A stretch of DNA of 52,371 bases from Flavobacteriales bacterium (GTDB lineage Bacteria > Bacteroidota > Bacteroidia > Flavobacteriales_D > Crocinitomicaceae), in the NCBI GenBank assembly GCA_947470515.1, contig CANITF010000021.1, positions 1 to 52,371 on the forward strand, written 5' to 3'. Below, piece by piece: positions 1 through 52,371 of the stretch. A program made the position numbers and the translations under genes. Position 1 is the stretch's first letter; every line of letters begins with the position of its first letter. The notes beneath the pieces were generated by a model. That model saw only the letters and a list, made by a program, of their open reading frames with translations. It searched no databases and was not told the DNA's origin.

Positions 1-375
1 AAGATCAGATGTAGGTTGCGCTTTATCACCATATACATATTTAGCATCACCAAAAGCCAATATTGGAAAGAAAACAATAGGTAACAATATTAAACCAGCA
101 GCAAAACCACCTTCTTTACCATATGCTTTAGCTAACTCAACCATTATAATGATAATGATAATGAAATTAACAATTGGAATTAACATTAAAATAATCCACC
201 ATATAGGCTTTTTAATGATTTCCAACAAAACTACATAATTGTAAATTGGAACTATACTTGCCCATCCTGGCTTATCAGCCTTAGCATAAATTTTCCACAT
301 ACATACGATCATAAAGATCGCTAGCGCAAGGACGAATACAAAATAAGCGCCCAAAATTAAAATTAAATCTCCCAT
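1..375 (-). CDS. DUF5684-like small membrane protein (C-terminus cut by window edge)
   Basis: The frame opens at ATG 375 and runs without a stop to base 1, giving 125 residues of an incomplete protein. It begins with a hydrophobic helix (residues about 3-26), then a short polar stretch with KADKPGWASIVPIYNY, then further hydrophobic segments around residues 57-75 and 90-110. The KPGW-x-P-YN signature followed by membrane helices is typical of the DUF5684 family, whose function is unknown and which also resembles the N-terminal membrane part of some Bacteroidota signal peptidases. The missing C-terminus could decide between these two. Transcribed leftward; its upstream region is duplicated in front of the gene at 707-1225. 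Confidence 0.72.
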   Translation of the reverse strand, partial: MGDLILILGAYFVFVLALAIFMIVCMWKIYAKADKPGWASIVPIYNYVVLLEIIKKPIWWIILMLIPIVNFIIIIIIMVELAKAYGKEGGFAAGLILLPIVFFPILAFGDAKYVYGDKAQPTSDL

Positions 376-399
376 AGTAATTGATTTGGTTAAATGTTA

Positions 400-660
400 A
401 ATAAATAATAGTTGGGTGCCAAGATATACTTATTCTTTGAATATCCTAAAAAATGTTAAAAATTGTTTTCAACAAATAATTGGGGCTATGGAATGAAAAA
501 ATTAACTTTTATAAAATTACTGATGAGATTCTTAATTATTATATTTCTGTTTCTATTTGTTATTTCTTGCAAAAAAAAAGGACAAGCTAATTTCGTGCTA
601 ATAAAACAAATTATTTTGAAATGTTAGACTAGTCTATTACTCAGATTTAACAACAAAAGG
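400..660 (+). pseudogene. decayed partial duplicate of the lipoprotein gene at 1360-1980, with its upstream region
   Basis: Bases about 400-522 closely match 1236-1359, the region upstream of the intact lipoprotein gene. From ATG 523 the sequence matches the start of that gene through the signal peptide and lipobox Cys. It then jumps over about 180 bases (intact copy about 1437-1615) and resumes with AACAAATTATTTTGAA, ending near 660 with CAGATTTAACAACAAAAG. After the deletion the frame stops at TAG 625-627, leaving a 34-residue peptide that still has a hydrophobic leader and ISCKKKG. Calling it a pseudogene is inference; a surviving lipopeptide is possible but less likely. Confidence 0.8.
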
Positions 661-662
661 TC

Positions 663-689
663 AAAAAAAAACCTCCCGAAGGAGGTTTT
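663..689 (-). terminator. intrinsic terminator of the gene at 707-1225
   Basis: The arms AAAACCTCC (668-676) and GGAGGTTTT (681-689) enclose the four-base loop CGAA. Read on the minus strand, the hairpin is followed by a run of T from the A-tract at 663-670. It lies just past the stop of the leftward gene at 707-1225. Confidence 0.85.
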
Positions 690-706
690 AAAGAATTTTT
701 TAAAAA

Positions 707-1225
707 TTAATCTTTTCTCTTAATTACAATATTTAACAGCCATGCATTTTTAATTAATTGACCGATATTTTTAATAACATTTAAGAACCAAGATACGAGA
801 TTATTCAAGATAAAGAATACTACCTCTTTACTAACTCTAATTAGTACTACATAAAAGTAAAAGGTGAATAGCATCATCAGCATATCAACTATCTCCATCG
901 ATTCATTATCAATTCTTGACTTTATCGTTAAAATCAAACCAATTGGCCAAATCAAAAACATAAAGGCATCAAAAACGAAATTAACCACATATTTTAAATA
1001 AAAACTGTGAAGAGGGTATGTTCCATTATCCTCGTTGTACTCAATTGATTTCGATTCCCAAACATGACTTAATCTTGCTGTTGCCTTACCCCAAATACTA
1101 AAAGGCATAATAAAAGGTATGTAAACAATTAGATAGTAAAGTACACCAATAAAGGCTTTTACAAAGTGTTGTGAAAAACTAAATTTTTCAGTTTTTTGTT
1201 CTGCAGTTAGAATAGTTTCTTCCAT
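707..1225 (-). CDS. hypothetical membrane protein, 172 aa
   Basis: I do not recognise the family. The protein has a polar N-terminus of about 22 residues, a hydrophobic segment at about 26-46, two more at about 80-100 and 112-132, and an amphipathic, aromatic-rich C-terminus ending in basic residues (VIKRKD). It is probably an inner-membrane protein. It is transcribed alone, ends at a clear hairpin terminator, and diverges from the lipoprotein gene at 1360. The box TATCTTGG on the minus strand (1257-1264) resembles the Bacteroidota -7 element and is also present in the duplicated region upstream of the gene at 1-375. Confidence 0.65.
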   Translation of the reverse strand: MEETILTAEQKTEKFSFSQHFVKAFIGVLYYLIVYIPFIMPFSIWGKATARLSHVWESKSIEYNEDNGTYPLHSFYLKYVVNFVFDAFMFLIWPIGLILTIKSRIDNESMEIVDMLMMLFTFYFYVVLIRVSKEVVFFILNNLVSWFLNVIKNIGQLIKNAWLLNIVIKRKD

Positions 1226-1359
1226 AATAAATAGTTTAAATTAATAATAGTTTGGGCCAAGATATAGCTAATACTTTAAAAACCTAAAAAATGTTAATAA
1301 TTGTTTTCAACAAATAATTGTTGGAATGAAAAGGTTAACTTAACTTTAATAAATTACTG

Positions 1360-1980
1360 ATGAGATTCTTACCTATTATATTTCTTATTCTATTGGCCAT
1401 TTCTTGCAAAAAAGGTCAAGCGGATTTTGTCTTAAAAGGAACCATCACTGATTTAACGTTCAATCAAAATCTTAATGGAGCCGAAATTAAATTGTATCAA
1501 GTTCCAGTTGCAACAACCCAACAACAATTAATAAGTACAACTACAATTGGAACTGATGGTGCCTATTCTTTTACGTTTCCCCGTGACAGAATGGAGAAGT
1601 ATATTATTACTATTAACAAAACAAATTATTTTGAAATTATCGAAACAGTCTATTTTTCAGATTTAACAACAAAAGAAGATAATATCAAGAACTATTCAAC
1701 CAAAGCAAAAGCATGGGTAAAACTAATATTCTATAATTCAAGTCCAATGCCTGGAGATCAGTTGAAATACATAAAACAAGCCGGTAAAGAAGGTTGTGCC
1801 GAATGTTGCAGTGATGCAGAACAACTATTAAATGGATCAATAAATACTTCTATTTATTGCATTAACGACGGAAACACAGATTATTCCTATTATTATTGGG
1901 TTCTAGGCACGGGGAATCAAGGATTGAAAAGTGCATATACAACTCCTTTTGATACAGTTGAAATCAATTTGACTTATTAA
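1360..1980 (+). CDS. predicted lipoprotein with carboxypeptidase-regulatory-like fold, 206 aa
   Basis: The N-terminus MRFLPIIFLILLAISCKK is a lipoprotein signal with lipobox (LAISC), so the mature protein would be anchored at Cys16. Residues about 23-105 (LKGTITDLTFNQNLNGAEIKL, then GTDGAYSFTF) read like a small beta-sandwich of the carboxypeptidase-regulatory type, in which a GTDGxYxF turn is common. The C-terminal half contains a Cys cluster (EGCAECCSD) and a further Cys, perhaps disulfides. Function unknown. A truncated copy of this gene and its upstream region lies at 400-660. It converges on the helicase gene, ending two bases before that gene's stop. Confidence 0.7.
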   Translation: MRFLPIIFLILLAISCKKGQADFVLKGTITDLTFNQNLNGAEIKLYQVPVATTQQQLISTTTIGTDGAYSFTFPRDRMEKYIITINKTNYFEIIETVYFSDLTTKEDNIKNYSTKAKAWVKLIFYNSSPMPGDQLKYIKQAGKEGCAECCSDAEQLLNGSINTSIYCINDGNTDYSYYYWVLGTGNQGLKSAYTTPFDTVEINLTY

Positions 1981-1982
1981 AA

Positions 1983-3494
1983 TTATTCATCATCTAACAC
2001 ATTGCGTAATTTCTGACGCAACTGTCTATTATAAGTCTCAATCAAATATTTCAAATAATTCGGTGTGCTTTTAGAAATGCATTTTGTATAATGCTTCAAT
2101 CTGTGTTCAACGTGTTCCTGAATAACAGCCATTAATTCCAAAGCATGGTAAAAATCTGTTGAAGCCTCTACGATCACCTCAAAATGGTTCTCCATTGATA
2201 AATCAACAGCTTCCTTTCCTTTTTTTCCTGCATCAACGCATTCATAATAAACATCTTTGATATTGAATTTCTCCAACAAGTCTGTTTTCATGATATCACT
2301 CATTCCTCTTGGGAACTCATACTCCACTTCGAATTCTAAATCATCATTTTCTGACAAACGAGATTCCAAAAAGCGATCTGGAAAACGGAATGCATCCTGC
2401 CAGTTCAAATAATCTTGCCACAATCCAAAACGACGAACATTGTTGCCAAGGTCGATTAATTTAAACTCGCTTTTATTTGGGAGTTTACGTGAACCTCTTC
2501 CAATCATTTGGTGATACAAGGTCAACGATCTTGTTGCTCTATTTAAAATAATAGTTTGAACAGTTGGCTCATCAAATCCTGTGGTTAGAATTCCAACTGA
2601 AGATAAAATTGCATCAGGTGTTTCTTTGAACCATTTCAAGATATCCTTTCTGTCCTTATCACTATAAGTCGAATCTAAATGTTGGATCGGATAACCACGT
2701 TTCTTAAAGGTTTCTTCAACTCTCAAAGAAGTATCAATTCCTGAATTAAAAATCAACGTTTTGTTTCCAATAGCTACTTCTTCATATGCGAAAAGCAATT
2801 TCTCCTGCATGAAAAAATTTCCATAAACCTGATCTGAACTGTTAACTGTGAAATCTCCATTGGAACCAATTTTCAAGCCATGTAAATTAACATCATACGT
2901 ATATGATTCAGCATTAGAGAGATAACCACCTTCAATTAAAGAAGAAATACTTTCTCCAACAATTAATTTATTGTAATTATCGTTTAATGGTAATGCTTTG
3001 TTGCTGCTTAAAGGTGTTGCAGTGACACCCAAAATATTTCCGCCTTCATAAAACTGAAAAATCTTTCTGAAACTATTATAATGTGCTTCATCCACGATTA
3101 CCAATCCAACGTCTTTTATAAAATTCTCATCTTCATTCAAACGATTATTGAGCGTTTCCACCATTGCGATGAAACATGGAAATTCATCTTGATTATCAAT
3201 CTTCTTGACATCACTATTAATCACCATATTATTCACACCAATAGCAAACAGTTGTTTGGATGTTTGAACAGATAATTCTATTCTATGCGTAAGGATTAAA
3301 ACTTTTTCATTCGTCTTTTCAATGAATTTCCTTGCAATTTCTGAGAAAATAACTGTTTTTCCGCCGCCAGTAGGCAATTGAAATAGTAGATTGAATTTTT
3401 TACCGTTTTTTTCAAGCTCTTCAATAATAGAATGAACAGTTTTTGCTTGAAATGGGTATAATTCTTTTGCTTCGTACAATTCAGTATCTATCAT
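1983..3494 (-). CDS. DEAD/DEAH-box (ResIII-type) superfamily 2 helicase, 503 aa
   Basis: An ATP-dependent nucleic-acid translocase of superfamily 2. Counted from ATG 3494, motif I is LPTGGGKT (lysine 47), motif II VDEAH (135-138 for DEAH), motif III GVTATP, and motif VI HQMIGRGSRK near residue 345. The N-terminal LYPFQAKTV is a Q-motif-like start. The layout resembles RadD/YejH and the restriction-subunit helicase group, with a unique C-terminal region of about 130 residues that I cannot assign. An upstream in-frame ATG at 3548 exists, but the promoter TTTG-19-TACTTTTG at 3519-3549 lies inside that extension, so 3494 is the better start. There is no restriction or methylase gene beside it, so a repair role is more likely than restriction. 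Confidence 0.88.
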   Translation of the reverse strand: MIDTELYEAKELYPFQAKTVHSIIEELEKNGKKFNLLFQLPTGGGKTVIFSEIARKFIEKTNEKVLILTHRIELSVQTSKQLFAIGVNNMVINSDVKKIDNQDEFPCFIAMVETLNNRLNEDENFIKDVGLVIVDEAHYNSFRKIFQFYEGGNILGVTATPLSSNKALPLNDNYNKLIVGESISSLIEGGYLSNAESYTYDVNLHGLKIGSNGDFTVNSSDQVYGNFFMQEKLLFAYEEVAIGNKTLIFNSGIDTSLRVEETFKKRGYPIQHLDSTYSDKDRKDILKWFKETPDAILSSVGILTTGFDEPTVQTIILNRATRSLTLYHQMIGRGSRKLPNKSEFKLIDLGNNVRRFGLWQDYLNWQDAFRFPDRFLESRLSENDDLEFEVEYEFPRGMSDIMKTDLLEKFNIKDVYYECVDAGKKGKEAVDLSMENHFEVIVEASTDFYHALELMAVIQEHVEHRLKHYTKCISKSTPNYLKYLIETYNRQLRQKLRNVLDDE

Positions 3495-3518
3495 TCTATG
3501 TGTCCGGAAAATGGGGTA

Positions 3519-3549
3519 CAAAAGTAGCTCCTTTATTTCGAATTTCAAA
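3519..3549 (-). promoter_or_regulatory. Bacteroidota-type promoter of the helicase gene
   Basis: On the minus strand TTTG (3546-3549) is followed after exactly 19 bases by TACTTTTG (3519-3526), matching the known consensus TTTG-N19-TAnnTTTG. Transcription would start near 3512, about 18 bases before ATG 3494. This excludes the in-frame ATG at 3548 as the start codon. Confidence 0.75.
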
Positions 3550-3728
3550 ATGTTTTGGATTGATTAATTTAAGAATGTTAAAACTCCCTAAATTTAATAG
3601 AGCTACCCTATTTTCAGCATTCCAATTTTAATAAGATAAATTCATTTTTTGTTACTAATCTACTAGCATATTTCTACTTATTCGTTTAATTTTGTAATTC
3701 CAAATTTTCAACTTAAAATAGAATTCAA

Positions 3729-4679
3729 ATGAACGAAATAGAAAAAGTGGATTGTTTAATTATTGGTTCTGGTCCTGCGGGATTCACAGCTGCTATTTAT
3801 GCTGCTAGAGCCGATATGAAACCAGTTCTTTATCAAGGAATGCAACCTGGAGGTCAATTAACAACAACGAACGAAGTAGAAAATTTCCCTGGTTATCCTG
3901 ACGGAATTTCAGGTCCAGAAATGATGGTTCAATTAGAAGCTCAAGCTAAACGATTTGAAACAGATGTGCGATATGGATTTATTACAAAGGTAGACTTTAC
4001 TGGACCGATTCATAAATGTTGGACAGAAGAAGACAAAGAAATTCACGCAACTACAGTCATTATTTCGACTGGTGCATCTGCTAAATACCTCGGATTAGAA
4101 AGCGAACAAAAATACCTGCAATTAGGTGGTGGAGTATCAGCTTGTGCAGTTTGTGATGGCTTCTTTTACAAAGGACAAGAAACAGTTATCGTTGGTGCAG
4201 GTGATTCTGCATGTGAAGAAGCACATTATTTATCTAAACTTTGCACGAAAGTTACAATGCTCGTGCGTCGTGATGAATTCAGAGCATCAAAGATCATGAC
4301 TGACCGCGTAAAAAACACACCAAATATTGAAATTCTTTTCAATACCGATACAGTTGAAGTTTTGGGCGATGGAAATGTTGTCACTGGAACACATGTGAAA
4401 AACAGTAAAACGGGAGAAGAAAGAACAATACCTTGTACTGGATTTTTTGTTGCTATCGGTCACCATCCTAATACAGATATTTTCAAAGGTTTTATCGATT
4501 TAGATGAAACAGGTTACATTAAATACGCTCAACCAGGCACGTCTAAAACAAATGTGCCAGGGGTATTTGTTTCAGGTGACGCCGCGGACAAGACTTATCG
4601 TCAAGCTATTACAGCTGCGGGAACAGGTTGTATGGCTGCTTTAGATGCTGAAAGATACATGGCAGCATTGGGGCATTAA
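3729..4679 (+). CDS. trxB: thioredoxin reductase
   Basis: Reduces thioredoxin with NADPH through FAD and a redox-active disulfide; cytoplasmic. The 316-residue length is normal for the low-molecular-weight bacterial enzyme. The FAD-binding GSGPAGFTAAIYAARA sits at residues 14-29, the active-site disulfide is CAVC (Cys139, Cys142), the NADPH-binding VGAGDSACEEA follows near 155, and the C-terminal FAD motif GDAADKTYRQAITAAGTGC is near 280. A box TAATTTTG (3687-3694) fits the -7 element. It stands alone between the helicase and pcm and has its own terminator. Confidence 0.97.
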   Translation: MNEIEKVDCLIIGSGPAGFTAAIYAARADMKPVLYQGMQPGGQLTTTNEVENFPGYPDGISGPEMMVQLEAQAKRFETDVRYGFITKVDFTGPIHKCWTEEDKEIHATTVIISTGASAKYLGLESEQKYLQLGGGVSACAVCDGFFYKGQETVIVGAGDSACEEAHYLSKLCTKVTMLVRRDEFRASKIMTDRVKNTPNIEILFNTDTVEVLGDGNVVTGTHVKNSKTGEERTIPCTGFFVAIGHHPNTDIFKGFIDLDETGYIKYAQPGTSKTNVPGVFVSGDAADKTYRQAITAAGTGCMAALDAERYMAALGH

Positions 4680-4689
4680 TGATTTGTGA

Positions 4690-4763
4690 TTTGGCACTTC
4701 GATAAACTCAGTGACCAAATTAGATTGGGATTTGGCACTTCGATAAACTCAGTGACCAAATTA
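4690..4763. repeat. two tandem copies of the dispersed CTTCGATAAACTCAG hairpin repeat
   Basis: Two near-identical copies (4690-4722 and 4731-4763), starting 41 bases apart, read TTTGGCACTTCGATAAACTC followed by AGTGACCAAATTA. The ends TTGGCAC and GTGACCAA are nearly self-complementary, so each copy can form a small hairpin. Related copies lie at about 10045, 26530, 38617, 46590-46790 and 47044. Confidence 0.85.
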
Positions 4764-4772
4764 AATTAAGAT

Positions 4773-4799
4773 AGGGGTTGAGAAATTGATCCCTTTTTT
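4773..4799 (+). terminator. intrinsic terminator after trxB
   Basis: AGGGGT (4773-4778) pairs with ATCCCT (4789-4794) across a ten-base loop and is followed by six T. It lies beyond the two repeat copies and touches the 3' end of the convergent pcm gene. Confidence 0.65.
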
Positions 4800-5445
4800 A
4801 TTTTACCTTTCTTTCAAGCATAGGCACAAATTTAAACGTTCCTAATTCTTCTTCTTGAAATTCAGTTTCAGAAATTTTCACTATTCGTTTCATAATTTGC
4901 TCGCTTCCTTCGCCAATTGGAATAATCATCACCCCTCCTATTTTGAGCTGATCTTTCAATGTTTGAGGAATGTCAGGTGCTCCACATGTAACAATAATTT
5001 TATCAAAGGGCGCAATTAATGGTAATCCTAAATAACCGTCACCAAAAGATAAGCGAGGAGTAAAATTTAACTCATGAATTATTTTCCTTGCCTTTAAGTG
5101 CAATTCTCTTTGTCTTTCAATTGAGAATACTTTAGCACCCATCTGACACAAAATACAAGTCTGAAAGCCAGAACCAGTGCCAATTTCTAATATTTTATCA
5201 CCTCTTTGTACACCCAATAATTGTGTTTGGAAAGCAACTGTAATCGGATGAGAAATCGTTTGTCCAGCTCCAATCTGAAATGCCATATTCGTGTAAGCCT
5301 GTTCGACAAAAGCCAAATCCAAAAAAAAATGTCGTGGAATTTTATCAAACGCTTCAAAAATTGCTTCATTGGTAATTCTGCTATCTTGTCGCAGTTGAGC
5401 TATCAATTGCCTCCGCATTCCTTTGTGTTTAAACGAATCTTGCAT
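4798..5445 (-). CDS. pcm: protein-L-isoaspartate O-methyltransferase
   Basis: Transfers a methyl group from S-adenosylmethionine to L-isoaspartyl residues of damaged proteins, starting their repair. At 215 residues it has the family length. The SAM-binding motif ILEIGTGSGF is at residues 85-94, preceded by GAGQTISHPITVAFQ (59-73), a family hallmark that contributes to the active site. Later come VTCGAPDIP and LKIGGVMIIPIG. The start is ATG 5445. On the minus strand the -7-like box TAATTTTG ends at 5450, four bases before this ATG, so the message is probably leaderless. Confidence 0.95.
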   Translation of the reverse strand: MQDSFKHKGMRRQLIAQLRQDSRITNEAIFEAFDKIPRHFFLDLAFVEQAYTNMAFQIGAGQTISHPITVAFQTQLLGVQRGDKILEIGTGSGFQTCILCQMGAKVFSIERQRELHLKARKIIHELNFTPRLSFGDGYLGLPLIAPFDKIIVTCGAPDIPQTLKDQLKIGGVMIIPIGEGSEQIMKRIVKISETEFQEEELGTFKFVPMLERKVK

Positions 5446-5449
5446 AAGC

Positions 5450-5457
5450 CAAAATTA
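5450..5457 (-). promoter_or_regulatory. -7 promoter box of pcm (leaderless arrangement)
   Basis: TAATTTTG on the minus strand matches TAnnTTTG. Only four bases (GCTT) separate it from ATG 5445, so the transcript should begin at or next to the start codon. I see no clear -33 TTTG at the 19-base distance. Confidence 0.5.
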
Positions 5458-5616
5458 ACATTTAGATTCATCTTTTAAGAAGGTAATTTCAAACATCTAG
5501 CTGTTGAAGAATGTTTCGTTTATTTTTTTTAAGCTATTATTCTTTATTTCTAACTGTTTCATGATGAATCAAAGCCGACTGTTTATTATATTTGGTGAGC
5601 TAAAATAAAGTAAAGA

Positions 5617-7260
5617 ATGGCGATTTCTAAAAAAGAATTAGAATTTAATATAAACGACGATCAAATGCGCCTTAAAATAAGTGCAATTGAACGTGAATTA
5701 TCAATCATTTCTGAAGGTGGTGGTAAAAAGAGAGTTGAGAAATTGCACGAAAGCGGAAAGTTAACTGCAAGAGAACGCATTGACTTGTTGCTTGACCCAG
5801 ATACGGGGCGTTTCGAAATGGGTGCTTTTGCCGGATATGGCATGTACAAAGAACATGGAGGATGTCCATCTGCTGGCGTTGTAATTGTAATCGGTTTTGT
5901 ATCAGGAAAGCAATGTATCGTTGTTGCAAATGACGCAACAGTCAAAGCTGGAGCTTGGTTTCCAATTTCAGGAAAAAAGAATTTACGTGCTCAAGAAATT
6001 GCGATGGAAAATCGTTTACCAATTATCTATTTGGTAGATTCTGCAGGTGTTTACCTTCCAATGCAAGATGAAATTTTCGCTGACAAGGAACATTTCGGAC
6101 GTATTTTTAGAAATAATGCTGTAATGAGTTCAATGGGAATTGTACAAATTGCTGCAGTTATGGGAAGTTGTGTAGCTGGTGGTGCTTATCTTCCAATTAT
6201 GTCGGATGAATCTCTCATAGTAGATAAAACAGGCACAATTTTTCTTGCTGGATCTTATTTAGTGAAAGCGGCAATTGGCGAAAACATTGACAATGAGACA
6301 TTAGGTGGAGCAACAACTCATACTGAAATTTCTGGCGTTTGCGATTATAAATCTGCAAATGACCAAGAATGCTTAGCGACAATCCGCAAAATGATCGGAC
6401 AAATTGGTCAACCAGAAAATGCTGGCTTTGATAGAATTGAAAGTATAGAGCCAAAAGTTCCATTGAAAAATGTCTATGGTATCATGCCAACTGAAAGAAA
6501 CAAACCTTATGACACGAAGGAATTGCTTCGCACAATTGTGGATGATTCAGAATTAACGGAATATAAATCAGATTATGGGAAATCAATAATTTGCACGTAT
6601 GCTCGAATCGATGGTTGGAGTGTTGGAATTGTTGCTAATCAGCGTGAAATCATTAAAAACGCTAAAGGAGAAACGCAATTTGGTGGTGTAATTTATTCCG
6701 ATTCAGCTGACAAAGCTGCTCGTTTCATCATGAATTGTAATCAAAAAAATATACCCTTGGTTTTCTTTCAAGATGTAACGGGCTTTATGGTAGGTTCAAA
6801 AAGCGAGCATGGTGGAATTATTAAAGACGGTGCTAAAATGGTAAATGCTATGGCTAATTCTGTTGTGCCCAAATTCACTATTGTTGTTGGGAATAGCTAT
6901 GGAGCTGGAAATTATGCAATGTGCGGAAAAGCTTATGATCCGCGTCTAATTGTTGCATGGCCAACAGCTGAGATTGCTGTTATGTCAGGTGCTTCAGCAT
7001 CCAAAGTTTTAATGCAAATTGAAGTTGCGTCTTTAAAAGCTAAAGGAGAAGAAATTACTCCTGAAAGAGAAAAAGAACTTTCGGAAACCATTAAAAATAG
7101 ATATGACGAACAAGTTTCTCCTTTGTATGCTGCAAGTAGATTATGGGTCGATGCGATTATTGATCCAGCTGATACGCGAAAAGTTTTGTCTTTAGGCATT
7201 CAAATGGCAAATCACAAAAAAGCTGAAAAGCCTTATAACGTTGGTGTTATTCAAACTTAA
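5617..7260 (+). CDS. acyl-CoA carboxylase, carboxyltransferase (beta) subunit
   Basis: Carboxyltransferase subunit of a biotin-dependent acyl-CoA carboxylase, moving CO2 from carboxybiotin to an acyl-CoA. The 547 residues cover the two crotonase-like halves. RVEKLHESGKLTARERI (about 40-56) is the family's N-terminal signature. VMGSCVAGGAYLPIMSDE (about 187-204) and VVGNSYGAGNYAMCGKAYDP (about 423-442) are the two oxyanion-hole regions. The first half resembles methylcrotonyl-CoA carboxylase beta (HFGRIFRNNAVMSSMGI) more than propionyl-CoA carboxylase, but the substrate is not certain. The biotin/alpha subunit is not adjacent. A TATATTTG box at 5587-5594 may be its -7 element. Confidence 0.92.
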   Translation: MAISKKELEFNINDDQMRLKISAIERELSIISEGGGKKRVEKLHESGKLTARERIDLLLDPDTGRFEMGAFAGYGMYKEHGGCPSAGVVIVIGFVSGKQCIVVANDATVKAGAWFPISGKKNLRAQEIAMENRLPIIYLVDSAGVYLPMQDEIFADKEHFGRIFRNNAVMSSMGIVQIAAVMGSCVAGGAYLPIMSDESLIVDKTGTIFLAGSYLVKAAIGENIDNETLGGATTHTEISGVCDYKSANDQECLATIRKMIGQIGQPENAGFDRIESIEPKVPLKNVYGIMPTERNKPYDTKELLRTIVDDSELTEYKSDYGKSIICTYARIDGWSVGIVANQREIIKNAKGETQFGGVIYSDSADKAARFIMNCNQKNIPLVFFQDVTGFMVGSKSEHGGIIKDGAKMVNAMANSVVPKFTIVVGNSYGAGNYAMCGKAYDPRLIVAWPTAEIAVMSGASASKVLMQIEVASLKAKGEEITPEREKELSETIKNRYDEQVSPLYAASRLWVDAIIDPADTRKVLSLGIQMANHKKAEKPYNVGVIQT

Positions 7261-7270
7261 TGCACTTCAA

Positions 7271-7312
7271 TTAATTGGAAACACATAGACACATAGAATA
7301 CATAGATATTTT
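7271..7312. repeat. ACACATAG-type intergenic repeat
   Basis: AATTGGAAACACATAGACAC is followed by further ACATAG copies. The same TTGGAAACACATAG opening recurs at about 46578, where the element is interrupted by a copy of the other dispersed repeat. Short A/T-rich intergenic repeats of this sort are common in Bacteroidota. Confidence 0.5.
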
Positions 7313-7362
7313 TGGAAATCATAATCCCGAATAACAAATTATAAATCACAAATTCAAAGAAC

Positions 7363-7818
7363 ATGCATTTAGATTGGCAAGTAAAATATTATCCAGAATT
7401 AACAACAAATGAATTTCATGACATTATAGCTTTGCGTTTAAAAGCTTTTGTTGTGGAGCAAAACTGTTGTTACTTAGATCTCGACGGAAAAGATAAAAAA
7501 AGTTACCATTTAATTTGCAGAGATGGTTTTGGAAAAGTTATTTCTACAGCAAGAATCCTACCTCCTGGACTTTCTTATTCAGAAGTTTCAATTGGAAGAG
7601 TTGTCATTGACGAAGCTAGTCGTGGGAAAGGAATTGGACACGAATTAATGGTTAAATGTATGGCTTTCACAATGGACGAATTTGGAAAAGTTCCCGTTCG
7701 AATTTCTGCTCAAAAGCATTTGGAACAATATTATAATAAACATGGCTTTATAAGTACTGGAAAAGAATATTTAGAAGACGATATTCCGCATGTGGAAATG
7801 TTAAACTCCCCTATTTAA
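7363..7818 (+). CDS. GNAT family N-acetyltransferase, ElaA type
   Basis: An acetyl-CoA-dependent N-acetyltransferase of 151 residues. The N-terminal part LRLKAFVVEQNCCYLDLDGKD (about 27-47) is the signature of the ElaA subgroup, and the acetyl-CoA pyrophosphate loop is seen in RVVIDEASRGKGIGHELM (about 79-96). The substrate is unknown. The M13 peptidase gene starts five bases after its stop, so the two are probably co-transcribed. Confidence 0.88.
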   Translation: MHLDWQVKYYPELTTNEFHDIIALRLKAFVVEQNCCYLDLDGKDKKSYHLICRDGFGKVISTARILPPGLSYSEVSIGRVVIDEASRGKGIGHELMVKCMAFTMDEFGKVPVRISAQKHLEQYYNKHGFISTGKEYLEDDIPHVEMLNSPI

Positions 7819-7823
7819 TTACT

Positions 7824-9890
7824 ATGAAAAACGAAACTATCTTTCTCTTAACTTCAATAATAGCGTTAACAACAAGTTGTAAGTCTATAGAAAACAATAA
7901 TGTAACTAAAAAAGAAGACAGTGTAAAATCTACTACTGCATTAAGCACTATTGACGCTGGTTTTCTTGATAAGAATATAAAGCCTCAAGATGATTTCTTT
8001 TTATTCTCAAATGGTACTTGGGTAGCAAATAATCCTGTGCCGCCTTCTGAATCACGTTGGGGAAGTTTTAATGAATTGGAATTAAACAATAAAATCAAAT
8101 TAACTGAGATTCTTGAAAATTTCAAAAATACTTCTTCAAAACAAGGAGAAGAAGCATATATTCTTGGAAATTATTACGCTTCGTTCATTGATATTGAAAC
8201 ACGAAATAAATTAGGCATTGCACCTATTCAAGAAGATTTAAACAAAATTATCAATCTCAAATCTAAAGCAGATGTTATTTCAATTGTTGCAGAACAACAC
8301 ATTGCTGGGATTAACAGCCTTTTTAATTTTGGTGTTGGTCAAGATTTGAAAAATGTTGATTATAATATTTCTTATGTCGGACAAGGTGGATTAGGTTTAC
8401 CAAATAAGGATTACTACTCTTCTGAGAATAAAAAAGAAATCCTTGCGCAATATGAGAAACACATTTCTAATATTTTTGTTTTATTACAATACCCAATAGA
8501 AGAATCAAATTCAATGGCAAAATCAGTTGTTCAATTTGAAACGAAATTGGCAAGTGTCATGATGGCACCAGCTGAATTGCGAATTCCTGAAAAAACATAT
8601 AATAAATATTCAAGAGAGGAAGCTCAAAATTTATTTGGGAAGGTTGATTTCGAATCCTATTTAAACAAAATCGGTTGTAGAACATTTGATTCTATCATCG
8701 TTTCTCAACCTAGTTATCTAACCCAAACGAACGCTATGCTTGAGCAAGAAGCAATGGATGATTGGAAAAACTATCTGCTCTGGAAAACGATTCATCATTA
8801 TGCTAAAAGTCTCGATGAAAAATTTGTTAGTGAGAATTTTGTCTTTTATAGTAAGGCATTGAGTGGGAAAACAGAAATGAAACCAATAACTGATCGCGCG
8901 ATTGATGAAATTACGAATAAAGATTTTGGTGAATTGCTAGGGAAAGCTTTTGTTGAAAAATATTATTCTATTGAAGCACAAGAACGCGTTAATACAATGG
9001 TTGACAATCTTTTAATTGTATTTAAAGACCGAATTTCGAATTTAGATTGGATGTCTGCAGAGACTAAGAAAGAAGCATTAAACAAATTAAGTTCAATCGG
9101 CAGAAAACTCGGATACCCAAGTAAATGGGAAGATTATTCAAAATTAAATTTCAAGGCAGATACGTACATAGAAAATTTAAAACAAGAAAGCTTGTTCTCA
9201 CACTATAAAAATTTGAACGAATTAAATACTCCTGTAGACAAACAAAAATGGGGAATGCCTGCTCACATGGTTAACGCATACTATCATCCTTTATTAAATG
9301 AAATTGCCTTCCCAGCAGGTATTATGCAAGCTCCATTTTTCAATGTCAATTCTGAGGATGCTGTGAATTATGGACGTATCGGAATGGTAATAGGTCACGA
9401 ATTTACGCATGGCTTTGATGATTCAGGTTCTAAATTTGCTGCTGATGGAACATTTAAAAATTGGTGGACAGAAGAAGATAAAGCAGCATTTGAAAAGAAA
9501 ACAGGGATTTTAGGACAGACATTTTCAAGCTTTTGCCCGATTGAAGGTCACTGTGTAAATCCTGATCTAACCATGGGAGAAAATATTGCTGATTTAGGTG
9601 GATTGACGATGGCATATTACGCATATTCAAGAACAAAGGAGTTTAAATCAGGTGAGTTAAAAGAAGGCTTCACTCCTGCCCAACGTTTCTTTATTTCGTA
9701 TGCACAATTATGGAAAATTAATTATACTGCTGAAGAGATGAAGAATAGAATTGCAAACGATTCCCATTCTCCAGGGATGTATCGCGTAAATGGTCCATTG
9801 ATGAATTGTCCAGAATTTTTTGAAGCTTTTTCTGTTAAGGAAGGTGATAAAATGAGAAATAGCGTTTTAAAAGTTGCTCGAATTTGGTAA
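7824..9890 (+). CDS. M13 (neprilysin/PepO) family zinc metallopeptidase lipoprotein
   Basis: A zinc endopeptidase acting on peptides in the periplasm or at the cell surface. The N-terminus MKNETIFLLTSIIALTTSCK is a lipoprotein signal with Cys19. The long alpha-helical M13 N-domain follows, beginning at DDFFLFSNGTWVANNPVP. The catalytic domain has NAYYHPLLNEIAFPAGI, then HEFTH with zinc ligands His525 and His529 and catalytic Glu526, and the third ligand Glu586 in ENIADLGG. The C-terminal W closes the protein as in other members. The length of 688 residues is usual. Its gene follows the GNAT gene by five bases. Confidence 0.96.
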   Translation: MKNETIFLLTSIIALTTSCKSIENNNVTKKEDSVKSTTALSTIDAGFLDKNIKPQDDFFLFSNGTWVANNPVPPSESRWGSFNELELNNKIKLTEILENFKNTSSKQGEEAYILGNYYASFIDIETRNKLGIAPIQEDLNKIINLKSKADVISIVAEQHIAGINSLFNFGVGQDLKNVDYNISYVGQGGLGLPNKDYYSSENKKEILAQYEKHISNIFVLLQYPIEESNSMAKSVVQFETKLASVMMAPAELRIPEKTYNKYSREEAQNLFGKVDFESYLNKIGCRTFDSIIVSQPSYLTQTNAMLEQEAMDDWKNYLLWKTIHHYAKSLDEKFVSENFVFYSKALSGKTEMKPITDRAIDEITNKDFGELLGKAFVEKYYSIEAQERVNTMVDNLLIVFKDRISNLDWMSAETKKEALNKLSSIGRKLGYPSKWEDYSKLNFKADTYIENLKQESLFSHYKNLNELNTPVDKQKWGMPAHMVNAYYHPLLNEIAFPAGIMQAPFFNVNSEDAVNYGRIGMVIGHEFTHGFDDSGSKFAADGTFKNWWTEEDKAAFEKKTGILGQTFSSFCPIEGHCVNPDLTMGENIADLGGLTMAYYAYSRTKEFKSGELKEGFTPAQRFFISYAQLWKINYTAEEMKNRIANDSHSPGMYRVNGPLMNCPEFFEAFSVKEGDKMRNSVLKVARIW

Positions 9891-9905
9891 AAGGTAGTTT
9901 ATAGT

Positions 9906-9988
9906 TTATAACTGATAGATTATAACTGATAGATTATAACTCAGAGATTATAGCTGATAGATTATAACTGATAGTTGATAACTGAGAA
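9906..9988. repeat. 14-bp tandem repeat, about six units
   Basis: The unit TTATAACTGATAGA repeats from 9906, with successive starts at 9920, 9934, 9948, 9962 and 9975. Later units have base changes and the last is degenerate. It lies between the M13 peptidase gene and the 22-bp array, in non-coding sequence. Confidence 0.85.
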
Positions 9989-10044
9989 CGTATAGATTGG
10001 AATATAGTTTAAAACGAATATATCGAATTTATCTAGAACTAATA

Positions 10045-10234
10045 CCGAGCTTTTGTCGAACGGTCACCTAGCGATAGTCGAAAAGACCGAGCTTTTGTCG
10101 AACGGTCGCCGAGCTTTTGTCGAACGGTCACCTAGCTTTTGTCGAACGGTCACCGAGCTTTTGTCGAACGGTCACCGAGCTTTTGTCGAACGGTCGCCGA
10201 GCTTTTGTCGAACGGTCGCCGAGCTTTTGTCGAG
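10045..10234. repeat. 22-bp tandem array, about nine units
   Basis: The unit is CCGAGCTTTTGTCGAAC followed by GGTCA or GGTCG. Units start at 10045, 10067 (degenerate), 10087, 10109, 10131, 10153, 10175, 10197 and 10219 (partial). Read on the other strand, each unit is TGACC-GTTCGACAAAAGCTCGG, close to the dispersed CTTCGACAAGCTCAG/TGACC repeat of this window, so the array looks like a tandem amplification of it. The open frame through it is a by-product of the repetition. Confidence 0.9.
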
Positions 10235-10259
10235 GTGGGAGTTTGAATTCAATCAACTA

Positions 10260-10293
10260 AAAAAGCCGTCCGTCAGCTGACGGACGGCTTTTT
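10260..10293. terminator. strong bidirectional terminator (34-bp perfect palindrome)
   Basis: The arm AAAAAGCCGTCCGTCAG (10260-10276) is exactly mirrored by CTGACGGACGGCTTTTT (10277-10293). It has A-runs on one side and T-runs on the other, so it can end transcription in both directions. It lies 18 bases past the stop of the TPR gene on the minus strand and closes the repeat region on the plus strand. Confidence 0.88.
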
Positions 10294-10310
10294 ATTATTT
10301 ATTTCCTTAC

Positions 10311-11912
10311 TTATTTGTGTTCATCAAAGAATGCTTTAGCTTGTTTGTCTGCAGGATCTAAATCTCTAACGATCCCCCAAGCTTCTTTTGCTTTAGCTAA
10401 ATCCTTTGCTGTAGAACTAACATAATAATCCCCCATGTATTTAGCTGATTCCATAACCATATTTTTATTTGGTCCAACAGCTCTTTCTTCTGCTTTAACA
10501 AGCTCTAACACTTTTTCATAATAAGGTTTTGCTAACCATTTTTCGTTCTTCAAATCTTGCTGAGAATTTGATCTAGCTCTCCATAAATATGCTGGAGTAT
10601 ACGTTGGTGAAATTGCAATAACTCGTGCAAAACTGCTATCAGCAAGAATATAATTTTTAGGACCAACAAAATATGCTCTTCCCATATTAAAATGTTCTTC
10701 AGGTGTTAATTTTGATACACTCATTTTAAATGTATAAATCGCAATCACCTTATCATATTTCTTCATTTTTAAATACATACGACCAATGTCACTAGCCAAT
10801 TCTTTTGCTGCCTCAGGATCTAAACTTGAAGCTTTTTCTAATTCAATGATAGCCAATGAATCATTTCCAGCTTTAGAAAGAAGTAACCCTTTGTATTTGA
10901 AATCCACTGGAAGTACTTTTTCTGCAGGAACAATTGCAAAGAAACGATCACTTGCAGCCAAACCTTTTTTTGCACTTTCTGGATCCGTAGAACAATCAGT
11001 ATAGGCGTATGTTAACATTCGCTCCATATAAAAATTATTGAAGCTACTATTTTGCAGAGCTTCGATTTCTGGAATTACTTCACAGTATTGTTTTCCATTA
11101 AACATTGCAGTAGCATATCTATATCGTGATTCGGTGCTATTGTTTAACGCTAAATATTTTTTCCAATTTTCGATTGCTTTAGTCGATTGTCCAAAAAACA
11201 TGTTTAATTCAGCATTCAAACGATAGGCTGGTGCATATGTTGGGTCAATTGTTTGTGCTTCTTTGTATTTTTCATTAGCCAGCTCATAATTTTGAGCTCT
11301 TTGATATAAAATGGCTGTGCGAACAATTCCTCGAGGTGATTTTGGATTGATGTCCAATACTTTGTTGTAGCTTTTTATCGCTGGACTTCCGTTTGCAGGA
11401 GTTTTTTCTAATAAAGCATCACCCATTAGCAAATGTGCATCTTCGTTTCTTGCATCCAATTTGATTGCAGATTCCAAAAGAACAATTGCTTCATCAAGAC
11501 TTTTATTTGGCGCTACAATATATGTTTCAGCAATCGCACGCATAATTTCTGGATTCTTATTTTTTGTCATTGTCAAGGCTTTTGTGAATTGCGCCTTACC
11601 CCCAGCTTGATCGCCTTTCATCCAAAGTGCCTTTCCTTGTCCAACATAAGACAATGCTGTTATAGGATCAACTATTACAGCTTTATTCCACATTATAATT
11701 GCAGAATCCAATTCACCACTTTCATAAAAATTTTCGCCGTAATAGAAATAATTACACCCATTTGCTGGTTCTAATGCAATTAATGATTTGAATTCTGACG
11801 CAGCTTTTGAAAACTCTTCATTTTCTGTTTTTTTAACTGCATCTTTCAATGTTTGTCCAAAAGATACGTTACTCATTAATAACGTAATTGCGATAATTTT
11901 AAAAGTATTCAT
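10311..11912 (-). CDS. exported tetratricopeptide-repeat protein, 533 aa
   Basis: The start ATG 11912 gives a clean signal peptide (MNTFKIIAITLLMSNVSFGQ). An in-frame alternative start at 11975 would add a polar leader and lies beyond the likely -7 box TACTTTTG (11959-11966, minus strand), so it is rejected. The mature protein is a chain of 34-residue helical repeats, for example GEDSAI-like turns and ANEKYKEAQTIDPTYAPAYRLNAELNMFFGQ. Repeats run through most of the length. TPR proteins hold protein partners. Its position after the PstS-like gene and the TonB/ExbBD genes is conserved in many flavobacteria from general knowledge; the partner is unknown. Confidence 0.85.
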   Translation of the reverse strand: MNTFKIIAITLLMSNVSFGQTLKDAVKKTENEEFSKAASEFKSLIALEPANGCNYFYYGENFYESGELDSAIIMWNKAVIVDPITALSYVGQGKALWMKGDQAGGKAQFTKALTMTKNKNPEIMRAIAETYIVAPNKSLDEAIVLLESAIKLDARNEDAHLLMGDALLEKTPANGSPAIKSYNKVLDINPKSPRGIVRTAILYQRAQNYELANEKYKEAQTIDPTYAPAYRLNAELNMFFGQSTKAIENWKKYLALNNSTESRYRYATAMFNGKQYCEVIPEIEALQNSSFNNFYMERMLTYAYTDCSTDPESAKKGLAASDRFFAIVPAEKVLPVDFKYKGLLLSKAGNDSLAIIELEKASSLDPEAAKELASDIGRMYLKMKKYDKVIAIYTFKMSVSKLTPEEHFNMGRAYFVGPKNYILADSSFARVIAISPTYTPAYLWRARSNSQQDLKNEKWLAKPYYEKVLELVKAEERAVGPNKNMVMESAKYMGDYYVSSTAKDLAKAKEAWGIVRDLDPADKQAKAFFDEHK

Positions 11913-12005
11913 AATCTTTGTTTTATTTTCTTTTTTCGTGTAATAGCAATTGTCTTGCCAAAAGTATAGTTTCATCTTTAATAATCTGACATGAAAAATA
12001 AAATA

Positions 12006-12917
12006 TTATTGTTCAGTTGACATTTGAATTAAACGTACCGGTGAAGTAGCTGGAACAAGACCACATTTTTGAATCAATAATTGCCCGCTATCTCCTGTCA
12101 TAAATAGCACCAAACCAGTATTTAAGCCTGATTTTTTAGCTTTATTAATCATCCAAACTTCTCTTGTAAGCGCATATTCCTTTGTGTAAATAAATCCTTG
12201 ATAAGGTTTAAAGTATTCATCATTTTTTGTTTTTGCTACCGCTACAACCTTGATTCCATTCAAAAAATCCAACACGTCAAAATCATCTCTATCACTTACC
12301 CAATTAACTCCAATTACGCCTAAAGCACTTTTGTGTGTTTTAACATAATTAATCACTTCCTCATTTGATTTTACGGCAAAAACATTTATGGGAAGATTAC
12401 CAATCGCACATAATTCTTTCAGATAATGAAAATTAGCAGAATTCTCTTGGTCAAAAACAACATTAATTTTAGTATTTAAACCTGACCAAATTGTGTCTTT
12501 TCCTGTGATAATTCTTTTCAATTGATCAACAGTAATTAATGTATCCGGATTTTCAGGATTCACAATTAAAGCGATTGCATCACCTGCGATTTTATCACTT
12601 CTTACTTCTACTTGGTTTTTCTTAAGTTGTGCCTTTTCTTCTTTCGTAAAATCTCTTGAAATACAAATCGTTTTTGTTTTGTTTTTGAAAAATAGGTCAA
12701 TAATATTACTTTCAGAATTATATTTTGCCGTGATTTCAGCTTTTGCGTTCAGACTTTCGAACGTATCAATACTTGTTTCAAACAAAGGTTTAAACGATTC
12801 TTCAACATAAATAACAGTTTTACCGGCACTATGTGTATCCGAACTAGTTGGTTCCGAACAGGACGAAAGACTAATTAAAGTCAATAAGACACAAGCAAAA
12901 TAAAATTTACTTTTCAT
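12006..12917 (-). CDS. PstS-like periplasmic phosphate-binding lipoprotein
   Basis: Residues 1-20 form a lipoprotein signal (ISLSSC, Cys20). The rest reads as a periplasmic binding protein of the PstS-like type (PBP-like domain). IAGDAIALIVNPENPD, then VDQLKRIITGKDTIWSGL and ALGVIGVNWVSDRDD, match the positions used by phosphate-binding proteins. No PstC, PstA or PstB permease gene lies nearby. It sits ten bases from the small membrane protein gene and downstream of tonB and exbBD, so it may serve the TonB complex rather than an ABC transporter; this is inference. Confidence 0.8.
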   Translation of the reverse strand: MKSKFYFACVLLTLISLSSCSEPTSSDTHSAGKTVIYVEESFKPLFETSIDTFESLNAKAEITAKYNSESNIIDLFFKNKTKTICISRDFTKEEKAQLKKNQVEVRSDKIAGDAIALIVNPENPDTLITVDQLKRIITGKDTIWSGLNTKINVVFDQENSANFHYLKELCAIGNLPINVFAVKSNEEVINYVKTHKSALGVIGVNWVSDRDDFDVLDFLNGIKVVAVAKTKNDEYFKPYQGFIYTKEYALTREVWMINKAKKSGLNTGLVLFMTGDSGQLLIQKCGLVPATSPVRLIQMSTEQ

Positions 12918-12927
12918 GATAATAGAA

Positions 12928-13128
12928 TTATTGTTTTTTTTTATTCATTAAATAAAGACGGTAACAACGATAAAATCCATAAGCGAATAAAACGAAAATA
13001 AATGCAATTCTCTTATTGCCTGACAAATCTTCTAACATAAAATCTGTAAATGTCAAAAAGAAGGCCATTACGAAACTTATAAGAATTATAAATCCAGTTA
13101 ATACCGCAGTTACTATATTCAATCCCAT
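12928..13128 (-). CDS. small membrane protein, 66 aa
   Basis: A short protein with two hydrophobic segments, residues about 7-30 and 40-58, and a basic C-terminus ending in NKKKQ. Family not recognised. It lies between tonB and the PstS-like gene, all on the same strand, with a terminator-like hairpin between tonB and this gene. Its position in the cluster and its clean two-helix profile support it as a real gene. Confidence 0.65.
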   Translation of the reverse strand: MGLNIVTAVLTGFIILISFVMAFFLTFTDFMLEDLSGNKRIAFIFVLFAYGFYRCYRLYLMNKKKQ

Positions 13129-13138
13129 ATTTAAAAGT

Positions 13139-13177
13139 ATAAAAAAAATCCCCGAAAGATTAAAATCAATCGGGGAT
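13139..13177 (-). terminator. hairpin terminator or attenuator after tonB
   Basis: AATCCCCGA (13146-13154) pairs with TCGGGGATT (13169-13177). On the minus strand this is followed by a T-run from the A-tract 13139-13146. It lies between tonB and the small membrane protein gene and so could reduce expression of the downstream genes relative to exbBD-tonB. Confidence 0.8.
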
Positions 13178-13194
13178 TAATGAATTTAATTATT

Positions 13195-14040
13195 TTATTC
13201 TAGTGTAAAGTTTATTGGCATTTGGAACCAGGAAGAAACGCTTTTACCGTTAATCTTACCTGCTTTCCAATTTGGCATTGATTTCACAACTTTCATAGCT
13301 GCTTTATCACATTCAGGGCAGCCAGGAATTCCTCGCACAACTTGAACGCTGCTTATTGAACCATCACTTGCAACAGCAAATTTTAAATAACATTTACCTT
13401 GAATATTAGCCTCTTTGGCAACTTCAGGATAAACAATGTATTTTTGAATATAAGCCATCATTGCTGGGAAACCACCTGCAAATTCTGCTTCTTCATCAAC
13501 AAAGGTATAGGTTACAGGAGCCTTTTCTTCAGTTACTACTTCACCAACAACAGGTGGCGACCAGTTTTCTTCTTCCACATCATTCGTAACATTACTTACT
13601 TTAACGTCTGGATCAACAATAACTACCTCTTCATCTACTTCAATATCCACAACAACAGGAGCAATAAAGGCAACCGTTTTTTCCATTGGCGGCGGCAATT
13701 CCTCCTTTGGTGGCGGCGGAACTTCCTCTTCCGGTGGTGCAGGAACCACAAACTGAGATGTATCAACAGGTGGTGGTGGAATTACTGCTTCAGGAATACT
13801 TTTGTAAATCATGTAAGAACCATATGCAACAGCAATTGACATGAATAGTGCAAACATAATCCACATCAAGTTTTTATCGTAATCTTTTCGCAATGCATAC
13901 GCACCATACTCTTGATTACGATTTTCAAAAACTAAACTGTTTCTTGAAACAGAAGTTACTTGTTGCCATTTTCCCGCTGCGAAATAATCATACAACGTAA
14001 CGAGTGCAACAATTGCGATAATACTGATAACTACTAGCAT
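13195..14040 (-). CDS. tonB: energy transducer TonB (first copy)
   Basis: Transmits energy from the inner-membrane proton motive force, through ExbB/ExbD, to outer-membrane TonB-dependent receptors. The 281-residue protein has a hydrophobic N-terminus (1-18), RNSLVFENRNQEYGAYALR, a second membrane helix (about 60-80), a proline-rich periplasm-spanning linker (about 88-118, PPPP and PPPPKEELPPP), and a C-terminal TonB domain with YLKFAVASDGSI and MPNWKAGKINGKSV. A Cys pair in PGCPECD lies in that domain. It starts one base past the stop of exbD, so it belongs to that operon. Its C-terminus is closely similar to the second TonB at 16395-17261. Confidence 0.93.
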   Translation of the reverse strand: MLVVISIIAIVALVTLYDYFAAGKWQQVTSVSRNSLVFENRNQEYGAYALRKDYDKNLMWIMFALFMSIAVAYGSYMIYKSIPEAVIPPPPVDTSQFVVPAPPEEEVPPPPKEELPPPMEKTVAFIAPVVVDIEVDEEVVIVDPDVKVSNVTNDVEEENWSPPVVGEVVTEEKAPVTYTFVDEEAEFAGGFPAMMAYIQKYIVYPEVAKEANIQGKCYLKFAVASDGSISSVQVVRGIPGCPECDKAAMKVVKSMPNWKAGKINGKSVSSWFQMPINFTLE

Positions 14041-14041
14041 G

Positions 14042-14680
14042 TTACTTAATTTTAGATTTCAACAACTCCAATTCGCTTGCCAAAATATCAACGGGTGCAA
14101 TTACACCAATTTCAGCAATTTTTAGTTCGTCAACCAAATCAATAAAGTTTTTCGTTGTAGCTTTATCATCGGTTTTAATCAAAACTTTCAAAGCCTCCCT
14201 TTCCTTTTTCAAATCAATCAGCTTTCTTAGGTAAGTACTGTCTTGAATCTCCTTGTTTTCCAACTGCTTATCCAATCCTTCTTTCCCAATTAGTACCGAC
14301 TTATTTAGATCAGCTAATAATTTTCTTACACCATTTGGTCCGAAGTTCGTTTCTTCTAAAACTGTTGCTGGCTTATCTCCTGTTGGAACAGAGTAATATT
14401 GACCAGTGTAATAGAAAAGCGTGTCACCTTCTGTAATCAAAAACGTAATCGCATTATTAATCTTTGGTGGTTTTGTTAAATCCAATGGATCTGGTTTAGC
14501 AGGATACACCATGCTCATTACTTTCGGTTTGCTAAATGTTGCTGTAAGGACAAAAAACGTAAGCAATAAGAATGCCAAATCCACCATTGGTGTCATATCT
14601 ACTCTTGTTGAACTTTTTTTCGCTCTTTTTTTACCTTTATCGTGACCGCCTCCGCCGCCACCTTCGCCCATATCTGCCAT
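14042..14680 (-). CDS. exbD: biopolymer transport protein ExbD (second in operon)
   Basis: A proton-channel subunit of the ExbB-ExbD-TonB motor. The N-terminus is glycine- and lysine-rich (GEGGGGGGHDKGKKRAKKSS), followed by VDMTPMVDLAFLLLTFFVL, whose aspartate in MVDLAF is the conserved proton-carrying residue. A periplasmic domain fills the rest. At 212 residues it is longer than E. coli ExbD (about 140), as is usual in Bacteroidota. It follows the first exbD by 11 bases and precedes tonB by one base. Confidence 0.93.
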   Translation of the reverse strand: MADMGEGGGGGGHDKGKKRAKKSSTRVDMTPMVDLAFLLLTFFVLTATFSKPKVMSMVYPAKPDPLDLTKPPKINNAITFLITEGDTLFYYTGQYYSVPTGDKPATVLEETNFGPNGVRKLLADLNKSVLIGKEGLDKQLENKEIQDSTYLRKLIDLKKEREALKVLIKTDDKATTKNFIDLVDELKIAEIGVIAPVDILASELELLKSKIK

Positions 14681-14691
14681 AATTCAATTTT

Positions 14692-15354
14692 TTATAATGG
14701 AGCCATTTCCATTGAAGTAACAAAATTCAAGTTATTCAATTTCAAATCTCTGAATACATTAATTACATTCTGTGCGTGAACATAGACTGCCTTCCCATCT
14801 ACTCGTAAAATGAATTTTGGTTTAAAGTCATTCATTTCTGGTTCTTCTCCACTTAATTTTGCCTCTTCATAATTAGTCTTTCCAGTATTCAGAGCAGCGA
14901 TGTTTCCGTAGAAAATCCAATCTTTCAATTGATTGTTTAAGGAGTCTAACGGAATTCCTTTCGTGTTAAAAGCTTTCCGTGCTCCACTTTCCATATCAAT
15001 GTATTGAGGTAATTCTTGCATTGTACAACCAAAAGTTGACATAAAACTAAATTTCTTGAATTGCTCTTCATTAAATTTAATTTTATATTTAGTCCCCATA
15101 TTTGCTAACAACTCTTTTCTCGCTTCAGCGTTTGAAATATCAAAAAACACACGTCCACCTTTATCAATTGTTATCATAATAACATTTTTAGGAATAATGT
15201 GATCACTTATACTTGTAGGGTAATCTACCTCTACAGGTTCAGGCGATTTTAACGTCGATGATAGCATAAAGAAAGTAACAAGCAAGAAAGCCAAGTCAAC
15301 CATTGGAGTCATGTCTATCGACGGTGAACTTTTAGGTATTTTAATTTTAGGCAT
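14692..15354 (-). CDS. exbD: biopolymer transport protein ExbD (first in operon)
   Basis: The second of two different ExbD proteins of this cluster. A short basic start (MPKIKIPKSSPS) leads into IDMTPMVDLAFLLVTFFML with the conserved aspartate, then PVEVDYPTS and a periplasmic domain of about 170 residues ending in the typical ILRVDGKAVYVHAQNVINV segment. It is 220 residues long. The two ExbD proteins share the membrane helix but differ in the rest, so they may form mixed dimers; that is inference. Confidence 0.92.
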   Translation of the reverse strand: MPKIKIPKSSPSIDMTPMVDLAFLLVTFFMLSSTLKSPEPVEVDYPTSISDHIIPKNVIMITIDKGGRVFFDISNAEARKELLANMGTKYKIKFNEEQFKKFSFMSTFGCTMQELPQYIDMESGARKAFNTKGIPLDSLNNQLKDWIFYGNIAALNTGKTNYEEAKLSGEEPEMNDFKPKFILRVDGKAVYVHAQNVINVFRDLKLNNLNFVTSMEMAPL

Positions 15355-15379
15355 TTCGCTTAATTATTTAATTAATTAA

Positions 15380-16195
15380 TTATTTGTTTGATGCTGTAAA
15401 ATCTTGAACGATTGTAAAACTAGCCTCATCAATACTATATGTCATAGAATCAATTTTAGTTGAGAAGAAGTTATACATGATAATCGCGATTGTAGAACCT
15501 GTAATACCTAAAGCAGTATTTATCAATGCTTCAGAGATACCAGCTGATAATTGAGCTGTATCTGGTGCACCTTGACTCATTGCTGAAAACGACTTAATCA
15601 TACCAAGTACCGTTCCAATCAAACCAATTAAGGTAGCAATTGATGCACATGTTGATAATACAACTAAGTTTTTAGAAAGCATTGGCAATTCTAATGAAGT
15701 TGCTTCTTCTAATTCTTTTTTCAAAGATTCAACTTTTTGTTCTTTATCCATTGAAGTATCTGCTGCAATATGCTCGTATTTTTCTAAACCTGCACGGACA
15801 ACATTTGCTAGAGAACCTCTTTGAGCATCACACTCTTCAATTGCTGTAGAAATTTCTTTCGCTTCTAACAATCCTTTAACTTTCGCAACAAAATTTACAA
15901 CGCTTCCTTTTCCTGCAGCTTTCGATAATGTAATAAAACGTTCAATAGAAAAAACGATTACTATAATAAGTATTGCTACTAACATTGGTACAATGAAACC
16001 ACCTTTATGTATTAATCCAAAATAGTGCTGTACGCCGTCTGCTACAACTTCATTTTCCTGAAGTCCATCAACAAAATTTGCTTTATCTCCGAAGATAAAC
16101 ATGTAAATTAAAACTCCAATTACTAGTGATATTACAATTGCAATTGATGCCATTAAAGATGAAAAACCACCTGCTGTCTTTTGATTTTTGCTCAT
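15380..16195 (-). CDS. exbB: MotA/TolQ/ExbB proton channel family protein
   Basis: The membrane stator subunit that, with ExbD, forms the proton channel powering TonB. The 271-residue protein has an extra N-terminal helix (about 12-35), a second at about 66-88 (VPMLVAILIIVIVFSIERFITL), and two more in the C-terminal half with the family core LIGLIGTVLGMIKSF (about 191-205) and ALINTALGITGSTIAIIMYNFF. It is the first gene of exbB-exbD-exbD-tonB. A minus-strand box TATGTTTG (16238-16245) is a likely -7 element, giving a 5' leader of about 35 bases. Confidence 0.94.
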   Translation of the reverse strand: MSKNQKTAGGFSSLMASIAIVISLVIGVLIYMFIFGDKANFVDGLQENEVVADGVQHYFGLIHKGGFIVPMLVAILIIVIVFSIERFITLSKAAGKGSVVNFVAKVKGLLEAKEISTAIEECDAQRGSLANVVRAGLEKYEHIAADTSMDKEQKVESLKKELEEATSLELPMLSKNLVVLSTCASIATLIGLIGTVLGMIKSFSAMSQGAPDTAQLSAGISEALINTALGITGSTIAIIMYNFFSTKIDSMTYSIDEASFTIVQDFTASNK

Positions 16196-16237
16196 AATTT
16201 TAAATTTTTATTATTCTTTAGATTTCGATTTGAGCGC

Positions 16238-16245
16238 CAAACATA
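16238..16245 (-). promoter_or_regulatory. -7 promoter box of the exbB operon
   Basis: TATGTTTG on the minus strand fits TAnnTTTG. No clean -33 TTTG is seen at 19 bases. It separates the exbB-exbD-exbD-tonB unit from the upstream second tonB. Confidence 0.4.
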
Positions 16246-16394
16246 ACAAAAAACTTTCAAATGAAAAAGATAAACTTGTTACGTTTTTATTAACATGTAA
16301 CTGAATCTTTTTATTATGTCTACTTCATCGATTCAACGGTAAAGTCGACAGTGTTTATTTTGCAGTGACGCATTGCTTTTTATTAACTCTTAAG

Positions 16395-17261
16395 TTATTG
16401 TAAATCAATATTTATAGGTAGGTTGAAATAAGAACTCACAGCTTTTCCTTTTATTTTTCCTGGCCTCCAATTTGGCATCATTTTTAAAACTCGAATTGCT
16501 TCTTTATCACACTCTGGGCAACCAGGAATTCCTCGTTGAACCTTTATAGCGCTGATACTTCCATCCTCTCCTACAACAAATTTCAAAAAAACCTTTCCTG
16601 ATACAGTAATATCATGTAAAATAGCAGGAACTCTAAATTTATCTTGAATAAATTTCATCATGGCAGGAAAGCCACCAGGGTATTCAGCTTCAACATCTAC
16701 CCATTCTTCAGGTCCTTTTGGAGTTAATTCAGTTGTATCTTTTTTATTACCTACAATTGGAATAAAAGTTCCCTTCCCTTTTTTCTCTGCCTCAAGCGCT
16801 GCAGCTTTAGCTTTTTCTAATTCATCTTGAATTCGTTGCTTTTCTTTGATCTCCTCATCCGTTGCTTCAGGAATTTTAAATTCTATAGTTGCTTCGTGAG
16901 ATTCTTCTATCACCTTTTCAACTTTGACTTGTTTAACAGGTTCATCTTTTGTCAAGATTAAAATTTCCGTTTCAGGCTCAACAAACACAGGCGGTTTGAA
17001 AGCAATAGGTTTCGGGTCATTTTTAAAACCTAAATATCCTGCGAAAATTAATCCTGTACTAAAAACGAAAGAAATCATAATGATCATCAAGGTTTTGTCA
17101 TAATCTCTTCGAATGACAAACGCACCATAATCTTTGTTTCGTTTTTCAAACACAGCATTATTTCTAACGGATGATGTAACTTGTTGCCAGCTTCTTGATC
17201 CAAAATAATCGTAAAATGAAACAGCTGCAACCAATGCGATAATACTTAAAATAACAATCAT
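16395..17261 (-). CDS. tonB: energy transducer TonB (second copy)
   Basis: A paralogue of the TonB at 13195-14040. It shares the N-terminal layout (VRNNAVFEKRNKDYGAFVIR and two hydrophobic helices) and the C-terminal TonB domain (RVLKMMPNWRPGKIKGKAV, with the same PGCPECD pair). The linker differs: instead of a proline-rich stretch it carries charged, helix-prone sequence (residues about 130-165, EIKEKQRIQDELEKAKAA), suggesting a rigid or coiled-coil spacer. It lies 199 bases upstream of exbB, separated by a likely exbB promoter, so it may be expressed independently. The two copies may serve different receptor sets. Confidence 0.9.
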   Translation of the reverse strand: MIVILSIIALVAAVSFYDYFGSRSWQQVTSSVRNNAVFEKRNKDYGAFVIRRDYDKTLMIIMISFVFSTGLIFAGYLGFKNDPKPIAFKPPVFVEPETEILILTKDEPVKQVKVEKVIEESHEATIEFKIPEATDEEIKEKQRIQDELEKAKAAALEAEKKGKGTFIPIVGNKKDTTELTPKGPEEWVDVEAEYPGGFPAMMKFIQDKFRVPAILHDITVSGKVFLKFVVGEDGSISAIKVQRGIPGCPECDKEAIRVLKMMPNWRPGKIKGKAVSSYFNLPINIDLQ

Positions 17262-17576
17262 AAGAGTAAGTTTAATAAATTAATACTAGTTCAATTATGT
17301 ATTTCATTATGTCAAACATCTAGCTAAACTGTTGGACAATTTGAAGTACACCTTTTCCATTTATTGGTTCATTCAAACCTATTAAAAGATTGGATAGATT
17401 TTTAAGAAATTTCATTATATGTATATATCATTGATTGAAGTAGGAGAAAACTAAATTATTCTGCTTGCATAGTAATAAAATGCTTATTCTCAATGTTAAT
17501 CTATTGTTAACATAATGTTTACAGAATATTTGTAACCGATTTTATTGCGTCCACTTATACAGACAAACTCTCCAAC
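17262..17576. other. divergent intergenic region with an inverted repeat
   Basis: No gene is seen between the second tonB and the exported protein at 17577. At 17493-17513 the arms ATGTTAA and TTAACAT flank a seven-base spacer (TCTATTG). It lies 64-84 bases before ATG 17577 and could be an operator. No full promoter consensus is evident. Confidence 0.4.
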
Positions 17577-18443
17577 ATGAAAAAGTCTCTCCATTTTTTC
17601 GTATTCCTTTTTAGCGGAATCGGCTTGATTGTATCTTTTACCTCAAGCACTAACGAAATTAAAATCTCATTAAATGAAGCATTGCAAAAGGGCTTTATTC
17701 ATTGTAAATCATCAAGTACAGGAAGTTTTAATGGTCAATGTGTCAAGCTCCAGTTAGAGAATAATACGATTAGACCCTTTCAACTCTTTATTCCTGCAGG
17801 AACACTTTTTCATCCATCTGATCCAGGGGAACAAACATTGATTACTGTTGAACAGCAATTTATTTCACTTGCTCCATCGAGTAATAAAATTGAAAATATT
17901 CATGCATATTGCAGTGAACATTCAGATAAATGTCCTTCTAGTGGAAGTTATTTCACGATTGGAACCAATAAAAATCCGAAGTTTGATTCGTTATTCGTGT
18001 TTTTAAAAAATAAATCTTTGCCCTCTTCTCAGCAAGATATTGTTTGGGCAATTACTGATAATACGCCTGTTTCAAATATTGCTATGGATTCTAAGAGCTT
18101 GAGAGAAATTCGTTCTTTTTTATGCAAATTAACTGGTCAAGAAGAAGTTAACTATTCAATGGACATGGCTACTTCAATAAACAATCAAGGTTTTATTGAG
18201 CAAAAGCCAATTCAACTAAAAGGATTTGTCAATTTTGATGTTCCAGATTCAAAATGGATACATCAAGAAGTGTATGACGAAAATGGAAAGCTAAAATTCA
18301 AATCTAATCAAGCATTTGAAATTCCAAAAGGAACATCCGATTATACATTTAATATTGGCGTAAAAAATTGGAATTCAGGAAAGTACATACTTAAACTTAA
18401 AGCAGGCTCAGAAGTCATTGAGACATATCCTTTTAAGGTCTAG
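17577..18443 (+). CDS. exported protein of unknown family, 288 aa
   Basis: The N-terminus MKKSLHFFVFLFSGIGLIVSF is a signal peptide. The body (about 27-165) starts with EIKISLNEALQKGFIHCK and contains LENNTIRPFQLFIPAGTLF, IHAYCSEHSDKCP and IVWAITDNTPVSNI. The same order is found in the product of the cut gene at the right edge (IEIQEAIDNNKIEYS, NKYNDTIPLSIPNGLLL, LYAMCSEIHD, AVWACSDNAT), so the two share an unrecognised domain. Residues about 195-288 are a second beta-rich domain (WIHQEVYDENGKLKFK, GKYILKLKAG) resembling adhesion-like sandwich folds. Function unknown; probably periplasmic or on the cell surface. It converges on luxC, leaving seven bases between the stops. Confidence 0.72.
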   Translation: MKKSLHFFVFLFSGIGLIVSFTSSTNEIKISLNEALQKGFIHCKSSSTGSFNGQCVKLQLENNTIRPFQLFIPAGTLFHPSDPGEQTLITVEQQFISLAPSSNKIENIHAYCSEHSDKCPSSGSYFTIGTNKNPKFDSLFVFLKNKSLPSSQQDIVWAITDNTPVSNIAMDSKSLREIRSFLCKLTGQEEVNYSMDMATSINNQGFIEQKPIQLKGFVNFDVPDSKWIHQEVYDENGKLKFKSNQAFEIPKGTSDYTFNIGVKNWNSGKYILKLKAGSEVIETYPFKV

Positions 18444-18450
18444 AAAGAAT

Positions 18451-19494
18451 TTATATATTATTCAAAAAAGTCATTGTATCAATTCCATCAGCATAATCAC
18501 TCAAACCAGGGCATTGAGCTTGACCAAAAGGAATATAATTTGCTCCAACAATTGCTTGAAGATTTTCTTTTTGTAATTCAAGATAAGCTACTAATTCGTT
18601 TTGATCTGAATAATAGTGGTAATGAACAATTGATAATGGGCTGAATAATTCTTTAGATTCCATTAAAAGCACAAAATTATTATCCAGCATTGGAATATTA
18701 TTCATCAAGTAAATTGCTTTATTGTAATCGTAGTTATTCGCATATTTATTGTGGTTTGCAACTTCAGAATGGTTAATTATTCCTTCAAAAAATCGGTTCA
18801 AATTAAACTCTTTCGGAAAAAGCAAATGAGATACATTTCTACATCCTAATCCAAAATAATTGAATATGTCATGTCCCAAAGCATTAAAATCTTCACTTGT
18901 CTCGTTGCCAGAAATTACAGCCAAAGAAGTTCTATTTTTCCTGAAAATATGGGGGTATTTCCCGAAATATTGCTCAAAATAAACTAAGGAATTATTGCTT
19001 CCAGTTGCTATAACAGCATCCATCTGCGCAATTCTACCAGTTGTAAAAACGATTCTATCTTTTAATTCGGGTAAGAATTGAATAAGAATTGAACTTAAAG
19101 CAGGTAATAAGGTTTTGTCATCGGAGCTTAATTTACAAATAGCTGTATTTCCAGACATGAGGACACATAGAAAATCATGAAATCCAACAAGGGGAATATT
19201 TCCAGCCATTATTATTGCAACATTCTTTGGGTGATCGGTGAATGAATATTTTTCTAACCAAGTTGATAATTGATCTTCGGTTAATTGGTTTCCTAAAGCT
19301 TTCAAAGCGCTATTTACATTTTCATTGGTGAACCAACCGTTTAAATGAAATTGCTTTTTAACAAGTAATATCAGTGTTTCGTATTCCTCTTCCGTTACAC
19401 CTGAAGTAAATCCAGTCCATTTTTCTTCATTCCCAATTGACACCATTAGTCTGCCTAATTGTGTAAACCCTGTAATTAATTCTTCTCTCTTCAC
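18451..19494 (-). CDS. acyl-CoA reductase (LuxC family)
   Basis: An aldehyde-dehydrogenase-fold enzyme reducing long-chain acyl groups with NADPH. The 347 residues fit the short flavobacterial version. VAIIMAGNIPLVGFHDFLCVLMSGN (92-116) forms the nucleotide-binding region and Cys218 in FGLGCRNVS is the expected catalytic nucleophile. No luxD or luxE lies nearby, so bioluminescence is unlikely; a role in lipid or wax metabolism is possible. The start is GTG 19494, with the -7 box TAATTTTG ending four bases before it. An ATG two bases upstream is out of frame. The divergent neighbour is a ferredoxin, a pairing seen in other Bacteroidota. Confidence 0.85.
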   Translation of the reverse strand: MKREELITGFTQLGRLMVSIGNEEKWTGFTSGVTEEEYETLILLVKKQFHLNGWFTNENVNSALKALGNQLTEDQLSTWLEKYSFTDHPKNVAIIMAGNIPLVGFHDFLCVLMSGNTAICKLSSDDKTLLPALSSILIQFLPELKDRIVFTTGRIAQMDAVIATGSNNSLVYFEQYFGKYPHIFRKNRTSLAVISGNETSEDFNALGHDIFNYFGLGCRNVSHLLFPKEFNLNRFFEGIINHSEVANHNKYANNYDYNKAIYLMNNIPMLDNNFVLLMESKELFSPLSIVHYHYYSDQNELVAYLELQKENLQAIVGANYIPFGQAQCPGLSDYADGIDTMTFLNNI

Positions 19495-19498
19495 ATTG

Positions 19499-19506
19499 CA
19501 AAATTA
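19499..19506 (-). promoter_or_regulatory. -7 promoter box of luxC (leaderless arrangement)
   Basis: TAATTTTG on the minus strand is followed by CAAT and then the GTG start codon at 19494. The same four-base distance is seen for pcm, the BatA-domain gene and marR. Confidence 0.45.
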
Positions 19507-19576
19507 CTTTCAATCATTCGATAAAGTTGGATTTAGAGTGAAATATTATAAAAAATGAACAAAAGAATCCGTTTAG

Positions 19577-19957
<381 letters not shown>

Positions 19958-19980
19958 TTCAAAGCATTAACAAAATAGAT

Positions 19981-20013
19981 AAAAACGATTCAAAATTCTG
20001 GATCGTTTTTTTT
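19981..20013 (+). terminator. intrinsic terminator after the ferredoxin gene
   Basis: AAAAACGAT (19981-19989) pairs with ATCGTTTTT (20002-20010), followed by more T. It lies 24 bases after the ferredoxin stop. Confidence 0.8.
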
Positions 20014-20067
20014 ATGTTTAAATGTTTAATTTTCTTTGAAAGAATTCATCAAATTCAGATTTCTCAT

Positions 20068-20075
20068 TACCTTTG
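20068..20075 (+). promoter_or_regulatory. -7 promoter box of the SRP RNA gene
   Basis: TACCTTTG matches TAnnTTTG and predicts a transcript start near 20080, exactly where the RNA's closing stem begins (GGGGTAAG at 20081). A -33 TTTG at the expected place is not seen. Confidence 0.5.
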
Positions 20076-20079
20076 CAAC

Positions 20080-20183
20080 TGGGGTAAGTCTTGTACGACC
20101 AGCTCCCTCTGACTCCTCCAGGACGGGAACGTAGCAAAGGTAAGAGGTTGTAGCGGTGCGATATAAGTAGCTTACCCCTCTTT
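20080..20183 (+). ncRNA. ffs: signal recognition particle RNA, small bacterial type (4.5S)
   Basis: The RNA of the SRP, which binds Ffh and targets nascent membrane proteins. The closing stem GGGGTAAG (20081-20088) pairs with CTTACCCC (20171-20178). The apical domain 8 has the diagnostic loop sequence CTCCAGGACGGGAACGTAGC, matching the usual CAGG...GGAA tetraloop region (normally GGACCGGAA; here GGACGGGAA). A T-run from 20180 ends transcription. The length of about 100 bases fits the small SRP RNA without an Alu domain. Confidence 0.93.
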
Positions 20184-20325
20184 TTTTTTTATTTTTTTTG
20201 AAAGGATCGAACAGAAAAAAAAATATTCTAACATTTCAAGCAATTGTGGATAATTCGTTAAAACTCTATCCCATTCAATTTATACTAAACCGTTTCATTC
20301 CCTTATTTTTACAAAAAAAAAGTTT

Positions 20326-20982
20326 ATGAAATTCTTCATTGATACAGCGAATTTAAAAGAGATCCAAGAAGCAAATGACCTTGGAATATTAGATGGTGTA
20401 ACCACTAACCCATCATTGATGGCAAAAGAAGGAATCACTGGAAAGCAAAATATTTTAGATCATTATGTTGCTATTTGTAATATAGTAGACGGACCAGTCA
20501 GTGCTGAAGTAATTTCTACTGATTATGCAGGAATGGTTTTAGAAGGAGAGCATTTAGCTTCTTTACATAAAAATATTGTTGTTAAAATCCCAATGATTCC
20601 AGAAGGAATTAAAGCGATTAAATATTTCTCTGGAAAAGGAATAGCAACAAATTGCACATTGGTTTTTTCTGCAGGACAAGCATTATTAGCTGCTAAAGCT
20701 GGAGCAACTTATATCTCTCCATTTTTAGGTCGTTTAGACGATATTTCTACAAATGGTTTGGATTTAATCGCTCAAATCAGATTGATATATGATAATTACG
20801 CTTTTAATACTCAAATTTTAGCAGCGTCTATCCGTCATCCAATGCACATTATCAATTGTGCTGAAATAGGATCTGATGTTATGACTGGTCCATTGAGTGC
20901 TATTAAAGCATTAGCAAAACATCCATTAACGGATTTAGGTTTACAACAATTTCTTGCAGATCACGCGAAAGGAAACTCTTAA
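20326..20982 (+). CDS. fsa: fructose-6-phosphate aldolase / transaldolase-like protein
   Basis: A class I aldolase of the small transaldolase family (218 residues). The start [31 protein letters not shown] is diagnostic. The Schiff-base lysine is Lys86 in [12 protein letters not shown], followed by [35 protein letters not shown]. It converts fructose-6-phosphate to dihydroxyacetone and glyceraldehyde-3-phosphate, or acts as transaldolase; the two activities cannot be separated by eye. Many Bacteroidota carry this as their only transaldolase. It stands alone after the SRP RNA. Confidence 0.93.
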
Positions 20983-20985
20983 ATA

Positions 20986-21046
20986 ATTACAAGTTAATAG
21001 TTGCGAATTACAAGTTCAAAAGATTTGTAATTCGCAATTTGTAATT
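20986..21046. repeat. nested inverted repeat between fsa and the NTF2-like gene
   Basis: TTGCGAATTACAA (21001-21013) is mirrored by TTGTAATTCGCAA (21025-21037). An outer pair AATTACAA / TTGTAATT flanks it (20986-20993 and about 21039-21046). It may end transcription of both converging genes, though no T-run follows. AGTTGCGAATTA recurs at about 38603. Confidence 0.7.
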
Positions 21047-21055
21047 AAGAACCTC

Positions 21056-21514
21056 TTATTTGTCACGCAACTCAATGAATTCTTTCATTTTCTCATTTTC
21101 GATAAGAACTGTTAGGTTATAGTAAACAAGTTTCCATTCCCCTTTTTTCTTGACAACGATTCCACTTCCTCTGCAACTGCGCATCCACGTATCAAGATCT
21201 TCGTCAAACCATGCAATTTTACCATTTTTTGAATAATTCCAATAGCGATTACTTGCTTTAAAATCCCATGCTTTTCCTTTGTCAAAATAGGGCTTTGAAA
21301 AGGAAGAGAATTGTTCTTTCGTCCAACGCTCTCCTAGCGCAGTTCCAAGAAAAATAAATGAATCATCCATCGCTCCAAAATAGGTTTCATAATTAGCATT
21401 GGAAACAGATAAATGCCAATTGTCGATGAATTTATCTAGTTCAGATTGTCCAAATAGATTCGAAAAATTGAATAACAAAAGGACGATGACAAAATTGATT
21501 TTTTTCATACTCAT
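21056..21514 (-). CDS. exported nuclear-transport-factor-2-like (SnoaL/DUF4440) protein
   Basis: A signal peptide (MSMKKINFVIVLLLFNFSNLFGQ) precedes a cone-shaped NTF2-like domain of about 128 residues. SELDKFIDNWHLSVSNANYETYFGAMDDSFIFLGT and the later WKLVYYNLTVLIEN are the usual first helix plus pocket strand and last strand of the SnoaL_3/DUF4440 group. No catalytic residue can be named. Similar secreted proteins of unknown role are common in Bacteroidota. A terminator for the upstream protease lies just before it, so it is probably transcribed alone. Confidence 0.78.
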   Translation of the reverse strand: MSMKKINFVIVLLLFNFSNLFGQSELDKFIDNWHLSVSNANYETYFGAMDDSFIFLGTALGERWTKEQFSSFSKPYFDKGKAWDFKASNRYWNYSKNGKIAWFDEDLDTWMRSCRGSGIVVKKKGEWKLVYYNLTVLIENEKMKEFIELRDK

Positions 21515-21520
21515 TTAAAT

Positions 21521-21548
21521 TAAAAAGGCTACCCGAAACGGATAGCCC
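21521..21548 (-). terminator. intrinsic terminator after the 530-aa protease gene
   Basis: GGCTACCC (21527-21534) pairs with GGATAGCC (21540-21547). On the minus strand it is followed by a T-run from 21522-21526. It lies 22 bases past the protease stop and before the NTF2-like gene. Confidence 0.8.
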
Positions 21549-21569
21549 TCAAGTTAAGGTTTAATACTA

Positions 21570-23162
21570 TTATTTTACAGCTTTTGTTTTCTCCAACGCT
21601 AAACACATTTTAACTGCGTTTTTCACATTGATTACTCCACCAGTTGTAGATAATGTTCCAAAATCAACTAGATCCTCAGATCCTGGTTTCATTTGCTTTG
21701 TTCCTTTATACGATTTAGCAGATTTAAGCATTACATCTTTAATCTCATTCATCGATAATGTTGGGAAATAACTTTGTAACATTGCAGCAACTCCAGCAAC
21801 CATTGGCGCCGCCATTGAAGTTCCTTGCAATTTTTTGTATTCACTTTGTGGAACACTGTTGTATATTTCAAATCCAGGTGCAAAAACGTCCACTTTCGTT
21901 TGACCGTAATTAGAGAATGACGCAGCTAATTTTTCTTTACTAACGCGTGTTGAAGCTCCAATTGTCAAAAACAAGTCTAATTTTTCTTTTTGAAAACTAT
22001 ACATTGAAGTAGGAAAATTAGGGTTGCTATCAACGTCTGCATTATCATTTCCAGCAGCATGAACTAACAACACACCTTTTGAATCAGCATATTTAAATGC
22101 CTCATATACTTCTTTTTGGTGTGGGGAATATCCTTTTCCAAAAGACATATTAATTACAGTAGCGCCATTATCAACAGCATAACGAATAGCTAAAGCAATA
22201 TCTTTATCTGATTCATCTCCATTAGGAACAGCTCTTACAGCCATTAGCAATACATTTTCAGCAACTCCGTCACCACCGAGATTATTTCCTCTAATTGCTC
22301 CAATGATTCCACCAACGTGCGTTCCGTGCAAAGCATCTGGACCTTCAACATCAGGATTTCCATATTTTGTATCTGAGAAATCATGTGGATTATCACCAAT
22401 TAACGCACGGTCATCAAATTCAACATTCAAGTTAAAATTAACCATTTGTTCAATTTGCGTTTTTTGTTCTGCAATAACTTCTGGAGTAAGTTCTCCTGTT
22501 TTCATTGCTAAAGCAAATTGCTTTAATTGTTGATTTTGTTCATCTGTTGGATTCCATTTTTGCAAATCTTTCAATGTGTAGTCCGTTTTGCCCATTGCAG
22601 TCCCAACCATAGAGGGAACTTGATCCATCATCATTGCGATCATATCCATTTGACCTAAATAAGAAGAGTAGCTTTCTAATTCTGCAGCAACTTCTTCTTT
22701 CACTTTTAAATACAATTCGTAGCTTTCTTTTTCAGAACTTCCGATTGTAGCAGCATCAATACCATCAAACTTCTTTGATAAATCTCTTAAAATTCTTGTT
22801 TTTTCTAAGTTTGCCTCATTCAGGTTTTCTCCTTTTGCATTACCTAGAAAACTCCAACCATTTACATCATCAATGTATCCATTCTTGTCATCATCAATTC
22901 CATTCTTAGGAATTTCATCTTTGTTGACCCAAATTTTTCCTTGTAAATCTTTATGTTCAATATCTACACCAGAATCGATCACAGCAACAACAACAGTTGA
23001 AGACTTTCTTTTCTTAAGCATTTTGTATGCTTTTTCTGTCTCCATTCCTGGACCTTTTCCGTTATACCAGTTTACTATCTCCTTACTTTCTTGAGCGTAA
23101 AATAAATTCGTGATTCCAAAAGTGAAAACAACTAAACTTAAACGAATGAATCTTTTTTTCAT
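21570..23162 (-). CDS. S8 (subtilisin) family serine peptidase, 530 aa
   Basis: A secreted subtilisin-like protease. The signal peptide is residues 1-24 (ending FYAQ). The triad is Asp63 (VVAVIDSGVDIEH), His282 (LHGTHVGG) and Ser449 (GTSMAAPMVAG). About 200 residues separate Asp and His, far more than in subtilisin, and this insertion carries helical, charged segments. DDKNGYIDDVNGW after the Asp may bind calcium. There is no prodomain before the catalytic Asp and no type IX C-terminal domain; the chain ends soon after the Ser helix. It is divergently transcribed from a second S8 protease, 118 bases away. Confidence 0.94.
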   Translation of the reverse strand: MKKRFIRLSLVVFTFGITNLFYAQESKEIVNWYNGKGPGMETEKAYKMLKKRKSSTVVVAVIDSGVDIEHKDLQGKIWVNKDEIPKNGIDDDKNGYIDDVNGWSFLGNAKGENLNEANLEKTRILRDLSKKFDGIDAATIGSSEKESYELYLKVKEEVAAELESYSSYLGQMDMIAMMMDQVPSMVGTAMGKTDYTLKDLQKWNPTDEQNQQLKQFALAMKTGELTPEVIAEQKTQIEQMVNFNLNVEFDDRALIGDNPHDFSDTKYGNPDVEGPDALHGTHVGGIIGAIRGNNLGGDGVAENVLLMAVRAVPNGDESDKDIALAIRYAVDNGATVINMSFGKGYSPHQKEVYEAFKYADSKGVLLVHAAGNDNADVDSNPNFPTSMYSFQKEKLDLFLTIGASTRVSKEKLAASFSNYGQTKVDVFAPGFEIYNSVPQSEYKKLQGTSMAAPMVAGVAAMLQSYFPTLSMNEIKDVMLKSAKSYKGTKQMKPGSEDLVDFGTLSTTGGVINVKNAVKMCLALEKTKAVK

Positions 23163-23280
23163 ATGATTTTTTCTGTAAATGTGAATTAATTCGTGAAAAT
23201 TAAAAATAAACTTTTAATTCAAAGTGCTTTTTTTAACCTTTCGGTTTATATTTACGTCTTAAGGTTTAAATCAATTACAA

Positions 23281-25851
23281 ATGGCACTATCAATTCGATT
23301 AAAAGCGTTATTTATTTGCTTAATTATTGCAAGTAATCCAACCAATTTATTTTCACAACACCATAAATTTGGATTTCAAAATCTGTTAGAAACTTCACCA
23401 AAATCTATTTCTACTTTTTGTGTCCCAAATAATGAGGAAACCATTAGCCTTCTTAACAAAGATAATATTACGATTAAATACAGTTCTTCTAGTTGGTTAT
23501 TCATTTCTACAACTGCAAAATGGATTGATGATAAAACAAAATCAAAAGAATTAAAGAATTATTATTTTGAATACGCTCCACCTGTTGCTTTGGGAGACTC
23601 AGCGCTTGTTGCTTATCATGTGAAACCTGTTCACGACGGGACTGGTGGATTAAATAGCATTTATACAGGGGACAATGTAATTATAGGTTATGTTGACCAA
23701 GGAATAGATTGGAATCACCCAGACTTCATTGATGCTAATGGCAATACACGTGTGATGCGTTATTGGGATCATTCAACAAATGTTGGCGGAACAATTCCTC
23801 AACCATATAATTATGGGATTGTATGGGACAGTGCACAAATAAACAATGGAACATGCACCAGCACTGAGGAAGGTTCTGCTCATGGAACAACAGTTGCAGG
23901 AATGGGATCTGCAAATGGATTTGCTAATGGTTCAAATAAAGGAATGGCACCAAATTCACGTATTATAATGGTTGAAACAAATTTTAATCTCCCTAATTGG
24001 TCATTAACGATTGCAGATGCTTGCGATTATATTTTTAAAGTGGCGGATTCTATGGGAATGCCCGCGATTGTTAATTTAAGTCTTGGATCTTATTTAGGCA
24101 GTCATGATGGAAATGACCCTGCAACAGATTACATTGAATCGCTTTTAGATGAACATCCAGGCAGAATCGTTGTTGGAGCGGCGGGAAATGCAGGAGCTAA
24201 AGGCAAATACCATGTTACAGGAAATATTGATGCTGACACGTCGTTTGTTTGGCTTCAAAATAACCCTAGTTCTAGTGCCGCGTTTGGTGCGAATCATATT
24301 TATTTTGATTTGTGGTCTGATCTATCGGACGGTGTTTTTGATTATGCTTTTGGTGCAGACTTACCTTCTCCACTATATGGTTTAAGAGGGTCAACTATTT
24401 ATCGTCCAGCCCAAGCTTCTGTTGGAACGCCTATTTTCGATACCATTTTTAATTCACTTGGAAATCGAATCGCAACGATAGAAATTTATACTGAATTAAT
24501 TGATGGTAATTACCACATGGAGGCCTATTTTAGCAATGTAGATTCAACTGCGTATAATTTCCGTTTTTCTACGACAGGTTCAGGGAAATATGATTTATGG
24601 AGTGGAGCTTGGTTGGGATTAAACAATCTTATTACAACATTGCCTTCACCATCAGTACTGCCAGAAATAATTCATTATCACATGCCTGATTCACTGCAAA
24701 CAATCGTGTCTAATTGGGCTTGCTCTGAAAAGGTAATAACGGTCGGGAATGTTCGGAATAGACTTGGTCACATTGACAACAACGGGAATCAATATTACCC
24801 ATCAACAGACATGACACCTCCCGGGAAATTAAGTCCAAATTCGAGTGTTGGTCCAAGTAGACATGGATTAACCAAACCAGACATAAGTGCCGCTGGTGAT
24901 GTATCTTTAACTGCTGCACCTTTTTGGTTATTGACTAATCCAACATACAATACGTTAATTGATTCAGGTGGCTGGCATGCTCGAAATGGTGGAACTTCTA
25001 TGGCTTCTCCTTGTGTTGCTGGAATAGCAGCTCTTTATCTTGAGAAATGTAATAAAGCAAATTACGCTTCATTTAAATCAGACTTAATAGCAACGGCATT
25101 TACAGATTCGTATACTGGAGTTGTTCCAAATAATTCTTATGGATATGGCAAACCGCATGCTTTGAATTTATTACAAGCGACTGAATTCACAGCAACAATA
25201 TTAGGTTCAAATGTAACATGCGGAAATCCTCCATCAATTTTATCATTAAGCTCCTCATCCCCATTAGCATCTGCTATTTGGTCCAATGGAGGAATAGGAT
25301 TGACAGATACAATATCTACTGCAGGAGACTACTCTGCGCTAGTTTATAGTGCAAGAGGTTGTGCTTTTCAAAGTGATACTTTAACTGTAACACAATTACC
25401 AGTTTTGCCAATTTTGCCAATTATGCAATCGGGAAATACATTGGCTTCATTGTCATTTACTGATTATCAATGGACACTCAATGGAATAGATATTCCTGGA
25501 GCGACGAATCAAACTTTAGACATAACAGCACCATTTGGGACATACACGTGTTATTGTACAAGTGTTGACGGTTGTATTTCCGAAACGCCACCAATGACTA
25601 TCACTTTAGGACTCAACGGTATTGATTCACAAGAAATCATGTTATTTCCTAATCCGACAAATGATTATTTTACACTTCTTTCTGAGCAAAAGATTGTATC
25701 CGTGCGAATTTTCTCTGAAAACGGTAAAGAACTAACAATAAATAATTTAGGAGATAAAAAATATTCAATTGCTGGATATCCAAGTGGGATTTATCATGTA
25801 ATAATTGAATTTGAATCAGAAAAGATTTATTCAAAAATCACAAGAATGTAA
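23281..25851 (+). CDS. S8 family peptidase with type IX secretion sorting domain, 856 aa
   Basis: A secreted subtilisin-like protease. Residues 1-25 are a signal peptide, 26-130 a propeptide-like region. The triad is Asp139 (VIIGYVDQGID), His201 (SAHGTTVAGMG) and Ser573 (GTSMASPCVAG). The large gap between His and Ser holds a beta-rich insert (about 290-470). After the catalytic domain (about 625) come an Ig-like region and, from about 785, the type IX C-terminal domain: LFPNPTNDYFTL, then IFSENGKEL and GYPSGIYHVIIEFESEKIYSKITRM-like ending. It should therefore cross the outer membrane by T9SS and may stay anchored. A TATATTTA box lies at 23247-23254. Confidence 0.93.
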   Translation: MALSIRLKALFICLIIASNPTNLFSQHHKFGFQNLLETSPKSISTFCVPNNEETISLLNKDNITIKYSSSSWLFISTTAKWIDDKTKSKELKNYYFEYAPPVALGDSALVAYHVKPVHDGTGGLNSIYTGDNVIIGYVDQGIDWNHPDFIDANGNTRVMRYWDHSTNVGGTIPQPYNYGIVWDSAQINNGTCTSTEEGSAHGTTVAGMGSANGFANGSNKGMAPNSRIIMVETNFNLPNWSLTIADACDYIFKVADSMGMPAIVNLSLGSYLGSHDGNDPATDYIESLLDEHPGRIVVGAAGNAGAKGKYHVTGNIDADTSFVWLQNNPSSSAAFGANHIYFDLWSDLSDGVFDYAFGADLPSPLYGLRGSTIYRPAQASVGTPIFDTIFNSLGNRIATIEIYTELIDGNYHMEAYFSNVDSTAYNFRFSTTGSGKYDLWSGAWLGLNNLITTLPSPSVLPEIIHYHMPDSLQTIVSNWACSEKVITVGNVRNRLGHIDNNGNQYYPSTDMTPPGKLSPNSSVGPSRHGLTKPDISAAGDVSLTAAPFWLLTNPTYNTLIDSGGWHARNGGTSMASPCVAGIAALYLEKCNKANYASFKSDLIATAFTDSYTGVVPNNSYGYGKPHALNLLQATEFTATILGSNVTCGNPPSILSLSSSSPLASAIWSNGGIGLTDTISTAGDYSALVYSARGCAFQSDTLTVTQLPVLPILPIMQSGNTLASLSFTDYQWTLNGIDIPGATNQTLDITAPFGTYTCYCTSVDGCISETPPMTITLGLNGIDSQEIMLFPNPTNDYFTLLSEQKIVSVRIFSENGKELTINNLGDKKYSIAGYPSGIYHVIIEFESEKIYSKITRM

Positions 25852-25895
25852 ATTGAAAAAAATATTTTATACTTTTGACGCGTAAATAAATAAGA

Positions 25896-26483
25896 ATGGA
25901 TTTAACAGGTATAATTGCAATTTCAGGAAGACCAGGTCTTTTTAAAGTAATCGCACAAGGTAAAAACAACATCATTGTGGAGTCATTAATCGATAGCAAG
26001 CGCTTTCCAGCATATGCAACAGATAAAATTTCTGCATTAGATGATATTTCTATCTACACGTATGACGATGACGCTCCTTTACGTACATTGTTAAAAGCGG
26101 TTTACGATAAAGAAGGTGGTAAAGCTTGTCCTTCCCATAAAGAAGATTTAGCTGTTTTACAAAGCTATTTGTTAGAAATTCTGCCAAATTACGATCAAGA
26201 AAGAGTCTATCCTTCGGATGTAAAAAAGATGTTCCAATGGTATAACCTTTTACAAAAATCTGGAAATCTTAAATTGCTTGTAAAAGAAGAAGTTGCTGAG
26301 AAAAAAGCTCCAAAGGCGAAAAAAGACGCTGAATCAACTGAAGAAGCTGCCCCAGTAAAAAAAGCACCTGCTAAAAAAGCTGTAGTTGCAAAACCAAAAG
26401 CATCAGGAGCTGCGAAAGTAGTAAAACCAGGAGCTGCTAAAAAGGTCACTGCTACAAAGACAAGCACTAGCAGAGGTAAATAA
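25896..26483 (+). CDS. DUF5606 protein with lysine/alanine-rich tail, 195 aa
   Basis: The globular part (1-125) starts MDLTGIIAISGRPGLFKVIAQ and is characteristic of the Bacteroidota family DUF5606, whose function is not known. The tail (about 130-195) is built of KKAPAKKA-, KPKASGAAK- and KPGAAKK-like units, resembling histone H1 and H1-like bacterial proteins. This suggests nucleic-acid binding, which is inference. A TACTTTTG box (25870-25877) gives it its own -7 element, 18 bases before ATG. It is followed by a terminator built around a dispersed repeat. Confidence 0.85.
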   Translation: MDLTGIIAISGRPGLFKVIAQGKNNIIVESLIDSKRFPAYATDKISALDDISIYTYDDDAPLRTLLKAVYDKEGGKACPSHKEDLAVLQSYLLEILPNYDQERVYPSDVKKMFQWYNLLQKSGNLKLLVKEEVAEKKAPKAKKDAESTEEAAPVKKAPAKKAVVAKPKASGAAKVVKPGAAKKVTATKTSTSRGK

Positions 26484-26513
26484 CAGAAATAGATCAAGCG
26501 AAATTATAACTTT

Positions 26514-26570
26514 AAAAGCCGTTCCTCGCCCTTCGATAAACTCAGGGGCCAGGAGCGGCTTTTTTTTTTT
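26514..26570 (+). terminator. terminator whose loop is a dispersed repeat copy
   Basis: AAAAGCCGTTCCT (26514-26526) pairs with AGGAGCGGCTTTT (26551-26563) with one mismatch. The loop holds CGCCCTTCGATAAACTCAG (26527-26545), a member of the window's dispersed repeat. A T-run (26560-26570) follows. The start codon of pepF lies only ten bases downstream. Confidence 0.82.
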
Positions 26571-26580
26571 GAATTGAATT

Positions 26581-28290
26581 ATGAAAATAACGAAGAATAA
26601 AAGAACATTTGTCGCGGAAAATCTTGTGATAGATTCTTGGGAAAAAATAAAGCCATCATTTGAAGATTTAGTTAATCGTTCGATCGATACGAAAGAAAAT
26701 TATAAAAAATGGCTAGTTGATAAATCTGAACTTGAAGCAGTTTTAGAAGAAGATGCTGCATGGAGGTATATTAAGATGACCATTGATACGCGAAAAGTAG
26801 AACTCAGTGAGGCTTACACCTTCTTTGTGACAAAGATTCAGCCAGAATTAGCGCCATTTGAAGACAAACTCAACAAGAAAATGATTGATTCAGCTTTCTT
26901 TAGTGAATTCAATACAGATCAAGATTATCAAATCTATTTCCGTTCAGTTAAAACTGCTTTGGAACTTTATCGTGAAGAAAACATTGCCATCGAAGCAGAA
27001 ATCAATGAGAAAAGTCAATTGTTTGGTTCTATTTCAGCTGCTCAGACAATTAAACATAAAGGCGAAACACTTACAATGCAAAAAGCCTCTTCCCTCTTAA
27101 AAGAAACGGATGAAGCTTTAAGAAAGGAGATTTTTGAAAAAATGTCAACGCGCAGAAGTGAAGATATCGTTCAATTAGACAAGCTATATACTGATTTAAT
27201 TGAGCGTCGACACCAAGTTGCTTTAAATGCTGGTTTTGCAAATTATAGAGATTACAAATTTCAAGAATTAGGGCGATTTGATTACACGAAAGAAGATTGT
27301 TTGAATTTTCATAGCGCAATTAAAAAGCAGATTGTTCCGATTGTCAAAATTTTACAGCAAGAAAAACTCACAAAACTTGGTAAAGACAAATTTAAACCTT
27401 GGGATTCAGAAGTTGATCCAGATGGAAAACAACCTTTGAAGCCATTTAAAACTGGAAAAGAGCTCTTGTCAGGAACTATTAATATGTTTCGCGAAATTGA
27501 CACCTATTTCAGTGATTGCTTGATGACAATGGATGAAATGGCTTATTTGGATTTAGATTCAAAAGAAGGAAAAGCACCTGGTGGATACAACTACCCTCTT
27601 TATGAAATTGGAGTTCCTTTTATCTTTATGAATGCAGTTGGAGCACAAAGAGACCTTGTAACGATGGTTCACGAAGGTGGTCATGCAGTTCATTCATTCT
27701 TGAGTCGTGATTTAGAACTAACAGGATTTAAAAGTTTGCCTTCAGAAGTAGCTGAATTAGCATCTATGTCGATGGAATTATTGACAATGAACCTTTGGAA
27801 TGAATTTTACGCGAATGAAGATGATTTTAAACGCGCTAAAAAAGAACAGTTAGAATCTATTTTAAAAATCATGCCTTGGATTGCTCAAATAGATGAATTT
27901 CAGCATTGGGTATATGAAAACCCTCAGCATTCTGTTGCTGAACGTCATGCCAAATGGATGCTTATTTCCAAAGAATACGGCACAGGTTTAACGGATTGGA
28001 CGGGTTATGAAGAAGTTCAAGCAACAGCATGGCAACGACAAATGCATTTGTTTGAAGTTCCGTTCTATTATATTGAATATGCAATAGCGCAATTGGGTGC
28101 TTTAGGAGTTTGGAAAAACAGCATGACAGATTTTCCAAAAGCAATTGAAGATTACAAAAATGCATTGCGCTTAGGATATACCAAACCGATTCCTGAGATC
28201 TACGCTACAGCTGGAATTAAATTTGACTTCACAGAGGAATATTTAAAAGAACTAGCTGATTTTGTCAAAAATGAATTGCAGAAGTTATAA
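26581..28290 (+). CDS. pepF: M3 family oligoendopeptidase F
   Basis: A cytoplasmic zinc peptidase cleaving short peptides. The active site is MVHEGGHAVHSF with ligands His364 and His368 and catalytic Glu365; the third ligand is expected in SLPSEVAELASMSME (about 384-398, Glu). The 569 residues and the helical N-terminal half fit the oligoendopeptidase F group. There is no signal peptide. The ATG sits only ten bases after the T-run of the preceding terminator, so either the gene has a very close promoter or it is partly fed by read-through. Confidence 0.93.
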   Translation: MKITKNKRTFVAENLVIDSWEKIKPSFEDLVNRSIDTKENYKKWLVDKSELEAVLEEDAAWRYIKMTIDTRKVELSEAYTFFVTKIQPELAPFEDKLNKKMIDSAFFSEFNTDQDYQIYFRSVKTALELYREENIAIEAEINEKSQLFGSISAAQTIKHKGETLTMQKASSLLKETDEALRKEIFEKMSTRRSEDIVQLDKLYTDLIERRHQVALNAGFANYRDYKFQELGRFDYTKEDCLNFHSAIKKQIVPIVKILQQEKLTKLGKDKFKPWDSEVDPDGKQPLKPFKTGKELLSGTINMFREIDTYFSDCLMTMDEMAYLDLDSKEGKAPGGYNYPLYEIGVPFIFMNAVGAQRDLVTMVHEGGHAVHSFLSRDLELTGFKSLPSEVAELASMSMELLTMNLWNEFYANEDDFKRAKKEQLESILKIMPWIAQIDEFQHWVYENPQHSVAERHAKWMLISKEYGTGLTDWTGYEEVQATAWQRQMHLFEVPFYYIEYAIAQLGALGVWKNSMTDFPKAIEDYKNALRLGYTKPIPEIYATAGIKFDFTEEYLKELADFVKNELQKL

Positions 28291-28310
28291 TTGAAATATA
28301 CTTATTTATT

Positions 28311-28358
28311 GCCACAGACGCACAGATTTCTCATAAATCTAATCTGTGAATCTGTGGC
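28311..28358. repeat. inverted repeat of the CACAGA type after pepF
   Basis: GCCACAGACGCACAGATT (28311-28328) is mirrored with one two-base mismatch by AATCTGTGAATCTGTGGC (28341-28358), forming a long hairpin. It may stop transcription of pepF, although only a short T-rich stretch follows. Such CACAGA hairpins are a common Bacteroidota intergenic repeat. Confidence 0.7.
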
Positions 28359-28437
28359 TCTTCATTTTTATATGAATACCAAAAGGACTAAAGGCAAATA
28401 CTTCTAAACTATTTTTAAGACAACTAAACTTTCTCCT

Positions 28438-28445
28438 TATATTTG
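28438..28445 (+). promoter_or_regulatory. -7 promoter box of slyD
   Basis: TATATTTG fits TAnnTTTG and predicts a transcript start near 28451. An in-frame TTG at 28443 lies within this box, so the true start must be ATG 28470. Confidence 0.55.
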
Positions 28446-28469
28446 CGCCATTATTTTAAAAAGAACATT

Positions 28470-28976
28470 ATGAAAATTCAAGATAACAAGGTAGTATCGT
28501 TGACATACAAACTATCTAATCACAAAACAGGAGAGACAATCGAAGAAACAACTACAGAAAATCCAATGGTATTTTTGTATGGTGTTGGTTCGATGATTCC
28601 TGAATTCGAAGCAAGCATTGATGGTAAAAAAGTTGGTGATACTTTTGAGGTTGTAATTGTTTCTGAAAACGCTTACGGTGATTTTGATGAAAACCAAATT
28701 GCTATGATTCCGTTGGATGTTTTCAATGACGAATCTGGTGTTTTTGATGAAAAATATTTCCCAATTGGATCTTTAATTCCAATGTCGGACAATGAAGGCA
28801 ACCAATTAAGAGGTCGTGTTCTTGAAATCACTCCAGAATTGATGAAAATGGATTTTAATCACCCATTAGCTGGAACTGATTTGCATTTCATTGGTGAAAT
28901 TCTTGAATTAAGAGACGCATTGGAAGAAGAGATTAGTCATGGTCATGTGCATGGAGAGCATGGACATCAGCATTAA
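28470..28976 (+). CDS. slyD: FKBP-type peptidyl-prolyl isomerase, SlyD-like, 168 aa
   Basis: A cytoplasmic prolyl isomerase and chaperone. ATG 28470 gives MKIQDNKVVSLTYKLSNHKTGE, the normal SlyD start. GVGSMIPEFEASIDGKKVGD (about 38-57) is the FKBP core, followed by an insert-in-flap region (about 70-125) that works as a chaperone domain in SlyD, and DFNHPLAGTDLHFIGEIL. The C-terminus is histidine-rich (SHGHVHGEHGHQH), as in metal-binding SlyD. A clear terminator follows. It is transcribed alone. Confidence 0.92.
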   Translation: MKIQDNKVVSLTYKLSNHKTGETIEETTTENPMVFLYGVGSMIPEFEASIDGKKVGDTFEVVIVSENAYGDFDENQIAMIPLDVFNDESGVFDEKYFPIGSLIPMSDNEGNQLRGRVLEITPELMKMDFNHPLAGTDLHFIGEILELRDALEEEISHGHVHGEHGHQH

Positions 28977-29000
28977 AAATATTTGAATGTAATTTAAAGA

Positions 29001-29027
29001 AAGGAATACGAGAGTGTTCCTTTTTTT
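29001..29027 (+). terminator. intrinsic terminator after slyD
   Basis: AAGGAATAC (29001-29009) pairs, with one G-T wobble, with GTGTTCCTT (29014-29022) around GAGA, followed by seven T. Confidence 0.83.
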
Positions 29028-29042
29028 CGTGAAATCAAGAAT

Positions 29043-29073
29043 TTTACTAAACTAATTTAAATAGTTATCTTCG
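29043..29073 (+). promoter_or_regulatory. promoter of the yidD-like operon
   Basis: TTTA (29043-29046) is followed after 19 bases by TATCTTCG (29066-29073), close to TTTG-N19-TAnnTTTG. The expected start is near 29080, about 18 bases before ATG 29098. Confidence 0.5.
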
Positions 29074-29097
29074 CTGTATAAAACTTTAAAAGCTGAA

Positions 29098-29523
29098 ATG
29101 CGGATCCTACTTGTAATTATTTTAACTCTTGAAACTTTATTTGTTTGCTCGCAGCAGATTGATTTAAAAGACCGAATGGTACAGTCATTTTTAGATAGTT
29201 CAAAGTCAGATGTAATTAAATCAAAACGAAGGTTAATGTTTAAAAAATCAGACGTTAATGAAAGGGTTGGCCCTGTTAAATCTACCTTTGCTGGATTGAT
29301 GTTTTTGTATCAAAATGTATTTTCTGAGCAAATAAGTGCTTCCTGTATATATGAAATAAGCTGTTCTGAATATACAAAAAGAGAGATTGAAAAATACGGA
29401 TTATTTATTGGATCAATTAAAGGATTTCATCAATTGATGCATTGTACTCATGGAGCGATGGAAGAAGTTCCACCTTATATGAAATCCAGTTATTCTGAAA
29501 AAATTAAAAACAGTGTTGAATAA
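29098..29523 (+). CDS. yidD: YidD-like protein with a signal peptide, 141 aa
   Basis: The C-terminal half (about 62-118) matches the YidD family, which helps YidC insert membrane proteins: LMFLYQNVFSEQISASCIYE, then SCSEYTKREIEKYG and GFHQLMHCT. It keeps the three family cysteines (of CxY, CS and the RC motif), though the usual RC is HC. Unlike ordinary YidD (about 70-90 residues, cytoplasmic face), it has an N-terminal signal peptide (MRILLVIILTLETLFVCSQ) and a 40-residue linker, so it is predicted to be exported. It heads an operon with two overlapping genes for membrane proteins. Confidence 0.8.
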   Translation: MRILLVIILTLETLFVCSQQIDLKDRMVQSFLDSSKSDVIKSKRRLMFKKSDVNERVGPVKSTFAGLMFLYQNVFSEQISASCIYEISCSEYTKREIEKYGLFIGSIKGFHQLMHCTHGAMEEVPPYMKSSYSEKIKNSVE

Positions 29524-30295
29524 ATTCAAATTGATTTTAATTCTATGCCCCTTTCAAACTTTGTTTGCTCAGGTTGATACTTATTATTTACAGCATTTAT
29601 CAGAAAAAAGCTTAAAAGTTGAGTACTTAGCATATTTACAAAAAGTCGAAGCCTCTGAAGATTCCTTGTCTTATTATTTATCTAAATATTATTTCCAGTA
29701 TGGTAATGACAGCTTATTTATAAGAAGCGCTTTAAAATCAAAGGAGATTATCAGGCAAGATACTACTTTATTAGTTCACTATTCAAAGTCCTTTTTAAAC
29801 CCACTTGCTCATAATAATAATGATTGGTTTAGCACAATATTAGATACCACTTTGTTGGTTAATGAAGAATTGAAACAACTGAATTTAGTTTATAATTTAT
29901 CCCAAAAACCTCTTAAAGAAGCTAATTTACCACTTCAGCTTCAACATGATTATAATTTATTTTATAAATCGACTAAAAAAAAATCAATAGTTGCTGCTGT
30001 TTTTTCAACAATAATTCCAGGTTCAGGAATGTTGTATTTAAACAAACCTAAAGCATTTGCAAGTAGCTTTGCTATCGTTGGAGGGTTAGGCTATCAAACT
30101 TTTGAATCATATCGCATTTTAGGATTAAATCACCCATTAACAATTATTAATGGTGCTTTTTTCACGGGGTTTTATCTTGTAAATATTATTGGATCCTATC
30201 TAGAAGTCAAGAAACATCAAAAAGAACAAAAAAAACAATTTCTAATTCATGCTTCAACGTATTATACTGACACTTATCCTTCTTCTCTTTTTTGA
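29513..30295 (+). CDS. exported membrane protein of unknown function (IPGSG type), 260 aa
   Basis: Opens with a signal peptide (LNKFKLILILCPFQTLFAQ) and a helical, polar region to about 150. It then has KKKSIVAAVFSTIIPGSGMLYLN (about 154-176) and two membrane segments (about 180-197 and 213-232). The PGSGxxYLxKPKA pattern is also seen in membrane proteins of the DUF5683/TM2 sort; I cannot assign a function. The start is uncertain: GTG 29513 overlaps the stop of the yidD-like gene by 11 bases, and TTG 29516 is an alternative. Its product is a paralogue of the next one. Confidence 0.7.
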   Translation: MLNKFKLILILCPFQTLFAQVDTYYLQHLSEKSLKVEYLAYLQKVEASEDSLSYYLSKYYFQYGNDSLFIRSALKSKEIIRQDTTLLVHYSKSFLNPLAHNNNDWFSTILDTTLLVNEELKQLNLVYNLSQKPLKEANLPLQLQHDYNLFYKSTKKKSIVAAVFSTIIPGSGMLYLNKPKAFASSFAIVGGLGYQTFESYRILGLNHPLTIINGAFFTGFYLVNIIGSYLEVKKHQKEQKKQFLIHASTYYTDTYPSSLF

Positions 30296-31067
30296 AAAAT
30301 TAAGTAGTCAAAACCTTTATTCTGATTCTTTACTTTACTTTGAGACTGAGATTTTTTATTCCGTAGTTGACTCTGTGGAACTAAAAAAGATTCAGAAGAT
30401 TGATTTTATCTTGAAATCTGATTCACTTTATGGACAAATTTTGAATGAGATAAGGAGAGTAAATTTCAATTCATTACCTGAAACTATTAAGAGTCGATTT
30501 CTGTGGAATGCTTCTTTGATTTCATATATGAATGACACACCAGATTTAGCATTTCTTTATTGGAAAAAATATCAATCCATCAGCTTAGACACTAGCATTG
30601 AATGTCAATTAATTGGTTATTTAACAAGCTCAGAACGTGATACAAGTATTAATCGCCATTTATATTCAAGATTAGCTAAAAACGATAGTCTTTTTATCAA
30701 ATTCGAGGCAGAACTTAATAAATCAATCAAATTAAAAGGAAATAATTTAAAAAAAGTAAGTTCATTTATTGTTCCAGGCTCAGGATTAATTATCAACGGA
30801 AATATTGGAAAAGGTCTAGTTTCCTTAAGTCTGAATACTGGAATTATTTTGCTGGTGCGTTATTTGATTTTAAGCAATGCTTGGGGTAATTCAATTTTAT
30901 GGGGCACTAACTTAATCGGCAAATTCTATCTAGGCAATTATCGACTAACTTTAAAAGAAATTGAAATAAAAAATCTGTATAAAAAAAGAATGCGCACCGA
31001 AAAAAGTGCGCATATTCTTAATGACATTTTGGGAAAATACCCGCTAAATTTAAAACTAACGAACTAA
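30249..31067 (+). CDS. paralogue of the preceding IPGSG membrane protein, 272 aa
   Basis: Same plan as its upstream neighbour: signal peptide (LQRIILTLILLLFFEKLSSQ), a helical region to about 170, then KKVSSFIVPGSGLIINGNIGKG (about 171-192) and membrane segments about 193-210 and 217-235, ending in a basic tail. It overlaps the upstream gene by 47 bases in a different frame, so the two are probably translationally coupled. Its last codons overlap the stop of the convergent gene by 12 bases and contain that gene's terminator. Function unknown. Confidence 0.7.
   Translation: MLQRIILTLILLLFFEKLSSQNLYSDSLLYFETEIFYSVVDSVELKKIQKIDFILKSDSLYGQILNEIRRVNFNSLPETIKSRFLWNASLISYMNDTPDLAFLYWKKYQSISLDTSIECQLIGYLTSSERDTSINRHLYSRLAKNDSLFIKFEAELNKSIKLKGNNLKKVSSFIVPGSGLIINGNIGKGLVSLSLNTGIILLVRYLILSNAWGNSILWGTNLIGKFYLGNYRLTLKEIEIKNLYKKRMRTEKSAHILNDILGKYPLNLKLTN
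30981..31012 (-). terminator. terminator of the convergent gene, inside a coding sequence
   Basis: TGCGCAC (30991-30997) pairs with GTGCGCA (31006-31012). On the minus strand a T-run follows (from 30981-30987). It ends the gene at 31056-32798 but lies within the 3' end of the plus-strand gene at 30249-31067, so those bases serve both. Confidence 0.75.
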
Positions 31068-32798
31068 CTCAATTTTCCCAATATAAGCGTCTTCAACTTG
31101 ACCAGCTTGTGTAAACATTCCTATTCCAAGGAATACAGGCGGACATAGACAAGTTGCAAATATCCAAGGAGCAATATGTCTTTTTCGAGAAATTAAATAG
31201 AATTCGTCATTAAATACTCTAATATCTGTAGCTGAACATCTTTTCTTTTCAGATTTTTTTGTTTCTTCTTCATTTATACGAACATTTTCCTTCTCGTTTT
31301 CACCGGTTTCTTTATCAAAAACACCATACTCCATTTGATCAATATATTCGGCACTGTTTTTCTTTGTTTTCTTAGTCTTTTCTTCAGCGTCTGCCTTAAA
31401 TCTCGATGAATAAGATACATAATAATTGTTTTCATCTTCAATCACGCGTAAGTCATAAATATTCCAACCACCAAAGACAGCTTTTCTATCAATATTAGAA
31501 CTCCAAATTATATCACCTTCTGAACTTAATTTAAACACTGTAACATTGCTTTTAGCACACTCATAAACAGTTCGACATGTTGTTCGTCCGTTTGCATCAG
31601 TCGTACAAACTTGATAAGAATAATTGTCCATTTTTGAGCAAAATACAATCATATTTCCTTTATCATCAACCTTTATTTGCTCAATTACAAACAAATTAGA
31701 CAGTGCATCTTTATCCTTTTCCGCCTCTGCAGCTGCATTTTTCTTTTTAGAATTTGTTTTTAATTTATCCTCTTCATCTGTTTTAAATAATTCGTCTAAT
31801 AAAGCTTGATCAAAATAAGTATACACCATTTCTGAAACTTCAAAAGTCTTTGGATTTAATTCACGATAACAAAAACCATGAGTCCTAATCCCTAAAGGAT
31901 CTTTTTTGAAATCACTAAAGAATCCTAATATCTTCACTTTATTGTCAATCTCAACTACTTTAACATTAAATAAACTAGTGTTTTTATCGTTCATGTCAAT
32001 CATTTCAATATCACCGCTTTCGATTGATAAAATTGAAACAAAAAACTCGTATTTATACTCCACAGTTTTATAGAAAAGCCCAGCACGCTTCTCTCCTGCT
32101 TTTATACTATAAGTTTCATTGAAATAAAAATTATCGTTGTTATCCAACATATAGTTCTCGATTGCGAAAACATCCTCGTTTTGAATACCTGCTGGAAGCG
32201 GCATATCTATTTCACTTTTAACTAATTCTTCCAATTCTAAATCAAAAACTGTATAAATGAATTGAATTTTGTTTGTCTCACTTTCTAACCTAGAAAGCAC
32301 TAATTTCGATTTATTATTAGTAATCGTTGGGAATACATTTTCTCTTTTAGAATCTTTTGGAATGGTCATTACTTTTTTCATTTTAACGACCTTGTCTAAA
32401 TTCAAAGAATAAGATTCAGCAAAAATTTTGAGTTCAGTTTTACTTTCTTCTGTATAAAAAATAAATATCTTTTCATCTATGAATTTGATCTGCGCCTTCA
32501 ATTTGTCGCCTAATTCATTCACTCTTATTTTGTTGTTTTTATCTGCAATGACCAACGAATTAACTTCTTTCATTGAACTTTTATCAAAAACTCCTATCCT
32601 ATTGATGACAACTTCCTGTTTCTTATTCTTCGATTGAAATTCAACATAAATATTTTTTTCAGTTTCACCTATAAAGGTATTTATGTAACCGTCTTTATTT
32701 AATTTAAGGGTCATCTTATCTGAAAAATTCACTTTCATGTCTTGAGCTAGAAATAAGTTGCCCCACAATAATAAAATAGCTGGTAATAATAGTTTCAT
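31056..32798 (-). CDS. exported protein of unknown function, 580 aa
   Basis: ATG 32798 gives a clean signal peptide (MKLLLPAILLLWGNLFLAQ); in-frame starts further upstream (to 32876) would add a polar leader of 26 residues and are rejected. The body is rich in beta-strand-like segments (FDKSSMKEV, YTVFDLELEEL, VVEIDNKVKILGFF, VFDKETGEN), reminiscent of a beta-propeller that reads out a series of values, with a lysine-rich insertion near 345-360. A Cys-rich stretch (TDANGRTTCRTVYECA) lies at about 398-413, and the C-terminus has a hydrophobic, Cys-containing stretch (ATCLCPPVFLGIGMF). Family not recognised. It converges on the IPGSG operon with a 12-base overlap. Confidence 0.7.
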   Translation of the reverse strand: MKLLLPAILLLWGNLFLAQDMKVNFSDKMTLKLNKDGYINTFIGETEKNIYVEFQSKNKKQEVVINRIGVFDKSSMKEVNSLVIADKNNKIRVNELGDKLKAQIKFIDEKIFIFYTEESKTELKIFAESYSLNLDKVVKMKKVMTIPKDSKRENVFPTITNNKSKLVLSRLESETNKIQFIYTVFDLELEELVKSEIDMPLPAGIQNEDVFAIENYMLDNNDNFYFNETYSIKAGEKRAGLFYKTVEYKYEFFVSILSIESGDIEMIDMNDKNTSLFNVKVVEIDNKVKILGFFSDFKKDPLGIRTHGFCYRELNPKTFEVSEMVYTYFDQALLDELFKTDEEDKLKTNSKKKNAAAEAEKDKDALSNLFVIEQIKVDDKGNMIVFCSKMDNYSYQVCTTDANGRTTCRTVYECAKSNVTVFKLSSEGDIIWSSNIDRKAVFGGWNIYDLRVIEDENNYYVSYSSRFKADAEEKTKKTKKNSAEYIDQMEYGVFDKETGENEKENVRINEEETKKSEKKRCSATDIRVFNDEFYLISRKRHIAPWIFATCLCPPVFLGIGMFTQAGQVEDAYIGKIELVR

Positions 32799-32991
32799 AG
32801 TAATTTGAGGATAATTTAAATTTTTATAAATGTACATTTTTTTTTTCGTATGAAATTGATTACTAAAAATAAGCATTTTTTTTTACTCAAAATGAACTGA
32901 ATTTATTCGAAAAACAGAAATTGATTTAAGAAAATTGTCTGTATTTTGATAATGAGGTAATTGAACCTAAAACTTAAACTAATTGTTTGAC

Positions 32992-33199
32992 TAAAAAAAA
33001 GACATAGATTTCTCTAAGCCTTACTTTACTATGTAGCGAGAGTCAGTCAACCGACTGATGAACTCTCGAATCCTACCTTTTAAATAAAAAAAAGTCCAAA
33101 CTTTCGTTTGAACTTTCCTATGTAGCGAGAGTTAGTCAACCGACTGATGAACTCTCGACCGCCAACTGGCGGATATGAATCCTAATATTTTTTTTAAAC
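32992..33199 (-). pseudogene. two degenerate copies of the tRNA-Met 3' end with terminators
   Basis: TGTAGCGAGAG...GAACTCTCG, the acceptor end and T-arm of the intact tRNA, recurs at about 33031-33078 and 33120-33174. Both carry the inserted hairpin AGTCAACCGACT in place of the T-loop, then the remains of the anticodon arm (GAATCCTA, ATGAATCCTAA). Each copy is trailed on the minus strand by an A/T-run with a hairpin (GACATAGATTTCTCTAAGCC or AAAGTCCAAACTTTCGTTTG), as after the intact gene. They look like relics of tandem duplications of a tRNA-terminator unit. Confidence 0.7.
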
Positions 33200-33228
33200 A
33201 AAAAAAGGCTTAGATTTCTCTAAGCCTT
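33198..33228 (-). terminator. intrinsic terminator after tRNA-Met
   Basis: AAGGCTTA (33205-33212) pairs with TAAGCCTT (33221-33228). On the minus strand a T-run follows. It lies 11 bases after the mature tRNA end. Confidence 0.82.
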
Positions 33229-33238
33229 AATTCCTTTG

Positions 33239-33312
33239 TAGCGAGAGAGAGATTTGAACTCTCGACCTCAGGGTTATGAATCCTGCGCTCTAACCAACTG
33301 AGCTACCTCGCC
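33239..33312 (-). tRNA. tRNA-Met (anticodon CAT)
   Basis: On the minus strand the sequence begins GGCGAGGTAGCTCAGTTGG. The acceptor stem GGCGAGG pairs with TCTCGCT (with two G-T pairs), the anticodon loop is TTCATAA, and the T-arm is GAGAG-TTCAAAT-CTCTC, with discriminator A. The terminal CCA is not encoded. The sequence fits elongator methionine tRNA of Bacteroidota; a tRNA-Ile with lysidine-modified CAT cannot be excluded by eye, but the D-arm and anticodon arm favour Met. Confidence 0.88.
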
Positions 33313-33515
33313 ATGAAATGTTGGTTTTGCGGTTGCAAATATAACAGTTATTTTTTCTTTTTCAAGTAAGAACGGTAGGAAAATCTCAAGAAACCTTTAA
33401 TCAATTGAAAAACAACCTTAAAATCACAATTTTACTAGCCTTTTCGTGTAAAAATGATCTTTCCTTGAATAATTTAAATAGAACAAATAACTATTATCTC
33501 TTTCCAAATAAAAGA

Positions 33516-34265
33516 TTACGATCTATCTGCTTCAAATAATACTTTTGTTTTATGTTTTAATGTTCTCAAAACAAATGAAATCAACAATCCTGAAGCCAAT
33601 GTGATTCCATAAACAATTTTGAAATGAGGTTGTCCAGTTGTAAACCAATTTCTTAAAAATGCAACGAAAACAAATCCAATAATTGTAGCTGTAACGCCAG
33701 AATATTCTCTTCTCAAGATAGTTTTCATTGAAAAAGGAATTTCAGTTTTGATATGATTTTTCATACTTGGCCAAAAAGGAGGAACTTTCATTGACCAATC
33801 AACATAATCTTGTCCAAATTTGCGTTCTAAGAATCTTTCTTCAGCAAACATTATACGTTCATAAAACAACCAAAAAAGCAATGAAACAACCAAAACAAAC
33901 CAAATGTTATAGGTGAACATTACAATTCCAATCCACATAAAATAATTTCCTAAATATAATGGATGCCGAACAGTTGAATAAATCCCTTTTGTGTTTAACG
34001 CATCCGCAACTTGTTCTTTTGTATTTCGTCCAGAAGTATGTTTACTGCTTGTACCAATAGCTATCGCCCTTATTACCTGACCTGAGAAAGAAAAAAGAAC
34101 ACAAGTTATGAACAAGATTAAATCAAGTTTTTCGTTTGAATCAAATAGCTGATAATCAGTGAAATAAACTGTTGGTATTGACATTAAAAACAAAATAACC
34201 GGTATTTGACCACGGTATTTGAACAGGATATTCCCGTTTTTTTCAAATGAGTGTACTAAAGCCAT
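33516..34265 (-). CDS. isoprenylcysteine carboxyl methyltransferase-like membrane protein
   Basis: A multi-spanning protein of 249 residues with about five or six hydrophobic segments. The family core is GIYSTVRHPLYLGNYFMWIG (about 93-112) and YERIMFAEERFLERKFGQDYVDW (about 135-157), matching the S-adenosylmethionine-binding region of the ICMT / phospholipid methyltransferase group. The bacterial substrate is unknown. Two more hydrophobic segments follow (about 187-205 and 217-235), beyond the usual family end. It diverges from the START-like gene. Confidence 0.83.
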   Translation of the reverse strand: MALVHSFEKNGNILFKYRGQIPVILFLMSIPTVYFTDYQLFDSNEKLDLILFITCVLFSFSGQVIRAIAIGTSSKHTSGRNTKEQVADALNTKGIYSTVRHPLYLGNYFMWIGIVMFTYNIWFVLVVSLLFWLFYERIMFAEERFLERKFGQDYVDWSMKVPPFWPSMKNHIKTEIPFSMKTILRREYSGVTATIIGFVFVAFLRNWFTTGQPHFKIVYGITLASGLLISFVLRTLKHKTKVLFEADRS

Positions 34266-34325
34266 TGAAAAGATTTATGTAAATTGCGTGTTTTGATGCG
34301 AAGTTAACACAAATTGACGATTACC

Positions 34326-34715
34326 ATGACTGAGAAAGTAAAATTTGAATTAGAATATCTTTTAAAAACATCACCAAAAGTTCTTGAGAACATGCTCTGC
34401 ACTCCCAGTGGATTAAGTGAATGGTTTGCTGATGATGTGAATATTAAGGATGATATTTTTACTTTTTTCTGGGACGGAAGTGAAGAAAAGGCACGTTTAT
34501 TATCAAAAAAAACAAGTTCTAAGGCTAGATTCAAATGGATTGAAGACGAAGAAGATGGTAATGAATGTTATTTCGAAATGGCTTTTGATATTGACCCTAT
34601 GACGAAAGTTGTTGTCATGACAATAACGGATTTCGCTGAAGAAGATGAATTAGAAGAGTCTCAAATGTTATGGGAACAACAAATAGGTGTTCTTAAACGG
34701 ATTCTAGGAGCATAA
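34326..34715 (+). CDS. START-like domain protein, 129 aa
   Basis: A small protein with a single START/Bet v1-like (AHSA1-type) fold. The chain opens with KVKFELEYLLKTSPKVLENMLCTPSGLSEWFADDVN, the typical first strand and helices, and ends in a long helix (EESQMLWEQQIGVLKRIL). ATG 34326 is chosen over an in-frame TTG at 34314 because it starts directly before the first strand. These proteins are conserved in Bacteroidota beside LptF/G permease genes, as here (69 bases before the permease). Its ligand is unknown. Confidence 0.86.
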   Translation: MTEKVKFELEYLLKTSPKVLENMLCTPSGLSEWFADDVNIKDDIFTFFWDGSEEKARLLSKKTSSKARFKWIEDEEDGNECYFEMAFDIDPMTKVVVMTITDFAEEDELEESQMLWEQQIGVLKRILGA

Positions 34716-34784
34716 TAACTGAATAAATCTCAAAATTGTTCGTTATTTATCTAATTTTGTAAGCATAAAAAAAGAAAAACACCA

Positions 34785-36269
34785 TTGAAACGTCTGTACG
34801 TTTTTAGTATTCGCTCCTTTGTAGGACCATTTTTTGTGACCTTGGTTATATCCATGTTCATACTTATCTTGCAATTTCTTTGGAAATACATTGATGATTT
34901 AATGGGTAAAGGGATTGATACACTGGTTGTTTTAGAATTACTTTTTTATGTATCCGCAAGTTTAATTCCACTTGCTCTTCCTTTAGCTATCTTACTTTCG
35001 TCAATTATGACGATTGGGAATTTAGCTGAAAGCAACGAATTAACAGCTTTAAAATCAAGTGGATTATCTCTTTACAAGATCTTAAAACCGCTAACCTTTG
35101 TCGTAATCGGAATTGCTTTTTTTACATTTTATTTTGCAAATTATGTGATTCCAGTTGCAAATTTAAAATGGCATTCGCTCATATATGATATTCAGAACAC
35201 AAAAATATCAGCTATTTTAACGCCTGGAGTTTACAGCAAGGAATTAGATGGTTACGCCATAAAGGTAGATTCTGGAACAGACGATCATTTTAAGGGAATT
35301 CTCATTCACGACCATACTGATCCAAAGGAAATTAAATCAGTTAGAGCGGAACAGGGTAAAATTTACAAATCAGAAAACGGAAAATATTTATTTTTTGAAT
35401 TAGAGAATGGCTATGTTACAGAAGAACTCTCACCTGAGGCACCAAATTATACGCCAGACGGTAAATTACACACGAATAACATTAACAACAGACCTTCTCG
35501 ACGATCAACATTTGAAAAAGCAACATACAAAATTGATTTAGCTGGATTTTCACTAAAACGCTCACAAGATGAGTTATTCGCCGACAAACATGAAATGTTA
35601 AATGTATTTCAAATCTATTCAGCCATTGATTCAATAAAAGTAAATGGTCAACAAATATCGAATAATTTTTTGCAGAGTATAAAAAATGATCACCCCTATT
35701 TTCAAGCGTATTACTTCAAAACAGATACATTGAATGCTAACAATGGTAATAAAAAAGATACGATTATTCCAGAACTAATTGAGTTTGATAAATTAAGCTC
35801 TTCGGATAAAGTTAAAGCAATCAGCATGACACAAGCGAAATTGAGAAGAAAAAATCAAAACCTTAACGGTCAGAAAGATTATATGATGAGTATCAATTAT
35901 GATATTAATGGCTATTTAATTGAGTTTCACCGTAAATTCGCATTAACATTTACCATAATTGTGCTTTTTTTCGTTGGAGCTCCTCTCGGTGCCATTGTGC
36001 GAAAAGGTGGATTTGGAGCACCAGTTGTTATCGCAGCGCTTCTGTTCATGATTTATTTTGTTTTGATAAGTGTTGGAGATAGTTTAGCAGAATCTCAAGT
36101 TGTATCTCCTTTTATAGGAATGTGGTTTGCATCAATGGTTTTAATGCCAATTGCATATATATTAATGAGAGCAGCAGCGAATGACTCACCTGTTTTCAGT
36201 AAAGATCGCTGGGTCAAGTTTTTTAAACGTTTTAAAAGAAAAAATGCGCATCCTTTACCTGACCAATAA
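34785..36269 (+). CDS. LptF/LptG family lipopolysaccharide export permease
   Basis: A membrane subunit of the LptBFG ABC transporter that extracts lipopolysaccharide from the inner membrane. Of its 494 residues, the first 120 hold three membrane segments (VGPFFVTLVISMFILILQF; LEEL-like amphipathic helix; VVIGIAFFTFYFANYVIPVANL), the middle is a periplasmic beta-jellyroll with an insertion, and the last 120 hold three more (TFTIIVLFFVGAPLGAIVRKGGFG is the family signature). The start is TTG 34785; a TAATTTTG box lies at 34752-34759. Two glycosyltransferase genes follow with overlaps. Confidence 0.92.
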   Translation: MKRLYVFSIRSFVGPFFVTLVISMFILILQFLWKYIDDLMGKGIDTLVVLELLFYVSASLIPLALPLAILLSSIMTIGNLAESNELTALKSSGLSLYKILKPLTFVVIGIAFFTFYFANYVIPVANLKWHSLIYDIQNTKISAILTPGVYSKELDGYAIKVDSGTDDHFKGILIHDHTDPKEIKSVRAEQGKIYKSENGKYLFFELENGYVTEELSPEAPNYTPDGKLHTNNINNRPSRRSTFEKATYKIDLAGFSLKRSQDELFADKHEMLNVFQIYSAIDSIKVNGQQISNNFLQSIKNDHPYFQAYYFKTDTLNANNGNKKDTIIPELIEFDKLSSSDKVKAISMTQAKLRRKNQNLNGQKDYMMSINYDINGYLIEFHRKFALTFTIIVLFFVGAPLGAIVRKGGFGAPVVIAALLFMIYFVLISVGDSLAESQVVSPFIGMWFASMVLMPIAYILMRAAANDSPVFSKDRWVKFFKRFKRKNAHPLPDQ

Positions 36270-37422
36270 ACCAATCTTTCCGATTGTCGATGGTGGTTGT
36301 AAAGCCATGCATCAATTTCTCAAATGCTTAATTCAGTGTGATTATACTATTGAGCACATTTGTTTTTCAACTCATAAACATTCGTTCGATTTTGAAAATT
36401 ATCCTAAGTCAATACTTGATAAGATACCTACATCTAATTTTGATATTGATACTAAGATTAAGGCAATTCCAGCTCTAAAGTCCTTAATAAATAGAAAATC
36501 TTATGTGGTATCACGGTTTAATAGTGGTGAATTTCATGTAAAATTAGATACTTTATTATCCATCGGGGATTTCACTCACATTATTCTCGAAAGCTTATTT
36601 CTTGCTCCATATATTGAAACATTTCGCAAAAGTTCGAAAGCTAAAATAATCCTTCGAACACACAATGTGGAGCACAAAATATGGAGACAACTCGCTTTGA
36701 ATACAAATAACCCATTCAAAAAATTCTATTTCAACAGACTTTCAGAGGATTTAAAAAAATATGAAATACAGAAATTAAAAACGGTAGATCTCATTGCAAC
36801 GATTACTGAAGAAGATTTCACAGCATTTGAGGAATTAGGAATTACATCACCAAAAACAATAATTCCTATTGCTATTGATCTTTCTGAAAACAAAGTAGAT
36901 TATTCAGTGACAAATTTGTTTTTTATTGGTTCAATGAACTGGAAACCAAATATTGAGGCTGTTGATTGGCTAGTAAATGAAATTTTACCTGCAGTCAAAA
37001 TTGTCTATCCTAAAATTGAACTCCATCTTGCTGGATCTTATATGGAAAAACAATTTCCTACAAGTGAAAACAAAGGAATTATAAACCATAGTTTTGTCAA
37101 CGATAGTCACAAATTCATGCAAAATAATGGGCTATTAATTTCCCCTATCCGGAGTGGTTCAGGTGTGCGTGTAAAATTACTTGAAGCAATGGCACTGGGT
37201 GTTCCTATAGTAACAACAAAAATTGGCGCAGTTGGAATTAAACATAACAACGCTGTTTATTTAGCAGAAACAACAGCAGAGTTCGTTTCTCAAATTATTG
37301 AATTGATTAAGTTTCAAGAAAAAAGAAGGGAACTTGGAGAAAAAGCCCGAAATTTCATTGAAGAAAACAACTCCGTTAGGAGTATATCGAACTATCTAAA
37401 TGACAGAATCAGCGAATTATAA
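36244..37422 (+). CDS. glycosyltransferase, GT4 family (first)
   Basis: A cytoplasmic sugar transferase, 392 residues. The start MRILYLTNKPIFPIVDGGCKAMHQFL is typical of GT-B donors. The C-terminal Rossmann half has IPIAIDL, FIGSMNWKPNIEAVDWLV (about 225-242) and the nucleotide-sugar motif RSGSGVRVKLLEAMALGVPIV (about 303-323, with Glu in the EA pair). ATG 36244 overlaps the end of the permease gene by 26 bases; an in-frame start at 36181 would overlap by 89 and adds an atypical leader. Sugar donor and acceptor are unknown; proximity to LptF/G suggests surface glycan work. Confidence 0.9.
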   Translation: MRILYLTNKPIFPIVDGGCKAMHQFLKCLIQCDYTIEHICFSTHKHSFDFENYPKSILDKIPTSNFDIDTKIKAIPALKSLINRKSYVVSRFNSGEFHVKLDTLLSIGDFTHIILESLFLAPYIETFRKSSKAKIILRTHNVEHKIWRQLALNTNNPFKKFYFNRLSEDLKKYEIQKLKTVDLIATITEEDFTAFEELGITSPKTIIPIAIDLSENKVDYSVTNLFFIGSMNWKPNIEAVDWLVNEILPAVKIVYPKIELHLAGSYMEKQFPTSENKGIINHSFVNDSHKFMQNNGLLISPIRSGSGVRVKLLEAMALGVPIVTTKIGAVGIKHNNAVYLAETTAEFVSQIIELIKFQEKRRELGEKARNFIEENNSVRSISNYLNDRISEL

Positions 37423-38584
37423 ACCCAAATTGGTTGTGATCCTTTCACGTTTCCCTTTTCCACTGGAGAAAGGCGACAAGCTGCGTGCATTCTATCAAAT
37501 CAAAGAATTATCGAAAGATTTTAGCATCTCTCTAATTGCTATTTCAAAGCAAAAAGTTCCTGCTAATTCCATTGAAAAATTGGATACATATTGTGACTCA
37601 ATTAATGTGATTCGAATAACTAATTGGAGTATATTCTGGAATTTATGCTTCTGCTTATTGAATAATAAACCGTTTCAAGTTGGTTATTTTTATTCTTTAA
37701 AAGGTGATTTAAACGTTAAACAATTACTTAATCAAATACAACCTAATTATATTTATTGTCAGTTAATTAGAGCTTCAGAATACGTGAAAAATTATCACGA
37801 TTGCCCAAAGACAATTGATTTTATGGATGCTTTGTCAAAAGGAATTGAAAGAAGAATTTCAAAAGCACCATGGTATTCAAAATGGCTTTTCCGGTCTGAA
37901 GCAAAAAGACTTACAATTTATGAAAGGTCCATTTTTGACTATTTTGAGAACAAAACAATTATTAGTGAGCAAGACAAAGAATACATTAGCCATCCTGATA
38001 AATCGAAAATCATTTGCATTCCAAATGGTATTGACGCTTCTTTTTTTGAAGAACAGGTTCACACTTCAGAATATGATTTAGTTTTTGTTGGCAATTTAAG
38101 TTACGCTCCAAATATTGAGGCGGTGGAATTCATTGCACATCAATTATTACCTAAAAACAACCAATTAACCTGTTTAATTTCAGGCGCCTCTCCCCGTTCT
38201 TCTGTTCAAAAAATAGCAAATTCAAATCAGCAAATCACTTTACAAGGTTGGGTTTCGGATATTCGAACTACGTATTGTAGAGGAAGAATTTTCATTGCAC
38301 CAATGATGATAGGGACTGGAATGCAAAATAAACTTTTGGAAGCAATGGCACTAGGAATTCCATGCATCACAACAAGTTTGGCTAATAATGCCATAAACGC
38401 TATTCATCTTGAAACAATATATGTAGCAAATACTGTTAATGAATTTCTGAAAGCAATTGAAATCCTGACATCAAATACGGAACTTTATCAGCGTATTGCT
38501 CAACAGGGAAGAGATTTTGTTCTCAAAAACTATCAGTGGGGAAATGCAACCTCGGTATTAAAAGAAACGATTTTATTGAAGTAA
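37400..38584 (+). CDS. glycosyltransferase, GT4 family (second)
   Basis: A GT-B sugar transferase of 394 residues. The N-terminus LSRFPFPLEKGDKLRAFYQIKELS resembles the exosortase/PEP-CTERM-associated glycosyltransferases (TIGR03087-type), although no exosortase gene is seen here. The C-terminal half has FVGNLSYAPNIEAVEFI (about 229-245) and IGTGMQNKLLEAMALGIPCI (about 304-323). It overlaps the first glycosyltransferase gene by 23 bases, which supports translational coupling. The two are paralogues of each other. Confidence 0.9.
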   Translation: MTESANYKPKLVVILSRFPFPLEKGDKLRAFYQIKELSKDFSISLIAISKQKVPANSIEKLDTYCDSINVIRITNWSIFWNLCFCLLNNKPFQVGYFYSLKGDLNVKQLLNQIQPNYIYCQLIRASEYVKNYHDCPKTIDFMDALSKGIERRISKAPWYSKWLFRSEAKRLTIYERSIFDYFENKTIISEQDKEYISHPDKSKIICIPNGIDASFFEEQVHTSEYDLVFVGNLSYAPNIEAVEFIAHQLLPKNNQLTCLISGASPRSSVQKIANSNQQITLQGWVSDIRTTYCRGRIFIAPMMIGTGMQNKLLEAMALGIPCITTSLANNAINAIHLETIYVANTVNEFLKAIEILTSNTELYQRIAQQGRDFVLKNYQWGNATSVLKETILLK

Positions 38585-38616
38585 TTATAAGTGATAGTTA
38601 CTAGTTGCGAATTAAT

Positions 38617-38670
38617 TTGGTCACTGAGCCGGACCCTTGAGTTTATCGAAGGGTCGAAGTGCCAAATCAT
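38617..38670. repeat. dispersed repeat copy with an internal hairpin
   Basis: ATTTGGTCACTGAG and TCGAAGTGCCAAAT are the two ends of the dispersed element (reverse orientation to 4690). Between them GACCCTTGAGTTTATCGAAG-GGTC is inserted, so this copy is longer than the others. It follows the glycosyltransferase operon and precedes the ribBA promoter. Confidence 0.75.
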
Positions 38671-38697
38671 GAATCCCAAATCCCGCATCAAAATCCC

Positions 38698-38727
38698 TTG
38701 AGGTATGGGAATTTTACTGTAATTTTG
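38698..38727 (+). promoter_or_regulatory. promoter of ribBA
   Basis: CTTG, with TTG at 38698-38700, is followed after exactly 19 bases by TAATTTTG (38720-38727), fitting the Bacteroidota consensus. ATG 38746 lies 18 bases downstream of the -7 box. Confidence 0.65.
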
Positions 38728-38745
38728 CAACTCGAAAAATAGCCA

Positions 38746-39960
38746 ATGGAATTTACATTAAATACTATCGAAGAAGCGATAGCAGAAATCAAAGAAGGAA
38801 GAGTGATTATCGTTGTTGACGATGAAGACAGAGAGAATGAAGGTGATTTTCTAACAGCAGCTCGAAATGTAACTCCTGAAGTCATCAATTTCATGGCAAC
38901 ACACGGAAGAGGTTTAATATGCGCTCCATTAGTGGAAGATAGATGCGATGAACTTGGATTAGACCTAATGGTTCATTCCAATTCAGCAACCTACGAAACA
39001 CCATTTACTGTTTCTGTGGATTTGAATGGACATGGCTGTACGACTGGAATCTCAGCGAGCGACCGTTCCAAAACAATTTTAGCATTAATTGATCCTGCAA
39101 CAAAACCGGATGACTTAGGAAAACCTGGACATATTTTTCCTTTAAGAGCGAAGAAAGGTGGCGTTTTACGTCGCGCGGGTCATACAGAAGCTGCTACTGA
39201 CCTTTCACGATTGGCAGGATTTGAATCAGCTGGTGTAATCGTTGAAATCTTAAACGAAGACGGAACAATGGCCAGATTACCTGAATTGTTTGTCATTGCA
39301 CAAAAATTTAATTTAAAAATCGTTTCAATTGCAGATTTAATTGAATATCGTATAAAAAACGAATCGCTGATTGAGCGTATTGTGGATGTGAAAATGCCAA
39401 CAACCCATGGAGATTTCCAACTCATTGCATTCAAAGAAATCAACAGCGAACAAGAGCATTTAGCGTTGATGAAAGGGACGTGGGAAAAAGATGAAGCTGT
39501 TTTAGTTCGCGTTCATTCTTCTTGTATTACAGGTGATATATTCGGGTCTTGTCGTTGCGACTGTGGACCACAATTGCATAAAGCAATGGAAATGATTGAA
39601 TCTGAAGGAAAAGGTGTGATTGTATACATGAATCAAGAAGGCCGAGGAATTGGTCTTATGAATAAATTGAAAGCGTATAAATTACAGGAAGAAGGCTACG
39701 ACACTTTAGAAGCGAATATCAAACTTGGATTTAAAGGCGATGAGCGCGATTATGGAATTGGCGCGCAAATCATTCGTTCATTAGGCGTTTCTAAAATGAA
39801 ATTAATGTCAAACAACCCTACCAAAAGAACTGGTTTGGTCGGTTATGGCTTAGAAATAACAGAAAACATAGCACTTGAAATTGAAAGTAATATTCACAAT
39901 GAATTGTACTTGCAAACGAAGCGCGATAAGATGGGACATGTTTTGAAAATGAAAAAATAA
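38746..39960 (+). CDS. ribBA: bifunctional 3,4-dihydroxy-2-butanone-4-phosphate synthase / GTP cyclohydrolase II
   Basis: Catalyses the two entry steps of riboflavin synthesis. Residues 1-205 are the RibB domain with [11 protein letters not shown] (25-35) and [13 protein letters not shown] (146-158). Residues 206-404 are the RibA domain with the zinc ligands Cys260, Cys271 and Cys273 in [16 protein letters not shown], and the GTP-site NQEGRGIG. The 404-residue length is normal for the fusion. The lolD-like gene starts within its stop codon (TAATG), so the two are translated together. No FMN riboswitch is seen in the 160-base upstream region. Confidence 0.97.
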
Positions 39961-40619
39961 TGTTAGTAGCAAAAGGGATATTTAAATCGTATGATTCACT
40001 TCAAATACTTAAAGGCATTGACCTTGAAGTTAAAGAAGGTGAAGTAATTTCTATCGTAGGTTCTTCTGGCGCTGGAAAAACGACCCTTTTACAAATACTT
40101 GGAACATTAGACAAACCAGATCAAGGAACAGTAGAAATTGACGGTATAAATCCGTTTACCCTAAGCTCTAAAAAATTATCTGCTTTTAGAAACCAATCGG
40201 TAGGATTCATTTTTCAATCACACCAATTACTTCCTGAATTCACAGCACTTGAAAATGTTATTCTTCCAGCATTGATTAAAGGTGAATCTTTGGAAAAAGC
40301 TAAAATAGAAGGTTTGCGCTTGTTAGAAATCATTGGACTAAAAGAACGTTCAGAACACAAGCCAAATGAACTTTCAGGCGGTGAACAGCAACGAATTGCG
40401 GTTTGTCGTGCATTGATTAACCGTCCCAAAGTAATATTTGCTGACGAACCATCGGGAAATCTTGATTCACATAATTCAGAAGAATTGCACAAACTGTTTT
40501 TTCAGTTGCGAGACGAATTCAAACAAACTTTTGTCATTGTAACGCATAATGAGTCTTTGGCAAATATGACTGATCGCAAATTGGTTATGAAAGATGGGTT
40601 TATTGTTTCAGGGAATTGA
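39960..40619 (+). CDS. lolD: ABC transporter ATP-binding protein, LolD type
   Basis: ATPase of the MacB/LolD group. Walker A GSSGAGKT (34-41), signature LSGGEQQR (138-145) and Walker [13 protein letters not shown] (158-169) are intact. The 219-residue length and [17 protein letters not shown] region match LolD, which drives lipoprotein release from the inner membrane. No LolC/E permease gene is adjacent, so its partner must be elsewhere; FtsE- or MacB-type roles remain possible. It overlaps ribBA by one base and is followed by the TIGR02757 gene after three bases. Confidence 0.88.
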
Positions 40620-40622
40620 TAC

Positions 40623-41381
40623 ATGAATTTTCAAGAATTAACTGATTTCCTCAATTTCAAGGCGGAACAATACGAAAATCCAATATTCTTAGAAAGTGAT
40701 CCAATACAACTTCCACATCGTTTTTCTAAGAAAGAAGATATTGAAATAGTGGGATTTCTAATTTCAACCATTGCTTGGGGAAATCGAAAAAGCATTATCA
40801 AAAGTGGTGAGCGCTTGTTGGAAATCATGGAGCAAGATCCTTTTGAATTTATCAAAGCATACAATTCTAGGAATCTAGAACATTCGAGTTTTGTTCACAG
40901 AACATTTAATGTGATTGATTTAGATTTCTATTTCAGAAGCTTACAAAATATCTACAAAACTGGGTCCTTAGAAAGTGCATTTGAAAACACTAGTTCTATC
41001 GATAGTGTACAAGGAAGAATTATTTCTTTTCGCACTAAATTCATGGAAGTTGAGCATTTGGGTCGTTCTCACAAACACCTTTCCAATCCAGCAAAGAATT
41101 CTGCAGCAAAACGCCTGAATATGTATCTGAGATGGATGGTTAGGGATTCAAAAAAAGGAGTAGATTTTGGAATTTGGAGTTCGATTCCGACAAGTAAATT
41201 GTATCTTCCTCTTGATGTTCACACGAGCAATAACTCTCGCAGACTTGGACTTTTAACACGCAAACAAGATGACTGGAAAGCATTAGAAGAATTAATGGCT
41301 CAACTTCAACTAATGGACCCGATAGATCCTGTTAAGTACGATTTTGCGCTTTTTGGGTTAGGGGCTTTTGAGAAGTTTTAA
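40623..41381 (+). CDS. TIGR02757 (DUF2400) family protein, 252 aa
   Basis: A conserved protein of unknown function found in Bacteroidota and some other bacteria. Recognisable landmarks are the IVGFLISTIAWGNRKSI segment (about 40-56), KRLNMYLRWMVRDSKKGVDFGIW (about 160-182) and LYLPLDVHTSNNSRRLGL (about 190-207), which resemble DNA-glycosylase-like helical proteins at the level of pattern only. It belongs to the operon ribBA - lolD - this gene. A role in DNA repair would be a guess. Confidence 0.88.
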   Translation: MNFQELTDFLNFKAEQYENPIFLESDPIQLPHRFSKKEDIEIVGFLISTIAWGNRKSIIKSGERLLEIMEQDPFEFIKAYNSRNLEHSSFVHRTFNVIDLDFYFRSLQNIYKTGSLESAFENTSSIDSVQGRIISFRTKFMEVEHLGRSHKHLSNPAKNSAAKRLNMYLRWMVRDSKKGVDFGIWSSIPTSKLYLPLDVHTSNNSRRLGLLTRKQDDWKALEELMAQLQLMDPIDPVKYDFALFGLGAFEKF

Positions 41382-41470
41382 ATAAGTGTTAATCTGGGGA
41401 AACTATTTTTATTTTTTATCCCGCTGAACCCGCTGAAATGCGCAGATGATTTCCAAAATAGTGTTGTCTC

Positions 41471-42514
41471 TTATTTCAGTAAATCACTATTGTCAAAATT
41501 AAAATCTTGAATGAGAACTTGAATTGCTCCATTTAATTGTCCATTCATTCCGTTCCAACCATTGGTTCCGCTAGCACCATTTGAGACTGGTTTTTGTCCA
41601 GCCATCGCAGTTCCTGCCTTACCTCCTTTTCCACCAACTCCATTAGACCCACCTTTCCCTGAAACGCTTGAAAGATCCAAATTCTTTTCAATTGTAATTG
41701 CATTGTTGTGAATAAAAACTTCAATATTCCCTCCATTTCCTCCATTTGCTCCATTTCCACCATTTCCACCTGTTCCACCATAGCCAGGATTTTTAGGTTT
41801 AGAAGTATTTATAATACCGTCATTCCCTTTGCTTCCGTCTCCACCTGTTCCGCCATTTCCGCCATTTCCTCCATTGGAAAGAATCGTTAAAAGTTTTGGT
41901 TGGTCGAATTCCTTGAGATTGTAATATGTTTTAGTAAAAGTTAGTTGGTCGACAACTAAAATTTGATAGCGTGTTTTCTCCTTCCATATGTAAACATGAA
42001 TATTCATTCCATGTTGACCATTCTCACCATTTAATCCTGATTCACCATTTTTGCCATCTTGAAAAATTGACGGTGTATTAGCATTTTTTCCATTTGCACC
42101 ATTTCTTCCATTAGAACCTGAATAATTAACAGTTAATGGCCCATAAAAATTCAAGTAAACACTATCTTTTTGAGTATAAACCATGTCTTTTTTACAATTC
42201 AATTCATATACAATATTAACAACTGAATCATTGAATCTAATAGGGCGTTCAACAATTATAAGTTCGTCTTTACGCAATCCAACTTGAATTACATCCCTAT
42301 TCAGTTTCAATTTATGGTTTTGCGTAATATCTAATTCCGTTCGATCTTTCATTTTCAATATAATTTTCCCATTGAAATTGCTTCCATAATTTAAGGGTTG
42401 ATTCGTGTTGTATTCGATATTAATACGTGAAATATCATCAATATCAATGCTTTTAAAGTTCTTACAACTATTGAGAATGAAAATAACAAGGCAGAAAATA
42501 AATAATTTTGACAT
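41471..42514 (-). CDS. glycine-rich, collagen-like lipoprotein, 347 aa
   Basis: ATG 42514 gives MSKLFIFCLVIFILNSCKN, a lipoprotein signal with lipobox (LNSC). Residues about 20-125 are a beta-rich domain. From about 130 the chain turns into Gly-x-x-Gly and Gly-Gly-x repeats (GSNGRNGANGKNAN, then NGGNGGNGGTGGDGSKGN and GGNGGNGANGGNGGN), interrupted by a short beta-rich segment at about 170-210. Such stretches resemble collagen-like or other glycine-rich surface proteins. It is probably exposed at the outer membrane. An in-frame TTG upstream (42541) adds a leader and is rejected. It converges on the TIGR02757 gene. Confidence 0.72.
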   Translation of the reverse strand: MSKLFIFCLVIFILNSCKNFKSIDIDDISRINIEYNTNQPLNYGSNFNGKIILKMKDRTELDITQNHKLKLNRDVIQVGLRKDELIIVERPIRFNDSVVNIVYELNCKKDMVYTQKDSVYLNFYGPLTVNYSGSNGRNGANGKNANTPSIFQDGKNGESGLNGENGQHGMNIHVYIWKEKTRYQILVVDQLTFTKTYYNLKEFDQPKLLTILSNGGNGGNGGTGGDGSKGNDGIINTSKPKNPGYGGTGGNGGNGANGGNGGNIEVFIHNNAITIEKNLDLSSVSGKGGSNGVGGKGGKAGTAMAGQKPVSNGASGTNGWNGMNGQLNGAIQVLIQDFNFDNSDLLK

Positions 42515-42651
42515 AAAGTGATTTTTTATTTGAAAGTTCAAATATACAAAAAGTGCGCTTTGAGGACTTAATTAGTAGCACATTATTCAACTTTGGAATT
42601 AACGATTCTTCTAATTCTTTCAAATCACTTTTTTAGAAACAGAATTTTTGC

Positions 42652-42659
42652 TACATTTG
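42652..42659 (+). promoter_or_regulatory. -7 promoter box of the BatA-domain gene (leaderless arrangement)
   Basis: TACATTTG fits TAnnTTTG and is separated from ATG 42664 by only AAAC. TTTT lies at the -33 distance (42629-42632). The transcript is expected to start at or beside the ATG. Confidence 0.55.
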
Positions 42660-42663
42660 AAAC

Positions 42664-44712
42664 ATGCAATTCGTGTACCCTGAATTTCTTTGGTCGTTGT
42701 TCGCATTAGCGATTCCAATCATCATTCATTTATTTAATTTCAGGAAATATAAAACCCTTTATTTTTCTAGTTTAAAGTTCATTAAACACGTTGATCAGCA
42801 AACACGTTCAACTCAGAAATTAAAACACTTACTCATTCTTTTTATTCGATTATTGGCATTAACATGCTTAATCTTTGCTTTTGCTCAACCATTCTTACCT
42901 GTTGAATCAAGAAATGGCTCAGGCGGAAAACCCGTTTTAGCAATTTATATTGACAATTCTTTCTCGATGACTGCTAAAGGAACGGAAGGAGAATTGTTAT
43001 CTGAAGCACGTGAAATGGCGCGCAAAATGATCGATAAAGTGAGTTTAGACACGCGAATTTTGTTGAATACCAATCAAATGAGTGGAATTGAGCAACGGTT
43101 GATAACAAAAATTGAAGCACTTGATTTATTGGATAAGATTGAACCGACTGCTTTAGTTCGAAAATTAGATGATGTTTTAAATTGGCAACGAAACTTTATT
43201 GATAAGGAAAGCGAAACGACACAAAAAATTGGAACACGTCAATATGTTTTCTTTTCAGATTTTCAGAAATCAACAACGCGTTTCACCGAGTTAACCGAAG
43301 ATAAAAACGCCTTTTACTACCCAGTTTTATTAACTCCACAAGAGAAATCAAACATTTACATCGATTCAGTTTGGTTCTCCTCACCTATTCAAAAGATTGG
43401 TCAAAACAACGAATTGAATATACGCGTTGTCAACAGCGGTAAAGAAGCTTTAACGAATGTAGAACTGCATTTAAATGTGGATGGAATTCAACGCGATGTG
43501 TTTTTAGATATCCCAGCCAACAATAAAACTGCTACTGTTTTCAATTATACAGAAAAATCTGGAGGTTTTAAATCAGGTAAACTTTCTGTGAACGATAAAC
43601 AATTGTTTTGGGATGATGATTTTTTCTTCTCTTATTTTGTTGACAAGGAAACAACAGTATTGGTTGTGAATGGCGAACAAGCTTCAACAGCTGTTTCTCA
43701 AGTATATAATTTAGAGCCTTTTTATAAAGTCACTTCAATCGAAGAAAATGCTTTCACGTTGGACCGTTTGAATCAAATGGATTTAGTTTTCCTCAATGGT
43801 TTGAATGAAATTCCATCAGGAATGGCTCAAAATCTTAAGCTGTTTGCGCAATCAGGTGGGACAATTGCTTTATTTCCTGGCACTAATTGTAAAACTGCTT
43901 CATGGAATTCTTTGTTAAGTGATTTGCAAATGCCTTCACTTGGTAAAGTTATTTCGAGTGGAACAAAAATCGACAAGTTAATATACGACGATCCTTTCTT
44001 TTATGGGATGTTCGAGAAGAAAAAAGACAATTTGAATTTACCTTCATTGACAAAAGGATACCAAGTGATTCCGCAGGGAAAAAGTGCTTTTTACGAGTTA
44101 ATTCGTTTTCAAAATGGGATGCCGCTATTTTTAAGGTCTGAAGGGGCGATTAATACGTTTCTTTTTGCTTCATCTTTAGATCCATCATTTGGAACGTTTA
44201 CTTCAGACGCATTGTTTCCAAGTATTGTATTAAGAATTGGAGAAATGAGTCAACGTAAATCACCGATTTCATTAATTATTGGACAAGAATCATTTTATCC
44301 ATTGTACAAAAAACAAAGTGGAGAAACGCCAATTCACTTGAAAAACAAAACAATTGATTTTATTCCTCAAGTTCAAAAACGAGGATTGATTAATTACATA
44401 TCATTGAGCGGACAAGAAGCATTAGAATTACTTACAGCTGGAACGTATGATATTGTTGATGAAAAGAAAGAAGCGATGTTATCCTTGAATTTTGACAGAG
44501 TTGAATCATCAACAGCTTGTTTTGAAAAGGGTGAGATTATCAGTTCATTAGAAAATGAATCGTTGAAACATGTTTCGTTCAATGAAATCAGTCAAGGACA
44601 AAGTATCACAAAAATTGATATTGAAAAACCATTTGAGTATTGGAAACTATTTGTAATACTAACTTTACTATTTTTCATCTCAGAAATGTTGGTATTAAAA
44701 TTTTGGAAATAA
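42664..44712 (+). CDS. BatA-domain (aerotolerance-type N-terminal) membrane protein, 682 aa
   Basis: The start MQFVYPEFLWSLFALAIPIIIHLFNFRKYKTLYFSSL is the signature of the BatA N-terminal domain, with a second helix at about 57-76 (LKHLLILFIRLLALTCLIFAFAQPF). A von Willebrand A-like region follows (VLAIYIDNSFSMTAKGTEG, about 92-110, with the DxSxS metal site). Residues about 320-480 look like a glutamine-amidotransferase-like or class I GATase fold, and a last membrane helix is near 660. Such proteins are linked to stress tolerance and cell-envelope integrity but their biochemistry is not settled. The dihydroorotase-like gene follows after 15 bases. Confidence 0.88.
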   Translation: MQFVYPEFLWSLFALAIPIIIHLFNFRKYKTLYFSSLKFIKHVDQQTRSTQKLKHLLILFIRLLALTCLIFAFAQPFLPVESRNGSGGKPVLAIYIDNSFSMTAKGTEGELLSEAREMARKMIDKVSLDTRILLNTNQMSGIEQRLITKIEALDLLDKIEPTALVRKLDDVLNWQRNFIDKESETTQKIGTRQYVFFSDFQKSTTRFTELTEDKNAFYYPVLLTPQEKSNIYIDSVWFSSPIQKIGQNNELNIRVVNSGKEALTNVELHLNVDGIQRDVFLDIPANNKTATVFNYTEKSGGFKSGKLSVNDKQLFWDDDFFFSYFVDKETTVLVVNGEQASTAVSQVYNLEPFYKVTSIEENAFTLDRLNQMDLVFLNGLNEIPSGMAQNLKLFAQSGGTIALFPGTNCKTASWNSLLSDLQMPSLGKVISSGTKIDKLIYDDPFFYGMFEKKKDNLNLPSLTKGYQVIPQGKSAFYELIRFQNGMPLFLRSEGAINTFLFASSLDPSFGTFTSDALFPSIVLRIGEMSQRKSPISLIIGQESFYPLYKKQSGETPIHLKNKTIDFIPQVQKRGLINYISLSGQEALELLTAGTYDIVDEKKEAMLSLNFDRVESSTACFEKGEIISSLENESLKHVSFNEISQGQSITKIDIEKPFEYWKLFVILTLLFFISEMLVLKFWK

Positions 44713-44727
44713 ATAAACGACAGCGCA

Positions 44728-45987
44728 ATGAAAATTCTCATTAAAAAAGCAACAATTCTTGATCCTTCATCTAGCTATAATGGCAATGTAATGGATATTT
44801 TAATTCAAGATGGAATCATTGAGGAAATTGCAAATGATATTTCAGCTGATGATGCTAAGGAATTAACGGTCTCTAATTTAACGATCTCACAAGGTTGGGT
44901 AGATTTGAAAGCGCATTTCTGTGATCCAGGAGAAGAACACAAAGAAACGATTGATTCTGGACTTGATGCAGCAGCTTTTGGCGGATATACACATGTAGCA
45001 GTTTTACCTAGCACCCAACCTGTTGTTGATGGAAAAACACAAGTGGAATATCTCTTACGCAAAGGTGAAAACCATGCAACAAACATTCACCCAATTGGTG
45101 CAATTACTGAAAAAATGGCTGGTGAGAATTTAGCAGAAATGTACGACATGTCTCAATCGGGTGTTTCGTTGTTTTCGGACGATTTAGTTCCTGTCAACTC
45201 GGGAATTATGTTCAGAGCACTTTTATACGCAAAGAATTTTAACGGCAAAATCATCGCTTTCTCCCGTGACTATTCACTTGCAGGAAAAGGAATGGTCAAC
45301 GAAGGAGAAGCATCCACAAAAACTGGAATCAAGTCAGATCCAACAATCGCCGAAATCATTCAAGTAGAAAGAAATTTACGTTTGACCGAATATACTGATG
45401 GAAATATTCATTTTACAGGCATTTCTTGTGCTGAAAGTGTCGACTTAATTCGAAAAGCAAAAGCAAAGGGAATGAAAATTTCTGCTGATGTACATGTTTT
45501 GAATTTGGTTTACAACGAAACAGCAGTGTTAGACTTCGATTCAAACTTCAAATTAATACCTTCATTACGCAGAGAATCAGATAGATTAGCTTTATGGGAT
45601 GGGATAAAAGACGGTACAATTGATACGATTGTTTCCGATCACAGACCGCATGACAAAGAAGAGAAAGACGTTGAATTTGACAACGCATCATTTGGTTGTA
45701 TCAATTTGCAAACCGTATTTTCTGCACTTTCAGGTTGTAAAGAATTTGATTTAAACACAGTTATTAAAGCTTTGTCAATCAATTCTCGTGAAATCGCAAA
45801 CATTCATCAACATCCAATTGAAAAAGGAAACAAGGCGGATTTAACGCTCTTTTTACCAGATAATCCATGGATATTAGAAAAGGATATGATTACCTCTTTC
45901 ACTTACAATACTCCTTTTGTTGGAAAAGAATTAAAAGGTTCTATTGTTGGCATAGTAAATAACGGTAAATTAGCTTGCCGAGATTAA
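44728..45987 (+). CDS. dihydroorotase-like protein, probably lacking metal ligands, 419 aa
   Basis: An amidohydrolase of the dihydroorotase group, 419 residues. The fold is clear ([59 protein letters not shown]). The usual HxH metal site is reduced to KAHFCD and the later histidine pair (TPHHL in active enzymes) appears as VHVLNL, so most metal ligands are missing, while the catalytic aspartate region SDHRPH is kept. Similar noncanonical copies are annotated as dihydroorotase in flavobacteria. It may be a scaffold or a different hydrolase. The methyltransferase gene starts four bases after its stop. Confidence 0.85.
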
Positions 45988-45991
45988 ATAT

Positions 45992-46561
45992 ATGTCAGAA
46001 AAAAAATCGTTTATTAGACAATTTTGGAAAGAAAAGAAAATGGTTGGTGCTATGGCTCCGAGTTCACGTTTTCTTGCTCAAAAGATGCTTGCAAATATTG
46101 ATTTTAATGAAGCTAAAGTAATCATTGAGCTTGGCCCAGGAACAGGAGTATTTACGGATAAAATTCTTGATCAAATGTCGGCTGATGCCGTTTTGTTGGT
46201 TTTTGAATTAAATGAAAACTTTTGCAATCAACTTCAAAAAAGAATTACTGATAAAAGAGCACATATTATCTTTGATTCTGCTGAAAAAATTGAGTATTAT
46301 TTAGCTGAATACGAATTAGAAAAAGCGGATGTTGTTGTTTCTTCACTTCCTTTAGCAAATTTCCCTCAGGATATTAGAGATTCAGTTTTAAAAGCTTCTC
46401 ATAATTCTTTAAAACCAGTTGGGAAATACATACAATTTCAATATTCCCTACAATCTAAAAAACACATCAAGAAAGTTTTTGATGACATTTCAATCGATTT
46501 TACGCCTTTGAATTTTCCTCCAGCATTCGTTTATACGTGTAATAAGGGAGTTGGGGGTTAG
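45992..46561 (+). CDS. SAM-dependent methyltransferase, phospholipid N-methyltransferase-like, 189 aa
   Basis: A class I methyltransferase. The SAM motif is IIELGPGTGVFTDKIL (about 44-59), with LVFELNENFC (motif II) and ADVVVSSLPLANFP (about 115-128), the motif IV region. The N-terminus FIRQFWKEKKMVGAMAPSSRFLA is typical of PmtA-type phospholipid methyltransferases and of the KsgA-like group. Substrate is not certain. It is the last gene of the BatA-domain - dihydroorotase-like - methyltransferase operon. Confidence 0.85.
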   Translation: MSEKKSFIRQFWKEKKMVGAMAPSSRFLAQKMLANIDFNEAKVIIELGPGTGVFTDKILDQMSADAVLLVFELNENFCNQLQKRITDKRAHIIFDSAEKIEYYLAEYELEKADVVVSSLPLANFPQDIRDSVLKASHNSLKPVGKYIQFQYSLQSKKHIKKVFDDISIDFTPLNFPPAFVYTCNKGVGG

Positions 46562-46569
46562 TGATAAAA

Positions 46570-46800
46570 TGTGAATACTATTTGGAAACACATAGCGATG
46601 CACTGAGCTTGCCGATGTGATACATAGAGCACATAGATGTAACTCATCATTTGTAATTCTCAACTATCATCGCACAGTATTGAGCTAGGACTTCACTGGG
46701 TATATCCAAGTATTGAAATAAGCGACAGTCGAGCGGACAACGCGCTGTATTGAGCTTGTCGAAATAAGCGACAGTCGAGATGGGAGTGAGACTTAAATTC
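46570..46800. repeat. mosaic of dispersed repeats
   Basis: TTTGGAAACACATAG (from about 46579) is the ACACATAG element. It is split by CGATGCACTGAGCTTGCCGA, a copy of the CTTCGACAAGCTCAG element, before ACATAGAGCACATAG resumes. Further partial copies follow at about 46675-46790 (TATTGAGCTTGTCGAAATAA and GCGACAGTCGAG twice). No gene is seen here. Confidence 0.75.
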
Positions 46801-46898
46801 CAATAAATCCCCTTTTACAGTTTGAAACGCACCGATAAATAAGTAAGTGATAAATTGGTATTATTCTTGTCTATCTTCGATTGAACACAACACAACCG

Positions 46899-47030
46899 AT
46901 GATGAAAACAAAAATAGATGTCCGAAAAATACTGCAAGTACCAACAAAATCAGATAAGAAATTTAAATCTTTTGATCAAGGATTAATGGGACTTGGAATA
47001 AAAATTACGACGAAAGAAAGTTCGAAATAA
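46899..47030 (+). CDS. possible small protein, 43 aa
   Basis: ATG 46899 (or 46902) opens a 43-residue basic frame ending at TAA 47028-47030, with residues such as KTKIDVRKILQVPTKSDKK and FDQGLMGLGIKIT. The composition looks protein-like and there is a TATCTTCG box at 46872-46879 at a plausible -7 distance, but the -33 element is not well spaced. It lies in repeat-rich intergenic sequence, so it may be chance. Confidence 0.4.
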   Translation: MMKTKIDVRKILQVPTKSDKKFKSFDQGLMGLGIKITTKESSK

Positions 47031-47043
47031 ATAGATTTCTCAA

Positions 47044-47075
47044 TTCGGCACTTCGACAAGCTCAGCGACCAAATT
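47044..47075. repeat. dispersed CTTCGACAAGCTCAG repeat copy
   Basis: TTCGGCACTTCGACAAGCTC followed by AGCGACCAAATTGA, next to the 3' end of the outer-membrane protein gene. It has the same orientation as the copies at 4690-4763, and GATTTGGGATT follows, as near 4720 and 38660. Confidence 0.8.
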
Positions 47076-47090
47076 GATTTGGGATTGGTG

Positions 47091-49556
47091 TTACATATCA
47101 AATCCACCTTCTCCTCCGCCCTGTTTTTTATTAGAGATTTCTAACTTTCCAAATTTATAAGAGAAGGTCACAAAATAACGTCTTGTCAACCATTTGAAAG
47201 AAGAGGTTTGCTGAACGGTTGGCTGATCTAAATCCATATAAAAGCCCATTTTATTGAAAATATCTGTAACTCTGCACCCCAACGACCATTTGCCATCTTT
47301 GAACGTTTTTTCAAACGATAAATCTACGGGACCTTTTCGTTGAACACGACCTTGAACTGAGTTTCTAGGAGAGTTGTAATTGACATTCAATTGAACAGTG
47401 GCTGTCTTTTTCCAGAAATCCACTGCGCCAGAATATTTCGCACTCCAACTTATTCCATTGACATTCCAATTGGCCGTTGCATTATCATCCACAAATTGAA
47501 AATAGTTAGCATTAGCAGAAAGCGTATTTCTCCACCATTTGAAAGGCTTTACAATTACAACCGCTTCTGAGCCAAAATTGTGACTCGCATCAAGGTTAAT
47601 AAAAGTCATAGCAGATGTATTATCATTGTAAAACTCTTTAATCCTCGATATAATATGTGTATTGTGTCGGTAATAAAGACTAACTGTAAATGTTACCTTT
47701 TTAATTTCATTAGCATAACCCAAATCATACGAATCAATGAATTCTGGCTGTAAATACGGATTTCCTCTTCTCAAATTATAGGGATCAGCATAACTTGTAA
47801 AAGGATTTAAATCTGCAGCAGCAGCGCGTGTAATTCGCTTTGAATAACTTAAACTAATTTCAGATTTCTCTGTTAAACTATAGCGAATATGTGCAGACGG
47901 AAAGTAATTAAAATAATCGTTTACGATGCGAATAGAATCAGAAATTAAATCAGGTATTTGATATGCTTTTTCCAATCTAACTCCTGCTTGATATTTAAAT
48001 TTACCCAATTGCTGACCAAAAATTCCGTACAAACTAAAAATCTTTTCATCGTATTGATATTGGAAATCGGAAATTGTATCTTGCATATATAAATTTTGCA
48101 ACGTATCATAGGATTCCGAATACGTATCCACACTTTGATGACGTAAAATTGCTTTTGTTCCTGTTTCGATTCGTGCTTTTATTTTTGGAAAGGTATACGT
48201 AAAATCCACTTGTCCTGTCGTAACATTGTTCCGTTCTTTGTTGAAAAGCTGCTGTTGAATCGGCTGTGCGCCAAGTAATATCGTGTCATTCGTGTAGTAA
48301 TTTTGATCATAATATCCTTGAATGTCGTCTTTTCCTAACGATTGATTGAAATCCATAATTAAAGTTCCACGATCTTCTTTCAAATCGTATTTATAATTAA
48401 CATTTATATCTAAATTTTGCTGTTGAGATGGGTCTGAAGAATATCTATTCCACAGCGCCAATTGCGTTCCCGAACCATCGTAACTCGAATTCCATTGCGA
48501 ACCGGTTCTGTCTCGCTGGCCAATACTTGCCGTTGAAGAAATTCCTAACAAATGTCTTGCTTTGAGATAAAAATCGGATCCCAAACGAATGGTATGTCCA
48601 GCGTTTAAATCTGTGCCAATTCGTTCTTGAAGAATTCGAAAAGAGCTTCCGTCAGTAAATGTTTGTGTTAAATCAGAATAATTATTTCTATAACCTTCTG
48701 TGTATCGTCCAGCATAACTTCCAAATGTATTGAACTTTGAATTTCTATAACTTAACGAAACACCACCTTCAAAACTATTTCCACCTGTTAAATCTCCAGA
48801 ACCAAGTGTACCATTCACCAAACCATTGAAACCTTTCAGTTTATTTTTCTTCAACACAATATTGATAATTCCAGAAGTACCATCAGGATCATATTTTGCA
48901 GAAGGGTTGGTGACAATTTCGATGCGTTCAATAGAACCTGCTGGTAGCGCGTCTAAAAGAGATTTTCCACTTGTACCCGAAAGCGAACTAGGTCGACCGT
49001 CAATAAGAATTGTCACACCTCCATCGCCTCTCAAACTGATTTTTCCTTCTTGGTCCACTTGAACGGAAGGAATATTATTCAATACATCGTTGGCTGTTCC
49101 ACCTTTTACAGATAAATCTTCCCCAACATTGTACACTTTTTTGTCGATACCGATTTTAAGTAAATCTATTTCACCAACAATTTTAATTTCTTGCAACATT
49201 TTAGAATCACCTAATTCCATTTTAATGGTTCCAAGATTTACAACCTTCATGACAGATGAAATCTTGATATCATTCATAATTAGAGGTGCATACCCGGTAA
49301 AAGTAATCTTCGCGTAAAAATTCCCAAGCGGAAGATTTTCTAAGGTAAATTTACCACCAACATCTGTAAAAATTCCTGCTACAATTGAAGAATCTTTGAC
49401 CGAAAATAACCGGAATGAGACATATTCTAAAGGTGTATCTTTTGATTTGTCTAAAATTTTCCCAGATACAATTCCATCTCCTGTTCCTTTTCCAGGTTGA
49501 GAAAGAGCTGTAAACTGTAAACTAAAAACGGAGATAATTAAAAGAAGGAGTTTCAT
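47091..49556 (-). CDS. outer-membrane beta-barrel protein, TonB-receptor-like (OMP_b-brl_3 type), 821 aa
   Basis: Signal peptide MKLLLLIISVFSLQFTALSQ, then a carboxypeptidase-regulatory domain (about 27-105: SGKILDKSKDTPLEYVSFRL), a plug domain (about 125-230: TANDVLNNIPSVQVDQEGKI, VTILIDGRPS, IEIVTNPSAKYDPDGTSGIINIV) and a C-terminal barrel of about 590 residues ending in VTFSYKFGKLEIS. It lacks an obvious N-terminal TonB box. It is the last gene of the marR operon, and its ATG overlaps the MFS stop by one base (TAATG). Its cargo is unknown; partnership with the MFS pump is inference. Confidence 0.92.
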   Translation of the reverse strand: MKLLLLIISVFSLQFTALSQPGKGTGDGIVSGKILDKSKDTPLEYVSFRLFSVKDSSIVAGIFTDVGGKFTLENLPLGNFYAKITFTGYAPLIMNDIKISSVMKVVNLGTIKMELGDSKMLQEIKIVGEIDLLKIGIDKKVYNVGEDLSVKGGTANDVLNNIPSVQVDQEGKISLRGDGGVTILIDGRPSSLSGTSGKSLLDALPAGSIERIEIVTNPSAKYDPDGTSGIINIVLKKNKLKGFNGLVNGTLGSGDLTGGNSFEGGVSLSYRNSKFNTFGSYAGRYTEGYRNNYSDLTQTFTDGSSFRILQERIGTDLNAGHTIRLGSDFYLKARHLLGISSTASIGQRDRTGSQWNSSYDGSGTQLALWNRYSSDPSQQQNLDINVNYKYDLKEDRGTLIMDFNQSLGKDDIQGYYDQNYYTNDTILLGAQPIQQQLFNKERNNVTTGQVDFTYTFPKIKARIETGTKAILRHQSVDTYSESYDTLQNLYMQDTISDFQYQYDEKIFSLYGIFGQQLGKFKYQAGVRLEKAYQIPDLISDSIRIVNDYFNYFPSAHIRYSLTEKSEISLSYSKRITRAAAADLNPFTSYADPYNLRRGNPYLQPEFIDSYDLGYANEIKKVTFTVSLYYRHNTHIISRIKEFYNDNTSAMTFINLDASHNFGSEAVVIVKPFKWWRNTLSANANYFQFVDDNATANWNVNGISWSAKYSGAVDFWKKTATVQLNVNYNSPRNSVQGRVQRKGPVDLSFEKTFKDGKWSLGCRVTDIFNKMGFYMDLDQPTVQQTSSFKWLTRRYFVTFSYKFGKLEISNKKQGGGEGGFDM

Positions 49557-50743
49557 TAATATTCTGATTTGATTGTCTTTAATATAAAATAGGAGAGAAT
49601 GCTTGTGCCAATGGCAATGTAGCCAATGATTTCAAAGTTAAAATATTTTCCTGATTCATCTTGAGTTAAAATCCAACTTCCCAATAAAACTGCAATTCCG
49701 CTGGCTAATTGTTGCACTGCAGAACGAATGCTCATAAATCCACCGCGTTCAAAAGGCGCTGCTGTGCTCAATACTAATGCTGTTCCTGGAATATTGCGTC
49801 CACCAGCGAAAATAAAAAATCCTGAAGTCGCTAAAAGCACCAATGGCATTGGGTTCTCCCCCATTGCAGTGATAAATCCAATTGGGACACAAGAAATCAA
49901 CATCATGATTAAAAAGATGCGCATTTGTCCGAAACGATCTGATAAAAATCCAATAAACGGATTGGTGATGAAGGTCAATATTCCACCAAAGAAATACATC
50001 CACACCAATTCTTTCTTCTCGAATCCAATATTGTGTTCAACATAATCGGCCAAGTAAGGAATAATTGCAAATTGTCCGAACAGAATGGTACACGAAAAAA
50101 CCAATGCCTTAATTTGATTCCCATTTTTAGGTATTCGCCTTAAAATCTCCCAGGATTTAACGGTTTTTGCTTTTGCCAAATGTTCTTTCATTCTCGGTAA
50201 AACTGAAGCTACCATAATCAGCGTTAGCATGGATAAGCCAACAATAAAGAAAAAAGGCATTTGCCAATTCCATTTTAAGCCAATAAAGATTCCGAGTGGA
50301 ATTCCCAATGCTGCGGCGGTTGAAAATCCAGCCATAACAATTCCCGTAGCTTTTCCACGGTGCTCTGGTGGGATGACATCTCCCACAATTGCAAGAACTA
50401 CGGCAGAAATAACACCGCCAAAAAATCCAGCAAAAATTCGTGCAAAAACAAGGAATTCGTATGTTTCAGCTAATCCACAGAGCAAGGTTCCAAAAATGAA
50501 CAAAGCATATAAAACGAAAAGAAAGCGTTTACGATCAAACTTGTCGATTACAAAAATGCTCAGGATTCCGGCAATAAACGCACTGAATAAATAGCTTGAG
50601 ATGATCACGCCCCATTGATTGTCATTCATTGATAGTGCTGCTTTTATCGTTGAAGACAAAGGCATTAAAATCATTGATTCAATGATATTTGTAAAAACGA
50701 CAAGCGCTAGAATGGACATCCATCCTATTTGTTTTTTGGTCAT
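49556..50743 (-). CDS. MFS transporter, drug/solute efflux type, 395 aa
   Basis: An inner-membrane secondary transporter with 12 predicted helices. Landmarks are FVIDKFDRKRFLFVLYALFIFG (about 63-84, the family's RxxGRR-like loop), FARIFAGFFGGVISAVVLAIVGDVIPPEHRGKATGI (about 98-133) and LSDRFGQMRIFLI (about 263-275). It matches the arabinose-efflux/DHA1 group. The substrate is unknown; MarR control suggests export of a toxic compound. It lies between a small ORF and the outer-membrane protein gene. Confidence 0.9.
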   Translation of the reverse strand: MTKKQIGWMSILALVVFTNIIESMILMPLSSTIKAALSMNDNQWGVIISSYLFSAFIAGILSIFVIDKFDRKRFLFVLYALFIFGTLLCGLAETYEFLVFARIFAGFFGGVISAVVLAIVGDVIPPEHRGKATGIVMAGFSTAAALGIPLGIFIGLKWNWQMPFFFIVGLSMLTLIMVASVLPRMKEHLAKAKTVKSWEILRRIPKNGNQIKALVFSCTILFGQFAIIPYLADYVEHNIGFEKKELVWMYFFGGILTFITNPFIGFLSDRFGQMRIFLIMMLISCVPIGFITAMGENPMPLVLLATSGFFIFAGGRNIPGTALVLSTAAPFERGGFMSIRSAVQQLASGIAVLLGSWILTQDESGKYFNFEIIGYIAIGTSILSYFILKTIKSEY

Positions 50744-50768
50744 TTAAGCGAATTTAATTTCATTTGGA

Positions 50769-50939
50769 TTACTGCTTATTTTTGCAATGGGACATCGGTT
50801 TGAAACATCTAAATGAGCGTTTCACCTGTTCTTCTTCGAATTCTTTCGGTTCATCGGCATACCAAACGTTTGTTGCATTGTGATTTTCTATCGTAAAACC
50901 TTGCTTTAAACTTGCTGAAAGCGTTACCGGTTCATTCAT
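50769..50939 (-). CDS. possible small cysteine-containing protein, 56 aa
   Basis: ATG 50939 overlaps the marR stop by eight bases (ATGAATGA) and the frame runs to TAA 50769-50771. The product has an acidic middle (YADEPKEFEEEQVKR) and a C-terminal CFKP-x-x-HC-like stretch (RCFKPMSHCKNKQ) with two cysteines. Its overlap with marR, same strand and 25-base gap to the MFS gene fit an operon gene. I do not recognise the family, and length alone does not prove it is made. Confidence 0.55.
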   Translation of the reverse strand: MNEPVTLSASLKQGFTIENHNATNVWYADEPKEFEEEQVKRSFRCFKPMSHCKNKQ

Positions 50940-51384
50940 ATAAAGTGCGTGTTTTGTCTAACAAATCACTGAGCGTATTTGCTTCTTCGTCTGTCAATCC
51001 TGCATTTATAAGCGTATTCACATCAATGTTTTTGTCAATTTCGGATAAAATGGCTAAACCATTTTCCGATATTTTAACGTATACCACGCGGCGATCTTTC
51101 TCGCATCGGATGCGTTCAATCAACCCTTTATCGATTAATTTATCCATTAAACGTGTCGTATTTGGTGATTTTTCGATCATTCGATCTTTCACCGTATTCA
51201 CGTTTATGGCTTCCCCTGCTCCTCTCAATATGCGCAAAATATTGAATTGCGGCATTGTCAAATCATATTGATTCATTGAGTTTTGTTGGACATTTCCCAA
51301 AAAATTCGAGGTAAAACGAATGTTAATGATTGCCTTTTGTTGGGGCGATTTGAATTTTGTTTGAAGTATATCATCAATTTTCAT
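50932..51384 (-). CDS. MarR-family transcriptional regulator, 150 aa
   Basis: A dimeric winged-helix repressor. Residues about 42-110 form the DNA-binding domain: LTMPQFNILRILRGAGEAINVNTV, then MIEKSPNTTRLMDKLIDKGLIERI (recognition helix) and RCEKDRRVVYVKISENGLAIL (wing). The flanking helices form the dimer interface. It heads an operon with a small ORF, an MFS transporter and an outer-membrane protein. Its promoter spacer contains the palindrome TTACCATGGTAA, so it probably represses itself. The -7 box ends four bases before ATG 51384, giving a leaderless message. Confidence 0.92.
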   Translation of the reverse strand: MKIDDILQTKFKSPQQKAIINIRFTSNFLGNVQQNSMNQYDLTMPQFNILRILRGAGEAINVNTVKDRMIEKSPNTTRLMDKLIDKGLIERIRCEKDRRVVYVKISENGLAILSEIDKNIDVNTLINAGLTDEEANTLSDLLDKTRTLYE

Positions 51385-51388
51385 GACG

Positions 51389-51419
51389 TAAATATACTTA
51401 CCATGGTAATATTTTCAAA
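51389..51419 (-). promoter_or_regulatory. promoter of the marR operon with operator palindrome in the spacer
   Basis: On the minus strand TTTG (51416-51419) is followed after exactly 19 bases by TATATTTA (51389-51396). The spacer contains the perfect palindrome TTACCATGGTAA (51398-51409), a likely MarR operator: a dimer bound there would block polymerase between both boxes. Only CGTC separates the -7 box from ATG 51384. Confidence 0.75.
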
Positions 51420-51497
51420 GGGAAATGTGTTTTATTATAAATAATGGATTTATCATTCTTTAAGTAATTGATAAATAACTATATTGTGCTTGGATTT

Positions 51498-51524
51498 GAT
51501 AAGCCTCATTTTATTAGGCTTATC
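51498..51524. repeat. intergenic hairpin between marR and the right-edge gene
   Basis: GATAAGCCT (51498-51506) is mirrored by AGGCTTATC (51516-51524) around a nine-base loop. No T-run follows, so it is not a standard terminator. It lies 67 bases before ATG 51591 and about 80 bases beyond the marR promoter. Confidence 0.65.
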
Positions 51525-51590
51525 CACCCCATTTGCGAGATAACCATCAAAAAATGGCTGTTATATATAAGTTAACTGCAATTAAAACCC

Positions 51591-52371
51591 ATGATGAACA
51601 GAATCCTATTATCAATAACCATTTTTATAACTTGTTTTGGTTTTTCTCAAACAATAGAGATACAGGAAGCAATAGATAATAACAAAATTGAATATTCAAT
51701 TACTGGAAGTTGGGATTATAACGACCCTAAAGAATATTTAGACTCAGATGGACAATATTTTGGGAAGTGTATGACAATAACTATTCGAAATAAATATAAT
51801 GACACAATTCCATTATCTATTCCAAATGGGCTTTTATTAATGTGCGATGATACAACCGTTCAAGATATGCTCATAACTAAACCAATGTTCGTTTATTTAT
51901 TTCCTAGACAAAAAAAAACTTTTCAGCTTTATGCAATGTGCTCTGAAATACACGATGCAATGCCAGGTAAACAAAAGAAGTATAAAGTTGGAAAGATGGC
52001 TAATGGAGATCTTGTCAGAATTGCTTACAAAATTGATGAAATGTTTATGCACAATATTGTCGGACAAGGAGCTGTTTGGGCATGCTCCGACAATGCCACC
52101 GAAAACGATTTAAGAACATATGGTGCTACAGATGCTTCTCTAAAATTGACAATTGAGTTATTAGATCAAGCTCAAGTTAAAACTAAATTAAATCCACCAA
52201 TTAATGAACCTGTAAAAGTTGATTCAATAAAACCAAAAGATAAAGCATCAAACAAAAATTTAATTTCTAAAAATCAAGGTTTAACAATTGAATGGCTTTA
52301 TGTGTATCTGATTTCAGGATTGTTTTTAATATTATTGATTTACAGCGCATATTTAACAATTCAAAAAAGAA
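51591..52371 (+). CDS. exported membrane-anchored protein of unknown family (C-terminus cut by window edge)
   Basis: ATG 51591 (or 51594) opens a frame that runs to the window edge (260 residues seen). It has a signal peptide (NRILLSITIFITCFGFSQ), an extracytoplasmic domain to about 190, a lysine- and proline-rich linker (about 190-228) and a membrane helix (about 234-252, WLYVYLISGLFLILLIY). Its domain shares order and short motifs with the protein at 17577-18443: LYAMCSEIHD versus IHAYCSEHSD, and AVWACSDNAT versus IVWAITDNTP. Function unknown. Confidence 0.7.
   Translation, partial: MMNRILLSITIFITCFGFSQTIEIQEAIDNNKIEYSITGSWDYNDPKEYLDSDGQYFGKCMTITIRNKYNDTIPLSIPNGLLLMCDDTTVQDMLITKPMFVYLFPRQKKTFQLYAMCSEIHDAMPGKQKKYKVGKMANGDLVRIAYKIDEMFMHNIVGQGAVWACSDNATENDLRTYGATDASLKLTIELLDQAQVKTKLNPPINEPVKVDSIKPKDKASNKNLISKNQGLTIEWLYVYLISGLFLILLIYSAYLTIQKR

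Follow-up and report, generated by a model that had tools for sequence, protein, structure and literature searches.

The window analyzed here, a stretch of 52,371 nucleotides from a Flavobacteriales bacterium (assembly GCA_947470515.1, contig CANITF010000021.1), contains three overlapping genes on its forward strand. The first (29098..29523, ATG start) codes for a protein of 141 aa which, based on its open reading frame (ORF) and on Pfam and NCBIfam matches, we assign as a putatively exported YidD paralogue and call sYidD. The second gene, TMa (29513..30295, 260 aa), begins with a GTG codon that lies inside the sYidD gene. The third, TMb (30249..31067, 272 aa, ATG start), codes for a paralogue of TMa with an IVPGSG motif and a hydrophobic hairpin. 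According to the ORF coordinates, sYidD and TMa overlap by 11 bp and TMa and TMb by 47 bp. A sequence-only reading of this DNA had given the same coordinates, frames, and overlaps for the trio; it had also ascribed an IPGSG motif to both membrane proteins, which is correct for TMa (IIPGSG) and not for TMb. A fourth gene (gene 4, 31056..32876, reverse strand) is convergent with TMb, with an overlap of 12 bp between the two 3' ends, and codes for a predicted exported protein of about 580-606 aa.

The YidD Domain of sYidD

Ordinary YidD is a small bacterial protein that aids the entry of other proteins into the inner membrane, and Yu et al. reportedly found in 2011 that the protein from E. coli promotes this insertion. 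YidD has been described as a putative insertion factor, and in vitro transport and cross-linking indicate its interaction with the Sec translocon (PMC8082313). In E. coli, yidD sits in an rpmH-rnpA-yidD-yidC-trmE cluster (PMC10502375). The genome studied here also codes for an ordinary YidD (contig C37, 92.3 bits), and neither rnpA nor yidC is present within 3.2 kb around this gene.

The sYidD protein scores above the curated cut-offs of the YidD families (PF01809: 43.9 bits, cut-off 27; TIGR00278: 49.9 bits, cut-off 40). Its hydrophobic N-terminus ends with ...FVCSQQ and makes a plausible signal peptide by eye. Gln 19 is invariant in all 29 aligned sYidDs, and signal peptides of Bacteroidota are often cleaved at Gln. 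Using a lenient home-made heuristic, we found signal-peptide-like starts in 54 of 61 sYidDs and 2 of 29 ordinary YidDs, as well as in 50 of 58 TMa and 49 of 55 TMb proteins; unlike the ordinary YidDs, the exported proteins were partly scored as stop-to-stop frames and therefore match this heuristic more easily, and some of the misses occur because start codons are uncertain.

As the sequence-only reading had noted, the mature sYidD of the window keeps three cysteines (C83, C89, and C116), the first two of which form a C-x5-C motif. All 61 exported forms contain this motif; 33 of them have the third cysteine and 28 have lost it. A disulfide pair located outside the cytoplasm would be compatible with this pattern. 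We retained ordinary YidDs only if they contained C-x5-C, and therefore this feature is not a test on the ordinary proteins. The window sYidD lacks the RCxP ... GGyDPVP tail that is seen in the consensus of 29 ordinary YidDs, and because of this we treat it as a member of an exported subfamily with a YidD domain rather than as an ordinary YidD. Comparison of consensus sequences shows that the RCxPW...DPV tail is altered in the exported forms, and therefore the activity of sYidD need not equal that of ordinary YidD. In a second group of loci, mostly from other classes, the ordinary tail is replaced by a highly conserved stretch (DGdNCPF.PsCS ... DRFtRD.N).

A tree of YidD domains splits the 61 exported from the 29 ordinary sequences by a single branch with a support of 100/100; this tree is unrooted and based on 77 columns, and the tool warned of few columns and long end branches. 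The ordinary YidDs in this tree are all from the order of the window, with L025 and L029 left out of 31 loci; a moment calculation included 24 of the 29. Two bins (L058 and L054) bear the names Actinomyces viscosus and Chitinophaga pinensis. Their trio genes are nearest to Flavobacteriia-type sequences on the tree, and these bins may be misnamed.

The structural model of sYidD is of low confidence (pLDDT 72, pTM 0.44) and places a hydrophobic helix at residues 59-80. With this weak model as a query, Foldseek returned no solved structure at all, and a second structural look gave no match, with Z scores that were middling at best.

TMa and TMb

The AlphaFold2 model of TMa is confident (mean pLDDT 90.5, pTM 0.79). 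Behind a signal-peptide-like start, it consists of a TPR-like helical domain (approximately residues 23-132), the IIPGSG bend, a hydrophobic hairpin, and a long charged C-terminal helix. In a structural comparison, TPR proteins feature prominently in the top rows, with Z scores of at most 7.7, below the level that the tool considers safe; Foldseek returned no solved fold for this model at E <= 0.001. Searches by sequence found no convincing solved relative of sYidD, TMa, or gene 4. Pfam TPR_2 scored over its cut-off in one of seven scanned TMa/TMb homologues, a distant TMa homologue, and the window TMa gave no match to Pfam TPR models. We rejected the assignment of TMa and TMb to a known family, as neither window protein matches a Pfam or NCBIfam family over the cut-off.

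The proposal that TMa and TMb are paralogues is borne out by hhalign. Deep profiles (58 and 55 sequences) align with a probability of 99.9% and an E value of 1.8e-30 over 304 columns, which is nearly the whole length; with only the five nearest homologues, the alignment reaches 80% over 73 C-terminal columns. We calculated the mean charges that flank the hairpin (TMa: +3.0 before, +1.3 after; TMb: +0.05 before, +2.2 after). By the positive-inside rule, the positive charges on both sides of the TMa hairpin are not easily reconciled with a TPR domain in the periplasm and a two-helix hairpin behind it. A three-helix reading, in which the PGSG stretch also crosses the membrane, would ease this topology problem.

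Conservation of the Trio

The sequence-only reading had made its proposal depend on conservation of the trio in other genomes, and searches that start from different genes agree that the trio is indeed conserved. In 61 of 61 nonredundant loci examined in the GTDB phylum Bacteroidota, which is more than chance would give, sYidD is followed by a TPR/PGSG protein (fused to it in one case), mostly with the second paralogue behind. Among 60 near relatives, including the genome itself, five contain a TMa homologue and the same five contain a second YidD. A second YidD match was also found in four other near relatives, either as a frame of about 70 aa (G025, G026) or as a piece at a contig end (G027, G033). 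The two short second YidDs (G025:C83:140126-140317 and G026:C1:556481-556675) occur in genomes that have no TMa homologue and represent another kind of duplicate. Searching named genomes with sYidD patterns identified 27 loci. Three of their contigs are identical to those of G003, G009, and G034, and each of these was included a single time in the counts. TMa adjoins sYidD in all 27 loci and TMb is present in 25; in the remaining two the contig ends at this place.

We also searched 296 genomes of the phylum with a TMa profile that is free of any YidD content. All of the best 30 loci, including the window, contain a YidD-like frame, which is directly upstream of the TMa homologue in 29 cases and fused to it in one, and 27 contain a second PGSG gene. 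Thirty-two loci were fetched with flanks, consisting of the 29 non-window loci of the best 30 plus G132, G289, and G068, which were already known as two-YidD genomes when they were added; G060 was left out. These loci show the arrangements Y-T-T (28 loci), Y-T (three loci), and the fused form (one locus), on one strand throughout.

All 31 genomes in which TMa matched strongly encode at least two YidDs, versus 11 of 265 others (Fisher 4e-33); since the genomes are interrelated and many come from few families, this figure gives a direction and not an exact probability. A strong match was defined by E <= 2e-10 (31 genomes), a threshold that was set after the list was seen. The next entries below this threshold are G289, with two YidDs and a Y-T locus, and G060, with one YidD and a TMa match that covers 46 positions (E 3.7e-10). 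A further 81 genomes gave weaker matches to TMa (E 3e-10 to 1e-3), only seven of which have two YidDs, and many of these matches span little beyond the PGSG motif. Two of the 11 two-YidD genomes without a strong TMa match were followed to their loci, which are of the Y-T type in G289 and of the Y-T-T type in G068.

The overlaps between the genes are conserved as well. TMa and TMb overlap in 27 of 27 measured loci by 23-53 bp, with 47 bp in 12 of them, and the overlap between sYidD and TMa is kept in 27 of 29 loci. In G167, a single frame of 400 aa comprises YidD, TPR, and PGSG parts, with the YidD domain (57.9 bits) at residues 35-87; this genome also contains an ordinary YidD. Since both parts are in one chain, they must be in one place. 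As a single case from one draft genome, this fusion is modest evidence. In L120 (6654-7121) and L127 (9168-9653), a lipoprotein-like gene immediately precedes the fused or two-gene form. A PEGA domain scores over its cut-off in the gene from L127, and the gene from L120 looks similar by eye. Viral origin or spread of the trio was rejected, as a TMa scan of viral contigs returned no relative. Seven plasmid records gave short matches to the fusion protein, all of them confined to its YidD domain.

A Possible Envelope Unit

Genome comparison makes the proposal that the three genes act together well supported. We consider it an evenly balanced proposition that sYidD, TMa, and TMb form one unit of the cell envelope that acts from the periplasmic side in the handling of exported or membrane proteins. 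The sequence-only reading had suggested one complex. This suggestion is strengthened by the conserved overlaps, the strong co-occurrence, and the YidD-TPR-PGSG fusion; the export of sYidD, the side of the membrane on which it acts, and direct contact within a complex are our inferences. The further suggestion of that reading, assembly of envelope proteins from the periplasmic side, is plausible from the YidD family name and the predicted export.

Such a unit could have emerged when a YidD paralogue gained a signal peptide. The sYidD protein would then reside on the periplasmic face of a membrane by way of its hydrophobic helix. TMa and TMb would be exported paralogues, and in both a TPR-like domain in the periplasm would precede a membrane hairpin of the PGSG type. 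The two hairpins could keep sYidD in place at the membrane, with clients or partner proteins binding to the TPR-like domains. Working from the periplasmic side, the unit as a whole may then serve in the insertion, folding, or quality control of exported or membrane proteins. Client handling of this sort would be the most likely job of the unit and is also the weakest step of the proposal, suggested by analogy only. The extended claim that an exported YidD and a TPR-hairpin pair make up a hitherto undescribed periplasmic-side counterpart of YidC/YidD, which inserts, folds, or polices envelope proteins across Bacteroidota, strikes us as doubtful.

Neighboring Genes and Alternative Readings

Neighbor counts are based on frames of at least 90 aa, and the flanks are shorter at contig ends. 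Of the 29 first-group loci, 23 have a member of the gene 4 family in the neighborhood of the trio. The two are tail to tail within 200 bp in 19 loci and tail to tail at approximately 0.8 kb in two; in L069, gene 4 is on the same strand as the trio, and in L055, it is on the other side. Two further first-group loci end before the position of gene 4 would be visible. Gene 4 from the window matches no Pfam family over the cut-off. Its family is broad, as 35 of 60 relatives contain matches and G034 contains three further stretches, and strong relatives are found in genomes without the trio, for example in G032 and G026. For this reason we rejected gene 4 as a core part of the system. Two overlapping frames make up gene 4 in L041 (5611-7316), which indicates either a frameshift or a sequencing error.

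A barrel-like gene is near the trio in 14 of 29 first-group loci according to clustering and in 12 according to direct comparison, and a MORN/trypsin-like protein is encoded near the trio in 11 of 29. All 11 members found of this trypsin-like protease contain the motif GNSG[GS], and one matches Pfam trypsin. In L047, L054, L057, L060, L065, L068, L055, and L061, a barrel-like exported protein of approximately 270 aa and a MORN/trypsin-like protein of approximately 550 aa are encoded near gene 4. No trypsin-like protease is encoded beside the trio in the window. The protease was rejected as a core part because matches, mostly to the protease domain, occur in 57 of 60 relatives. Since gene 4 has relatives where the trio is absent and the protease domain is widespread, we regard these neighboring genes as accessories.

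Genes for LemA and TPM-domain proteins lie downstream of the trio in 20 of 32 second-group loci (L113-L141). In L041 (1015-2839), a distant locus, LemA and TPM-domain genes are part of a gene run just upstream of sYidD. The Pfam names of these genes were checked in L041 and L118. This is the only neighbor link that we found in both groups of loci. An sppA mutant of Flavobacterium columnare that suffers envelope stress is reported to show raised LemA and TPM-domain genes (PMC13236525), which is a loose hint at envelope homeostasis. In L119 (8884-10695), TMb is followed by genes for an ACT-domain and a DUF711 protein, and each of these clusters occurs in 19 loci.

These neighbors raise the question whether the trio, instead of acting as a general factor, is dedicated to a single client or secretion step, for example gene 4 with the barrel-like gene and the MORN/trypsin-like protease, or the LemA-TPM pair. 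The presence of gene 4 near 23 of 29 loci in three arrangements, the additional presence of the barrel-like gene and the protease in several of these loci, and the proximity of LemA/TPM in 20 of 32 loci and in the distant L041 are all consistent with this reading. However, the accessories differ between the two groups of loci as the trio remains constant, no accessory is universal, and strong gene 4 relatives exist without the trio. We view a dedicated client as rather unlikely.

In 22 of 32 loci, a gene that resembles an acyl-CoA dehydrogenase by eye is located upstream of sYidD at a distance of at most 1.2 kb; in L127, such a gene is convergent. This link may reflect inherited synteny. It could also speak for a trio that acts as an envelope complex on lipids or membrane structure, with a lipid-binding or membrane-perturbing sYidD that is placed by TMa and TMb at the inner or outer membrane. 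The acid- and Arg-rich stretch that replaces the ordinary tail in second-group sYidDs could in this case be a binding or active site, and yidD has reportedly been counted with haemolysin genes in some surveys (PMC7011549). On the other hand, the link to the acyl-CoA dehydrogenase-like gene is limited to related genomes and absent beside the window trio, and we recognized no lipase motif or fold in sYidD, the model of which is weak and matches no solved structure. Action of the trio on lipids or membrane structure appears unlikely.

It is quite improbable that sYidD is not exported and that its N-terminal stretch is a membrane anchor for work on the cytoplasmic face, like that of ordinary YidD, with TMa and TMb facing the cytoplasm: the positive charges around the TMa hairpin would fit cytoplasmic flanks, and the window sYidD keeps three cysteines as ordinary YidD does, but the frequent signal-peptide-like starts of sYidD compared to ordinary YidD, and of most TMa and TMb proteins (by the same lenient heuristic), the invariant Gln 19, and the loss of the third cysteine in 28 of 61 exported forms argue against it.

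Comparison with Known Systems

None of the matches listed from open-licence PMC papers points, in its title or the opening of its abstract, to a system with an exported YidD. This result agrees with the statement in the sequence-only reading that no system of this make-up had been described. This exported YidD subfamily and its fixed membrane partners of the TPR/PGSG type are real and conserved and, as far as we have searched, undescribed. To our knowledge, ordinary YidD has no dedicated partner gene, which is part of the reason why its mode of action has been hard to pin down. The fixed partners of sYidD, fused to it in one genome, provide a handle on what the YidD domain binds, and sYidD itself provides a handle on whether this domain can work from either side of a membrane. 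If the periplasmic-side unit is confirmed, it would constitute a new envelope machine in a major bacterial phylum, and some genes annotated as "membrane protein insertion efficiency factor YidD" would code for a different, exported protein.

TMa and TMb resemble the DUF5683 (PF18935) and TM2 (PF05154) families in that they share a PGSG/PGLG bend between hydrophobic stretches, and several TMa/TMb homologues give sub-threshold matches to these families. The window TMa and TMb match neither family. For DUF5683 (cut-off 26.7 bits), the best scores are E 0.011 in one of five near TMa homologues and 23.8 bits in the best distant homologue. For TM2 (cut-off 27.9), they are E 0.09 in one of five near TMa homologues and 14.2 bits in one distant homologue. 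Using hhalign, TMa/TMb align with the DUF5683 protein from the same genome at 91.5% over 80 columns. However, this true DUF5683 protein is encoded by a separate gene, all matches are below the curated cut-offs, and TMa and TMb contain an additional N-terminal TPR-like domain. Two TMa homologues also match the LIC11435 family (NF047756) weakly (E about 0.03, 13 bits), far under its cut-off of 380 bits. A further comparison is with TPR proteins of the envelope, for which BamD and PilF are examples of solved folds. The N-terminal half of the TMa model is TPR-like, and the TPR proteins in the top structural rows score Z 5-7.7, below the safe level of the tool; the C-terminal membrane hairpin of TMa is a difference to these proteins.

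The closest known relative of sYidD is ordinary YidD. Both contain the same domain over the curated cut-offs of PF01809 and TIGR00278, as well as a C-x5-C motif with SCS and a preceding hydrophobic helix, and the window sYidD also shares the third cysteine. Unlike ordinary YidD, sYidD contains a signal-peptide-like extension and an altered RCxPW...DPV tail, is encoded next to fixed TPR/PGSG partner genes, falls on its own side of the 100/100 branch, and is present in addition to the ordinary copy.
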